This document shows positions 1-36,408 of a DNA stretch of 36,408 bases, piece by piece. The stretch's first letter is position 1. Every line of letters starts with the position of its first letter. Position numbers and translations under genes: made by a program. This DNA is from Candidatus Cloacimonadota bacterium (lineage in GTDB: Bacteria > Cloacimonadota > Cloacimonadia > Cloacimonadales > TCS61): the NCBI GenBank assembly GCA_021734245.1, contig JAIPJH010000019.1:1-36408 (forward strand), read 5' to 3'. Under the pieces are notes generated by a model. That model did no database searches. It was not told the DNA's origin and worked only from the letters and a program-made list of their open reading frames with translations.

Positions 1-50
1 CAAATATATCCATTTGTTTATGGTCGCTATTTTTTCGAAACATTACCAAT

Positions 51-117
51 ACCTTTTTTCACTTATTTATGGATTCAATATGAAAAAATTCATATTTATT
101 GAAAAGGTTTTTTTTTG
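51..117 (+). terminator. Possible terminator of a gene lying left of the window
   Basis: A 7-bp outer stem (ACCTTTT at 51-57, AAAAGGT at 102-108) encloses a perfect 8-bp hairpin (AATATGAA at 77-84, TTCATATT at 89-96). It is followed by a run of Ts at 108-116. The stem is AT-rich and the geometry is loose, so it could equally be leader structure for the receiver-like gene at 167. No gene is visible in 1-166. Confidence 0.35.
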
Positions 118-166
118 ATACTTTTTAGAGGGAGCTCAAGTTTCTTATTTCAACATAGCCTAACTT

Positions 167-475
167 ATGAATAGAATTTTAATAATTGATAATAATCTCG
201 ATAAAATAAATAACTTGAAAAGCTTTCTGGCAAAGCAGCACATGTTTTATGATTTAGCCCGGAATAATTCAGAACTTAGCCCGTTAATATCAAAATTTGT
301 ATACAGCATGATTATTATTTTTCTCGATTCAGATTTTAAAGATAGATTAGAAACAGCCATAGATCTTAGGAATAAACTTTCTACTGCAGTAATTACTATT
401 GCTGAAAATTTAAATAGCAAAAAGATCTGCGATTTGATAAACAATAACGTAACATTTATAAGAATGGCAAGGTAA
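167..475 (+). CDS. Degenerate stand-alone receiver (pseudo-response-regulator)
   Basis: A 102-aa protein that reads as a CheY-like receiver fold without its chemistry. The first strand is ILIIDNN (residues 4-10) with acidic D8. The third-strand motif, normally YDLIILD, is YSMIIIF, so the phospho-acceptor Asp is replaced by F52, although an Asp sits at D54. The conserved Thr/Ser strand is TAVITIAE, and the Lys normally found near the end is not seen in VTFIRMAR. It aligns over its full length with the 103-aa protein at 33786-34097, which also lacks the Asp at residue 52 and keeps D54. No clear Shine-Dalgarno precedes the ATG. It lies 182 bp upstream of the 1935-aa secreted protein on the same strand. 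A phosphorylation-independent regulatory or binding role is inference; decay is the alternative. Confidence 0.6.
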   Translation: MNRILIIDNNLDKINNLKSFLAKQHMFYDLARNNSELSPLISKFVYSMIIIFLDSDFKDRLETAIDLRNKLSTAVITIAENLNSKKICDLINNNVTFIRMAR

Positions 476-657
476 CCTATTAATTTTTTTTGGAGGATAT
501 TATGAGATGTAATAGAAGCCCCTAGCATTAAAAAACGGGTCTGCCTCCTCCCAGGAAACCAGACCCGCTACAGGATCAATCGTAACACGAGTGAATCCCT
601 TTTTTCAAAAGGGCAAAACCGTACAAAAAAGTAAAGAAAAAATTTAAGGAGAACAAA
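476..657 (+). promoter_or_regulatory. Structured leader ahead of the giant beta-helix gene
   Basis: This gap holds several signals. A strong Shine-Dalgarno (GGAGG at 492-496) is followed five bases later by an ATG that opens a seven-codon ORF (502-525, MRCNRSP, TAG). An inverted repeat follows (CGGGTCTG at 536-543, CAGACCCG at 560-567) without a T-run. A second hairpin (CCCTTTT at 597-603, AAAAGGG at 607-613) precedes the real ribosome binding site AAGGAG just before the ATG at 658. It may be a leader controlling the large gene, or debris of a lost small gene. Confidence 0.35.
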
Positions 658-3600
658 ATGAAACACAAAATATTGATTAATATATTTGTAACACTTCTTT
701 TAGTTTCAGCTCTGGGAAGTGTGTGGGCAGCTACGATATCTTCATCCACTATGGAGTTCCAGGGAACACTCACTGAAAATGGTGGCGAATACTCCGGAAC
801 TATCATGCTACAAACACCAGGATTCGATAACTATGCAATGATAGGTTCTACCGTGCAGAGCAACGCATCTTCCATTGATGGTGATCTGGTTGGGAATGAC
901 CATGACGCTTATCCTAATTGGGATCCTGATGTTCCTGATGATACATGGTATGCGCTAAATCTGGATGGAATAACTGATACATGGGATCTCAGATATTTGA
1001 ATACTGAAAATGATCCAACTTCTGGAGCTGCTTATACGCCTTTGTCCGGAACTGTTCACTGGACTGAGAATTATGTTAGTGAAACAAATCAAAACTGGTC
1101 AGAGAATTGGCCTTGGGGAGATGAAGATGTAAAATATGCCTTCCCGGGGTTTGATTTAGAAATAACTGATAATGGCAGCGGAAATTATACAGTAACACTT
1201 ACACCAGCTGTAGCACCCACCGCAACAGGCATCGACCCTATTGGACCAGTTGTAAATGAAAATACTGGAGAAAGCTATGGCACTATCCAGGCTGCTATAG
1301 ATGCTGCCACAGCTGGCGATGTGATCGAAGTGGCTGCGGGGACGTATGATGAACAACTAGCTATCGATAAAAGTTTAACTATTACTGGTTCGGGTGCAGA
1401 TCAGACATTTGTAAAAGCAACTGGTAATTCACCCGTTATAACTATTTCAAGTGATAATGTAACTATTCAACAATTGGAGATTACAGATGATACTCAATTG
1501 ATTGAAGGAATAACAATAGTGTCCGGAGCTTCTACAGGACTGACTTTAAGTAATATTGATTTTACTAACCTGGGGAATAATCCTGGGCCTGGTAATGCAT
1601 ATGGTATTACTATCGACAACTCATTTTCGAACTTAGATGCTGAATATTGTACCTTTGATGCTACAAATCTTGGGGAATACTCTAGAGCGACGGGTATGTT
1701 TGCAGGAAAAAATAATGACTATAATTTAACTGATTTCAGTTTTGATAATTGTACATTTTCTAAACTATTTGTTGGTATATACGTTAGCGCAAACACTGAT
1801 GGTTTCGATATCACCAATAATACATTTGGGCCATTTGAATTAGAAGATTGTCATGCTGCGGTTGCAGGTGTTTATATGGGAGATGGTAAAGATACATACG
1901 ACTTAAAAAACATTAATGTAACCGGTAATACTTTCACAACTTTTGGTAGAGGTGTGTATATATGGAATTATGCTCCTAATTCTACTACCGGTCCATTTAA
2001 CATTAGTAATAATACTTTTACAAATTCAATTTGGAGCTCACCAATTCGATTCATTTTCGGTCTAGATGGTATGGCTGATTACTCTATTGATGGAATTAGT
2101 ATTGATAATAACACATTTACACAGGATTCAGATATTGGAGCCAATGTCGCTTTAATTGATTTGCGTAATTATGATGCCACAATAACTTCTTGTGATATTG
2201 ATATTACTGATAATGACATGACTTTCACCGGTGCTCCTTACACTGATGCTATGTATGGTATCAAGTTCCTGGTTGGAGGTGATGCTTTTTATAATACACT
2301 CATTGATAATAATGTATTGAATGGGGGAAGTACAGCCGGTGCTGGTACTATTGTATCTTCTGGCATAGTTGTTGATCACTATAATGGAGATTACACTTGG
2401 ACTCACGACTTAGATATTGATGCTACAAACAATAATATCACTGAATTTGATAATGGCTTAAGTGTTTACAGTTCTACTAATTCAGCCTTTGGAGATCTGC
2501 CAACTAATTCAAGTTTAGTTCTCAATAACAATTCATTAACTGACTTTGATAATTTGGCAATTGAATATGGTTCAGGAGAATACATCGATGCTACCTACAA
2601 CTACTGGGGACCAAATGATCCAGCTGATCTGATTGCCGGCAATGTGCTTTACATACCCTGGTATGCCGATGAAGCTATGACAACAACAGTGGGAAATCCT
2701 GTAACCAATACAACTCAAAATACTGGTTATGCTACCATTCAAGCTGCTATAGATGCTGCCAATGCTGGTGATGTGGTCAGTGTGAGTGCAGGAACGTTTA
2801 ATGAAGATAATCTATTAATCGATAAAGCTTTAACTTTGATTGGAGCAGGTAAAAACAGCACATTTATAGATGCTAGTGCTTCTACAAACACAGGCAATGT
2901 TATAAATATAGATTTAACATCTGGCGATGTTGTTATAAGTGGCTTTAAAATCCAATCAGGAATTGAAATGTTTGGAATTAGTGCCAGTTCTTCAGATAAC
3001 ACTTCAATTATTGAAATTTCAGATAATGATCTTATGGGCTACGGTACTGGTGTTACTACAAACACTGATTATGCAATCATTGCAGGATATGGAAGTGTTG
3101 CAAAAGTTGTGATTGATAATAATGATATATCAAACTGTTATTGTAATGGAATTCTATTTGAAAAGCAACTTGGTGAAACAGAGATATGTAACAATACTTT
3201 AACTTCAGGTCCTGAGGGCATGCCTGTAATTTTCAGTATGAGTTATGGTGATGCAACGACACAAAACAATATTACTACAAAACAGTGGATACATGATAAC
3301 ACTATCGATGCAAATGGTGGCTCGGGAATTGTGTTTGCCAGTGCTTTTGGTGCTGCAGGATACAATGAAAGAAATTATGGTAAATATACAAATATTGAAA
3401 TTGAAGATAATGTTATCTCTAATATCGGTTCTTCATTAAAAAAAGGAATACAGCTTGAGATGGATGGTGATAATGGAGGTTTTGAGAACACAATAATTTC
3501 TAACAACGTAATATCTGCTCCTACTCCAGGAACCAGCAGAGGTATACGTCTTTTGGGTTTAGTAACTAGTTCAGTAATTGAAAACAACAATATCTCTGGC

Positions 3601-6465
3601 ATGAATCAAGGTATATATCTTAGTGGGACATGGGGTCAATCTATCTATCCAACAGGTTCTGAAATCCATTACAATTTGTTTTCTGGAAATAATATGGCCG
3701 TAGAATCTCAAGATACTGATATTTCTAATGCTGTGGATGCAACCCGCAACTACTGGGGTGACCCCTCCGGTCCTGATCATACAGATAATCCTTTAGCTGG
3801 ATTAGGTGATCCTGTTTCCGATAACGTAGATTTCATGCCCTGGTATGCAACGGCTACCACTACTCCAGCAACTGAACTGGCAACTTTGAACAGCGATGAT
3901 GGCAGTGATGCTACTTTTACGGTATTTACATCAGATGAACTCACAAATGCCCTTGCTAATGCAGTTGATGGAGATGAGATAGTTCTTGGAACTGGGACTT
4001 TTACAGGTAATTTCACCGTAGAAGATGATATCACCATTTCCGCTGCTGATGGTGCTGTTCCTACTATTCAAGGAGAAGATGGTAGTCCTGCTTTAACTAT
4101 CGACACTGATGGTGTAAGTGTGAGTGGAGTGAATATTGAAGCAGACAGCGGAGATGAAGCCGTAGAAGTTAGTTCCAACGTTACTGATGGTGCGACTGTA
4201 AGCTTAACCGATGGAAGTATTATTTCTGATATTGCCAATAGTGGTCTTGTGAATAATGCCTCATCTGGCACTGTAGATGCGACCAGTAATTATTGGGGAG
4301 ATCCAGATCCGAGTGGCTATGTAACAGGAAGTGTTGATTATGGTGATCCAATCGTGAATGATCCTGTGCAAATCTCTGTATCTCCTGCCACCTATCTAAT
4401 ATCAGGTGGAGAAACTGCTCAATATGATGTTAATATTGGCGAAGTTGCTGAAATCAGGTCATTCCAGATCGAAATCATGATGGATAAAACTGATTTTGAT
4501 GCACCTGTTGAAGGAGCTTTCACTATCGGTTCTCTTCTCACTGATGCCGCAACAGCTGCAAGCACTTCGACAGTTTTTGAAGTGGATGATCTTACTGGAG
4601 CTGAAGATGATTATTACACTTACCGGGTTACAGGAACAACTCTGGGAGTTGCCAGCGGTACAGTTGCTTCTGGTAGCTCAGGTCAGCTGTTCTATCTTAA
4701 CCTCACAAGTTCAACAGGTGTTACTAATCTTGATGGCAGTAACATCAGTTTAGGATTCCTCTCTGCAAGAGATGAAACTAATGGCGGAATTCCTTGTGAC
4801 GGCCTAACTAACGGTGTTGTAACCATTGACTCCGTTGTTCCGGTTATCGACGATATCACGGAATCTGAAAATGGCTATTATGCCACAGCTCCTGAAATCA
4901 GCGCTCTGGGTTACAGTGATAATTATAATGTTGCCACATTCTACTATCAAATGGATGTAACAACAGGTTCCTGGACAGAGATTTCAGGTACAGCATCTGG
5001 CACAGTTCCCGGTACTACATGGGCTACAGCAGATTGGACAGTTCCCGGCTTTGAAGGATTGGGTGAAGGAAGTCATACTATTTACTTCCAGGCAATCGAT
5101 GAAGCTGGCAATTCTGGTATAAATTACAGCTGGCAATTCAATAAAGATACTACTGCACCAGATGCCTTAGCTTGGAAAACAAGTGGAAACAACAACTATC
5201 CACAGACTTCTGTAGATAGCAATAACAGTATTGTGTTACAATGGGATGATCCTTCAGAATCCTATTCCTATATTCATATCTGGCGAAAAGCATATTCAGA
5301 TTTTGGAACCAATACAGGATATCCAGAATATACCGGTACCGCACCTTCCGGAACTGTAGATCTGCCAACCGATCCAGAAGCTGCTACTGATCCTGATTAT
5401 GGCTGGACCAAACTTACAAAAGCAAATATCACCAGCTACACCGATACAGGTATGGATCGTGATTACTACTATTATGCTATCTATATTGAAGGATTGAACG
5501 GTATGCCCAGTGCTGCTTCTACTGTTTCTCCAGCACTGTCTTATTGGCTGGGTGATGTAAATGCAACACCGGATGGTGTAGTTACAAGTGATGACATTTC
5601 ACTCTTTAGTGCAGCCTGGAATACAACTCCAAGCGGAAGTATTCTGGATGTTGGCCCAACTGCTGACAATTCCAGAAATGCCCTTCCGGAACCTGATGGT
5701 GCGATTGATTTCGAAGATTTGATGATCTTTGCTATGAACTATGAAAACACCAATTACACAGCCTATCGTTCTGAACATATCTATGATCCTGTTCCGATCC
5801 GCATCGATCTGGAATTGGAATATCTCAATGATGAGATCGTTGCCAAGCTGATATTAAATCAGAACAACGGCTTTGTAAAAGGCGTCAGCATTCCGATTCA
5901 ATTTGGTTCAGATCTCAGCTTTGTTTCAGCGCAGGCAGGAGATATCTGGCCCGATGGCGTATTCTTCGATCATATTATCAAAGATAATGTTGTCGAAATT
6001 TCAGGTTCAGTTCTGGGTGGCAGCAGCTGCATAGAAGGAAATGGAATTTTAGCAGAAGTACATTTCCAGATAACAGGTTCAGAAGATGAACTACAACTGC
6101 AGCACATGACAGCCAGAGACATCTTCAACTCTGATCTTGAGATCATGAACAATCCAACCGGAAATGATCCTAACAACATCATTCCACTGGTAAATTCACT
6201 TGGTAATAACTATCCCAATCCATTCAATCCGACTACCACTATTAACTTTGGATTGAAGGAAGACTGCAAAGTAAATATTACTCTTTATAACATTCGAGGT
6301 CAGAAAGTAAAAACTCTGATCAATGATAATATGCCGGCCGGACAGCATCAGGTTATCTGGAACGGTAAAGATGATAGCGGGAAAACAGCAGCTTCTGGTG
6401 TTTACTTCTACAAGATGCAAACCGATGACTTCTCTAAAATCAGAAAAGCCATGCTGCTGAAATAA
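658..6465 (+). CDS. Giant secreted right-handed beta-helix protein with cohesin/dockerin-like modules and sorting tail
   Basis: A 1935-aa exported protein, probably displayed on the cell surface. A signal peptide (residues 1-24) precedes a region of unknown fold (25-195). Three parallel beta-helix blocks start at about 201, 688 and 1092. The first two open with TIQAAIDAA-x-AGD and the third with a divergent version. Blocks end near 645, 1028 and 1208 with N-Y-W-G followed by P or D. Inside are many N-N-x-[IF] turns as in pectate-lyase or NosD-like helices. Then come a cohesin-like domain (about 1238-1395), an Ig-like domain (1390-1496), an Fn3-like domain (1497-1620), a dockerin-like pair (1628-1705), a second cohesin-like domain (1714-1835) and the sorting tail (1848-1935, NYPNPFNPTTT onward). 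No catalytic residues are assignable, so enzyme versus adhesin is open. AAGGAG supports the start. Confidence 0.8.
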   Translation: MKHKILINIFVTLLLVSALGSVWAATISSSTMEFQGTLTENGGEYSGTIMLQTPGFDNYAMIGSTVQSNASSIDGDLVGNDHDAYPNWDPDVPDDTWYALNLDGITDTWDLRYLNTENDPTSGAAYTPLSGTVHWTENYVSETNQNWSENWPWGDEDVKYAFPGFDLEITDNGSGNYTVTLTPAVAPTATGIDPIGPVVNENTGESYGTIQAAIDAATAGDVIEVAAGTYDEQLAIDKSLTITGSGADQTFVKATGNSPVITISSDNVTIQQLEITDDTQLIEGITIVSGASTGLTLSNIDFTNLGNNPGPGNAYGITIDNSFSNLDAEYCTFDATNLGEYSRATGMFAGKNNDYNLTDFSFDNCTFSKLFVGIYVSANTDGFDITNNTFGPFELEDCHAAVAGVYMGDGKDTYDLKNINVTGNTFTTFGRGVYIWNYAPNSTTGPFNISNNTFTNSIWSSPIRFIFGLDGMADYSIDGISIDNNTFTQDSDIGANVALIDLRNYDATITSCDIDITDNDMTFTGAPYTDAMYGIKFLVGGDAFYNTLIDNNVLNGGSTAGAGTIVSSGIVVDHYNGDYTWTHDLDIDATNNNITEFDNGLSVYSSTNSAFGDLPTNSSLVLNNNSLTDFDNLAIEYGSGEYIDATYNYWGPNDPADLIAGNVLYIPWYADEAMTTTVGNPVTNTTQNTGYATIQAAIDAANAGDVVSVSAGTFNEDNLLIDKALTLIGAGKNSTFIDASASTNTGNVINIDLTSGDVVISGFKIQSGIEMFGISASSSDNTSIIEISDNDLMGYGTGVTTNTDYAIIAGYGSVAKVVIDNNDISNCYCNGILFEKQLGETEICNNTLTSGPEGMPVIFSMSYGDATTQNNITTKQWIHDNTIDANGGSGIVFASAFGAAGYNERNYGKYTNIEIEDNVISNIGSSLKKGIQLEMDGDNGGFENTIISNNVISAPTPGTSRGIRLLGLVTSSVIENNNISGMNQGIYLSGTWGQSIYPTGSEIHYNLFSGNNMAVESQDTDISNAVDATRNYWGDPSGPDHTDNPLAGLGDPVSDNVDFMPWYATATTTPATELATLNSDDGSDATFTVFTSDELTNALANAVDGDEIVLGTGTFTGNFTVEDDITISAADGAVPTIQGEDGSPALTIDTDGVSVSGVNIEADSGDEAVEVSSNVTDGATVSLTDGSIISDIANSGLVNNASSGTVDATSNYWGDPDPSGYVTGSVDYGDPIVNDPVQISVSPATYLISGGETAQYDVNIGEVAEIRSFQIEIMMDKTDFDAPVEGAFTIGSLLTDAATAASTSTVFEVDDLTGAEDDYYTYRVTGTTLGVASGTVASGSSGQLFYLNLTSSTGVTNLDGSNISLGFLSARDETNGGIPCDGLTNGVVTIDSVVPVIDDITESENGYYATAPEISALGYSDNYNVATFYYQMDVTTGSWTEISGTASGTVPGTTWATADWTVPGFEGLGEGSHTIYFQAIDEAGNSGINYSWQFNKDTTAPDALAWKTSGNNNYPQTSVDSNNSIVLQWDDPSESYSYIHIWRKAYSDFGTNTGYPEYTGTAPSGTVDLPTDPEAATDPDYGWTKLTKANITSYTDTGMDRDYYYYAIYIEGLNGMPSAASTVSPALSYWLGDVNATPDGVVTSDDISLFSAAWNTTPSGSILDVGPTADNSRNALPEPDGAIDFEDLMIFAMNYENTNYTAYRSEHIYDPVPIRIDLELEYLNDEIVAKLILNQNNGFVKGVSIPIQFGSDLSFVSAQAGDIWPDGVFFDHIIKDNVVEISGSVLGGSSCIEGNGILAEVHFQITGSEDELQLQHMTARDIFNSDLEIMNNPTGNDPNNIIPLVNSLGNNYPNPFNPTTTINFGLKEDCKVNITLYNIRGQKVKTLINDNMPAGQHQVIWNGKDDSGKTAASGVYFYKMQTDDFSKIRKAMLLK

Positions 6466-6473
6466 TAACAATT

Positions 6474-6510
6474 GGAGTCCACCTCTTGCGGGGTGGGCTC
6501 CTTTATTTTA
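6474..6510 (+). terminator. Rho-independent terminator after the giant gene
   Basis: GGAGTCCACC (6474-6483) pairs with GGTGGGCTCC (6492-6501) over 10 bp including one G-U pair. The loop is eight bases and a T-rich CTTTATTTTA tail follows. The next gene starts only five bases after it, so that gene either depends on read-through or has its promoter inside the giant gene. Confidence 0.75.
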
Positions 6511-6514
6511 GATT

Positions 6515-7615
6515 ATGAAAAATTTAGTAAGATCGATGATTTTAATCCTGATGATTTGGGGCCAGCTGAAGGCTGTAAATATCACAGCAGAACCTTCTCT
6601 TTCTGCTCTGAGTATTGGCCTGAATAATATCTTCTCCATTCAGGTTCAGGAAAATATCGATTTTAGAGGTTGTAAAATTGTCATCGGCTATAATGCCAAT
6701 CTTGTTCAGTTTGAAAGTGTGCAGCAGGGCGATCTGTTTTCCGGTTACAACGTGGGTTGGTGGAACGTCGATGATTCAACACCGGGAATAATTGATGTGG
6801 AATGCATAATTTTTGGTGCCGGTGTTTATACCAGTGGTCCGGGTAATCTTCTGGATATCACTTTTTCTTCACTTGCTCAGGGAAACTGCACTTTACAATT
6901 TTCTGAGACGACACTATACGATGTTGCCGGTAATCCCATTTCTAACGTGACTGGAACCGATTTCTTGATAATTACAGGAAATAATCCATCTTACGCGGCA
7001 GGAAAATGTTTTCTGCAGGGAGCTTACGAGAACAGTTATGTGATGAACACAGACTTGCAGAATATTATTCCCTTTACTTCACCCTACAGCCAGGATCCTG
7101 TTTCGATAGATCAGATTCCGGATGATATGGTAGACTGGTTGCTTTTGGAATTGAGAAACACTTTAACAGGATCGGCTGTAAAAATGCAATCCATGATCCT
7201 GCATGCTGATGGTTCCATCACTTCGCCAGATCTTCCTTGTTTTGTATTCTGGAATCATCGACCTCAAAGTTATTATATCGTCATCTATCATCGTAATCAT
7301 TTACCGATAATAAGCAGCAATGCAATTCAATTCAAAAACGAAAGCGATCCGGTAAATTATGATTTTACCAATGCCTTGAACGTTTATGGAAGCGGTGCTG
7401 TTATCAGGTTGAATACTGGTCTTAACGGCATGATCGCAGGAGATGCGAATCAGGACGGCAATGTCTTTCCTGATGATTTGAATGATTTTTGGAGATCACA
7501 AGCAGGCCAGACGGGTTATTTGGAAGGAGATTTCAATTTAGATGGCAATGTCTTTCCTGATGATCTAAATGATCTCTGGAGAATCAACAGTGGAAAATCT
7601 ACTAATGTACCATAA
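6515..7615 (+). CDS. Secreted cohesin-like/dockerin-type protein A
   Basis: A 366-aa protein with a signal peptide (about 1-20). A cohesin-like beta-sandwich follows (about 25-150, with FRGCKIVIGYNANLVQFES and a later GNLLDITF strand). The middle domain (about 165-275) carries two landmarks, PDDMVDWLLLELR and IVIYHRNHLPI, and is strongly shared with the next gene. The C-terminus is a two-repeat dockerin-type module (about 307-362): GDANQDGNVFPDDLNDFW and GDFNLDGNVFPDDLNDLW, each with a calcium-loop pattern D-x-N-x-D-G-N. It lacks the FlgD-like sorting tail of its neighbour, so attachment through the dockerin to another protein's cohesin is plausible. The ATG lacks a visible Shine-Dalgarno and sits just past a terminator. 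It is a tandem paralogue of 7634-8785. Partner and substrate are unknown. Confidence 0.75.
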   Translation: MKNLVRSMILILMIWGQLKAVNITAEPSLSALSIGLNNIFSIQVQENIDFRGCKIVIGYNANLVQFESVQQGDLFSGYNVGWWNVDDSTPGIIDVECIIFGAGVYTSGPGNLLDITFSSLAQGNCTLQFSETTLYDVAGNPISNVTGTDFLIITGNNPSYAAGKCFLQGAYENSYVMNTDLQNIIPFTSPYSQDPVSIDQIPDDMVDWLLLELRNTLTGSAVKMQSMILHADGSITSPDLPCFVFWNHRPQSYYIVIYHRNHLPIISSNAIQFKNESDPVNYDFTNALNVYGSGAVIRLNTGLNGMIAGDANQDGNVFPDDLNDFWRSQAGQTGYLEGDFNLDGNVFPDDLNDLWRINSGKSTNVP

Positions 7616-7633
7616 CAAATACTGGGAGAAAAT

Positions 7634-8785
7634 ATGAAGTTAAAATGTCTTATGGCAATCGTAATAATTCTGATTCTGGCAATGAGTCTGAAATCTGAAG
7701 TTGTGGTAAATGCCGGATTGCCAAGTTATCAACTAATCAAAGATCAGAATATCACCATTCCAATTGAGATCAGCGGACTGACGCAGTCTATTCGTGCTTT
7801 TGAAGTATGCCTGGAATATGATACCGCTTATCTCAGTGCTACAAGCAGCGATCTTACAGAAGGCAGTTTCCTGGCTCAGACCGGTGATGAAACTCAGTGG
7901 TATGCTTCTGGCGATAACGGCAGTTTGACAGCTACTTGCTCTATCCTGGGAGTGACTTCAGGAAGTAGTGGAAACGGAACTTTATTCACAATAAGTCTAA
8001 CCAATCTGAATCAAGATATTTTAGCCGGCACAGAATTAGTAATCAGTAGAGTTATTCTACGTGATCTTTTAAATAATTCAGTTACTGTTGATCAGATAGA
8101 TAATAGTATCATTTACATAGATGCTTCACCGGTTTATTTAAATATAAGCTTATTTTTGGAAGGCCCTTATCAAAGTGGCGGTTCAATGACTCATGCTTTA
8201 ACTGACAATGCTATCCTGCCTTTAGATTCACCTTATGATGATCAGGTTTTAACGCAGTTTCCTGATGTTGATCCAAATTCTATTGTAGATTGGATCTATA
8301 TAGATCTCAAGCTTGATGAAAACGCTGTAGCAGATAAATCTGCCAATGCCTTTCTATTGGATAATGGTTCTGTGGTCGATGTGAACGGGAATAGCAGTTT
8401 ACCTTTTTATTTTACTACAGCAACTCAGTACTTTCTGCAGATCAATCATCGTAATCATCTTCCTGTAATGACTCAGGATAAAATTATTCTATCAGATAAT
8501 CCTGATAATGCTACTTCTTTAGATTTCACTGATCCTACTAATGCTTTTGGAAATCCAAGTACAAATCTTAAAAAATTGGAAACAGAAGTTTTCGGATTGT
8601 ATAGTGGTGATGCTAACGGTGATGGCAATATTTTTCCGAGTGACTTAAACGATTACTGGCGTATTCAAACAGGACAAAGTGGATACAAAACTGCTGATTT
8701 TAATCTGGATGGAAATGTTCTTCCAACTGACCTTAATGATCTCTGGAGAATAAACTCCGGAATAAGTTCACAAATACCTAAATAG
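7634..8785 (+). CDS. Secreted cohesin-like/dockerin-type protein B
   Basis: A 383-aa paralogue of the preceding gene, 18 bp downstream and preceded by GGGAGAAAAT. The signal peptide is about residues 1-21. The cohesin-like domain spans about 25-165 (FEVCLEYDTAYLSAT, GNGTLFTISL). The shared middle domain spans about 175-295, with SIVDWIYIDLKL and LQINHRNHLPVM matching the sister protein. The dockerin-type pair at about 323-378 reads GDANGDGNIFPSDLNDYW then ADFNLDGNVLPTDLNDLW. The unusual F/L-P-x-D-L-N-D-x-W-R-I helix recurs in all four repeats of the two proteins and probably defines one docking specificity. It also lacks a sorting tail. Carrying both cohesin-like and dockerin-like modules on one chain would allow chaining. 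That is inference from architecture. Confidence 0.75.
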   Translation: MKLKCLMAIVIILILAMSLKSEVVVNAGLPSYQLIKDQNITIPIEISGLTQSIRAFEVCLEYDTAYLSATSSDLTEGSFLAQTGDETQWYASGDNGSLTATCSILGVTSGSSGNGTLFTISLTNLNQDILAGTELVISRVILRDLLNNSVTVDQIDNSIIYIDASPVYLNISLFLEGPYQSGGSMTHALTDNAILPLDSPYDDQVLTQFPDVDPNSIVDWIYIDLKLDENAVADKSANAFLLDNGSVVDVNGNSSLPFYFTTATQYFLQINHRNHLPVMTQDKIILSDNPDNATSLDFTDPTNAFGNPSTNLKKLETEVFGLYSGDANGDGNIFPSDLNDYWRIQTGQSGYKTADFNLDGNVLPTDLNDLWRINSGISSQIPK

Positions 8786-8809
8786 TAAAAAAAATAACGA
8801 GAGGATAAA

Positions 8810-8922
8810 ATGAAATTTAAATTTGTTTTTTCTTAGCCATAGGACTCTCCTTATTTTTTTCTTTAAGACGATCAGGAATGTCCAGCCTGATCTGTCAACT
8901 TTCCTATGGTCAATTGGACTAA
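8810..8922 (+). pseudogene. Frameshifted remnant of a secreted protein
   Basis: A good ribosome site (GAGAGG) precedes the ATG at 8810, but the frame stops after eight codons (TAG at 8834-8836) following a run of six Ts at 8826-8831. Shifting by one base in that run restores a signal-peptide-like sequence, MKFKFVF then FLAIGLSLFFSL, which continues to a TAA at 8920-8922. It sits directly after two secreted paralogues, so it may be the start of a lost third copy. It also contains an inverted repeat (GATCAGG 8870-8876, CCTGATC 8886-8892). An expressed leader peptide or a sequencing error in the homopolymer are the alternatives. Confidence 0.4.
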
Positions 8923-8991
8923 ACTTTAAATAGTATGATAAGTCGAAAGTTAATATATCCGGTAAGTAATCGGGGTTTTTTAGGAGAATTA

Positions 8992-9363
8992 TTGGAAGAG
9001 AAAATAAAACTTCTTATTGTAGAAAATGAAGGCATAATCGCTCATTATTTAAAACTGGAATTAGAATTGGAAGGCTTTGATGTGGTTGGATTTGTAGCTT
9101 CTGGTGAAGAAGCAGTAAAATTGGCAGCATTTCATTTGCCTGACATAGTCTTAATGGATATAAAGCTGGCTGGTAAGATTGATGGAATTACAGCTGCCGA
9201 CATAATTTCAGAAAATCTTCAGATTCCGATAATTTTCATGACCGGTTATTCCAGATTTGAGATCACGCAGAGAGCAAAAGAACTAAATCCTCTTGTTTTT
9301 TTTGATAAACCTGTTTCTGTTGAAGTTATTAAATCTTTGATATTGGATTATTTCAAAACATAA
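8992..9363 (+). CDS. Single-domain response regulator (CheY-like receiver)
   Basis: A complete receiver domain with no output domain, about 123 aa from the chosen start. Counting from that start: acidic pair region E11-N12 in LLIVENE, phospho-acceptor D56 in PDIVLMDIKL, T84 in IIFMTGYS, and K106 in VFFDKPVS. All catalytic positions are present, unlike the two degenerate receivers elsewhere in the window. I prefer the TTG at 8992 because AGGAG lies five bases upstream and the protein then begins right before the first beta strand; an in-frame ATG at 8935 would add 19 residues and has no ribosome site. No histidine kinase is adjacent, so its partner is unknown. It resembles stand-alone receivers that relay phosphate or act by protein binding. 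Confidence 0.8.
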   Translation: MEEKIKLLIVENEGIIAHYLKLELELEGFDVVGFVASGEEAVKLAAFHLPDIVLMDIKLAGKIDGITAADIISENLQIPIIFMTGYSRFEITQRAKELNPLVFFDKPVSVEVIKSLILDYFKT

Positions 9364-9964
9364 TTAATATTGAAATTCAGTAGATAAAATTCGATCCACC
9401 ATTAATGATATTGCCTTATATAGGCTGGTATAAAAGCCAGCCAGTTGCTGGCAAATGCCAATACCACCGCCATTCCAAACAAGGGAAAACCGGAAAAACT
9501 ATTATTGAAAAACTCTTTTATACTCTTCAATCAAAGTTTAAGGAGATCTTTATTCTTTCAACCTCTTACCCATTGATAAGACTGTTAAACACATTTTTTA
9601 AAATTTGCTTACATCAAATAAAGAAAATTCTTAAATTTGACTTTCACCGTTGCAGAGCCAAGGTGTATTTCGCTAAATTTATTTAAGCAAGCTGAAAATC
9701 GAATTTTTATTATTTACCCCTCTCCGGCAACTGCCGGATCTCCCCTCAATCAGGGGAGAAAATTTGCAAAACCCCGATGCAGAGCAGCGAGGAATTCTTT
9801 CAATTAAAAACAGATTATCTGTGATTCTAAGTTTTGATGAAAAATTACATTCCTTATCCAAAATTTTGCACATACTGTATCTTCAATTGATTCATCAAAT
9901 TTCTGGAATAATAATTGCATTTATTCTATTAGGAGCAAGGAAAATAAAATAATAGGAGTTTATT
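9364..9964. other. 601-bp gap without a convincing gene
   Basis: No open frame here has a supported start, a ribosome site or a recognisable product. A small perfect hairpin (GCCAGC 9436-9441, GCTGGC 9447-9452) and the hairpin doublet at 9723-9759 are the visible structure. A 93-codon frame at 9405-9686 runs through the first hairpin and has no protein-like pattern that I recognise. Confidence 0.5.
9723..9759. repeat. Twin-hairpin intergenic palindrome
   Basis: Two perfect hairpins lie back to back: TCCGGCA (9723-9729) with TGCCGGA (9732-9738), then TCTCCCCT (9739-9746) with AGGGGAGA (9752-9759). The compact, GC-rich doublet in an otherwise AT-rich gap looks like a member of a dispersed palindromic repeat family rather than a terminator, since no T-run follows on either strand. 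Confidence 0.5.
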
Positions 9965-11191
9965 ATGAAAAAATTCGTATTGATCCTTGCAATTGTCCTC
10001 TTAAATTTACTGCTGTCAGCTGAATACCAACCAGCCACTTTCAGTGAAATCAAAGCCAAAGCAGAAGCAGGAGAGGCTCTTTCTCAGGCAAAATTAGCTG
10101 ATCTCTATATTCGTGGAACTGATGAAGTTGTCAGGAATATTGAAAAAGCAATCCCTCTTTTGCAGAAAAGTTATGCACAGAATCATCCTTTTGCCGCTTA
10201 TTATCTGGGATATCTGGCCCTGACCGGTGTAGAGCTGGAAAAAAATTATACCCAGTATTTTGAAGAAGCTTTTTCAGGAATTTCCCAGATGGCGGAAAAT
10301 AACGATCCGGAAGCAATGCTGAAGCTGTCTTCTTTTTATCGTTATGGCTGGGCTACCGATCCTGATCCCGTCAAAGCTGATGAATTTCTGCAAAAGGCAG
10401 CAGCAGCTGGCGTTCCCCGCGCTATCTATATTTTGGGAAATAGTTATTTAACAGGACAAATGACTGAAGTTAATTATGAAAAATCCTATCAGCTTCTATC
10501 GCAAATCTCCGAAACGAACCAAGAAGCCAAATATCAGATTGCCAATATGATCTTTGCCGGACTGGGTACAAAGCAGGATCAGGAAAAAGGACTGCAAATG
10601 ATATGGGAAGTTCAAGCTCCCAATCTGAAAGCAGTTCAAACTACAGTGGAAGGTGACTTTCTGATTCCCAACCTACCTCCTCCCACCTATTCCCTGGCCA
10701 TCGATGAAGGCAGCTGTGGAGAAAATGTTGTCTGGACAATCAGGCAGAAACTGAAAAAACCGATTTCTCAGTATGAGATAAATGTTGCCGGAGGTATGCC
10801 CGGCAGAGGTCTGCACAGTGATGAAATGCTTGTTGCTATGAATAAACTGCAAATACCGTATAAAGAGATTTCCGATCAATTTGAAGATCAGGCTGAAGAT
10901 CTTCTTTCCCAGAAATACCATGATTTTTTGTATGAAAAAGTAATACCGCAGGTATTAGCAGAAAATCCCGTCATGATCGGTGTGAAAGTCTATCCAAACC
11001 GATTCCCGCAATGGCCATACGATCACTTTGTTCTATTGGTCGGCTATAATAAAAATACCGATGAGCTGATCTTTAACGATTTTAATAATAGAAGGCGAAT
11101 GCCAGCTGCTAAACTGCTCAATCAAGAACCTGGATACTCATTTGTAAATCAGTTCAATATTGTTTTTGCTGTAGTTTTTCCAGAGTTGTAG
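9965..11191 (+). CDS. Secreted Sel1-repeat protein with C39-like cysteine peptidase domain
   Basis: A 408-aa protein with a signal peptide (about 1-18). Sel1-type helical repeats follow (about 25-215), recognisable by A-x-x-x-L-x-x-L-Y-x-x-G, AAYYLGYLALTG, AMLKLSSFYRYGWATD and AIYILGNSYLTG. The C-terminal domain (about 235-405) reads as a papain-fold, C39-like peptidase. C251 is in GSCGENVVW, H354 in YDHFVLLVGYN and N371-D372 in IFNDFNN, which is the expected Cys-His-Asp/Asn order. It probably cleaves or binds peptides in the periplasm or outside, with the repeats selecting a partner. It starts with ATG after AGGAG and is convergent with the next gene, with which it shares a terminator. The peptidase activity is inferred from the motif order only. 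Confidence 0.7.
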   Translation: MKKFVLILAIVLLNLLLSAEYQPATFSEIKAKAEAGEALSQAKLADLYIRGTDEVVRNIEKAIPLLQKSYAQNHPFAAYYLGYLALTGVELEKNYTQYFEEAFSGISQMAENNDPEAMLKLSSFYRYGWATDPDPVKADEFLQKAAAAGVPRAIYILGNSYLTGQMTEVNYEKSYQLLSQISETNQEAKYQIANMIFAGLGTKQDQEKGLQMIWEVQAPNLKAVQTTVEGDFLIPNLPPPTYSLAIDEGSCGENVVWTIRQKLKKPISQYEINVAGGMPGRGLHSDEMLVAMNKLQIPYKEISDQFEDQAEDLLSQKYHDFLYEKVIPQVLAENPVMIGVKVYPNRFPQWPYDHFVLLVGYNKNTDELIFNDFNNRRRMPAAKLLNQEPGYSFVNQFNIVFAVVFPEL

Positions 11192-11203
11192 ATGTTAAAA
11201 AAA

Positions 11204-11237
11204 AAGGCTGAGCATCGAAAAAATGATGTTCAGCCTT
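11204..11237. terminator. Bidirectional terminator between convergent genes
   Basis: AAGGCTGAGCATC (11204-11216) pairs with GATGTTCAGCCTT (11225-11237) over 13 bp with one G-U pair. An A-run lies on its left and a T-rich stretch on its right, so it can end transcription from both the peptidase gene (+) and the 685-aa gene (-). Confidence 0.8.
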
Positions 11238-11248
11238 GATTATTTTAC

Positions 11249-13306
11249 CTAATATTTTATCTCTCTTTCAACGGTATATTCACCTAATTCTATTTTTGTC
11301 CAGTTACCATTATCATCTGTTTCTATGTTGCATTCGTAAGTTTTAGTCAACATGATGTTTTTACCGTCTATTTTTGCACCGTTTGCCAGTACAGTTTCTT
11401 TCATAAGTTGATCGATGAGGGGTTGCATTCTGCTTTGAGCTGCCAATCTGCGTGACTGCTTGGAATTGGTTGTTTCACCAAATTTACTTTTAATTTTCGC
11501 ATACAATCCCACATAGGAGTCTTGGAGTTCGTAAGTAATTTCATATTTTCCCGGCAGGCCATTTGTTATATCCTTGGCTTCTGCTTGTACAGTATAAGGT
11601 TTGGCTTCAATTGTGATATGAGCAGAATCTCCCAGAACAAATTCAGAAGTGAACCAGTTATTTCCATGCAGAGTCATAGATTGGATAAAGTTAAAATCCG
11701 TAAGTTTCGCTTTCTGATAACTACCATTTCCAAAAATGGTTTTCACCTCATTAAGATCGCCTTCCAGTTTATAGGGTTCGATGACATGTGGCGAAGTATA
11801 ATCGTTGAAACTCAACACAAACTCAACCTGCGGTGTAACACTGTAATGACAATCTATCTTACTATTTCCGAAATTGTAGTATAGGTGTTTTTGCTCTGCT
11901 GGATGAAGATCAGCAACATCGGTTATGACTACATCTTCTTTCATTTTTTTCAGATAGGAATCTTTAGCTCCTTTTAGTTCAAGAGTTTTAATGTCCCCTT
12001 TTTTCAGATCATATTTAAATTCCAGAAGAGTATTACCAGTTTTTTTTACTACTCCTTCGCACTTTTTCATACCGGTATTATTAACTTCATACGGAAAGAT
12101 CGGCAGAGGAATCGGCAGATCAAGATTGGCAGCGATCACATCATTGATCATCAGCACGTTAGACATTGTATAAATATCCATATCCATTAGGACTGGAATA
12201 TTGGGATAGTTGTTGATCCCCTTGGCATAATAAGCTGCAAAAGGTTCAGCAGTATTATAAGCTTCCAAAACAGCAATATCTTTGCCGCTGAATGATCCAG
12301 ATTTGTTAATTATATTATCAAATCTGTCACTATTGATTTCCCAGACCTTATGTATGTGCTCATTTGATTTTTCACTATCCAATAACCAGGCATAACCAAT
12401 AGCCAAATTATAGTGAACTGCCCAGAGTTCATCGTCTTTTACATCACTTATAATTGCTTCCCAGAAATCGACGCAATCCTGTATTTTCTTCATTTTCTTA
12501 CTGGAAAGTAGCACTTTCTTATTTCCTTCTACTATCTTTTTATATTTTTTTGAAATATCTTTGGAATCTTTCTGGGATTTGATTGTATATACACCCAGCG
12601 GAACAGAAAATTCTCTGGCGCCATAAAGACCGAACAGAACGCGTTTTGCATGGGTAAGTGCGCCTTCGATGCAAGCCTCAGTGTAGGGATGTTTTTCGCT
12701 GGGTTTCTCTGTTTCTTCACTTTTTTTGCCAAAGCTGAAAAGCTCTACTTCGCCACCACCGCCTTTGGGCCAGTTCTTTGCTTCACCAATGCCGGTAACA
12801 GCACCGAAATCCTTTTCCAGCAACATTTTCTGACCGTCATAAATGCGCATCCTGGCTGCCACGCGATAACTGAATTGATGATTGCCCTTATTGTTTTTCA
12901 TCGGAGCCATCATCGGACGGGCGGAATCATCGGGTGTGTAAACCACTACTACCTTCAATGTTCCTGTGGCATCTGCCAGTGATACCGGAATGTCAAAAAG
13001 CGGCCAGTCCGTGAATTTTTCCACTTTATCGGCAAATATATTTACAACCAGTTCATCCATGTTGAGCGTTTTGCTTTCCGTTTTAATCCCCAGCTTACCC
13101 AGTCCTTTGCCCATCGTGTCCCGGGTTTCCGATTGATCTGCCTGAATGTAAACCTTAGCACTTGTGTAGTTCGGCATTTCATTTGGCAGCTGCAGATACT
13201 TCACAGGCTCAACTTCATAATATTTGGCGGCAAACAGATTGAAACTGACGGCCAACAGACAAACCAGAGCCAGTGAAACTGTTTTTAATTGCGAAATTCT
13301 CCTCAT
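11249..13306 (-). CDS. Large exported protein of unknown function
   Basis: A 685-aa protein with a signal peptide (about 1-27, with an F-A-A cleavage region). I do not recognise the family. The N-terminal part (about 30-190) alternates beta-type segments and includes VAARMRIYDGQKMLLEKDFG. A Gly-rich stretch (KGGGGEVELFSFG) follows. The centre (about 225-370) is helical and TPR-like, with a passage ending AVHYNLAIGYAWLLDSEKSNEH. The C-terminal third is beta-rich and ends with a domain in which ETDDNGNWTKIELGEY resembles the D-D-x-G-N-W-x-x turn of RHS/YD-type repeats, though a single copy is not evidence for that family. AAGGAG lies before the ATG. It has no sorting tail, so a periplasmic location is likelier than surface release. 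Confidence 0.7.
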   Translation of the reverse strand: MRRISQLKTVSLALVCLLAVSFNLFAAKYYEVEPVKYLQLPNEMPNYTSAKVYIQADQSETRDTMGKGLGKLGIKTESKTLNMDELVVNIFADKVEKFTDWPLFDIPVSLADATGTLKVVVVYTPDDSARPMMAPMKNNKGNHQFSYRVAARMRIYDGQKMLLEKDFGAVTGIGEAKNWPKGGGGEVELFSFGKKSEETEKPSEKHPYTEACIEGALTHAKRVLFGLYGAREFSVPLGVYTIKSQKDSKDISKKYKKIVEGNKKVLLSSKKMKKIQDCVDFWEAIISDVKDDELWAVHYNLAIGYAWLLDSEKSNEHIHKVWEINSDRFDNIINKSGSFSGKDIAVLEAYNTAEPFAAYYAKGINNYPNIPVLMDMDIYTMSNVLMINDVIAANLDLPIPLPIFPYEVNNTGMKKCEGVVKKTGNTLLEFKYDLKKGDIKTLELKGAKDSYLKKMKEDVVITDVADLHPAEQKHLYYNFGNSKIDCHYSVTPQVEFVLSFNDYTSPHVIEPYKLEGDLNEVKTIFGNGSYQKAKLTDFNFIQSMTLHGNNWFTSEFVLGDSAHITIEAKPYTVQAEAKDITNGLPGKYEITYELQDSYVGLYAKIKSKFGETTNSKQSRRLAAQSRMQPLIDQLMKETVLANGAKIDGKNIMLTKTYECNIETDDNGNWTKIELGEYTVEREIKY

Positions 13307-13501
13307 TTTACAACTCCTTCCTTTTTAAAAAAATATTTTTCCGGTTTTTTGAAAAACGGGTCTTGTTGGTCAAGTAAAATCAATTACTGAATTAAATTCA
13401 CGCTAAATAGCATTATCAGCTGATTCCATAAGTTTTTGCATCCGTTGAATTTGGTATATACTGAAGTTTTTTGGGGAATTAATAATTTTTTTAAAACAAT
13501 G

Positions 13502-13531
13502 AAAGGCATCCGACCGAAGTCCGATGCCTTT
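13502..13531 (-). terminator. Terminator downstream of the thioredoxin-like secreted gene
   Basis: AAAGGCATC (13502-13510) pairs with GATGCCTTT (13523-13531). An inner GAC/GTC extension and a CGAA-type loop are separated from the outer stem by one mismatch. On the minus strand it is followed by TCATTGTTTT. The rest of the gap to 13307 has no gene; it supplies AAGGAG and a T-rich leader for the 685-aa gene. Confidence 0.65.
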
Positions 13532-13559
13532 TCATCTATTTATGGGGAGGGGATTTTGC

Positions 13560-14573
13560 TTATTTTAACATAACCATTTTCTTAACACTTGTATAACGTC
13601 CACCTTCCGGTGCAACTTCCGAAAAACGTGAAAAATAGATGCCGCTGGAAACCTGATTTCCGTAATTATCAGTACCATTCCAGATCACCTGATGATAACC
13701 GGCAGATTGTTCTGCATCTACCAGGCTTTTGATCAGCTGACCTTTTGAGTTATAAATATTTAATTCTACCTTGGTATCTTGCGAAAGATCGTAGCTGATC
13801 GTGGTGGTGGGATTGAAAGGATTGGGAAAATTACTTAAATTTGAAACCGCTGCTGTTAAAATCTCAGCAGCAGCCACAGTTTGATAGGGAGTTTGAGCTG
13901 CCTGTAAAATCTCCCGGTTATTCCAATTTTGAATGATGGCAACAGCATGCAGATCTTCCAGATTCCAGTCCGGCTGCATATCAACTGAAAGCTGAGCAGT
14001 GTAAACAGCTGTTTCACCACTGTTAAAAATCGTTACATCCTGCTCATCCGATTTTGCCACTACCAGGTAGTACCAGGGATTTTCTTCACTGTACTCTTTC
14101 CAGTTAGTAATCACAAAAAATATTTTATTTGTAGTCGTAGGAAGGCTGTTTTCCAGATTTACTTCCGCAGTTACTGTAAAATCTTCAGGGCGAATATGCT
14201 CAAAATCTAAATTTATATCAAAATCACTTTCCAGAACCACAATATCATCATAAGCTTGTTGAAAATAAACATTACAGCAGTCCCAGCCTTCATATACATG
14301 AGTTCCACCAATTATACCGGTGGGATAGACCGCAGCCTGGTAATAAGCAAATCTGTCAGCAGCTCCGGGAGATAATTCATGATCGTACAAACTCCAGCTG
14401 AGAGGAATCACATAATTATTTGTCATATTAATGTAATTCAATGCACTACGTGCAAGGCCGTCCACTCCTCAGCAGCCGGGATCACTTGTGAAAACTTCGC
14501 CCACCACATAACGCTGGGCAGCAAAGAGTGTAAAACTGGCCAAAATCAGCAGGATCAGCAAATATTTTCTCAT
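13560..14573 (-). CDS. Secreted thioredoxin/Omp28-like protein with in-frame TGA (candidate selenoprotein) and sorting tail
   Basis: Read through one TGA, this is a 337-codon gene with AAGGAG before the ATG at 14573. The signal peptide (1-19, ending F-A-A) leaves a mature N-terminal Gln20. The thioredoxin-like entry strand is VVGEVFTS (23-30), followed by D-P-G-C34, TGA at codon 35 (14469-14471), then G-V-D-G-L-A-R-S. Cis-Pro-like YPTGIIGG and an unusual D-C-C-N pair follow. A beta domain (about 120-240) leads to the sorting tail (NFPNPFNPTTT to KKMVMLK). Both sides of the TGA fit one family, Omp28-like surface proteins, where Cys is expected at this point. Options are selenocysteine, a nonsense mutation (pseudogene), or a sequencing error. 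A short hairpin starts 15 bases after the TGA. Without read-through only a fragment from an internal GTG at 14465 would be made. Confidence 0.6.
14442..14454 (-). promoter_or_regulatory. Possible bacterial SECIS-type hairpin after the in-frame TGA
   Basis: On the coding strand TGCAC and GTGCA form a perfect 5-bp stem with a GTA loop. The loop G lies 20 bases after the TGA. Bacterial SECIS elements place the apical loop roughly 16-37 bases after the UGA with a G near the loop start, so position and loop fit. The stem is short and such hairpins occur by chance, so this alone does not prove recoding. Confidence 0.3.
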
Positions 14574-14725
14574 GAATTCTCCTTTATATTTTTGCTAGTA
14601 ATTGATGCAATTTGCATTCCCAACTCAGAGAAAGTTTTCAAAAAATTTAATTATTATATATTTAAAACTCAATTGACAGAATATTTATTGGTATTTTTTT
14701 GTATAAATTGATTGAGGTAGGTAAT

Positions 14726-15616
14726 ATGTTCAGATTAATGATCATAATTCTGGTAGTTTTCACAATCTCAGCCTGCGGTTCAAAGGTTCCGGTCTTCGAC
14801 CAGGAAAATGCTTTTGAGATCCTGCAGCAGCAGTGTGATCTGGGACCGCGATATCCGGGTTCTGCCGAGATAGAACTCTGTCGTGATCTGATCATTAATA
14901 AATTAAGCTCAACCAGCGCCCTGGTTGAAGAGCAGCCTTTTGAAACAACACAATTGGACAGCGTGATGCAGGGCGTGAATATCATTGCCCGTTTCTATCC
15001 CCGCCTGAGCCGCAGGATTCTGCTGGCAGCTCATTACGATACCAGGCCCTGGGCTGATAAAGAGGAAGATCCCAGTCTGCACAAGCAACCGATCAGCGGT
15101 GCCAATGATGCTGCTTCCGGGGTGGCTGTACTTTTGGAACTGGGCAGGATCTTTGATCAATATCCACCACAGCAGTTCGGTATCGATCTGGTCTTTTTCG
15201 ACCTGGAAGATATGGGCAGATACAATAACAATGAAACCTGGTGCCTGGGTTCAACCTATTTTGCTGAAAATTACAAAGATGAATTTCCTGAAAAAGCGAT
15301 TGTAGTAGATATGATCGGAGATGCAGATCTGGTTATAGATATGGAATATCTTTCCTATCACAATTCTCCGCTTCTGGTAAAAGAGGTTTGGGAAACTGCT
15401 CAGGATCTGGGTTTTAGCGAGTTCCAGACCAGAATAACCAAACGCATCTATGATGATCATGTTCCCTTGCTGAAAGCTGGATTTAAGGCCATCGTTATTA
15501 TTGATTTTGAATATCCCTACTGGCATACTCTGGAAGATACTCCCGATAAATGTTCACCCTCTTCTCTCTATGTGGTCGGCCAAACCCTATTAGAGCTGAT
15601 CTACCAGGAAAAATGA
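14726..15616 (+). CDS. Glutaminyl-peptide cyclotransferase-like M28 lipoprotein
   Basis: A zinc enzyme of the M28/glutaminyl cyclase fold, which converts N-terminal Gln to pyroglutamate or, in close relatives, trims peptides. The chosen ATG (14726) follows GAGGT and gives 296 aa. A lipoprotein signal ends in T-I-S-A-C17. Motifs in order are RYPGS, AHYDT (H103, D105), GANDAASG (zinc ligand D128), FFDLEDMG (E161, D162), a conserved D195, DDHVPLLKAG (D244, H245) and YWHT (W266, H267). The D-H-x-P-x-L-x-x-G plus W-H-T pair is the pattern of animal and bacterial glutaminyl cyclases, which is why I favour that over aminopeptidase. It is divergent from the secreted protein whose mature form would start with Gln, and overlaps the next gene by four bases (ATGA). 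Confidence 0.75.
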   Translation: MFRLMIIILVVFTISACGSKVPVFDQENAFEILQQQCDLGPRYPGSAEIELCRDLIINKLSSTSALVEEQPFETTQLDSVMQGVNIIARFYPRLSRRILLAAHYDTRPWADKEEDPSLHKQPISGANDAASGVAVLLELGRIFDQYPPQQFGIDLVFFDLEDMGRYNNNETWCLGSTYFAENYKDEFPEKAIVVDMIGDADLVIDMEYLSYHNSPLLVKEVWETAQDLGFSEFQTRITKRIYDDHVPLLKAGFKAIVIIDFEYPYWHTLEDTPDKCSPSSLYVVGQTLLELIYQEK

Positions 15617-16218
15617 TAAAATTACTTGATAATTTACTGACCGAAAATGAGCAGAAGATCCTGCTGTTTCTAGTCGCTTTCGCTTTTCTTGGCCTGGTGG
15701 TCGGTGATACCTTCCTGGTTGCAGATCAGCCTGCGGAAGAAGTGGAAGAAGTTGATTTCGGCACTGATTATGCAGTAAAATATGACCTACTTACAGCCAG
15801 TAAAGAGGAACTTATCACTATACCAGGTATAGGAGAAAAACGAGCAAATGATATTTTGAATTATCGCCACGAAGTTGGATTTTTAAACAAATCCGATCTT
15901 TTGAATGTGAAGGGAATTGGCAAGGCTACTTATCTCAAGATCGAGCCTTATTTTAATGATCTGGGAAATTCAGAAATAGCAGCAGAAACATCACAACCCT
16001 CTCAAGCACAGAAAGAAGAAAAAATAAACATAAATTGCGCCAGCCTGGATGAACTGACCCGGCTGCCCGGTATCGGCCCGGCCAAGGCGGAAAGGATCCT
16101 GGCCCTGCGCCGGGAATTAGGAAATTTTTCCAACAAAGACCAGCTGCTGCAGGTAAAAGGAATTGGTGCCAAGACTTTGGAAAAGATGCGTGATATGATA
16201 ATCTTGGAAGATCGCTAA
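15613..16218 (+). CDS. ComEA-like membrane protein with two helix-hairpin-helix domains
   Basis: A 201-aa protein with an N-terminal membrane anchor (about 14-32, ILLFLVAFAFLGLVVGDTFLV). An acidic linker and two double-HhH units follow. The first (about 55-110) has ELITIPGIGEKRANDIL and LLNVKGIGKATYLKI. The second (about 135-198) has LTRLPGIGPAKAERIL and LLQVKGIGAKTLEKM. The P-G-I-G and K-G-I-G hairpins bind the DNA backbone without sequence specificity. In ComEA such a protein holds incoming DNA in the periplasm during natural transformation. Two units instead of the usual one is noteworthy. The ATG overlaps the previous stop, so translation is coupled; other competence genes are not in the window. 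Confidence 0.75.
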   Translation: MIKLLDNLLTENEQKILLFLVAFAFLGLVVGDTFLVADQPAEEVEEVDFGTDYAVKYDLLTASKEELITIPGIGEKRANDILNYRHEVGFLNKSDLLNVKGIGKATYLKIEPYFNDLGNSEIAAETSQPSQAQKEEKININCASLDELTRLPGIGPAKAERILALRRELGNFSNKDQLLQVKGIGAKTLEKMRDMIILEDR

Positions 16219-16241
16219 AATGGAAGTATTGGAGTTTAAAT

Positions 16242-18650
16242 ATGCCCGACCAGCTTAATCCGACAATTACTCTGGCAGAACTTTATGAAAGCCAGGATCA
16301 GCTGCTGGATGCACTGATGGTTTACCAGAAACTTTTACACCGCAAGCCTTCTACGGAACTGGAAGAGAAGATCCTGGATCTGAAAAAGAAGATATTTGCT
16401 GATGATGAGATGCAGTACAATCCTGTCATTGAACAGGTTTTCAGCCAGGAAGAACGTCTGAAGTTCAATATCCTGCCACACTCCTGCTACAAGAATTTCA
16501 AATCATCGCTCAAGCAGCCCAAACTGGATTCCATGGACGATCTTGAAGAGGTGGAATCCGATCCTGTTATCAGCGCCGAATACAACAAAGAACTGGATAA
16601 GGTCTTCAGGGAATTTGAACAGGAACATAAAGATGTACTTGTTTCCCAACCTGTTGATGAAGATCTGGATAAGGAGTCATCGGAAATATTTACGGAAGAT
16701 CTTGCCGAGCAGCCCCGGCAAACTGAGCAGCAGGAAGAATCGACTGCCATGCCACCAGCCGAAGAAACAGAATCTGAAAAGAAACCTGAAATCAGAGAGG
16801 AAGATGATTTCTTTAATATTCCTTTTGAAGATCTGGCTCAAACCTTCAGGAAAGATCAGCAGAAAGCAGAAACTTTATCGGAACATCCCCAGAAGACTGC
16901 AGATACCAAGCAAGAACAACTTGCAGAAGCAGACCGGTCAACCCAGGAAAAACCTGAAAAGAAAAATACGCCAGCAAAGGAACATACAGAAACAGCTGAA
17001 GAACCTTGGCAAGAAACTGAAGAAATAACCGAATCTTCCCAGCAGGAAAAGGAACAGAAAATCACCAGACCTGCAGAAGAAAAATCAGCAGTTACAACTT
17101 CTGAAAAAGAAATAGACCAGGATGAACTTCAGGCTCAGGCGACTGAAGATAAGATCAAGCAGATCACAAAAAATAAAGAGCCTGAACCTATCAAGCTTGA
17201 AGAAAAGATCGAAGATGAGATCTTCATCAGCACTGATCTGCAGGATGAAGTTTCCGAAAAACTCACTGTTGAAAAAGTAGATGATATCTTACAGACTGAA
17301 AAAACAGAAGAAAAACTGAAAGATAGAGAAACGGTCGCTGAAAAAACTTCACCCACAGAATCAGAAGAAAGAGAATTCCAGGCTGCTGCTTCACCTCAAG
17401 AGGACAGCAGCGATCTAAGTTTTGAACCCGCCGATAAGGTTGCAGAAGAGCTGACAACAGAAGAAGCTGAAACGAAAAAGGAAATGAAATTTCCCCAGCG
17501 GGAAAATATGGAAGGGCTTAGTTTTGAAGAAATGATGGCCAGGCTGGATGAAGAACAGGATACAGAAACAACAGAAAAGCCAGAGGAAATTTCTGAAGAA
17601 GTTGAGAAGCCTTCCCCACCTGAGACCAAAAAGGCAAAGCAAGATATAGAACCTGCAGCAGAAACAGAAGAAGCTCCGGATCAAAGTAAGAGTGTCGCCA
17701 CAAAATTGAAGAATAATCTACCCTTTGAATATACCGAAGATGATATCAGCTTAAAAGAACTGGAAGCAGAACTTAAGGCTGAATTTCAGAAAACCAGGAA
17801 GCTGAAACTGAAAGAAAAGGAAGAACCTTCTGTAATTAAAGATATTTCCCAAACAGATATCGAACCCATCTTATCCGAGGAAGATAAATCTGATGATAAA
17901 ACGGTTGAACAAAAGACTGAGATTACGCCGGAAGTTCTGGAAAAAATCCTCGCTTCCAACAAAAGTAATCAAATTGAAGACGAAATCAAACCTGTCACTT
18001 ATGAAAAAAGTGCTGATAAAGATGATCTTCTGGCCGGATTTGAGCAGGTTGAAAAAGAAAAAGAAGAACCTGTTATCAAGCAACAGAAACAAGCCGATTC
18101 TGACCAACTGGATGATCTGGAATTTTCACCAGATTCCACTGCGGAAGATACTTTAGAAGATATTAAAGAAGCTAAACCGTCAACATCTGAAGATATTAAA
18201 CAAGATAAAACATCAGCACCTGATCTGGAAGACCTCAGTTTTGATCTGAGCAGCCAGGAGGAAGAAGAGGATATCCAGAAAAAACCTGCTTCCCAGAAGC
18301 CGGATCTGGGAGATTTGGATAAACCGTTTGAAGAAATTGCGGTAGAAACAGCTGCAAAACCGGAAAAAATAGATAAGCCAGAAGCCAGCGATCTGGAAAA
18401 AGATTTTGCTGAAATTTCCTCTGAAAAAGACAGTAAAGAAGATCAACAGAAAGCTGAACCTGAGACCGAAAAACGCTTTTCCGAATATGTGCCTGGTGCC
18501 AATAAGTCTGATGATGAATTTTTCAGTAATTCCTTTGATGATATTATCAAGCAGTCCAATGAAATAATCCGTCACAAGGATCTCGGATTTAAGGCTGACG
18601 ATGTAATAAAAAAAGACAAAAAAGAAAAGAATGACAAAGAAAAACAATAA
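16242..18650 (+). CDS. Acidic low-complexity protein with N-terminal TPR-like helix pair
   Basis: An 802-aa protein of no recognisable family. The first 60 residues (TLAELYESQDQLLDALMVYQKLLHRKPS) look like a single TPR-type repeat. From about 90 to the end the protein is dominated by Glu, Lys, Asp, Gln, Ser and Thr and is probably disordered or coiled. Short motifs recur: D-L-S-F (about 385 and 660), G-L-S-F-E-E-M (about 425) and D-L-E-F (about 625). A more ordered end is K-S-D-D-E-F-F-S-N-S-F-D-D-I-I-K. There is no signal peptide or membrane segment, so it is presumably cytoplasmic. A ribosome site (TTGGAG) precedes the ATG; 23 bp separate it from the ComEA-like gene and it overlaps the next small gene by 20 bases. 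Scaffold or stalk function is a guess. Confidence 0.65.
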   Translation: MPDQLNPTITLAELYESQDQLLDALMVYQKLLHRKPSTELEEKILDLKKKIFADDEMQYNPVIEQVFSQEERLKFNILPHSCYKNFKSSLKQPKLDSMDDLEEVESDPVISAEYNKELDKVFREFEQEHKDVLVSQPVDEDLDKESSEIFTEDLAEQPRQTEQQEESTAMPPAEETESEKKPEIREEDDFFNIPFEDLAQTFRKDQQKAETLSEHPQKTADTKQEQLAEADRSTQEKPEKKNTPAKEHTETAEEPWQETEEITESSQQEKEQKITRPAEEKSAVTTSEKEIDQDELQAQATEDKIKQITKNKEPEPIKLEEKIEDEIFISTDLQDEVSEKLTVEKVDDILQTEKTEEKLKDRETVAEKTSPTESEEREFQAAASPQEDSSDLSFEPADKVAEELTTEEAETKKEMKFPQRENMEGLSFEEMMARLDEEQDTETTEKPEEISEEVEKPSPPETKKAKQDIEPAAETEEAPDQSKSVATKLKNNLPFEYTEDDISLKELEAELKAEFQKTRKLKLKEKEEPSVIKDISQTDIEPILSEEDKSDDKTVEQKTEITPEVLEKILASNKSNQIEDEIKPVTYEKSADKDDLLAGFEQVEKEKEEPVIKQQKQADSDQLDDLEFSPDSTAEDTLEDIKEAKPSTSEDIKQDKTSAPDLEDLSFDLSSQEEEEDIQKKPASQKPDLGDLDKPFEEIAVETAAKPEKIDKPEASDLEKDFAEISSEKDSKEDQQKAEPETEKRFSEYVPGANKSDDEFFSNSFDDIIKQSNEIIRHKDLGFKADDVIKKDKKEKNDKEKQ

Positions 18651-18789
18651 AAAGAACGAGATCAACAAATTATGTGATCGCTGTGAGAGAAGCTGTAAAC
18701 AGACAGCTGCCACGATCCTTCTCTCCTGTCCCAATTTTGTAAAGAAACCCAAGCAGATGGAATTTAAATTTTCCTACTCCAAAGAATAA
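18631..18789 (+). CDS. Small four-cysteine protein upstream of rsmD
   Basis: A 52-aa frame that fills the gap between its neighbours exactly: ATG inside the end of the 802-aa gene (20-base overlap), TAA sharing its last base with the rsmD ATG. The sequence is Lys/Asn-rich to residue 14. Cys15, Cys18, Cys22 and Cys33 then appear in CDRCERSC and SCPNF, spaced C-x2-C-x3-C-x10-C, and a short beta-like end follows. Four closely spaced cysteines suggest a metal site such as zinc or an Fe-S cluster. The overlap geometry on both sides supports a real translated gene. Function is unknown; association with rRNA or ribosome maturation through rsmD is only contextual. Confidence 0.6.
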   Translation: MTKKNNKKNEINKLCDRCERSCKQTAATILLSCPNFVKKPKQMEFKFSYSKE

Positions 18790-19319
18790 TGAGAATAATA
18801 ACAGGTAAATATAAAAAAAGCAATCTCTTTGCAGTGCCCGGTTTCACGGCCAGGCCGACCACCGATTTTACGCGGGAAGTCATCTTCACGGTGCTAAATT
18901 CCTGCCAGAATCTGCAGGTTCTGGATATTTACGCCGGCAGCGGCTCGTTAGGATTGGAAGCTCTCAGTCGTGGAGCCAGATTCGTGGATTTTGTGGATTT
19001 TTCAGAAAAATCCATTCGAACCATGATCAAGAATGTGCACAAACTTGGTTGCAAGCTGGATTGCAAGATCCATCGCAAAAAAGTCAGTGCCTTTTTGAAA
19101 AGCTGTGACAAGAAATTTGACATTATCCTGATGGATCCGCCTTATGACCGCATGCTGGTAAATAAAACAATCAAACAGATTTTTGACAATGAGCTTCTGG
19201 CAGAAAACGGCAGGCTGGTGATCGAACATTCCAGCCGGGAAAAGATAGATCCGATCTGGCAGGACAAGATCGATTATCAGCGAGATAGCAAGAAAACTCA
19301 GATCACAATTATAAAATAA
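18789..19319 (+). CDS. rsmD: 16S rRNA (guanine966-N2)-methyltransferase RsmD
   Basis: A 176-aa class I SAM-dependent methyltransferase, normal length for RsmD, which methylates G966 of 16S rRNA in the assembled small subunit. It opens with MRIITGKYK, then the RsmD signature R-P-T-T-D-x-x-R-E-x-x-F (about 22-34). The SAM loop is LDIYAGSGSLGLEALSRGA (about 45-63), the acidic end of the next strand is FVDF, and the catalytic N/D-P-P-Y-type motif is ILMDPPYD (about 114-121). The C-terminus, RLVIEHSS, fits the family. Translation is coupled to the four-Cys protein. Confidence 0.92.
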   Translation: MRIITGKYKKSNLFAVPGFTARPTTDFTREVIFTVLNSCQNLQVLDIYAGSGSLGLEALSRGARFVDFVDFSEKSIRTMIKNVHKLGCKLDCKIHRKKVSAFLKSCDKKFDIILMDPPYDRMLVNKTIKQIFDNELLAENGRLVIEHSSREKIDPIWQDKIDYQRDSKKTQITIIK

Positions 19320-19332
19320 ATTCCCTCATTTG

Positions 19333-19358
19333 TTGACAAAGAGCACACAATGTACATT
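19333..19358 (+). promoter_or_regulatory. Possible promoter/operator of the toxin-antitoxin-cysS operon
   Basis: A consensus -35 box TTGACA (19333-19338) is followed by a perfect 10-bp palindrome AATGTACATT (19349-19358), which ends eight bases before the toxin ATG. No good -10 at standard spacing is evident, and the toxin ATG lacks a Shine-Dalgarno. A palindrome here is where an autoregulating ribbon-helix-helix antitoxin would bind. This is suggestive only. Confidence 0.35.
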
Positions 19359-19366
19359 TTTGGCAC

Positions 19367-19645
19367 ATGAAGTATTATAATTGGGACAATGAAAAGAATC
19401 GGATTTTAAAAGAAGATAGAAATATTTCTTTTGAAGAAATAATTTTTCAAATTTTGAATGATGGTTTGATAGAAATTATTGAACATACTAATAATGAGAA
19501 GTATGCTGGTCAGAAAATTTATATTGTTAAGCACAAAGATTATGTTTATTTAGTACCTTTTGTAGAAAGAGATAATGAGTTGTTTTTGAAAACAATATTT
19601 CCCAGTAGGAAATATACAAAGAAGTATTTAGGAGATAGCAAATGA
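19367..19645 (+). CDS. BrnT-like toxin of a type II toxin-antitoxin pair
   Basis: A 92-aa protein. The opening Y-Y-N-W-D-N-E-K-N and the following helix ISFEEIIFQI match the BrnT pattern (W-D-x-x-K-N, then S-F-E-E). Strands with KIYIVKHKDYVYLVPFV and the basic end S-R-K-Y-T-K-K-Y follow. BrnT-type toxins are RelE-like ribonucleases that block translation. The toxin-first order and the immediately following ribbon-helix-helix-like protein, overlapping by four bases (ATGA), fit BrnT-BrnA. A DUF4258-type or Cloacimonadota-specific toxin is an alternative. The residues needed for catalysis cannot be confirmed by eye. The gene sits between rsmD and cysS. Confidence 0.6.
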   Translation: MKYYNWDNEKNRILKEDRNISFEEIIFQILNDGLIEIIEHTNNEKYAGQKIYIVKHKDYVYLVPFVERDNELFLKTIFPSRKYTKKYLGDSK

Positions 19646-19914
19646 CTAAATTAAATAAAGAAGAAATGGAAATTCTCCAATCAATTGAAAATGGTGACTG
19701 GAATAGAGTAAAAAATTTAGATAATGAGAAGAAGAAAGCCAAGAAATATGCTGAAGCTACATTTAAAAAGGATAAAAGGATTAATATCAGGATCTCGGAA
19801 AAAGATCTCGCATCTATACAAATGAAAGCTTTAGAAGAAGGTCTTCCCTATCAAACTCTAATTGCAAGTATTTTACATAAATACATTACAGGTAGGTTAG
19901 TAGGTAGAAAATGA
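19642..19914 (+). CDS. Ribbon-helix-helix antitoxin (BrnA/CopG-like)
   Basis: A 90-aa protein with an acidic, Lys-rich N-terminus. The C-terminal DNA-binding core at about 47-85 reads K-R-I-N-I-R-I-S-E-K-D-L then A-L-E-E-G-L-P-Y-Q-T-L-I-A-S-I-L-H-K-Y. That is the beta strand plus two helices of ribbon-helix-helix antitoxins, with the typical G-x-P-Y-Q-T-L turn. It should neutralise the 92-aa toxin and repress the operon. Its TGA stop overlaps the ATG of cysS, so in this genome cysteinyl-tRNA synthetase is translationally linked to an antitoxin. Confidence 0.7.
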   Translation: MTKLNKEEMEILQSIENGDWNRVKNLDNEKKKAKKYAEATFKKDKRINIRISEKDLASIQMKALEEGLPYQTLIASILHKYITGRLVGRK

Positions 19915-21284
19915 AAATTTATAATACATTAACACGTAAGAAAGAAGAATTTGTGCCGGTTACTCCTGGCAAAGTTAAGATATATCTCTGTGGTCCGACA
20001 GTTTATAATTACTTCCATATTGGCAACGGACGTACGTTTCTGTTTTTTGATGTTGTGCGAAAATATTTTTCTTACAAAGGTTATGATGTAACCTATGTAC
20101 AAAATATCACAGACATTGATGATAAATTGATCGAGCAATCCCAAAAGGAAAACGTGCCGGTTGCCAGGATCGCTGAAAAATATATTAAAGCTTTTCTGGC
20201 TGATACTTCAGCTATCGGAATTTCTCCGGCCGATCACAATCCCAGAGCTACTGAATATATTGGCCAGATGATCGGAATGATCAAGGAATTGGAAGAAAAG
20301 GGATTTGCCTACGAAGCAGGTGGCGATGTTTATTATTCTATCGAAGCAGATAAAACTTATGGCGAGCTTTCCGGCAAGAAGATCGCAGATCTGCAGGCTG
20401 GAGCGCGCGTGGAAGCCAATACCCAGAAAAAACATCCGGGAGATTTTACCTTGTGGAAAAAAGCCAAACCGGGCGAACCTAAATGGAAGAGTCCCTGGGG
20501 CGAAGGACGTCCTGGCTGGCACACCGAATGTGTGGTGATGTCCCGCAAACTTCTGGGAGAAACTTTCGATATTCACGGCGGCGCTATCGATCTGATCTTC
20601 CCGCATCACGAAAATGAGATTGCTCAAGCCCGTGGTTCTGGCGGCTGCATTCACGCCAAATACTGGATGCATGGCGGATTTTTGAATATTACCGGGGAAA
20701 AGATGTCCAAAAGCCTGGATAACTTTTTCCTGACCCGCGACGTGCTGAAAAAATATGATGCGGAAGCGATCCGTTTCTTCTTTCTTTCCAAACATTATCG
20801 CAGTTCCATAGATTACAATGAAGTTATCCTCAAGGAATCCGAGCAGGCTGTGAAGAATTTTTATAATGCCTTGAAAAGAATTGATTATTTATCATTCAAA
20901 GATGAAACACCCGAATATAATGAAGATCAGCAAAAGATGAAAGAAACTTTCATTAATGCGATGGATGATGATTTTAATACAGCAATTGCCATTTCTGTTC
21001 TGTTCGAAGCTGCCAGGAAAACCAGAAATTCAGATGATAAGAATTATGCTCATCTGCTGGTGGAGCTGGGCAGTGTTCTGGGCTTTTTCTCAGATTTAGA
21101 AAGTAAGCTAAAAGATAATGTTGATTCCATCTCAAACGATCTGATCCAGCTCTTGATCGATTATCGCAACAGGTTTAAAAAGGATAAGAACTGGGCTATG
21201 GCAGATGCAATTCGAGATGATCTGAAGAAGTTGGGAATTCAGCTTAAAGATACAGCAAATGGCACTGAATGGGAGATTAAGTAG
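19911..21284 (+). CDS. cysS: Cysteine--tRNA ligase
   Basis: A 457-aa class I aminoacyl-tRNA synthetase of normal length that charges tRNA-Cys. Zinc ligand C27 lies in LCGPTVYN. The HIGH motif is H-I-G-N (36-39). Further landmarks are WHTECVVMS, GGAIDLIFPHHENEIAQ and KMSKS (264-268). The C-terminal helical domain has KDKNWAMADAIRDDL and ends EWEIK. The start overlaps the antitoxin stop by four bases, with only a weak GTAGG ahead. It is intact. Decayed copies of its last codons lie 1.7 and 2.0 kb downstream, beyond the AbiE-like pair. Confidence 0.96.
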   Translation: MKIYNTLTRKKEEFVPVTPGKVKIYLCGPTVYNYFHIGNGRTFLFFDVVRKYFSYKGYDVTYVQNITDIDDKLIEQSQKENVPVARIAEKYIKAFLADTSAIGISPADHNPRATEYIGQMIGMIKELEEKGFAYEAGGDVYYSIEADKTYGELSGKKIADLQAGARVEANTQKKHPGDFTLWKKAKPGEPKWKSPWGEGRPGWHTECVVMSRKLLGETFDIHGGAIDLIFPHHENEIAQARGSGGCIHAKYWMHGGFLNITGEKMSKSLDNFFLTRDVLKKYDAEAIRFFFLSKHYRSSIDYNEVILKESEQAVKNFYNALKRIDYLSFKDETPEYNEDQQKMKETFINAMDDDFNTAIAISVLFEAARKTRNSDDKNYAHLLVELGSVLGFFSDLESKLKDNVDSISNDLIQLLIDYRNRFKKDKNWAMADAIRDDLKKLGIQLKDTANGTEWEIK

Positions 21285-21302
21285 GATCATACTTCATTTT
21301 TG

Positions 21303-21322
21303 AGATGATCATAAAATCATCT
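21303..21322. terminator. Hairpin between convergent cysS and AbiEii-like gene
   Basis: AGATGAT (21303-21309) pairs with ATCATCT (21316-21322) around a six-base loop. No strong T-run follows on either side, so it is a weak terminator candidate. It lies right at the proposed cysS insertion boundary. Confidence 0.35.
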
Positions 21323-21347
21323 TATCTACACTCAAAATTAAAAGTAT

Positions 21348-22250
21348 TTACTCCAACCATTTTAATTGATAACAATCCCATGACTTAATTTTTTCTTCAG
21401 ATAATGCCGGTTCAATAAATAACTGAATAAAATCGAGACAATCTCTAAACTCAATATCTAATTCAATATTGTTTTTCAGTTGAAATGCTTTCCATTGTTT
21501 ATTTTTTTCGAGATTTTGCTTAAAATCATTTGAAAAGATAATGGACTTTTCTTTAAGTTCAGTATTACGATTTGAAAAGGTTGTGTTAATTGCTTCTGAT
21601 AAGATTTTAGAGTTAAAGGAGAAATTATGCGCCATATGGTAGATATCATAAAAATCTTTCATTCTACTGTTGGCATAACCAAGCTTTACCATTGCTTCGA
21701 ATTTCTCTGCAATTGCAGTTTCTGGAGTATAAGCAACAAGAGTAGGAACTGGCATGTCTGCAAGTAAAACTGGAAACTCTAACATTATCGGTTCTGGTAC
21801 AATTTGGTCTCCGAAACCGATATCAAAGTGAAACCTTGATCTGGCCTGTTCAAGAGTAGCTTCGCAATGTATTCGCACACCTTTATATTCTGCCTTTTCA
21901 GTTATATCTTCTGCTGTAATTTTTCTAATATCAAATTGAACTCCATCATCAACTTCTATACTTAGTATCTCTTTCATAGTTTTGGTGAGGTTTTCTTTTG
22001 TATTGTCGGTATTCATTCCCAGGAAATCAATATCTTTTGTAAGACGTGTAGGTGGTAAGTCATAAATAAGGAAAAGCAATGCTCCCTTTAAAATAAAATT
22101 CAATTTATAAGAAGAAATTGATAGCCTGTATAACATTCTCTCTTGAAAATATTGTAACAATACTGCATTGAAGTTTCTGCTATTTTCTTTAGCAATTCTC
22201 AACAGTCTTGCTCTTGCAGATGCAGCTATGTTTTTAGTTTGTTTTGTCAT
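21348..22250 (-). CDS. AbiEii-like nucleotidyltransferase toxin
   Basis: A 300-aa protein of the AbiEii/AbiGii family, DNA polymerase beta-type nucleotidyltransferases that act as the toxic half of a bicistronic type IV-like toxin-antitoxin or abortive-infection module. The nucleotide-binding start is FILKGALLF (about 52-60). The metal-binding pair is D73 and D75 in RLTKDIDFLG, and a third acidic strand is FHFDIGFGD. Family signatures AYTPETAIAEKFEAMV and RMKDFYDIYHM follow. One base separates it from the upstream gene's stop, so the two are co-transcribed and probably coupled. Related enzymes modify tRNA; the substrate here is unknown. Confidence 0.85.
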   Translation of the reverse strand: MTKQTKNIAASARARLLRIAKENSRNFNAVLLQYFQERMLYRLSISSYKLNFILKGALLFLIYDLPPTRLTKDIDFLGMNTDNTKENLTKTMKEILSIEVDDGVQFDIRKITAEDITEKAEYKGVRIHCEATLEQARSRFHFDIGFGDQIVPEPIMLEFPVLLADMPVPTLVAYTPETAIAEKFEAMVKLGYANSRMKDFYDIYHMAHNFSFNSKILSEAINTTFSNRNTELKEKSIIFSNDFKQNLEKNKQWKAFQLKNNIELDIEFRDCLDFIQLFIEPALSEEKIKSWDCYQLKWLE

Positions 22251-22251
22251 T

Positions 22252-22842
22252 CTATACCATTGCTTTTATATATGGATGGAGAATTGTTTTAACTTTGCAT
22301 CTAATGGCATAATCCCAGAGTTTATTTATGTTAGCGCTTTCTTTTCCCAGGTAATTTTTCAGTCCTTCCAGGGCAATATCTTCGCCCAGTTTATTGCGAT
22401 AACGAAACAGATCACAGATCGTTTTTTCGGCATTGTAGATCTTAAAGTTACCAGATACCACTTGAACTTCATCAATGCCAAGATTGTATAGTGATTCGGA
22501 AAAATAATACACTTTGATGGGTGGATATTCAAGTTTAAATTTATCAGTATTCATGGGAACAGCAACAGATATTACACTTGGATTGATTGTTGATAGCTCA
22601 TAATATGCAATTGCAGATGTAAGGCAAATTACAGCGCTGTCTTTGGCTTGGGAAATACCGATAAAACTGCTGTTTTCATCCCAGGGATAATCAACCAGCT
22701 TATAAAGACCAGGTTTAACTTTTTCGACAATTCTGTTTTCTACAGCCTGGGCAATCTTCCTGGTATGAATACCCTGGTTTTTTAGCTCTTTCATCCTGGC
22801 ATAACCATGATTAGCTTCAAAGATCTGTTTCAGTTTTTCCAC
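22252..22842 (-). CDS. AbiEi-like antitoxin
   Basis: A protein of about 196 aa with an N-terminal winged-helix segment (KLKQIFEANHGYARMKEL and G-I-H-T-R-K-I). The following strand IVEKVKPGLYKLVDY is typical of AbiEi antitoxins, which repress the operon and neutralise AbiEii. I prefer the GTG at 22842, preceded by AGAGG five bases upstream, since the usual N-terminus then starts at once; a TTG at 22866 would add eight residues. The C-terminal part has the D-L-F-R-Y-R pattern of the antitoxin C-domain. Gene order, antitoxin then toxin on the minus strand, matches known AbiE pairs. Confidence 0.8.
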   Translation of the reverse strand: MEKLKQIFEANHGYARMKELKNQGIHTRKIAQAVENRIVEKVKPGLYKLVDYPWDENSSFIGISQAKDSAVICLTSAIAYYELSTINPSVISVAVPMNTDKFKLEYPPIKVYYFSESLYNLGIDEVQVVSGNFKIYNAEKTICDLFRYRNKLGEDIALEGLKNYLGKESANINKLWDYAIRCKVKTILHPYIKAMV

Positions 22843-22961
22843 TTTCACCTCTTGGCTCGTTATCAAGGTAATTAAAGCCTATCTACCTTGCAAAAGTACC
22901 AATTCAATAATTATGATGTTTTTGTAAAGCGATTTTATTTATAATAAGGAATTGTGACTCA

Positions 22962-23030
22962 CATGATATTTCTAAAAACTGAAAATTCAACTAAAAAAAC
23001 TCAAGTGGAGCTGAATGGGAGATGGAGTAG
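22962..23030 (+). pseudogene. Decayed copy A of the cysS 3' end
   Basis: This stretch matches the last codons of cysS. In frame at 22976-23002 it encodes K-L-K-I-Q-L-K-K-T against K-L-G-I-Q-L-K-D-T of cysS. After a two-base deletion it encodes G-A-E-W-E-M-E-stop (23007-23030) against G-T-E-W-E-I-K-stop. It is on the same strand as cysS and lies just outside the AbiE-like pair, about 1.75 kb downstream of the intact gene end. Confidence 0.65.
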
Positions 23031-23080
23031 AATTTAACTACTGATGAACGCGGAATTGTGTTAAACGAATTGGTTTAAGC

Positions 23081-23143
23081 AGATATTTTTCTATGTTTCG
23101 TAAAAAATACCCAGGTAATTTATGGGTTTTGGAAAAAATATCT
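23081..23143. repeat. Interrupted inverted repeat between the two cysS relics
   Basis: AGATATTTTTC (23081-23091) pairs with GAAAAAATATCT (23132-23143) with one bulged base. A smaller ACCCA/TGGGT pair lies inside. The rest of 22867-23320 shows no gene. The repeat could be the end structure of a lost element or a folded RNA. Confidence 0.35.
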
Positions 23144-23210
23144 ATCCTGATAATACTCAGCTGTAATATCGATTTTGATTAATCTGGGTGTATGATTCTT
23201 TTATGCGCTT

Positions 23211-23276
23211 CAAAAAGATAAGAACTGGGCCATGGCAGAATCTATTCGAGATGATTTCAAGAACCTAAAAATTCAG
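23211..23276 (+). pseudogene. Decayed copy B of the cysS 3' region
   Basis: Here 51 of 63 bases (23214-23276, my hand count) match cysS 21180-21242. The encoded segment is KDKNWAMAESIRDDFKNLKI against KDKNWAMADAIRDDLKKLGI, in one uninterrupted frame. Upstream of 23211 the similarity stops. Copies A and B both carry K where cysS has G in L-G-I-Q, so they may derive from one diverged version of the gene tail. Confidence 0.7.
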
Positions 23277-23320
23277 AGTACCTTTCCGAAACTTTCTTGC
23301 GCAGAATTTCAGCAGTAAAC

Positions 23321-24559
23321 TCAAAAAAGTTTGGGAATAAATATTTTATGGATAGATTCAGCTATAAGTTGAGCGATTTCCTTCTCATTAAAAGAAAAAT
23401 ATTCTCTTCCAATTTTAAACAACAATTCTATCTCAATATTTAAAATTTCGTTATCTGAAAGTGCCAACTGGATTAGAAAATTAAACATTCCGTATCTTTC
23501 CGAAGGACTCCTGGTCAGAAGTTCTTTAGTGGAATTTTCAAAGATCTCGATGACCTTACCCGAATCTACAACATCTTTCAAAATATCCTGCGGAAAGAGT
23601 GTATAATTTGCCAGTGTATTGATGATCTCACTGTATTCTTTCTCACTAATATTTTCATCGACATTTGCCAGTATAAAACCGGCTGAAGCAACATAATACA
23701 TGCGGTGTCGAGCCAATTCGGAATCTGATAACATGACAAAATTTCCTAGAACATTTTGGATCTTGGCTTCCAGTTTTTCATCTGGTTCGTCCTGACCAAA
23801 ACTGAGACGTTCCAATAAATTTGATTCACTGAATATTTTCATCGCTTCCAGTCGAAGCGGATTGATTGGGTGAGTAGAAGAATTCAGGAAAGAGCTGTTA
23901 GCAAATTTTTCCAGAATTATGGCATTTTGTTTAAGATATTCTTCGTAGTTGAATTTAATCCGGTCGATTGAGATTCCTGCGGCAAGTACAAAAAAGCTGG
24001 AAACAACTTTTTCCAGATTTGGTGAAGCTATGAAACCGAATCTGTCGGCACTGAGCTCAGATAAGCGCTGCCAGAAATTTATTTTATTTTTAATAATAAA
24101 AGGTATGCTGTTTGGATCAGGAAAGACAACCCGTATTATGCGCCAGATATCAGCATTTTTGCTAATAAGGTGCCCAATTTCATGGCCGATCACAAACTTT
24201 AATTCAGCATCATCCAGTTTCTCGATCAATCCTGAGTTAAAGGCAATGATGTGTTTTTGATCTTCTTCCAAACGTGGTATGGAAACAGCATTGATTTCAG
24301 GCTGATTGCTGATGTAAAAATCTGTTTCTTCTGAAAATTGCAATTTTTTTAAAACAGACTGACAGAGATTATACAACCTGGGAGATAACTCTTTTGAGAT
24401 CTTAAAATGATGACCATCAAAGATCTTCTTATAAATATTCTCGTTATCTTCAATCTGAGCCATTTTCAAGATTTTCGTGATGATCTGGCCTTGCAGCAAT
24501 GAGCTAAGTTCGTCTCCAAATTGCTTTTCTAATTTCAATCTTATTGCATTATATTTCAC
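23321..24559 (-). CDS. M48-type zinc metalloprotease with C-terminal TerB-like domain
   Basis: From the chosen start this is 412 aa. The peptidase part (about 60-240) has F-V-I-G-H126-E127-I-G-H130-L, the HExxH zinc site, and the third ligand Glu in ELSADRFG about 45 residues later. T-H-P-I-N-P-L-R completes the M48 pattern. The C-terminal part (about 290-400) is helical and TerB-like, with MYYVASAGFILANVDENIS and LIQLALSDNEILNIEIELLF. There is no membrane segment, unlike HtpX. I prefer GTG at 24559 (GGGAG five bases before) over ATG 24607, because that ATG lies inside a perfect terminator hairpin. The gene follows a stand-alone TerB-like gene on the same strand, suggesting a shared pathway. 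Confidence 0.75.
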   Translation of the reverse strand: MKYNAIRLKLEKQFGDELSSLLQGQIITKILKMAQIEDNENIYKKIFDGHHFKISKELSPRLYNLCQSVLKKLQFSEETDFYISNQPEINAVSIPRLEEDQKHIIAFNSGLIEKLDDAELKFVIGHEIGHLISKNADIWRIIRVVFPDPNSIPFIIKNKINFWQRLSELSADRFGFIASPNLEKVVSSFFVLAAGISIDRIKFNYEEYLKQNAIILEKFANSSFLNSSTHPINPLRLEAMKIFSESNLLERLSFGQDEPDEKLEAKIQNVLGNFVMLSDSELARHRMYYVASAGFILANVDENISEKEYSEIINTLANYTLFPQDILKDVVDSGKVIEIFENSTKELLTRSPSERYGMFNFLIQLALSDNEILNIEIELLFKIGREYFSFNEKEIAQLIAESIHKIFIPKLF

Positions 24560-24597
24560 AATATCTCCCAGTAAAATTTTAATTTCTTTGTTAAACA

Positions 24598-24621
24598 AAA
24601 GTCCCATTCGAATGGGACTTT
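24598..24621 (-). terminator. Perfect 24-bp palindromic terminator
   Basis: A perfect dyad centred at 24609/24610, with core GTCCCATTCGAATGGGAC and AAA/TTT flanks. On the minus strand it is followed by TTTTGTTT. It ends the TerB-like gene at 24646 and overlaps the upstream-most ATG of the peptidase gene. Confidence 0.7.
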
Positions 24622-24645
24622 ATATTATTTAGTAGTTATTATAGC

Positions 24646-25044
24646 TTATACTTTATAATCTACTTCAAAAATCTCGGCAATAGTATTTATCCATACTTTT
24701 TCATTTTCGTGGAAATTATTATCGGCAAGAGCAATCTTCACAAGATCTTCCAAGACAAATTTCAAAGCTTCTGGTTTAATATTATATTTACACATATCGG
24801 CTAATTTTGCCACATTATCTGCTACTGTTTTAACGCCTTTTTGAGTATAATCCTCTACGAACAAATTATGCGCTTTTACAATCTCATCAATAACAACATC
24901 TTTAGGATCATCTGGAAACCATTCAGTGATCGATTTTCCAATTGTACTTTTTTCTTCATCACTCAGAACTTCATCTGTGGCTCCAGCCATAGCAACGTAA
25001 ATATAGGCCAACATACCCGCTTTTGTCCATTGTCGTTCGCTCAT
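24646..25044 (-). CDS. TerB-like tellurite-resistance-family protein
   Basis: A 132-aa all-helical protein preceded by GGAGG. AYIYVAMAGATDEVLSDEEK (about 14-33) and LVKIALADNNFHENEKVW (about 101-118) carry the repeated A-x-A-D-x-x-[LF]-x-x-x-E pattern of TerB, with acidic residues that bind a metal in family members. TerB proteins occur in stress and phage-response operons, and in other systems connect to membrane or secretion partners. Here it sits upstream of a peptidase carrying the same type of domain. Tellurite resistance itself is not implied. Confidence 0.7.
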   Translation of the reverse strand: MSERQWTKAGMLAYIYVAMAGATDEVLSDEEKSTIGKSITEWFPDDPKDVVIDEIVKAHNLFVEDYTQKGVKTVADNVAKLADMCKYNIKPEALKFVLEDLVKIALADNNFHENEKVWINTIAEIFEVDYKV

Positions 25045-25114
25045 TATTCCTCCAATTTTTCATTTTAACTTTCCCGATTTTATCTTCAAGTTGGTTTTAG
25101 TCAAGAAAAACAAA

Positions 25115-25149
25115 AAAACTCCCTCGATTAGAATATCAAAGGGAGTTTT
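25115..25149 (-). terminator. Terminator of the ankyrin gene
   Basis: AAAACTCCCT (25115-25124) pairs perfectly with AGGGAGTTTT (25140-25149) around a 15-base loop, with a T-run on the minus strand. It lies between the ankyrin gene and the TerB-like gene, so those are probably separate transcripts. Confidence 0.8.
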
Positions 25150-25177
25150 AATAAAAAGCTTAATTTTCTTTATTCAT

Positions 25178-25783
25178 TTAACTTGAAGTATTCAACAAAT
25201 CACTTTCTTCGCAATTGAATTCAGAATTTCCAATTGCCTTGTGCTCAAGCAGCAGATCATAAATATCACTATCGTTGAAGGCACGTTTGATCAGTTTAGC
25301 GTAATCCAGAGGAGTGCAGCCATTATTATTAACCCAGTTGATTAGAATTCCCTGGGAAATAAGATATTTTGAGATTTCATATCTGTTCTGAATTACAGTA
25401 TGATGCAGATAATTCCAGCCATTTTTATCTAAAGTGTTCACATCAGTTCCTGAACAAAGTAGTTTTTTTACATCTTTTAAAGAATTATTATTGATCGCAT
25501 CGACAATATATCTATTTTGGGGTTGAAGGCTGTATTTGAATTCATCTTTAAACAGATGACTTCGAAGTAAATTTATCATATTTGTAATTGTGAAATATTT
25601 GTTTTCATCAACTTCTCTGGCTGCTATATAACGGAGGATATCTTTACCAACATCTTCATTTTCTTCAATCTGGATCTTTTCAGTGATGATCTCTTTGAAC
25701 TTTTCATGATCATCTCTCTCAATTACATCAGTCATTAGTTTTTTGTCGACAACATCTCCATCAGCACAAATAAAAAAAGTCAT
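25178..25783 (-). CDS. Ankyrin-repeat protein
   Basis: A 201-aa protein preceded by GGAG. The N-terminal 85 residues are helical and not recognisable. From about 88 there are two to three ankyrin repeats: VDAINNNSLKDVKKLLCSGT, then the clear D-K-N-G-W-N-Y-L-H-H-T-V-I-Q-N-R-Y-E-I-S-K-Y-L, then N-N-N-G-C-T-P-L-D-Y-A. There is no signal peptide. Ankyrin repeats bind proteins; the partner may be encoded nearby (TerB-like or peptidase), but that rests on position only. Confidence 0.75.
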   Translation of the reverse strand: MTFFICADGDVVDKKLMTDVIERDDHEKFKEIITEKIQIEENEDVGKDILRYIAAREVDENKYFTITNMINLLRSHLFKDEFKYSLQPQNRYIVDAINNNSLKDVKKLLCSGTDVNTLDKNGWNYLHHTVIQNRYEISKYLISQGILINWVNNNGCTPLDYAKLIKRAFNDSDIYDLLLEHKAIGNSEFNCEESDLLNTSS

Positions 25784-25942
25784 AATATCTCCAAATTCAA
25801 ATCAAGTTTTTCTTCAAGTTTCTACCTGCAATATTTCAAATTTCTTTAAATGGGTCAATACTTTTCTTCAGATTAGTTGATGGTCGAATCAAAAAATATC
25901 AATAACTTTGGAATGATATTATTGATAACTTGTTTAATTCTT

Positions 25943-25979
25943 AAAAAAAACTCCCCCGCTGATTGATTCAGAGAGGGAG
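25943..25979 (-). terminator. Terminator 3' of the decayed gene tail
   Basis: CTCCC (25951-25955) pairs with GGGAG (25975-25979) with an inner CTGA/TCAG stem. On the minus strand it is followed by eight Ts. It closes the minus-strand run that includes the decayed sorting tail and the ATPase gene. The gap 25784-26129 has no gene otherwise. Confidence 0.65.
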
Positions 25980-26072
25980 AGATTCTTTTTAAGACAATTA
26001 GCTTTTTTGGTTCGTAAAGCTTCAGCGAATTTGATACCTCAACGAATTTTGTTTTGATCTGCCAATATAATA

Positions 26073-26123
26073 GCCTTTCCGACAGCTTCTATGGAGAATT
26101 CCTGAGTAAGCTGTCGGAAAGGC
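26073..26123. repeat. Perfect 16-bp inverted repeat
   Basis: GCCTTTCCGACAGCTT (26073-26088) and AAGCTGTCGGAAAGGC (26108-26123) are exact reverse complements separated by 19 bases. It begins just downstream of the stop of the decayed sorting tail. It may be that gene's original terminator, which is better preserved than the gene itself, or a dispersed palindromic repeat. Confidence 0.6.
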
Positions 26124-26129
26124 ATAATT

Positions 26130-26288
26130 TTACTTCAACATTATCATTTTGTTTGTTTTATAGTAGCTCGGTTTTTTAGCTGATAGAAATAAACTCCCGA
26201 GGCCTTTGGAAAAGCATCCCATATGAATGTGTGATAGCCTGCTTGATATTATTGAGAGAGAACTTTCAAACCCAGAAGAGAGTGTAAA
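26130..26288 (-). pseudogene. Decayed C-terminal sorting tail of a lost secreted protein
   Basis: On the minus strand the frame reads S-L-L-G-L-K-V-L-S-Q, an internal TAA, then YQAGYHTFIW, D-A-F-P-K-A and SGVYFYQLKN. A one-base shift then gives K-M-I-M-L-K and a stop at 26130-26132. This is the FlgD-like tail of the window's secreted proteins (compare AGQHSVVWNG, SGIYFYRMKT and KMILLK in the 1997-aa protein). The N-terminal remainder of the gene is gone. It lies directly 3' of the ATPase gene on the same strand. Confidence 0.7.
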
Positions 26289-26305
26289 AGATTTTGCCTA
26301 AACTT

Positions 26306-27538
26306 CTAATACAAAAATCCTACCAAATATAAAGGAATTACATTGGCGAATCCATCCAATTGATCGTCTCTGAAAATATACCCATTTTCTATATCAATAA
26401 TCTGTTTACGTGTTTTGCTTCTGCCACCGATTTCCACTTCAATAATGTGTTTTGGTTTAAGTTCGATGGAATAATCTACTAACTGGGAAGAATAGATAGG
26501 ATAATCACCTTTGATCTGAGAAACAAAAAAAGCTTCCCGCAGATTTCCAATTTCAACTTCATGTTTCCAAAGTTCGTTGCTGACCGCAAAATAGAGATTA
26601 GGATTTGATAGAAAAATCCTGGAATTCTTTAATGATCGAATAGATGCAGATTTACGTTTTACAATATTGATAAGATCAGATCGAGACAGTAAATCAAAGA
26701 AGCTATACAAGATCTCTTTGGGAATATCCAACTCACTGCAAATCGAACCAATATTAATGGTGGGAATCCTGGAAATTGCCAGATAAGCAATGAGTTTCTT
26801 CAGCGTTATCTGTGAAGTGCTACGAATATCTTTTAAAGCAGGTACATCTTCGTAAATTGTTTTATCGAGCAAGTTATGCAGTGTTAATTGATATTCATCC
26901 TCACTCATAATGTCAAAGAAAGGATAATACCCGAACTGCATATATTCTTTGAAATGCTGCAAAATCTTAGGACTCAATTTTTGCAATTCTGAGCTGATTT
27001 TAAGGTGATCCAAAAGCAATTCTTCCAGCCTAAACGATGAAAATTTCACTTTATATTTCATTCCTAAAAACTCTCTAAAGGAAAGACCTTCCAAATTATA
27101 GATTAAAGTTCTACGGGAAAGATCACCTTTTTGATTCAAGATATTTAACTTCGAACTCCCCAGCAAAATTATCTTTTTGTCTGGATGCGCATCATACAAT
27201 GCTTTTGCTTCCATTGCCCAATTTGCTTGTTTATGCACTTCATCAATTATTACTGCATCACCATAAAACTTAAAATACTCATTTGCAGTATCATAGATGC
27301 CATTTCGGAGGACTAGCGGATTATCTGCTGAAATATAGAGGCACCTATCTACTGAACCATATTCTTCTTTTAAGTGCTGAAGTACTAGTGTTGTTTTTCC
27401 TGTTCCACGAGCACCGGTTATTGTTATCATTCTACTATCCCAGTTGATTGTCGAGTAAAGATAGCGTTTGAAACCGAGTGTAACATGGGAAATCAATTTT
27501 TTCTGGATGGAAAACAGTTCATTAAGTTCGATTTTCAT
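26306..27538 (-). CDS. AAA/DUF4143-type ATPase
   Basis: A 410-aa protein of the AAA_14/DUF4143 ATPase group, common stand-alone ATPases of unknown target. Walker A is GARGTGKT (42-49) in MITITGARGTGKTT. Walker B is YGDAVIIDEVHKQ (about 92-104). A sensor-type Ser is in IILLGSS. The DUF4143 part follows, with GLSFREFLGMKY and the C-terminal E-L-K-P-K-H-I-I-E-V-E-I-G-G-R-S nuclease-fold-like strands. The ATG at 27538 has TAGGAGG four bases upstream, which decides the start over an in-frame codon eight residues earlier. A promoter with an overlapping palindrome lies upstream. Such genes spread horizontally and some lie near toxin-antitoxin loci; no role is proven. Confidence 0.8.
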   Translation of the reverse strand: MKIELNELFSIQKKLISHVTLGFKRYLYSTINWDSRMITITGARGTGKTTLVLQHLKEEYGSVDRCLYISADNPLVLRNGIYDTANEYFKFYGDAVIIDEVHKQANWAMEAKALYDAHPDKKIILLGSSKLNILNQKGDLSRRTLIYNLEGLSFREFLGMKYKVKFSSFRLEELLLDHLKISSELQKLSPKILQHFKEYMQFGYYPFFDIMSEDEYQLTLHNLLDKTIYEDVPALKDIRSTSQITLKKLIAYLAISRIPTINIGSICSELDIPKEILYSFFDLLSRSDLINIVKRKSASIRSLKNSRIFLSNPNLYFAVSNELWKHEVEIGNLREAFFVSQIKGDYPIYSSQLVDYSIELKPKHIIEVEIGGRSKTRKQIIDIENGYIFRDDQLDGFANVIPLYLVGFLY

Positions 27539-27560
27539 GCAACCTCCTATCACCGAGGGC

Positions 27561-27589
27561 AATCTAATTTAGACAATTTAAATTGTCAA
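27561..27589 (-). promoter_or_regulatory. Promoter with operator-like palindrome for the ATPase gene
   Basis: On the minus strand TTGACA (27584-27589) and TAGATT (27561-27566) are separated by exactly 17 bases. A perfect 16-bp palindrome GACAATTTAAATTGTC (27572-27587) overlaps the -35 box and spacer, a position where a dimeric repressor would block transcription. The start codon is 23 bases beyond the -10. Confidence 0.55.
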
Positions 27590-27677
27590 TATTTAGTTAT
27601 TCAGACATTTTGAATTGACGGAATTAGTGAATTATGACAGACGAGATTGTCGTTTTATGTTGTTTGTGTTGAATATG

Positions 27678-27713
27678 AAACTCCCCCAATGAAGAATTTC
27701 AGAGGGGGAGTTT
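27678..27713 (-). terminator. Terminator of the second giant secreted gene
   Basis: AAACTCCCCC (27678-27687) pairs perfectly with GGGGGAGTTT (27704-27713), with a T-run on the minus strand beyond it, 15 bases after the stop codon of the giant gene. Confidence 0.8.
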
Positions 27714-27728
27714 TATAGAAATATGATC

Positions 27729-30700
27729 CTATTTCAAAAGTATCATCTTTCTCATCTTATCAAAATTATCTGTTTTCATGCGATAGAAATAGATTCCGGA
27801 AGAAACAGATTCATTCTTTTCATTCCTGCCATTCCAGACCACTGAATGTTGACCTGCCGTAAACTCTTTGCTGACAAGCTGTTTCACTTTTTGTCCTTTG
27901 ATGTTGTAAATTTCTATTTGAACCTTAGAATCTGATTTCAAACTAAAATTAATTGTAGTTGTTGGATTGAAAGGATTAGGGAAATTCTTATATAACTTTG
28001 TAACCATGGGAATTATATTAGAACCTGATCCTACTGTATCATATACATGAACATTCCATTCGAAATATAACTCATTATCAGAAGAACTAAAATTATCATC
28101 AACGTCTAAGGAGACTAAATAATCCTCTTCTCCAGACTGCCAATCAGTAAGAAATGTATATGAATTTTCTACTGAAACTTCAACTCCATCCAACTGCCAA
28201 ATATAATCTAAATTATTACCATCTGGATCATAAGCACTTACAAAGAAATTCAAGCTATCTCCTTCATCGATATCCTGATCTATTGTCTGCCAAATTCCAC
28301 CTGTACTATCAGCGTAGGACAAAGAATCTACAACAATATTCTGATCGACATCATTTACAATTATTTCCCATTCATAAAATAGATTGTTCCTATTTGTTTT
28401 ATTCCTTGATGTTGTACTAAAATTATCTGTTATATCCAACGTCACATTAAAAGGAGAATTTATAGAAGACAAAGCCCCCAAATAATCTGTAGCAAAACAG
28501 TAAATAGAATCCGAAGTCATTTCTACTCCATCCAATCTCCAACAATATTCCAATGTGTTGTCGTCTGGGTCGTATGCATTAATGAAAAAATAAAGTGTAT
28601 CATTCTCATTAATATTTTGATCAATAGTTTGCCAAACACCACTGGTACTATCTGCATAAGAAAGATCATTAACAACAATCGGTTGATCTACATCAATTAC
28701 TTCAACGTTCCAGGTGTAGTTTAAAATATTATCTGACGGACAACTATCTCGTTTCAAACCATCTAATACTCCGAAGTTATCGGTTACTTCCAAATTCACG
28801 ATATAGTTTCCCGCAGATGTGTAATCTGTTGTGAAAATATAAGTTGAATCAATAGAAACTTCAGATCCATCCAATAACCAACTGTATTCCAATTGATTTC
28901 CATCTGGATCGTAGCCACTAAAAGTGAATCCCATACTTTCATTTTCATAAATCGTTAAGCTGTCTGCAACTGGCAGAACTTCATTTACTACGATTTCATC
29001 GTCCACACTAATTGCTGTTATCGGTACAGTCTCGGAAGTCATTGACCTGGTAGAACGATTATTTAAATTTCTGGCATTTCTATCCATTACAACAAAATCA
29101 TCAATTGAAAATGTAACATCCTCAGTTCCATGCCAATTGGGAATATTCGATGAGAATGTCAGATACCACCCATTTTTGACAATCTGTATTGTATCGTTTC
29201 CAGTCCAGGTTAAACAAGAATCTACAAGTGTATTGTCGACATCGAAAACATAATTTGAAAAATCAAATGTTGCTGTACTGTCTTCATAAAATTCCAAATT
29301 GGGAAATACGAAATAAGGTGGATCATTGATCGGTTCAATGAAGTCAGTTATTATCACAGATGAAACCGGATTTCCACTGTTATCTTGAGCTGATAATTGA
29401 TAACTTAAAGTTTGTCCTTGTAGAGAATCCCAGGTTACTGTAGGTTCTGGAATAAAAAAGGAGTATATATCATTACCCAAATAATCCATATCTTGATAAG
29501 CACTGAATGGTTCATAGTTCTCTCCACGTTGATAACTTAATTGTGGATAGTTCTGTACACCAGCATAACCCAAATCGACTATTGTCGCTCTAACTTCAAC
29601 ATCCCCAATTACATCTTCATTTACATCTGAAGGCATATGAAAGATATTTGAAATTACAGGTGATAAATTATCAATTACTGGATAAGAATATTCTATTGAA
29701 TTTCCGATATTATTCACTCCATCCATAGCCTCTATATAAAAATAAATTTCAGGTTCATTCTGTGGAGGGATTACCGTTTCATATTCATTTCCAGTTGTGT
29801 TTTGCATAGATAGTACATAATCTGAATTATTTATATGACTTTTTCTTAACTTCGTATCAAGATTGAAAGGGACAATATCATAATATAGGAATGCATTTAA
29901 AATACCACTCTGATCCGTCATTTCGATTGTAATATACACTGAATCAGTAATTGTTATATTTGATGGTTGGATATCTAAACTAGAAAAAGTTGGATAATCG
30001 AAAGTCTCGAAACTTGTCGCATTATTTTCAAATGTAGTATTGTTATTGTTATCTGATGATGTAATATCAATGAAGTATGTTATTTCAGAAAGTGTTGAAG
30101 TTTCTATAATTCGAGTAAATATATTGTCATTTGGTGTTACATCCCCATTTGTTCCGTCATCATACATGTTTAATGGTTGGCTAAATGTACTATCAGGGTT
30201 ATGTACAATACATTGCACAGTAGAATTATTTACACCTGTCCAGCCATCAACAATGTACGCTGTTAAGATAGTTGAATTACCTATTTCCGGGTTAGTATCG
30301 CTTAATTGAATATTTGTGATATTAGGTGGTTCCTGATCAGTTAAACGAGTTACATGTAAAATATTTTCAGATGGATTTGTATAAATATCCTGGGCTTGGT
30401 AGGTAATAGTATTTGAACCTTCAACAAGTGAAACATTGTGTGCAAATGTGTTTCCTGTAAAGTTAATATCAATCCAACTGCCATTATTAACATTATATTT
30501 AAGCCACGATACACCATTATCGTCATTAATTAGACCATTTACTGGTATACTTTGCTGTTGTGTTGAACTGCTATCAGATGGAGAAGTTACAGAAATTGAA
30601 GGTCCTTCATGATCCCATGGAGAAAAAATCTTTAATCGCTCGTCTTCTTCAACTATTCCAAATAAATTACCATCAGGTGACCATCTGATATCAAAGATTG

Positions 30701-33700
30701 GAACATTATCGTTTTGTTCATAATAACATATTTGAGTTCCATTTTGCGTATCCCATAAAACTACTTTTTCCGATTCGTCAGAACTTAAAAGGTATCTAGA
30801 ACTCCCTGGCATCCATTCTAAAGAAAATATATACCATGAACTTAAATCACTTAAAAAATTTCCGTTCGAATCATAAATTTTGATTCTATCATCCTCATTA
30901 TCTGAAATAGCTATTCTGCTTCCATCATCGGAAATTGAGACAGTGTACGTGATTTCTATTTCTTGCGGATGTGGATCTATATCAAATTGATGATATCCAT
31001 TATTATTCCAAAAACTTACGATGCCATCATGGTTGTTATAATCCTCATAACAAATTGCCATTAAATTTGATGTTACCGAAACATCTTTAGGTCTCCAAGA
31101 AGTATCTTTTAAAGAATTCATAGACATTGTTGACGAACCTGAATAAGTTAATATTGATGAGCTAAAACCACTTGATGTAGTACCATCTCCTGCAAGGATC
31201 TGATTGTTGTTTATCCATTCAAAATCACCTTGGCAGTAATCTAAGGATGGATTAATATTATCTCTCCTTGTTATTAGATTGCCATTATTAATATTATATA
31301 ATCGAATATAATCTTCATCACTTTCTAATGAGGAAAACGCTATTCTGGAACCATCTGGAGAAACACGAACAATTTCAATTTCTGCATCATCTCGATAGAC
31401 AACCGAATTGTTAATAACCTGTCTCTGAGAAATGGAATAAGATGCAATATTTTCGTCATCTCGATTATAATAAATTATGTCAGGATCAACTGGTGACCAA
31501 TCAAATGATTTTATGTAATCATGATGATTAATTTGTATAAAGGAATTTAATTGATAAGGTGGAGATACAAAGATAACATCAAATTGCTCATATTCCAAAC
31601 TATTACCGACTTCTACTAACACAGTGCATAGCCCTTGATTAGTAAAACTTATCTCAGCAAATACTTTCCCATGACTGTCAGTTTGTGTGTTTATAGTTTG
31701 TTGGTTATTTGAAAATAAACCCATATTTGTTGTCACTATTACATTTACATTTGATGCTTCATCACCATCACTTTCATATACCCTTATATATAGTTCATAA
31801 GTAGCTGAGCTTGTTGTTCCGAAAAGATAATTGGGGTATATTAACATGATATAATCCTCTAAAGGTTCAGGAATAATTTCAATATCTTCATCAACGTAAT
31901 TTGATGTATTTAAATGGTCAAGAGCTGTTATTTCTACCCAACCTGGATCTAAAGGAAAATAATCTACAGCAGCTACTCCATTTGCATTTGTATAAACAGG
32001 ATTGCTTGCTTGATATACCCCCAAAGTTGGATTTTGTATAAACCTGATAGGATAGTTTGCTAAAGTTGGATTTAAAGTAGCATATATTGTAGCCATTTCT
32101 CCTTCTATCAATGGATTCATTGAAAAACTTAGAGACATTCCATTTCCTGTTTGCTGTTCAACTTCGAAACTCATTTCACCTACAGTAGGAAATCTTAAAA
32201 ACTGACCGGAAGCATAGCCTTCATAGTGAAAATTATAATTACCAATAGCAAATGATTGTGAATATGAAAAATCTACACCATTACTCCAATTTCCTGTACC
32301 ACTCATAGGATAAGTATTATTTTCTACATGTAATTCAATATAGTCTGGTGCTTGATTACCAGGGTCTGTATATGTTACTAAAAAATTAAAATTTGTGTTA
32401 GGGTTACCATTTTCAGGAGTAATTGAGCCATTAGATAAAATTGGTGTACTTGCAAGATTAATTGAGAAATGACCACAATCATCCTCGTCAACTATATCAA
32501 AACAAGCGTTACTACCAAGAGTTTGTGCAGAACCTTCTACAATATAGTCGTCAAGAAATCCTAAATTATCGATGATATTATGACCTTGTAATCCACTGCT
32601 CATAATTGCAATATAATCACCTTCTTGAACATAATGTGTGCCACTTGCTGCTAAAATGGAATTGTTTCCATCACTATAAAAAAGTTCAACTGTTACGTTA
32701 TCATTTTCAAGCATTACAAAGCTCATCCCAAATTTGATAAATTCATAATTATTAAAATTTACTTGAACTTGATTATATTGACTATCCTCCTCATAACTCC
32801 ATGTATTACAGGCAATAACGTTTCCATCGCTTACAATCTGATCACCAAATTGAATTAAATAATCATTAATTGCTACTGCACATGAATCAGTGATAGAATC
32901 AAGTGCTGTAGGTTGATCTAAAAATAAATCTATATAATTTTGAGGATTATAGTAATCCAAATAAGTCCAATTTGCAAAGGGACCTAACATGTTAGTTACA
33001 ACATCATCTATTAGATCTTCAACAATTGTTCCAAAACCTGGTGTGGTTATCAGGTTATTCAGAAATGACGCTGCTCCAGCCATTGGTCCACCGATCATCA
33101 AAGCAACAATATCTAAACCACCAGCTACAAAACCATAAGCAAACCCTGATACTAATGCAGTTACATATTCGTCTGTTGGAATGTTAAAAGGATTTCCATT
33201 ATATTGATACAATAATCCTATCGCTTCGACGGCTGAATGAACAGCACCAGAAATTACCATATAAACTAAAACGCTACCAATAACAGAACGATCATCTTCT
33301 GGAAACAAATTACTGAATTTATAATAATCAAAAGAATTATCTGAAAACATAAAGTCTTTATGTAATGCATCTTGAATGGGTATTGTATTAATTGACATTA
33401 AGTAATGATAATTTTCATTTTCCGACAGGTTTAAATTTGGTGTTTTATTTGATATTATATCTAAGTTATTTATTGCAAGAATGTTACCTATGTCATAGTT
33501 CTCAAAGTTAGTCTCTAATGCATAATTCAATTCGATTATAAATTTGTTTTTAACATCTTCACCAAAATTCTCAGATATTGAGTTCAAAAAATAGTTATTA
33601 GATAGAATTTCATCCACCATTGATGAGATTGATAACTCGTTAACTTTCACATTTGTTTCTGTGTTGCACCAAACTGAATTTGTTAACATAAAAATAACAA

Positions 33701-33722
33701 TGCATAATAACAACTTCCTCAT
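27729..33722 (-). CDS. Giant secreted protein with beta-propeller, Ig-like repeats and sorting tail
   Basis: A 1997-aa protein with GGAGG before the ATG and a signal peptide (1-19). Residues about 145-250 are unusually hydrophobic and Gly/Ala-rich (VIGSVLVYMVISGAVHSAV, ALMIGGPMAGAASFL). Ig-like and big-domain strands fill about 400-720. A WD40-like propeller follows (about 730-1040), with repeats such as SFDWSPVDPDIIYYN, VSPDGSRIAFSS, ISDDGSRIAISDN and IRWSPDGNLFGI. More Ig-like domains come next (1045-1570). Three related repeats of about 118 aa (near 1571, 1674 and 1792) share the Y-D-P-D-[GD]-N core and an L-D-G-[SV]-E-V/M element. The sorting tail (about 1912-1997) is NFPNPFNPTTT to RKMILLK. 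It is probably surface-bound; the ligand is unknown. A degenerate receiver gene lies 63 bp upstream on the same strand. Confidence 0.8.
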   Translation of the reverse strand: MRKLLLCIVIFMLTNSVWCNTETNVKVNELSISSMVDEILSNNYFLNSISENFGEDVKNKFIIELNYALETNFENYDIGNILAINNLDIISNKTPNLNLSENENYHYLMSINTIPIQDALHKDFMFSDNSFDYYKFSNLFPEDDRSVIGSVLVYMVISGAVHSAVEAIGLLYQYNGNPFNIPTDEYVTALVSGFAYGFVAGGLDIVALMIGGPMAGAASFLNNLITTPGFGTIVEDLIDDVVTNMLGPFANWTYLDYYNPQNYIDLFLDQPTALDSITDSCAVAINDYLIQFGDQIVSDGNVIACNTWSYEEDSQYNQVQVNFNNYEFIKFGMSFVMLENDNVTVELFYSDGNNSILAASGTHYVQEGDYIAIMSSGLQGHNIIDNLGFLDDYIVEGSAQTLGSNACFDIVDEDDCGHFSINLASTPILSNGSITPENGNPNTNFNFLVTYTDPGNQAPDYIELHVENNTYPMSGTGNWSNGVDFSYSQSFAIGNYNFHYEGYASGQFLRFPTVGEMSFEVEQQTGNGMSLSFSMNPLIEGEMATIYATLNPTLANYPIRFIQNPTLGVYQASNPVYTNANGVAAVDYFPLDPGWVEITALDHLNTSNYVDEDIEIIPEPLEDYIMLIYPNYLFGTTSSATYELYIRVYESDGDEASNVNVIVTTNMGLFSNNQQTINTQTDSHGKVFAEISFTNQGLCTVLVEVGNSLEYEQFDVIFVSPPYQLNSFIQINHHDYIKSFDWSPVDPDIIYYNRDDENIASYSISQRQVINNSVVYRDDAEIEIVRVSPDGSRIAFSSLESDEDYIRLYNINNGNLITRRDNINPSLDYCQGDFEWINNNQILAGDGTTSSGFSSSILTYSGSSTMSMNSLKDTSWRPKDVSVTSNLMAICYEDYNNHDGIVSFWNNNGYHQFDIDPHPQEIEITYTVSISDDGSRIAISDNEDDRIKIYDSNGNFLSDLSSWYIFSLEWMPGSSRYLLSSDESEKVVLWDTQNGTQICYYEQNDNVPIFDIRWSPDGNLFGIVEEDERLKIFSPWDHEGPSISVTSPSDSSSTQQQSIPVNGLINDDNGVSWLKYNVNNGSWIDINFTGNTFAHNVSLVEGSNTITYQAQDIYTNPSENILHVTRLTDQEPPNITNIQLSDTNPEIGNSTILTAYIVDGWTGVNNSTVQCIVHNPDSTFSQPLNMYDDGTNGDVTPNDNIFTRIIETSTLSEITYFIDITSSDNNNNTTFENNATSFETFDYPTFSSLDIQPSNITITDSVYITIEMTDQSGILNAFLYYDIVPFNLDTKLRKSHINNSDYVLSMQNTTGNEYETVIPPQNEPEIYFYIEAMDGVNNIGNSIEYSYPVIDNLSPVISNIFHMPSDVNEDVIGDVEVRATIVDLGYAGVQNYPQLSYQRGENYEPFSAYQDMDYLGNDIYSFFIPEPTVTWDSLQGQTLSYQLSAQDNSGNPVSSVIITDFIEPINDPPYFVFPNLEFYEDSTATFDFSNYVFDVDNTLVDSCLTWTGNDTIQIVKNGWYLTFSSNIPNWHGTEDVTFSIDDFVVMDRNARNLNNRSTRSMTSETVPITAISVDDEIVVNEVLPVADSLTIYENESMGFTFSGYDPDGNQLEYSWLLDGSEVSIDSTYIFTTDYTSAGNYIVNLEVTDNFGVLDGLKRDSCPSDNILNYTWNVEVIDVDQPIVVNDLSYADSTSGVWQTIDQNINENDTLYFFINAYDPDDNTLEYCWRLDGVEMTSDSIYCFATDYLGALSSINSPFNVTLDITDNFSTTSRNKTNRNNLFYEWEIIVNDVDQNIVVDSLSYADSTGGIWQTIDQDIDEGDSLNFFVSAYDPDGNNLDYIWQLDGVEVSVENSYTFLTDWQSGEEDYLVSLDVDDNFSSSDNELYFEWNVHVYDTVGSGSNIIPMVTKLYKNFPNPFNPTTTINFSLKSDSKVQIEIYNIKGQKVKQLVSKEFTAGQHSVVWNGRNEKNESVSSGIYFYRMKTDNFDKMRKMILLK

Positions 33723-33785
33723 TTTCTTCCTCCACGTTAGATCACGGCGTAGTTCTGAGAATCGGAACGAAGCCGGATTTTTTTT

Positions 33786-34097
33786 TTATTTTATCGGTTT
33801 TTTCAAGAATCCCACATTCAATTTCCTAGCCTGCTTTTCTACCAGCTCATGGTTAAAATGAGATGTCAGTATAATATCAGTTTCCAGTCTTTTCTTAAGA
33901 TGTTGAACAATCCAGATCCCATTCAGGTCGGGCAGGTCATTGGAAATAACAATCAGATCATAATCGTTTTTGTTGATCAGGTAGAAAGCATTTTCTCCGC
34001 TGTCTGCAGCATCAAACTGGCTAAAAGAATTCTGGAAATGCTGCCTGATCATTTCCTGATCTGATTTCTTGTTTTCAACTATTAATATTTTCTTCAT
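33786..34097 (-). CDS. Degenerate stand-alone receiver upstream of the second giant gene
   Basis: A 103-aa receiver-like protein: first strand KILIVEN (3-9), E8 in the acidic site. The third strand is DYDLIVIS, placing S52 where the phospho-acceptor Asp should be, followed by N-D54-L-P. IILTSHFN and the conserved Lys in FLKKPIK are present. The two residues that differ from a working receiver match those of the 102-aa protein at 167-475, to which it aligns end to end. I use the ATG at 34097, right before the first strand; a TTG at 34127 would add ten residues, and no strong ribosome site precedes either. It is 63 bp from the giant gene on the same strand with no clear terminator between, so co-transcription is likely. 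Confidence 0.65.
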   Translation of the reverse strand: MKKILIVENKKSDQEMIRQHFQNSFSQFDAADSGENAFYLINKNDYDLIVISNDLPDLNGIWIVQHLKKRLETDIILTSHFNHELVEKQARKLNVGFLKKPIK

Positions 34098-34176
34098 ACC
34101 AGTTTGTATGAACAATTCCTGTGCCAAAGTAGAAGATCCTCATTATAAGCAGGTTTAAGAAAAATTTTCTGTTTTG

Positions 34177-34278
34177 GAAGTGCTCATTTGTCCAAAAATA
34201 TAGACAGAATTGTCTATGAAATCCGACAAATGAATACAAACTTCGGAATGTGGCTCGATCTATCGAAGCTCTTCCGAA
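34177..34278. repeat. Two adjacent nested palindromes
   Basis: The first has ATAGACA (34200-34206) and TGTCTAT (34211-34217) inside CATTTGTC (34185-34192) and GACAAATG (34227-34234), with outermost GAAGT/ACTTC. The second has TCGAT (34255-34259) and ATCGA (34262-34266) inside TTCGGAA (34242-34248) and TTCCGAA (34272-34278). Both are perfect arms separated by short unpaired spacers. They start the 400-bp repeat cluster in the gap between the degenerate receiver gene and the propeller gene. Confidence 0.55.
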
Positions 34279-34289
34279 TGTTTATTTTC

Positions 34290-34382
34290 CGTCATCCTGA
34301 GGAATTCTTACACAGAAAGTTGACGAAGGATAGGCGGTTCGATGTTTCGTCAAAATAGCAAGAAGAATTCCTCAACATGACG
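34290..34382. repeat. MITE-like palindromic repeat, GTCATCCTGAGGAATTCTT type
   Basis: Arms of 20 bases (34290-34309 and 34363-34382) match as reverse complements at 18 positions. They enclose a perfect TTGACGAA/TTCGTCAA pair. The end sequence G-T-C-A-T-C-C-T-G-A-G-G is a widespread intergenic palindrome type in FCB-group and other genomes, from memory rather than a search. Confidence 0.65.
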
Positions 34383-34392
34383 CTATTCTTTA

Positions 34393-34520
34393 GTCATTGC
34401 GAGTTGTTCTTCTTGCATTTCTACTGCGCCTGCCAGGTGAATTCCGTGATATTTCATTTGGAAGCAATCTACACATAATCCAACAACACGAGATTGCTTC
34501 ACCTAATGGTTCGCAATGAC
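34393..34520. repeat. MITE-like palindromic repeat, GTCATTGCGAG type
   Basis: Outer arms GTCATTGCGA (34393-34402) and TCGCAATGAC (34511-34520) are perfect. Inner arms GAAGCAATCT (34461-34470) and AGATTGCTTC (34491-34500) are perfect too. A third pair, AGGTGAA (34435-34441) and TTCACCT (34499-34505), overlaps them. This is a second common dispersed palindrome type, inserted ten bases after the previous one. The remaining gap to 34645 shows no gene. Confidence 0.65.
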
Positions 34521-34663
34521 AACCGAATTCAATTTTCACAAAAAACAAACCTTATTTGGCATCAAAAATGCAGAATTAAATTGACGTGGAAATTTAAAAT
34601 GCATTCTTTGAAATGATAGCATATAATTATTCAAGGAAGTAGAATGTGAATATTGGGGAAAAA

Positions 34664-36283
34664 ATGGATAAGTTTGAAATAATTTGTACTATAATTATAA
34701 TTGTTATAATTCTTTCAGTTATTTTGGTTCCTGAATTAAACTTATTTAAAAATGAATATAATCTGCAAAAAAGCTTCTGTGCTGAAAACATAGCTCAATA
34801 TTCTGTCTTAAAATCCGGAAAAGTATTCGATTTGTATTTGGCACATAAAGGAGATCAACGATGTACTGATCTATATCTTATTAATCTCGATGGCAGTCAT
34901 ATGAATCAATTGGAAATACAAGAATTCTCTTTATATTGCACAACTGTTGATGATTACTTTAAAAGCTTTTATGATGAGGAAGAAAATAAAATATATACCT
35001 TAGCTACAAAAAATAGAGCTGATTATTATCTCTTGGAATTCGACACTGAAGATACCTTAATTAATCATAAGTTTTACTTTTTATACCATGATGATCTCTA
35101 TGATAAACTTCAAAACAAATCAATCGAAATAACAGGCATAAATTTCACAGGTTTCAATACAAGTGAATCTTTACCAGATTCCGTTAAAGTCATTAAAGAA
35201 AATAACAATTGTAAAATCATTATGAAGAAATCTCTTTTTAGAGAATTACTAAAAAAATCTCATTTGAATTTTTGCAACTTTCCTTTAAGTAAGCGAATCA
35301 GCAAATTGATTGGCACAAATCTAAAATGTGAATTCATTCCTGAGAATCTATTTGAGTTAATACATTTCTTCTCTCGAAATAGTTATTATGGAAATCATCG
35401 TTTGAATAATTCAAAAAAAATGAATACGGGCTTTTTAATTGGAGATATTTTAGCAAGAATCGATATTAATGATGATGGAACAAAAGAATTCCTTATTCAA
35501 ATTTCAGGCGATAGATGGTTGCCATCCAAACTTGTTTGCTTTGATAAAAAGCAAAATAAAATACTTTGGGAACGAGATTTCTGTGGATTTATAAAAAACT
35601 TTAAATTAATTGATATTAACCATGACAATAAGAAAGAAATAGTAGCATCAACTTATGCACCAAGAAATCAAACTCCTATTGATTATTTCGAAAAAGATTA
35701 CTTTAATTCCACTTTATATAGCAGTTTGTTTATTCTCAATCAAAATGGTAGATTAATACAAAGCAACAATGAACCTTTAATTGTACATTCGGAACAAGGA
35801 TATTATTTTCATAAATTCATAAAACTTCCGAATAAGAAGGAAATTATATTCGGTCTTTCCTCGAAACATGATAATTCCACAAAAAATCTTGAATTGTGGA
35901 ATCTGGAAAAGAATGAAATTTCTGAATTAGCAATTGACTATAATAACTTGTTGTCTATCGATATTGAAAAAAAAGATATTATTATTATTGATAGAATCAA
36001 AGATGCAATTGAAAGAAAAAGATATTCTTCCAACTATAAATTAGTAGATAAAAAAATATATAATACAGAATCTCAACAAGATTTCGAATATCATTTAGGA
36101 GAAATTGATGGAACAAAAGTTTCTTTATCTAGTTATCCAAATATTCTTTTAGATGATAGTTTAAAAAAACTTGTAGAAATTGATGAATTTATGCATCAAC
36201 CTAAAATAATAAATAATAAACTTTTTTTTATAAGAAAGGACGATCATTTATCAACCTTGATGAAAATTGAAGGCTCTTTTTAG
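34664..36283 (+). CDS. Membrane-anchored FG-GAP/VCBS-like propeller protein, probably truncated by an IS
   Basis: A protein of about 539 aa with an N-terminal anchor (about 5-25, IICTIIIIVIILSVILVPEL). The extracytoplasmic part has two clear FG-GAP/VCBS-type loops, A-R-I-D-I-N-D-D-G-T-K-E-F-L-I-Q and L-I-D-I-N-H-D-N-K-K-E-I-V-A-S. Flanking beta blades such as SSLFILNQNGRL and NLELWNLEKNEI resemble the sensor part of membrane histidine kinases in this lineage. No kinase or effector domain follows. The last codons (E-G-S-F-stop) lie inside what looks like the terminal repeat of an insertion sequence, so the original C-terminus may be lost. I use the ATG at 34664 (GGGG five bases before); a GTG at 34646 with AAGGAAG upstream would add six residues. 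It is AT-rich compared with its neighbours. Confidence 0.6.
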   Translation: MDKFEIICTIIIIVIILSVILVPELNLFKNEYNLQKSFCAENIAQYSVLKSGKVFDLYLAHKGDQRCTDLYLINLDGSHMNQLEIQEFSLYCTTVDDYFKSFYDEEENKIYTLATKNRADYYLLEFDTEDTLINHKFYFLYHDDLYDKLQNKSIEITGINFTGFNTSESLPDSVKVIKENNNCKIIMKKSLFRELLKKSHLNFCNFPLSKRISKLIGTNLKCEFIPENLFELIHFFSRNSYYGNHRLNNSKKMNTGFLIGDILARIDINDDGTKEFLIQISGDRWLPSKLVCFDKKQNKILWERDFCGFIKNFKLIDINHDNKKEIVASTYAPRNQTPIDYFEKDYFNSTLYSSLFILNQNGRLIQSNNEPLIVHSEQGYYFHKFIKLPNKKEIIFGLSSKHDNSTKNLELWNLEKNEISELAIDYNNLLSIDIEKKDIIIIDRIKDAIERKRYSSNYKLVDKKIYNTESQQDFEYHLGEIDGTKVSLSSYPNILLDDSLKKLVEIDEFMHQPKIINNKLFFIRKDDHLSTLMKIEGSF

Positions 36284-36408
36284 TTTTAAATGGGTAAATA
36301 GCATTTATTGATCAACCTGAAATCAAGTTTTCCGAGTAAAAGGAAGATAATAGTTTTAAAACAATCAAAAGTTTTAAATCCTCTTGCCTTTGCTTTAGCA
36401 GCCTGAAC
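36272..36408 (-). mobile_element. End of an ISL3-like insertion sequence
   Basis: The transposase 3' end runs in from the right edge. Fourteen bases beyond its stop lies GGCTCTTTTTAG (36272-36283), similar to the GGCTCTT start I remember for terminal repeats of ISL3-family elements. The outer boundary would then be 36272. The other end and the 8-bp target duplication are outside the window. Confidence 0.55.
36286..36408 (-). CDS. ISL3-family-like transposase, C-terminal 40 residues
   Basis: Partial at the right edge. The frame encodes VQAAKAKARGFKTFDCFKTI then I-F-L-L-L-G-K-L-D-F and L-P-I-stop. The Q-A-A-K-x-K-A-R-G-[FY]-x-x-F-x-x-F-x-x-I-I-[FY]-L-x-x-G-K-L-D pattern is the usual C-terminus of ISL3 (DDE) transposases, immediately after the catalytic Glu region, which lies outside the window. 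Whether the element is intact cannot be judged. Confidence 0.7.
   Translation of the reverse strand, partial: VQAAKAKARGFKTFDCFKTIIFLLLGKLDFRLINKCYLPI

Follow-up and report, generated by a model that had tools for sequence, protein, structure and literature searches.

The question raised by this locus is why the DNA behind cysS carries pieces of that gene's own 3′ end, with unrelated genes in between. We analyzed a window of 36,408 nucleotides (the whole stretch, whose coordinates are used below) from a Candidatus Cloacimonadota bacterium of genus g1 (G000), together with the sister species G002 of the same genus and a second genus with displaced cysS ends, g13 (G042 and G044, with G043 and G045). 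The following features of the window are relevant.

19911–21284, plus strand: cysS, the target gene, intact and single-copy, 457 aa (Pfam tRNA-synt_1e/DALR_2).
21216–21242, plus strand: cysS codons 436–444 (GATGATCTGAAGAAGTTGGGAATTCAG), a block common to the tails, with near-identical copies in g1.
21348–22250, minus strand: AbiEii toxin-like nucleotidyltransferase, present cargo (PF08843, E 7e-45).
22252–22866, minus strand: AbiEi antitoxin-like partner (PF13338, AbiEi_4, E 2e-4, below the curated cut-off).
22962–23030, plus strand: copy A, degraded cysS tail, 3′ part (codons ~436–457 and stop; reliable from ~22984).
23090–23183, plus strand: DUF4143/AAA ATPase unit surviving as a remnant (its last ~10 codons, ...SCNIDFD-stop, and upstream flank), with a match to G002.
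23205–23276, plus strand: copy B, degraded cysS tail, 5′ part (codons ~421–444; 55/68, E 4e-12).

Copies A and B are genuine relics of the cysS end. When searched within the window, copy B (23209–23276) was identical to cysS (21175–21242) at 55 of 68 positions; the 51 of 63 bases over 23214–23276 given in the preliminary description were reproduced exactly, and copy B was also recovered in genome-wide searches. It runs from codon ~421 to codon 444 with a 1-base deletion and lacks the final 13 codons. Copy A by itself matched cysS weakly in the window (40/52 with two gaps, E 0.006), and its end matched tail 2 of G002 at 90% over 31 bp (E 4e-5). Its earlier assignment to the very last cysS codons holds for the end (GAATGGGAGATGGAGTAG; GAA TGG GAG ATG GAG TAG, EWEME-stop) and for homology beginning at codon ~436, but the left part of 22962–23030 is only doubtfully cysS. 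As previously noticed, K replaces G in both copies (L-K-I-Q vs. L-G-I-Q in intact cysS). The 180-bp scrap between the copies, left unnamed before, is partly the ATPase remnant: 33 bp at 91% (E 4e-6) matched G002, the 54-nt alignment of the last ATPase codons with those of the second G002 ATPase was not equaled in any of 1000 shuffles, and by eye the scrap also resembles part of the upstream flank of that gene. The unit reduced to a remnant in G000 is intact in G002, as its second DUF4143 ATPase.

The two relics had been counted as two tails and hence as at least two events, and this count is not secure. Copies A and B overlap by ~27 bp only, together cover about the span of one tail, and in the overlap have five derived substitutions in common (CTG to TTC, TTG to CTx, GGA to AAA) that neither the intact cysS genes nor the tails of genus g1 have (P ~6e-4 in a simple simulation). 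The small overlap and the common derived substitutions suggest that A and B may be one tail rather than the product of two events. Possibly a single old, decayed tail was split, its halves now standing in permuted order; alternatively, gene conversion may have homogenized two tails. G000 by itself is thus a weaker basis for counting events, and the argument for repeated insertion is carried by G002 and g13.

On its other side, cysS is directly preceded by a BrnT/CopG-type toxin-antitoxin pair (window 19367–19914), so that toxin-antitoxin genes border it on both sides in G000. G002 has this pair at the same position (69–79% identity), and tblastn did not find it in the other relatives' cysS loci that were fetched. 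No tRNA or Rfam target was found within the window. A hairpin at 26073–26123 (CCTTTCCGACAGCTT...AAGCTGTCGGAAAGG) is one member of a palindromic repeat dispersed in G000, and 0.86 Mb of that genome holds four or more further copies. The gene at 34646–36283 belongs to a protein family of ~550–870 aa that is very patchy in relatives. A distant homolog lies directly behind cysS in G018; this adjacency was rejected as evidence, because identity is only 21–23% and homologs are scattered elsewhere.

The AbiEi/AbiEii pair is as previously described: an AbiEii domain with an adjoining AbiEi gene, the latter with a match below the curated cut-off. In this respect the present cargo resembles AbiE type IV toxin-antitoxin systems (PF08843/PF13338), but here the pair is ordinary cargo and AbiE does not explain the tails. 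G002 does not support the proposal that the AbiE pair left the relics: it has no AbiE behind cysS, but tails are found at the corresponding position, and the ATPase that is a remnant in G000 is an intact gene there. A relative of this kind had been named in the preliminary description as refuting evidence; here it counts against the AbiE reading while favoring cysS as a point of recurrent insertion. The array is thus most likely older than, and independent of, the AbiE pair, which is the current occupant of the slot next to cysS.

The cysS gene of G002 is 87% identical to that of G000, and two additional tails lie 1.5 and 4.2 kb behind it. The order is cysS, a DUF4143/AAA ATPase on the strand opposite to cysS, tail 2, a HEPN/MNT pair, a second DUF4143 ATPase, tail 3 and tdk (identified by eye, from its sequence and synteny). 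Tail 2 (codons 425–457) is 90% identical to its own cysS over 101 bp, and tail 3 (codons 432–457) 84% over 75 bp; the better preserved tail is the one nearest cysS. The slot next to cysS holds the ATPase in G002 and the AbiE pair in G000. Since the second ATPase of G002 is represented by a remnant in G000, the older ATPase unit and its tail most likely existed before the two species split, the ATPase having been lost in G000. A DUF4143 ATPase, whole or as a remnant, is also found upstream of tdk in G000 and G001, and the corresponding place in G002 is taken by a DUF4143 ATPase together with a cysS tail (L179:5414-6598, L180:315-500, L032:2070-3439). Such ATPases seem to go along with sites of rearrangement.

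The 27-bp block of codons 436–444 shows 0–1 mismatch among G000 cysS, G002 cysS and both G002 tails, and no further near copy was found elsewhere in the G000 or G002 genomes. It is a possible crossover zone. A foreign origin of the present G000 cysS end was considered and rejected, its synonymous identity to G002 being no different from that of the gene body.

A comparison of cysS downstream regions, suggested in the preliminary description, revealed both other cargo (G002 and g13) and, in most relatives, an insert-free arrangement. The usual cysS neighbors in the family and order are tRNA-Thr, -Tyr, -Gly and -Thr, followed by tuf in G044, where the contig is long enough. In genus g1 this tRNA cluster lies behind lepA, on a contig other than that of cysS. 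Early contig ends after cysS were dismissed as a sign of variability, because most fall at or just past the tRNA cluster.

Within g13, G043 and G045 have the plain cysS-tRNA arrangement, whereas in G042 and G044 the tRNAs are preceded by a displaced tail of ~108 codons, from codon ~350. An open frame is kept in this tail (L142:1342-1760, L144:480-900), and in G044 every invariant residue is kept. An RND transporter just upstream of the tail is whole in G042, with only its end left in G044, where a type I restriction (RM) and AbiE island fills the gap between cysS and the RND remnant; in G042, cysS and the tail are on two contigs. Genus g13 is an independent case of insertion behind cysS. In one 30-bp window, the G042 tail is 97% identical to its own cysS vs. 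73% to the G044 tail. This block looks as if it was overwritten by the G042 cysS, resembling gene conversion, so homologous recombination appears to be active here. The g13 tails group beside g13 cysS in a weakly supported tree. Codons 1–359 of cysS of G042–G044 group with genus g9 and codons 360–457, with weak support, with G041/G045 (g13 cysS loci L143–L148), which suggests a mosaic cysS gene.

Among 125 genomes of the class surveyed for displaced cysS tails, 107 had a match, and tails were present in four of these, confined to g1 and g13; G065 and G090 had a second full-domain cysS match on other contigs. As a background, the last 150 bases of 553 genes (0.86 Mb of G000) were sought within 6 kb downstream. 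A copy was found for six genes in total; apart from cysS, at least one of these (window 6515) reflects a repeat shared by neighboring paralogs. Gene-end copies are therefore rare in G000, and the pair formed by copies A and B is not background.

These data show that the array behind cysS in G000 is real, inherited and decayed. An intact gene, displaced 3′ ends and foreign genes between them were found together in the window, in G002 and in G044, and across two contigs in G042. The sequence comparisons support the view that the DNA behind cysS is a site of repeated cargo insertion leaving tails. The earlier claim that the cysS 3′ end is an integration site thus stands as recurrent insertion, on the G002 and g13 tails; its site-specific part is unproven, with no integrase found and no crossover point constant between the genera.

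We give an even chance to a decayed accretion array, built by gene-restoring insertions of integrase type at the cysS 3′ end. Each unit would leave cysS intact and displace a shorter copy of the gene end to a downstream position. The g1 ancestor would already have had a DUF4143-type ATPase unit between cysS and a displaced tail; later, G002 would have gained another (ATPase) unit, and the slot next to cysS in G000 would have been filled by the AbiE pair. The older ATPase unit of G000 would have been deleted to a ~100-bp remnant, and the tail broken and rearranged into A and B. We infer, rather than observe, the inserting enzyme, which would be a gene-restoring integrase type since lost or supplied in trans. 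Afterwards, the array may have been reshuffled as cysS and the tails underwent homologous recombination.

Accretion is favored because (i) the pieces are short, come without exception from the 3′ end, and lie behind an intact gene with foreign genes interposed, a pattern characteristic of gene-restoring integration, as at Dehalococcoides ssrA (PMC3146451) and in ICE/CIME tandems (PMC5704250); (ii) G002 has two tails with different cargo and shares the ATPase remnant; (iii) g13 is an independent case; (iv) the left limits of the g1 tails fall within ~45 bp (codons 421–436); (v) the G002 tail nearest cysS is better preserved; and (vi) nearby gene-end copies are rare in G000. Several results count against it. 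Aligning the tails to place the crossover, as had been advised, recovered the 436–444 block in all g1 tails, but the left limits varied (codons ~350 in g13, and 421, 425, 432 and 436). No integrase was found in the window, as already stated in the preliminary description, or in any related unit of G002 and g13; the tyrosine recombinases of the G000 genome are on other contigs. Sequences common to unit ends or to the DNA after the tails were not significant, except for the ATPase remnant; a short motif common to the regions after G002 cysS and tail 2 looks like a dispersed repeat. The rarity of tails in the class also counts against accretion. No carrier of the cysS tail as an attachment site was recognized among the annotated viral, phage and plasmid matches: a viral locus (L200) was rejected because it holds a whole cysS, the annotated plasmid matches are cysS genes, and the phage matches to the tail are unannotated.

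The main rival is homology-directed insertion with no dedicated enzyme, which we regard as possible, if somewhat unlikely. DNA from a congener, carrying cysS and other downstream genes, would recombine in cysS at one end, and the other end would join illegitimately; as a variant, a short cysS piece would let the DNA enter in the form of a small circle. Part of the old gene end would be left in either case. The variable left limits, the absence of an integrase, the origin of the tails from close relatives (the weakly supported g13 grouping and the invariant residues kept in G044), and the exchange between cysS and tail in G042 speak for it, as does a ComEA-like HhH protein seen by eye near the cysS region. 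Other bacteria provide documented cases of one-sided insertion (PMC3240628). Random joints, however, should leave long cysS pieces too, whereas all pieces come from the last quarter of the gene, and most from the last 37 codons.

Local duplication and rearrangement alone, in which tandem duplication or strand slippage copied the cysS end and the cargo came in later by separate routes, is improbable. Copies A and B do resemble halves of one tail, and one other gene of the 553 tested, a long one, has a perfect 46-bp copy of its end 135 bp past the stop codon (L206/L226, G000:C6, about 20340-20385). Against this, three tail-cargo junctions in two genera have foreign genes exactly between cysS and tail, and tail 2 of G002 is young, its reading frame still present. 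A full second cysS gene, decayed in G000, would account for homology at two places, but it is hardly credible: no other part of cysS lies between or around the fragments, whole foreign genes lie between the G002 tails, and a search of the whole G000 genome found only the one intact cysS, and hence not the second full gene named earlier as an objection.

An accretion array at cysS would have known counterparts. The classic ICE/CIME accretion case is fda of Streptococcus thermophilus. In ICE/IME-CIME tandems, decayed units without integration genes are stacked at a gene end (PMC5704250); the stacking is alike, and the cysS tails would correspond to old attachment sites, but no intact related element or att pair is demonstrated at cysS. 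Dehalococcoides ssrA islands lie in tandem behind an essential single-copy gene, with gene 3′-end copies as boundaries; their repeat is uniformly 20 bp long, and an integration module including a serine recombinase is present in sixteen of the islands (PMC3146451). They are similar in that many tandem units have no integration genes of their own, and they differ in target, whereas the cysS repeats are varied and no recombinase accompanies them.

Literature searches did not find cysS as an integration target. It is conceivable, although doubtful, that undescribed, very small integrase-less units, consisting of toxin-antitoxin or DUF4143 ATPase genes and a cysS tail, target cysS in some Cloacimonadota. 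If so, such units would insert or swap through the cysS end via a host or trans-acting recombinase, and cargo would cycle in one slot behind an essential gene. The locus offers a known genomic architecture in a new place, an essential protein-coding gene, and in a poorly studied phylum. With G002, it records how occupants followed one another (ATPase, HEPN/MNT, AbiE), and in g13 the gene end and its copy appear to recombine, so that the scars reveal the order of insertion.
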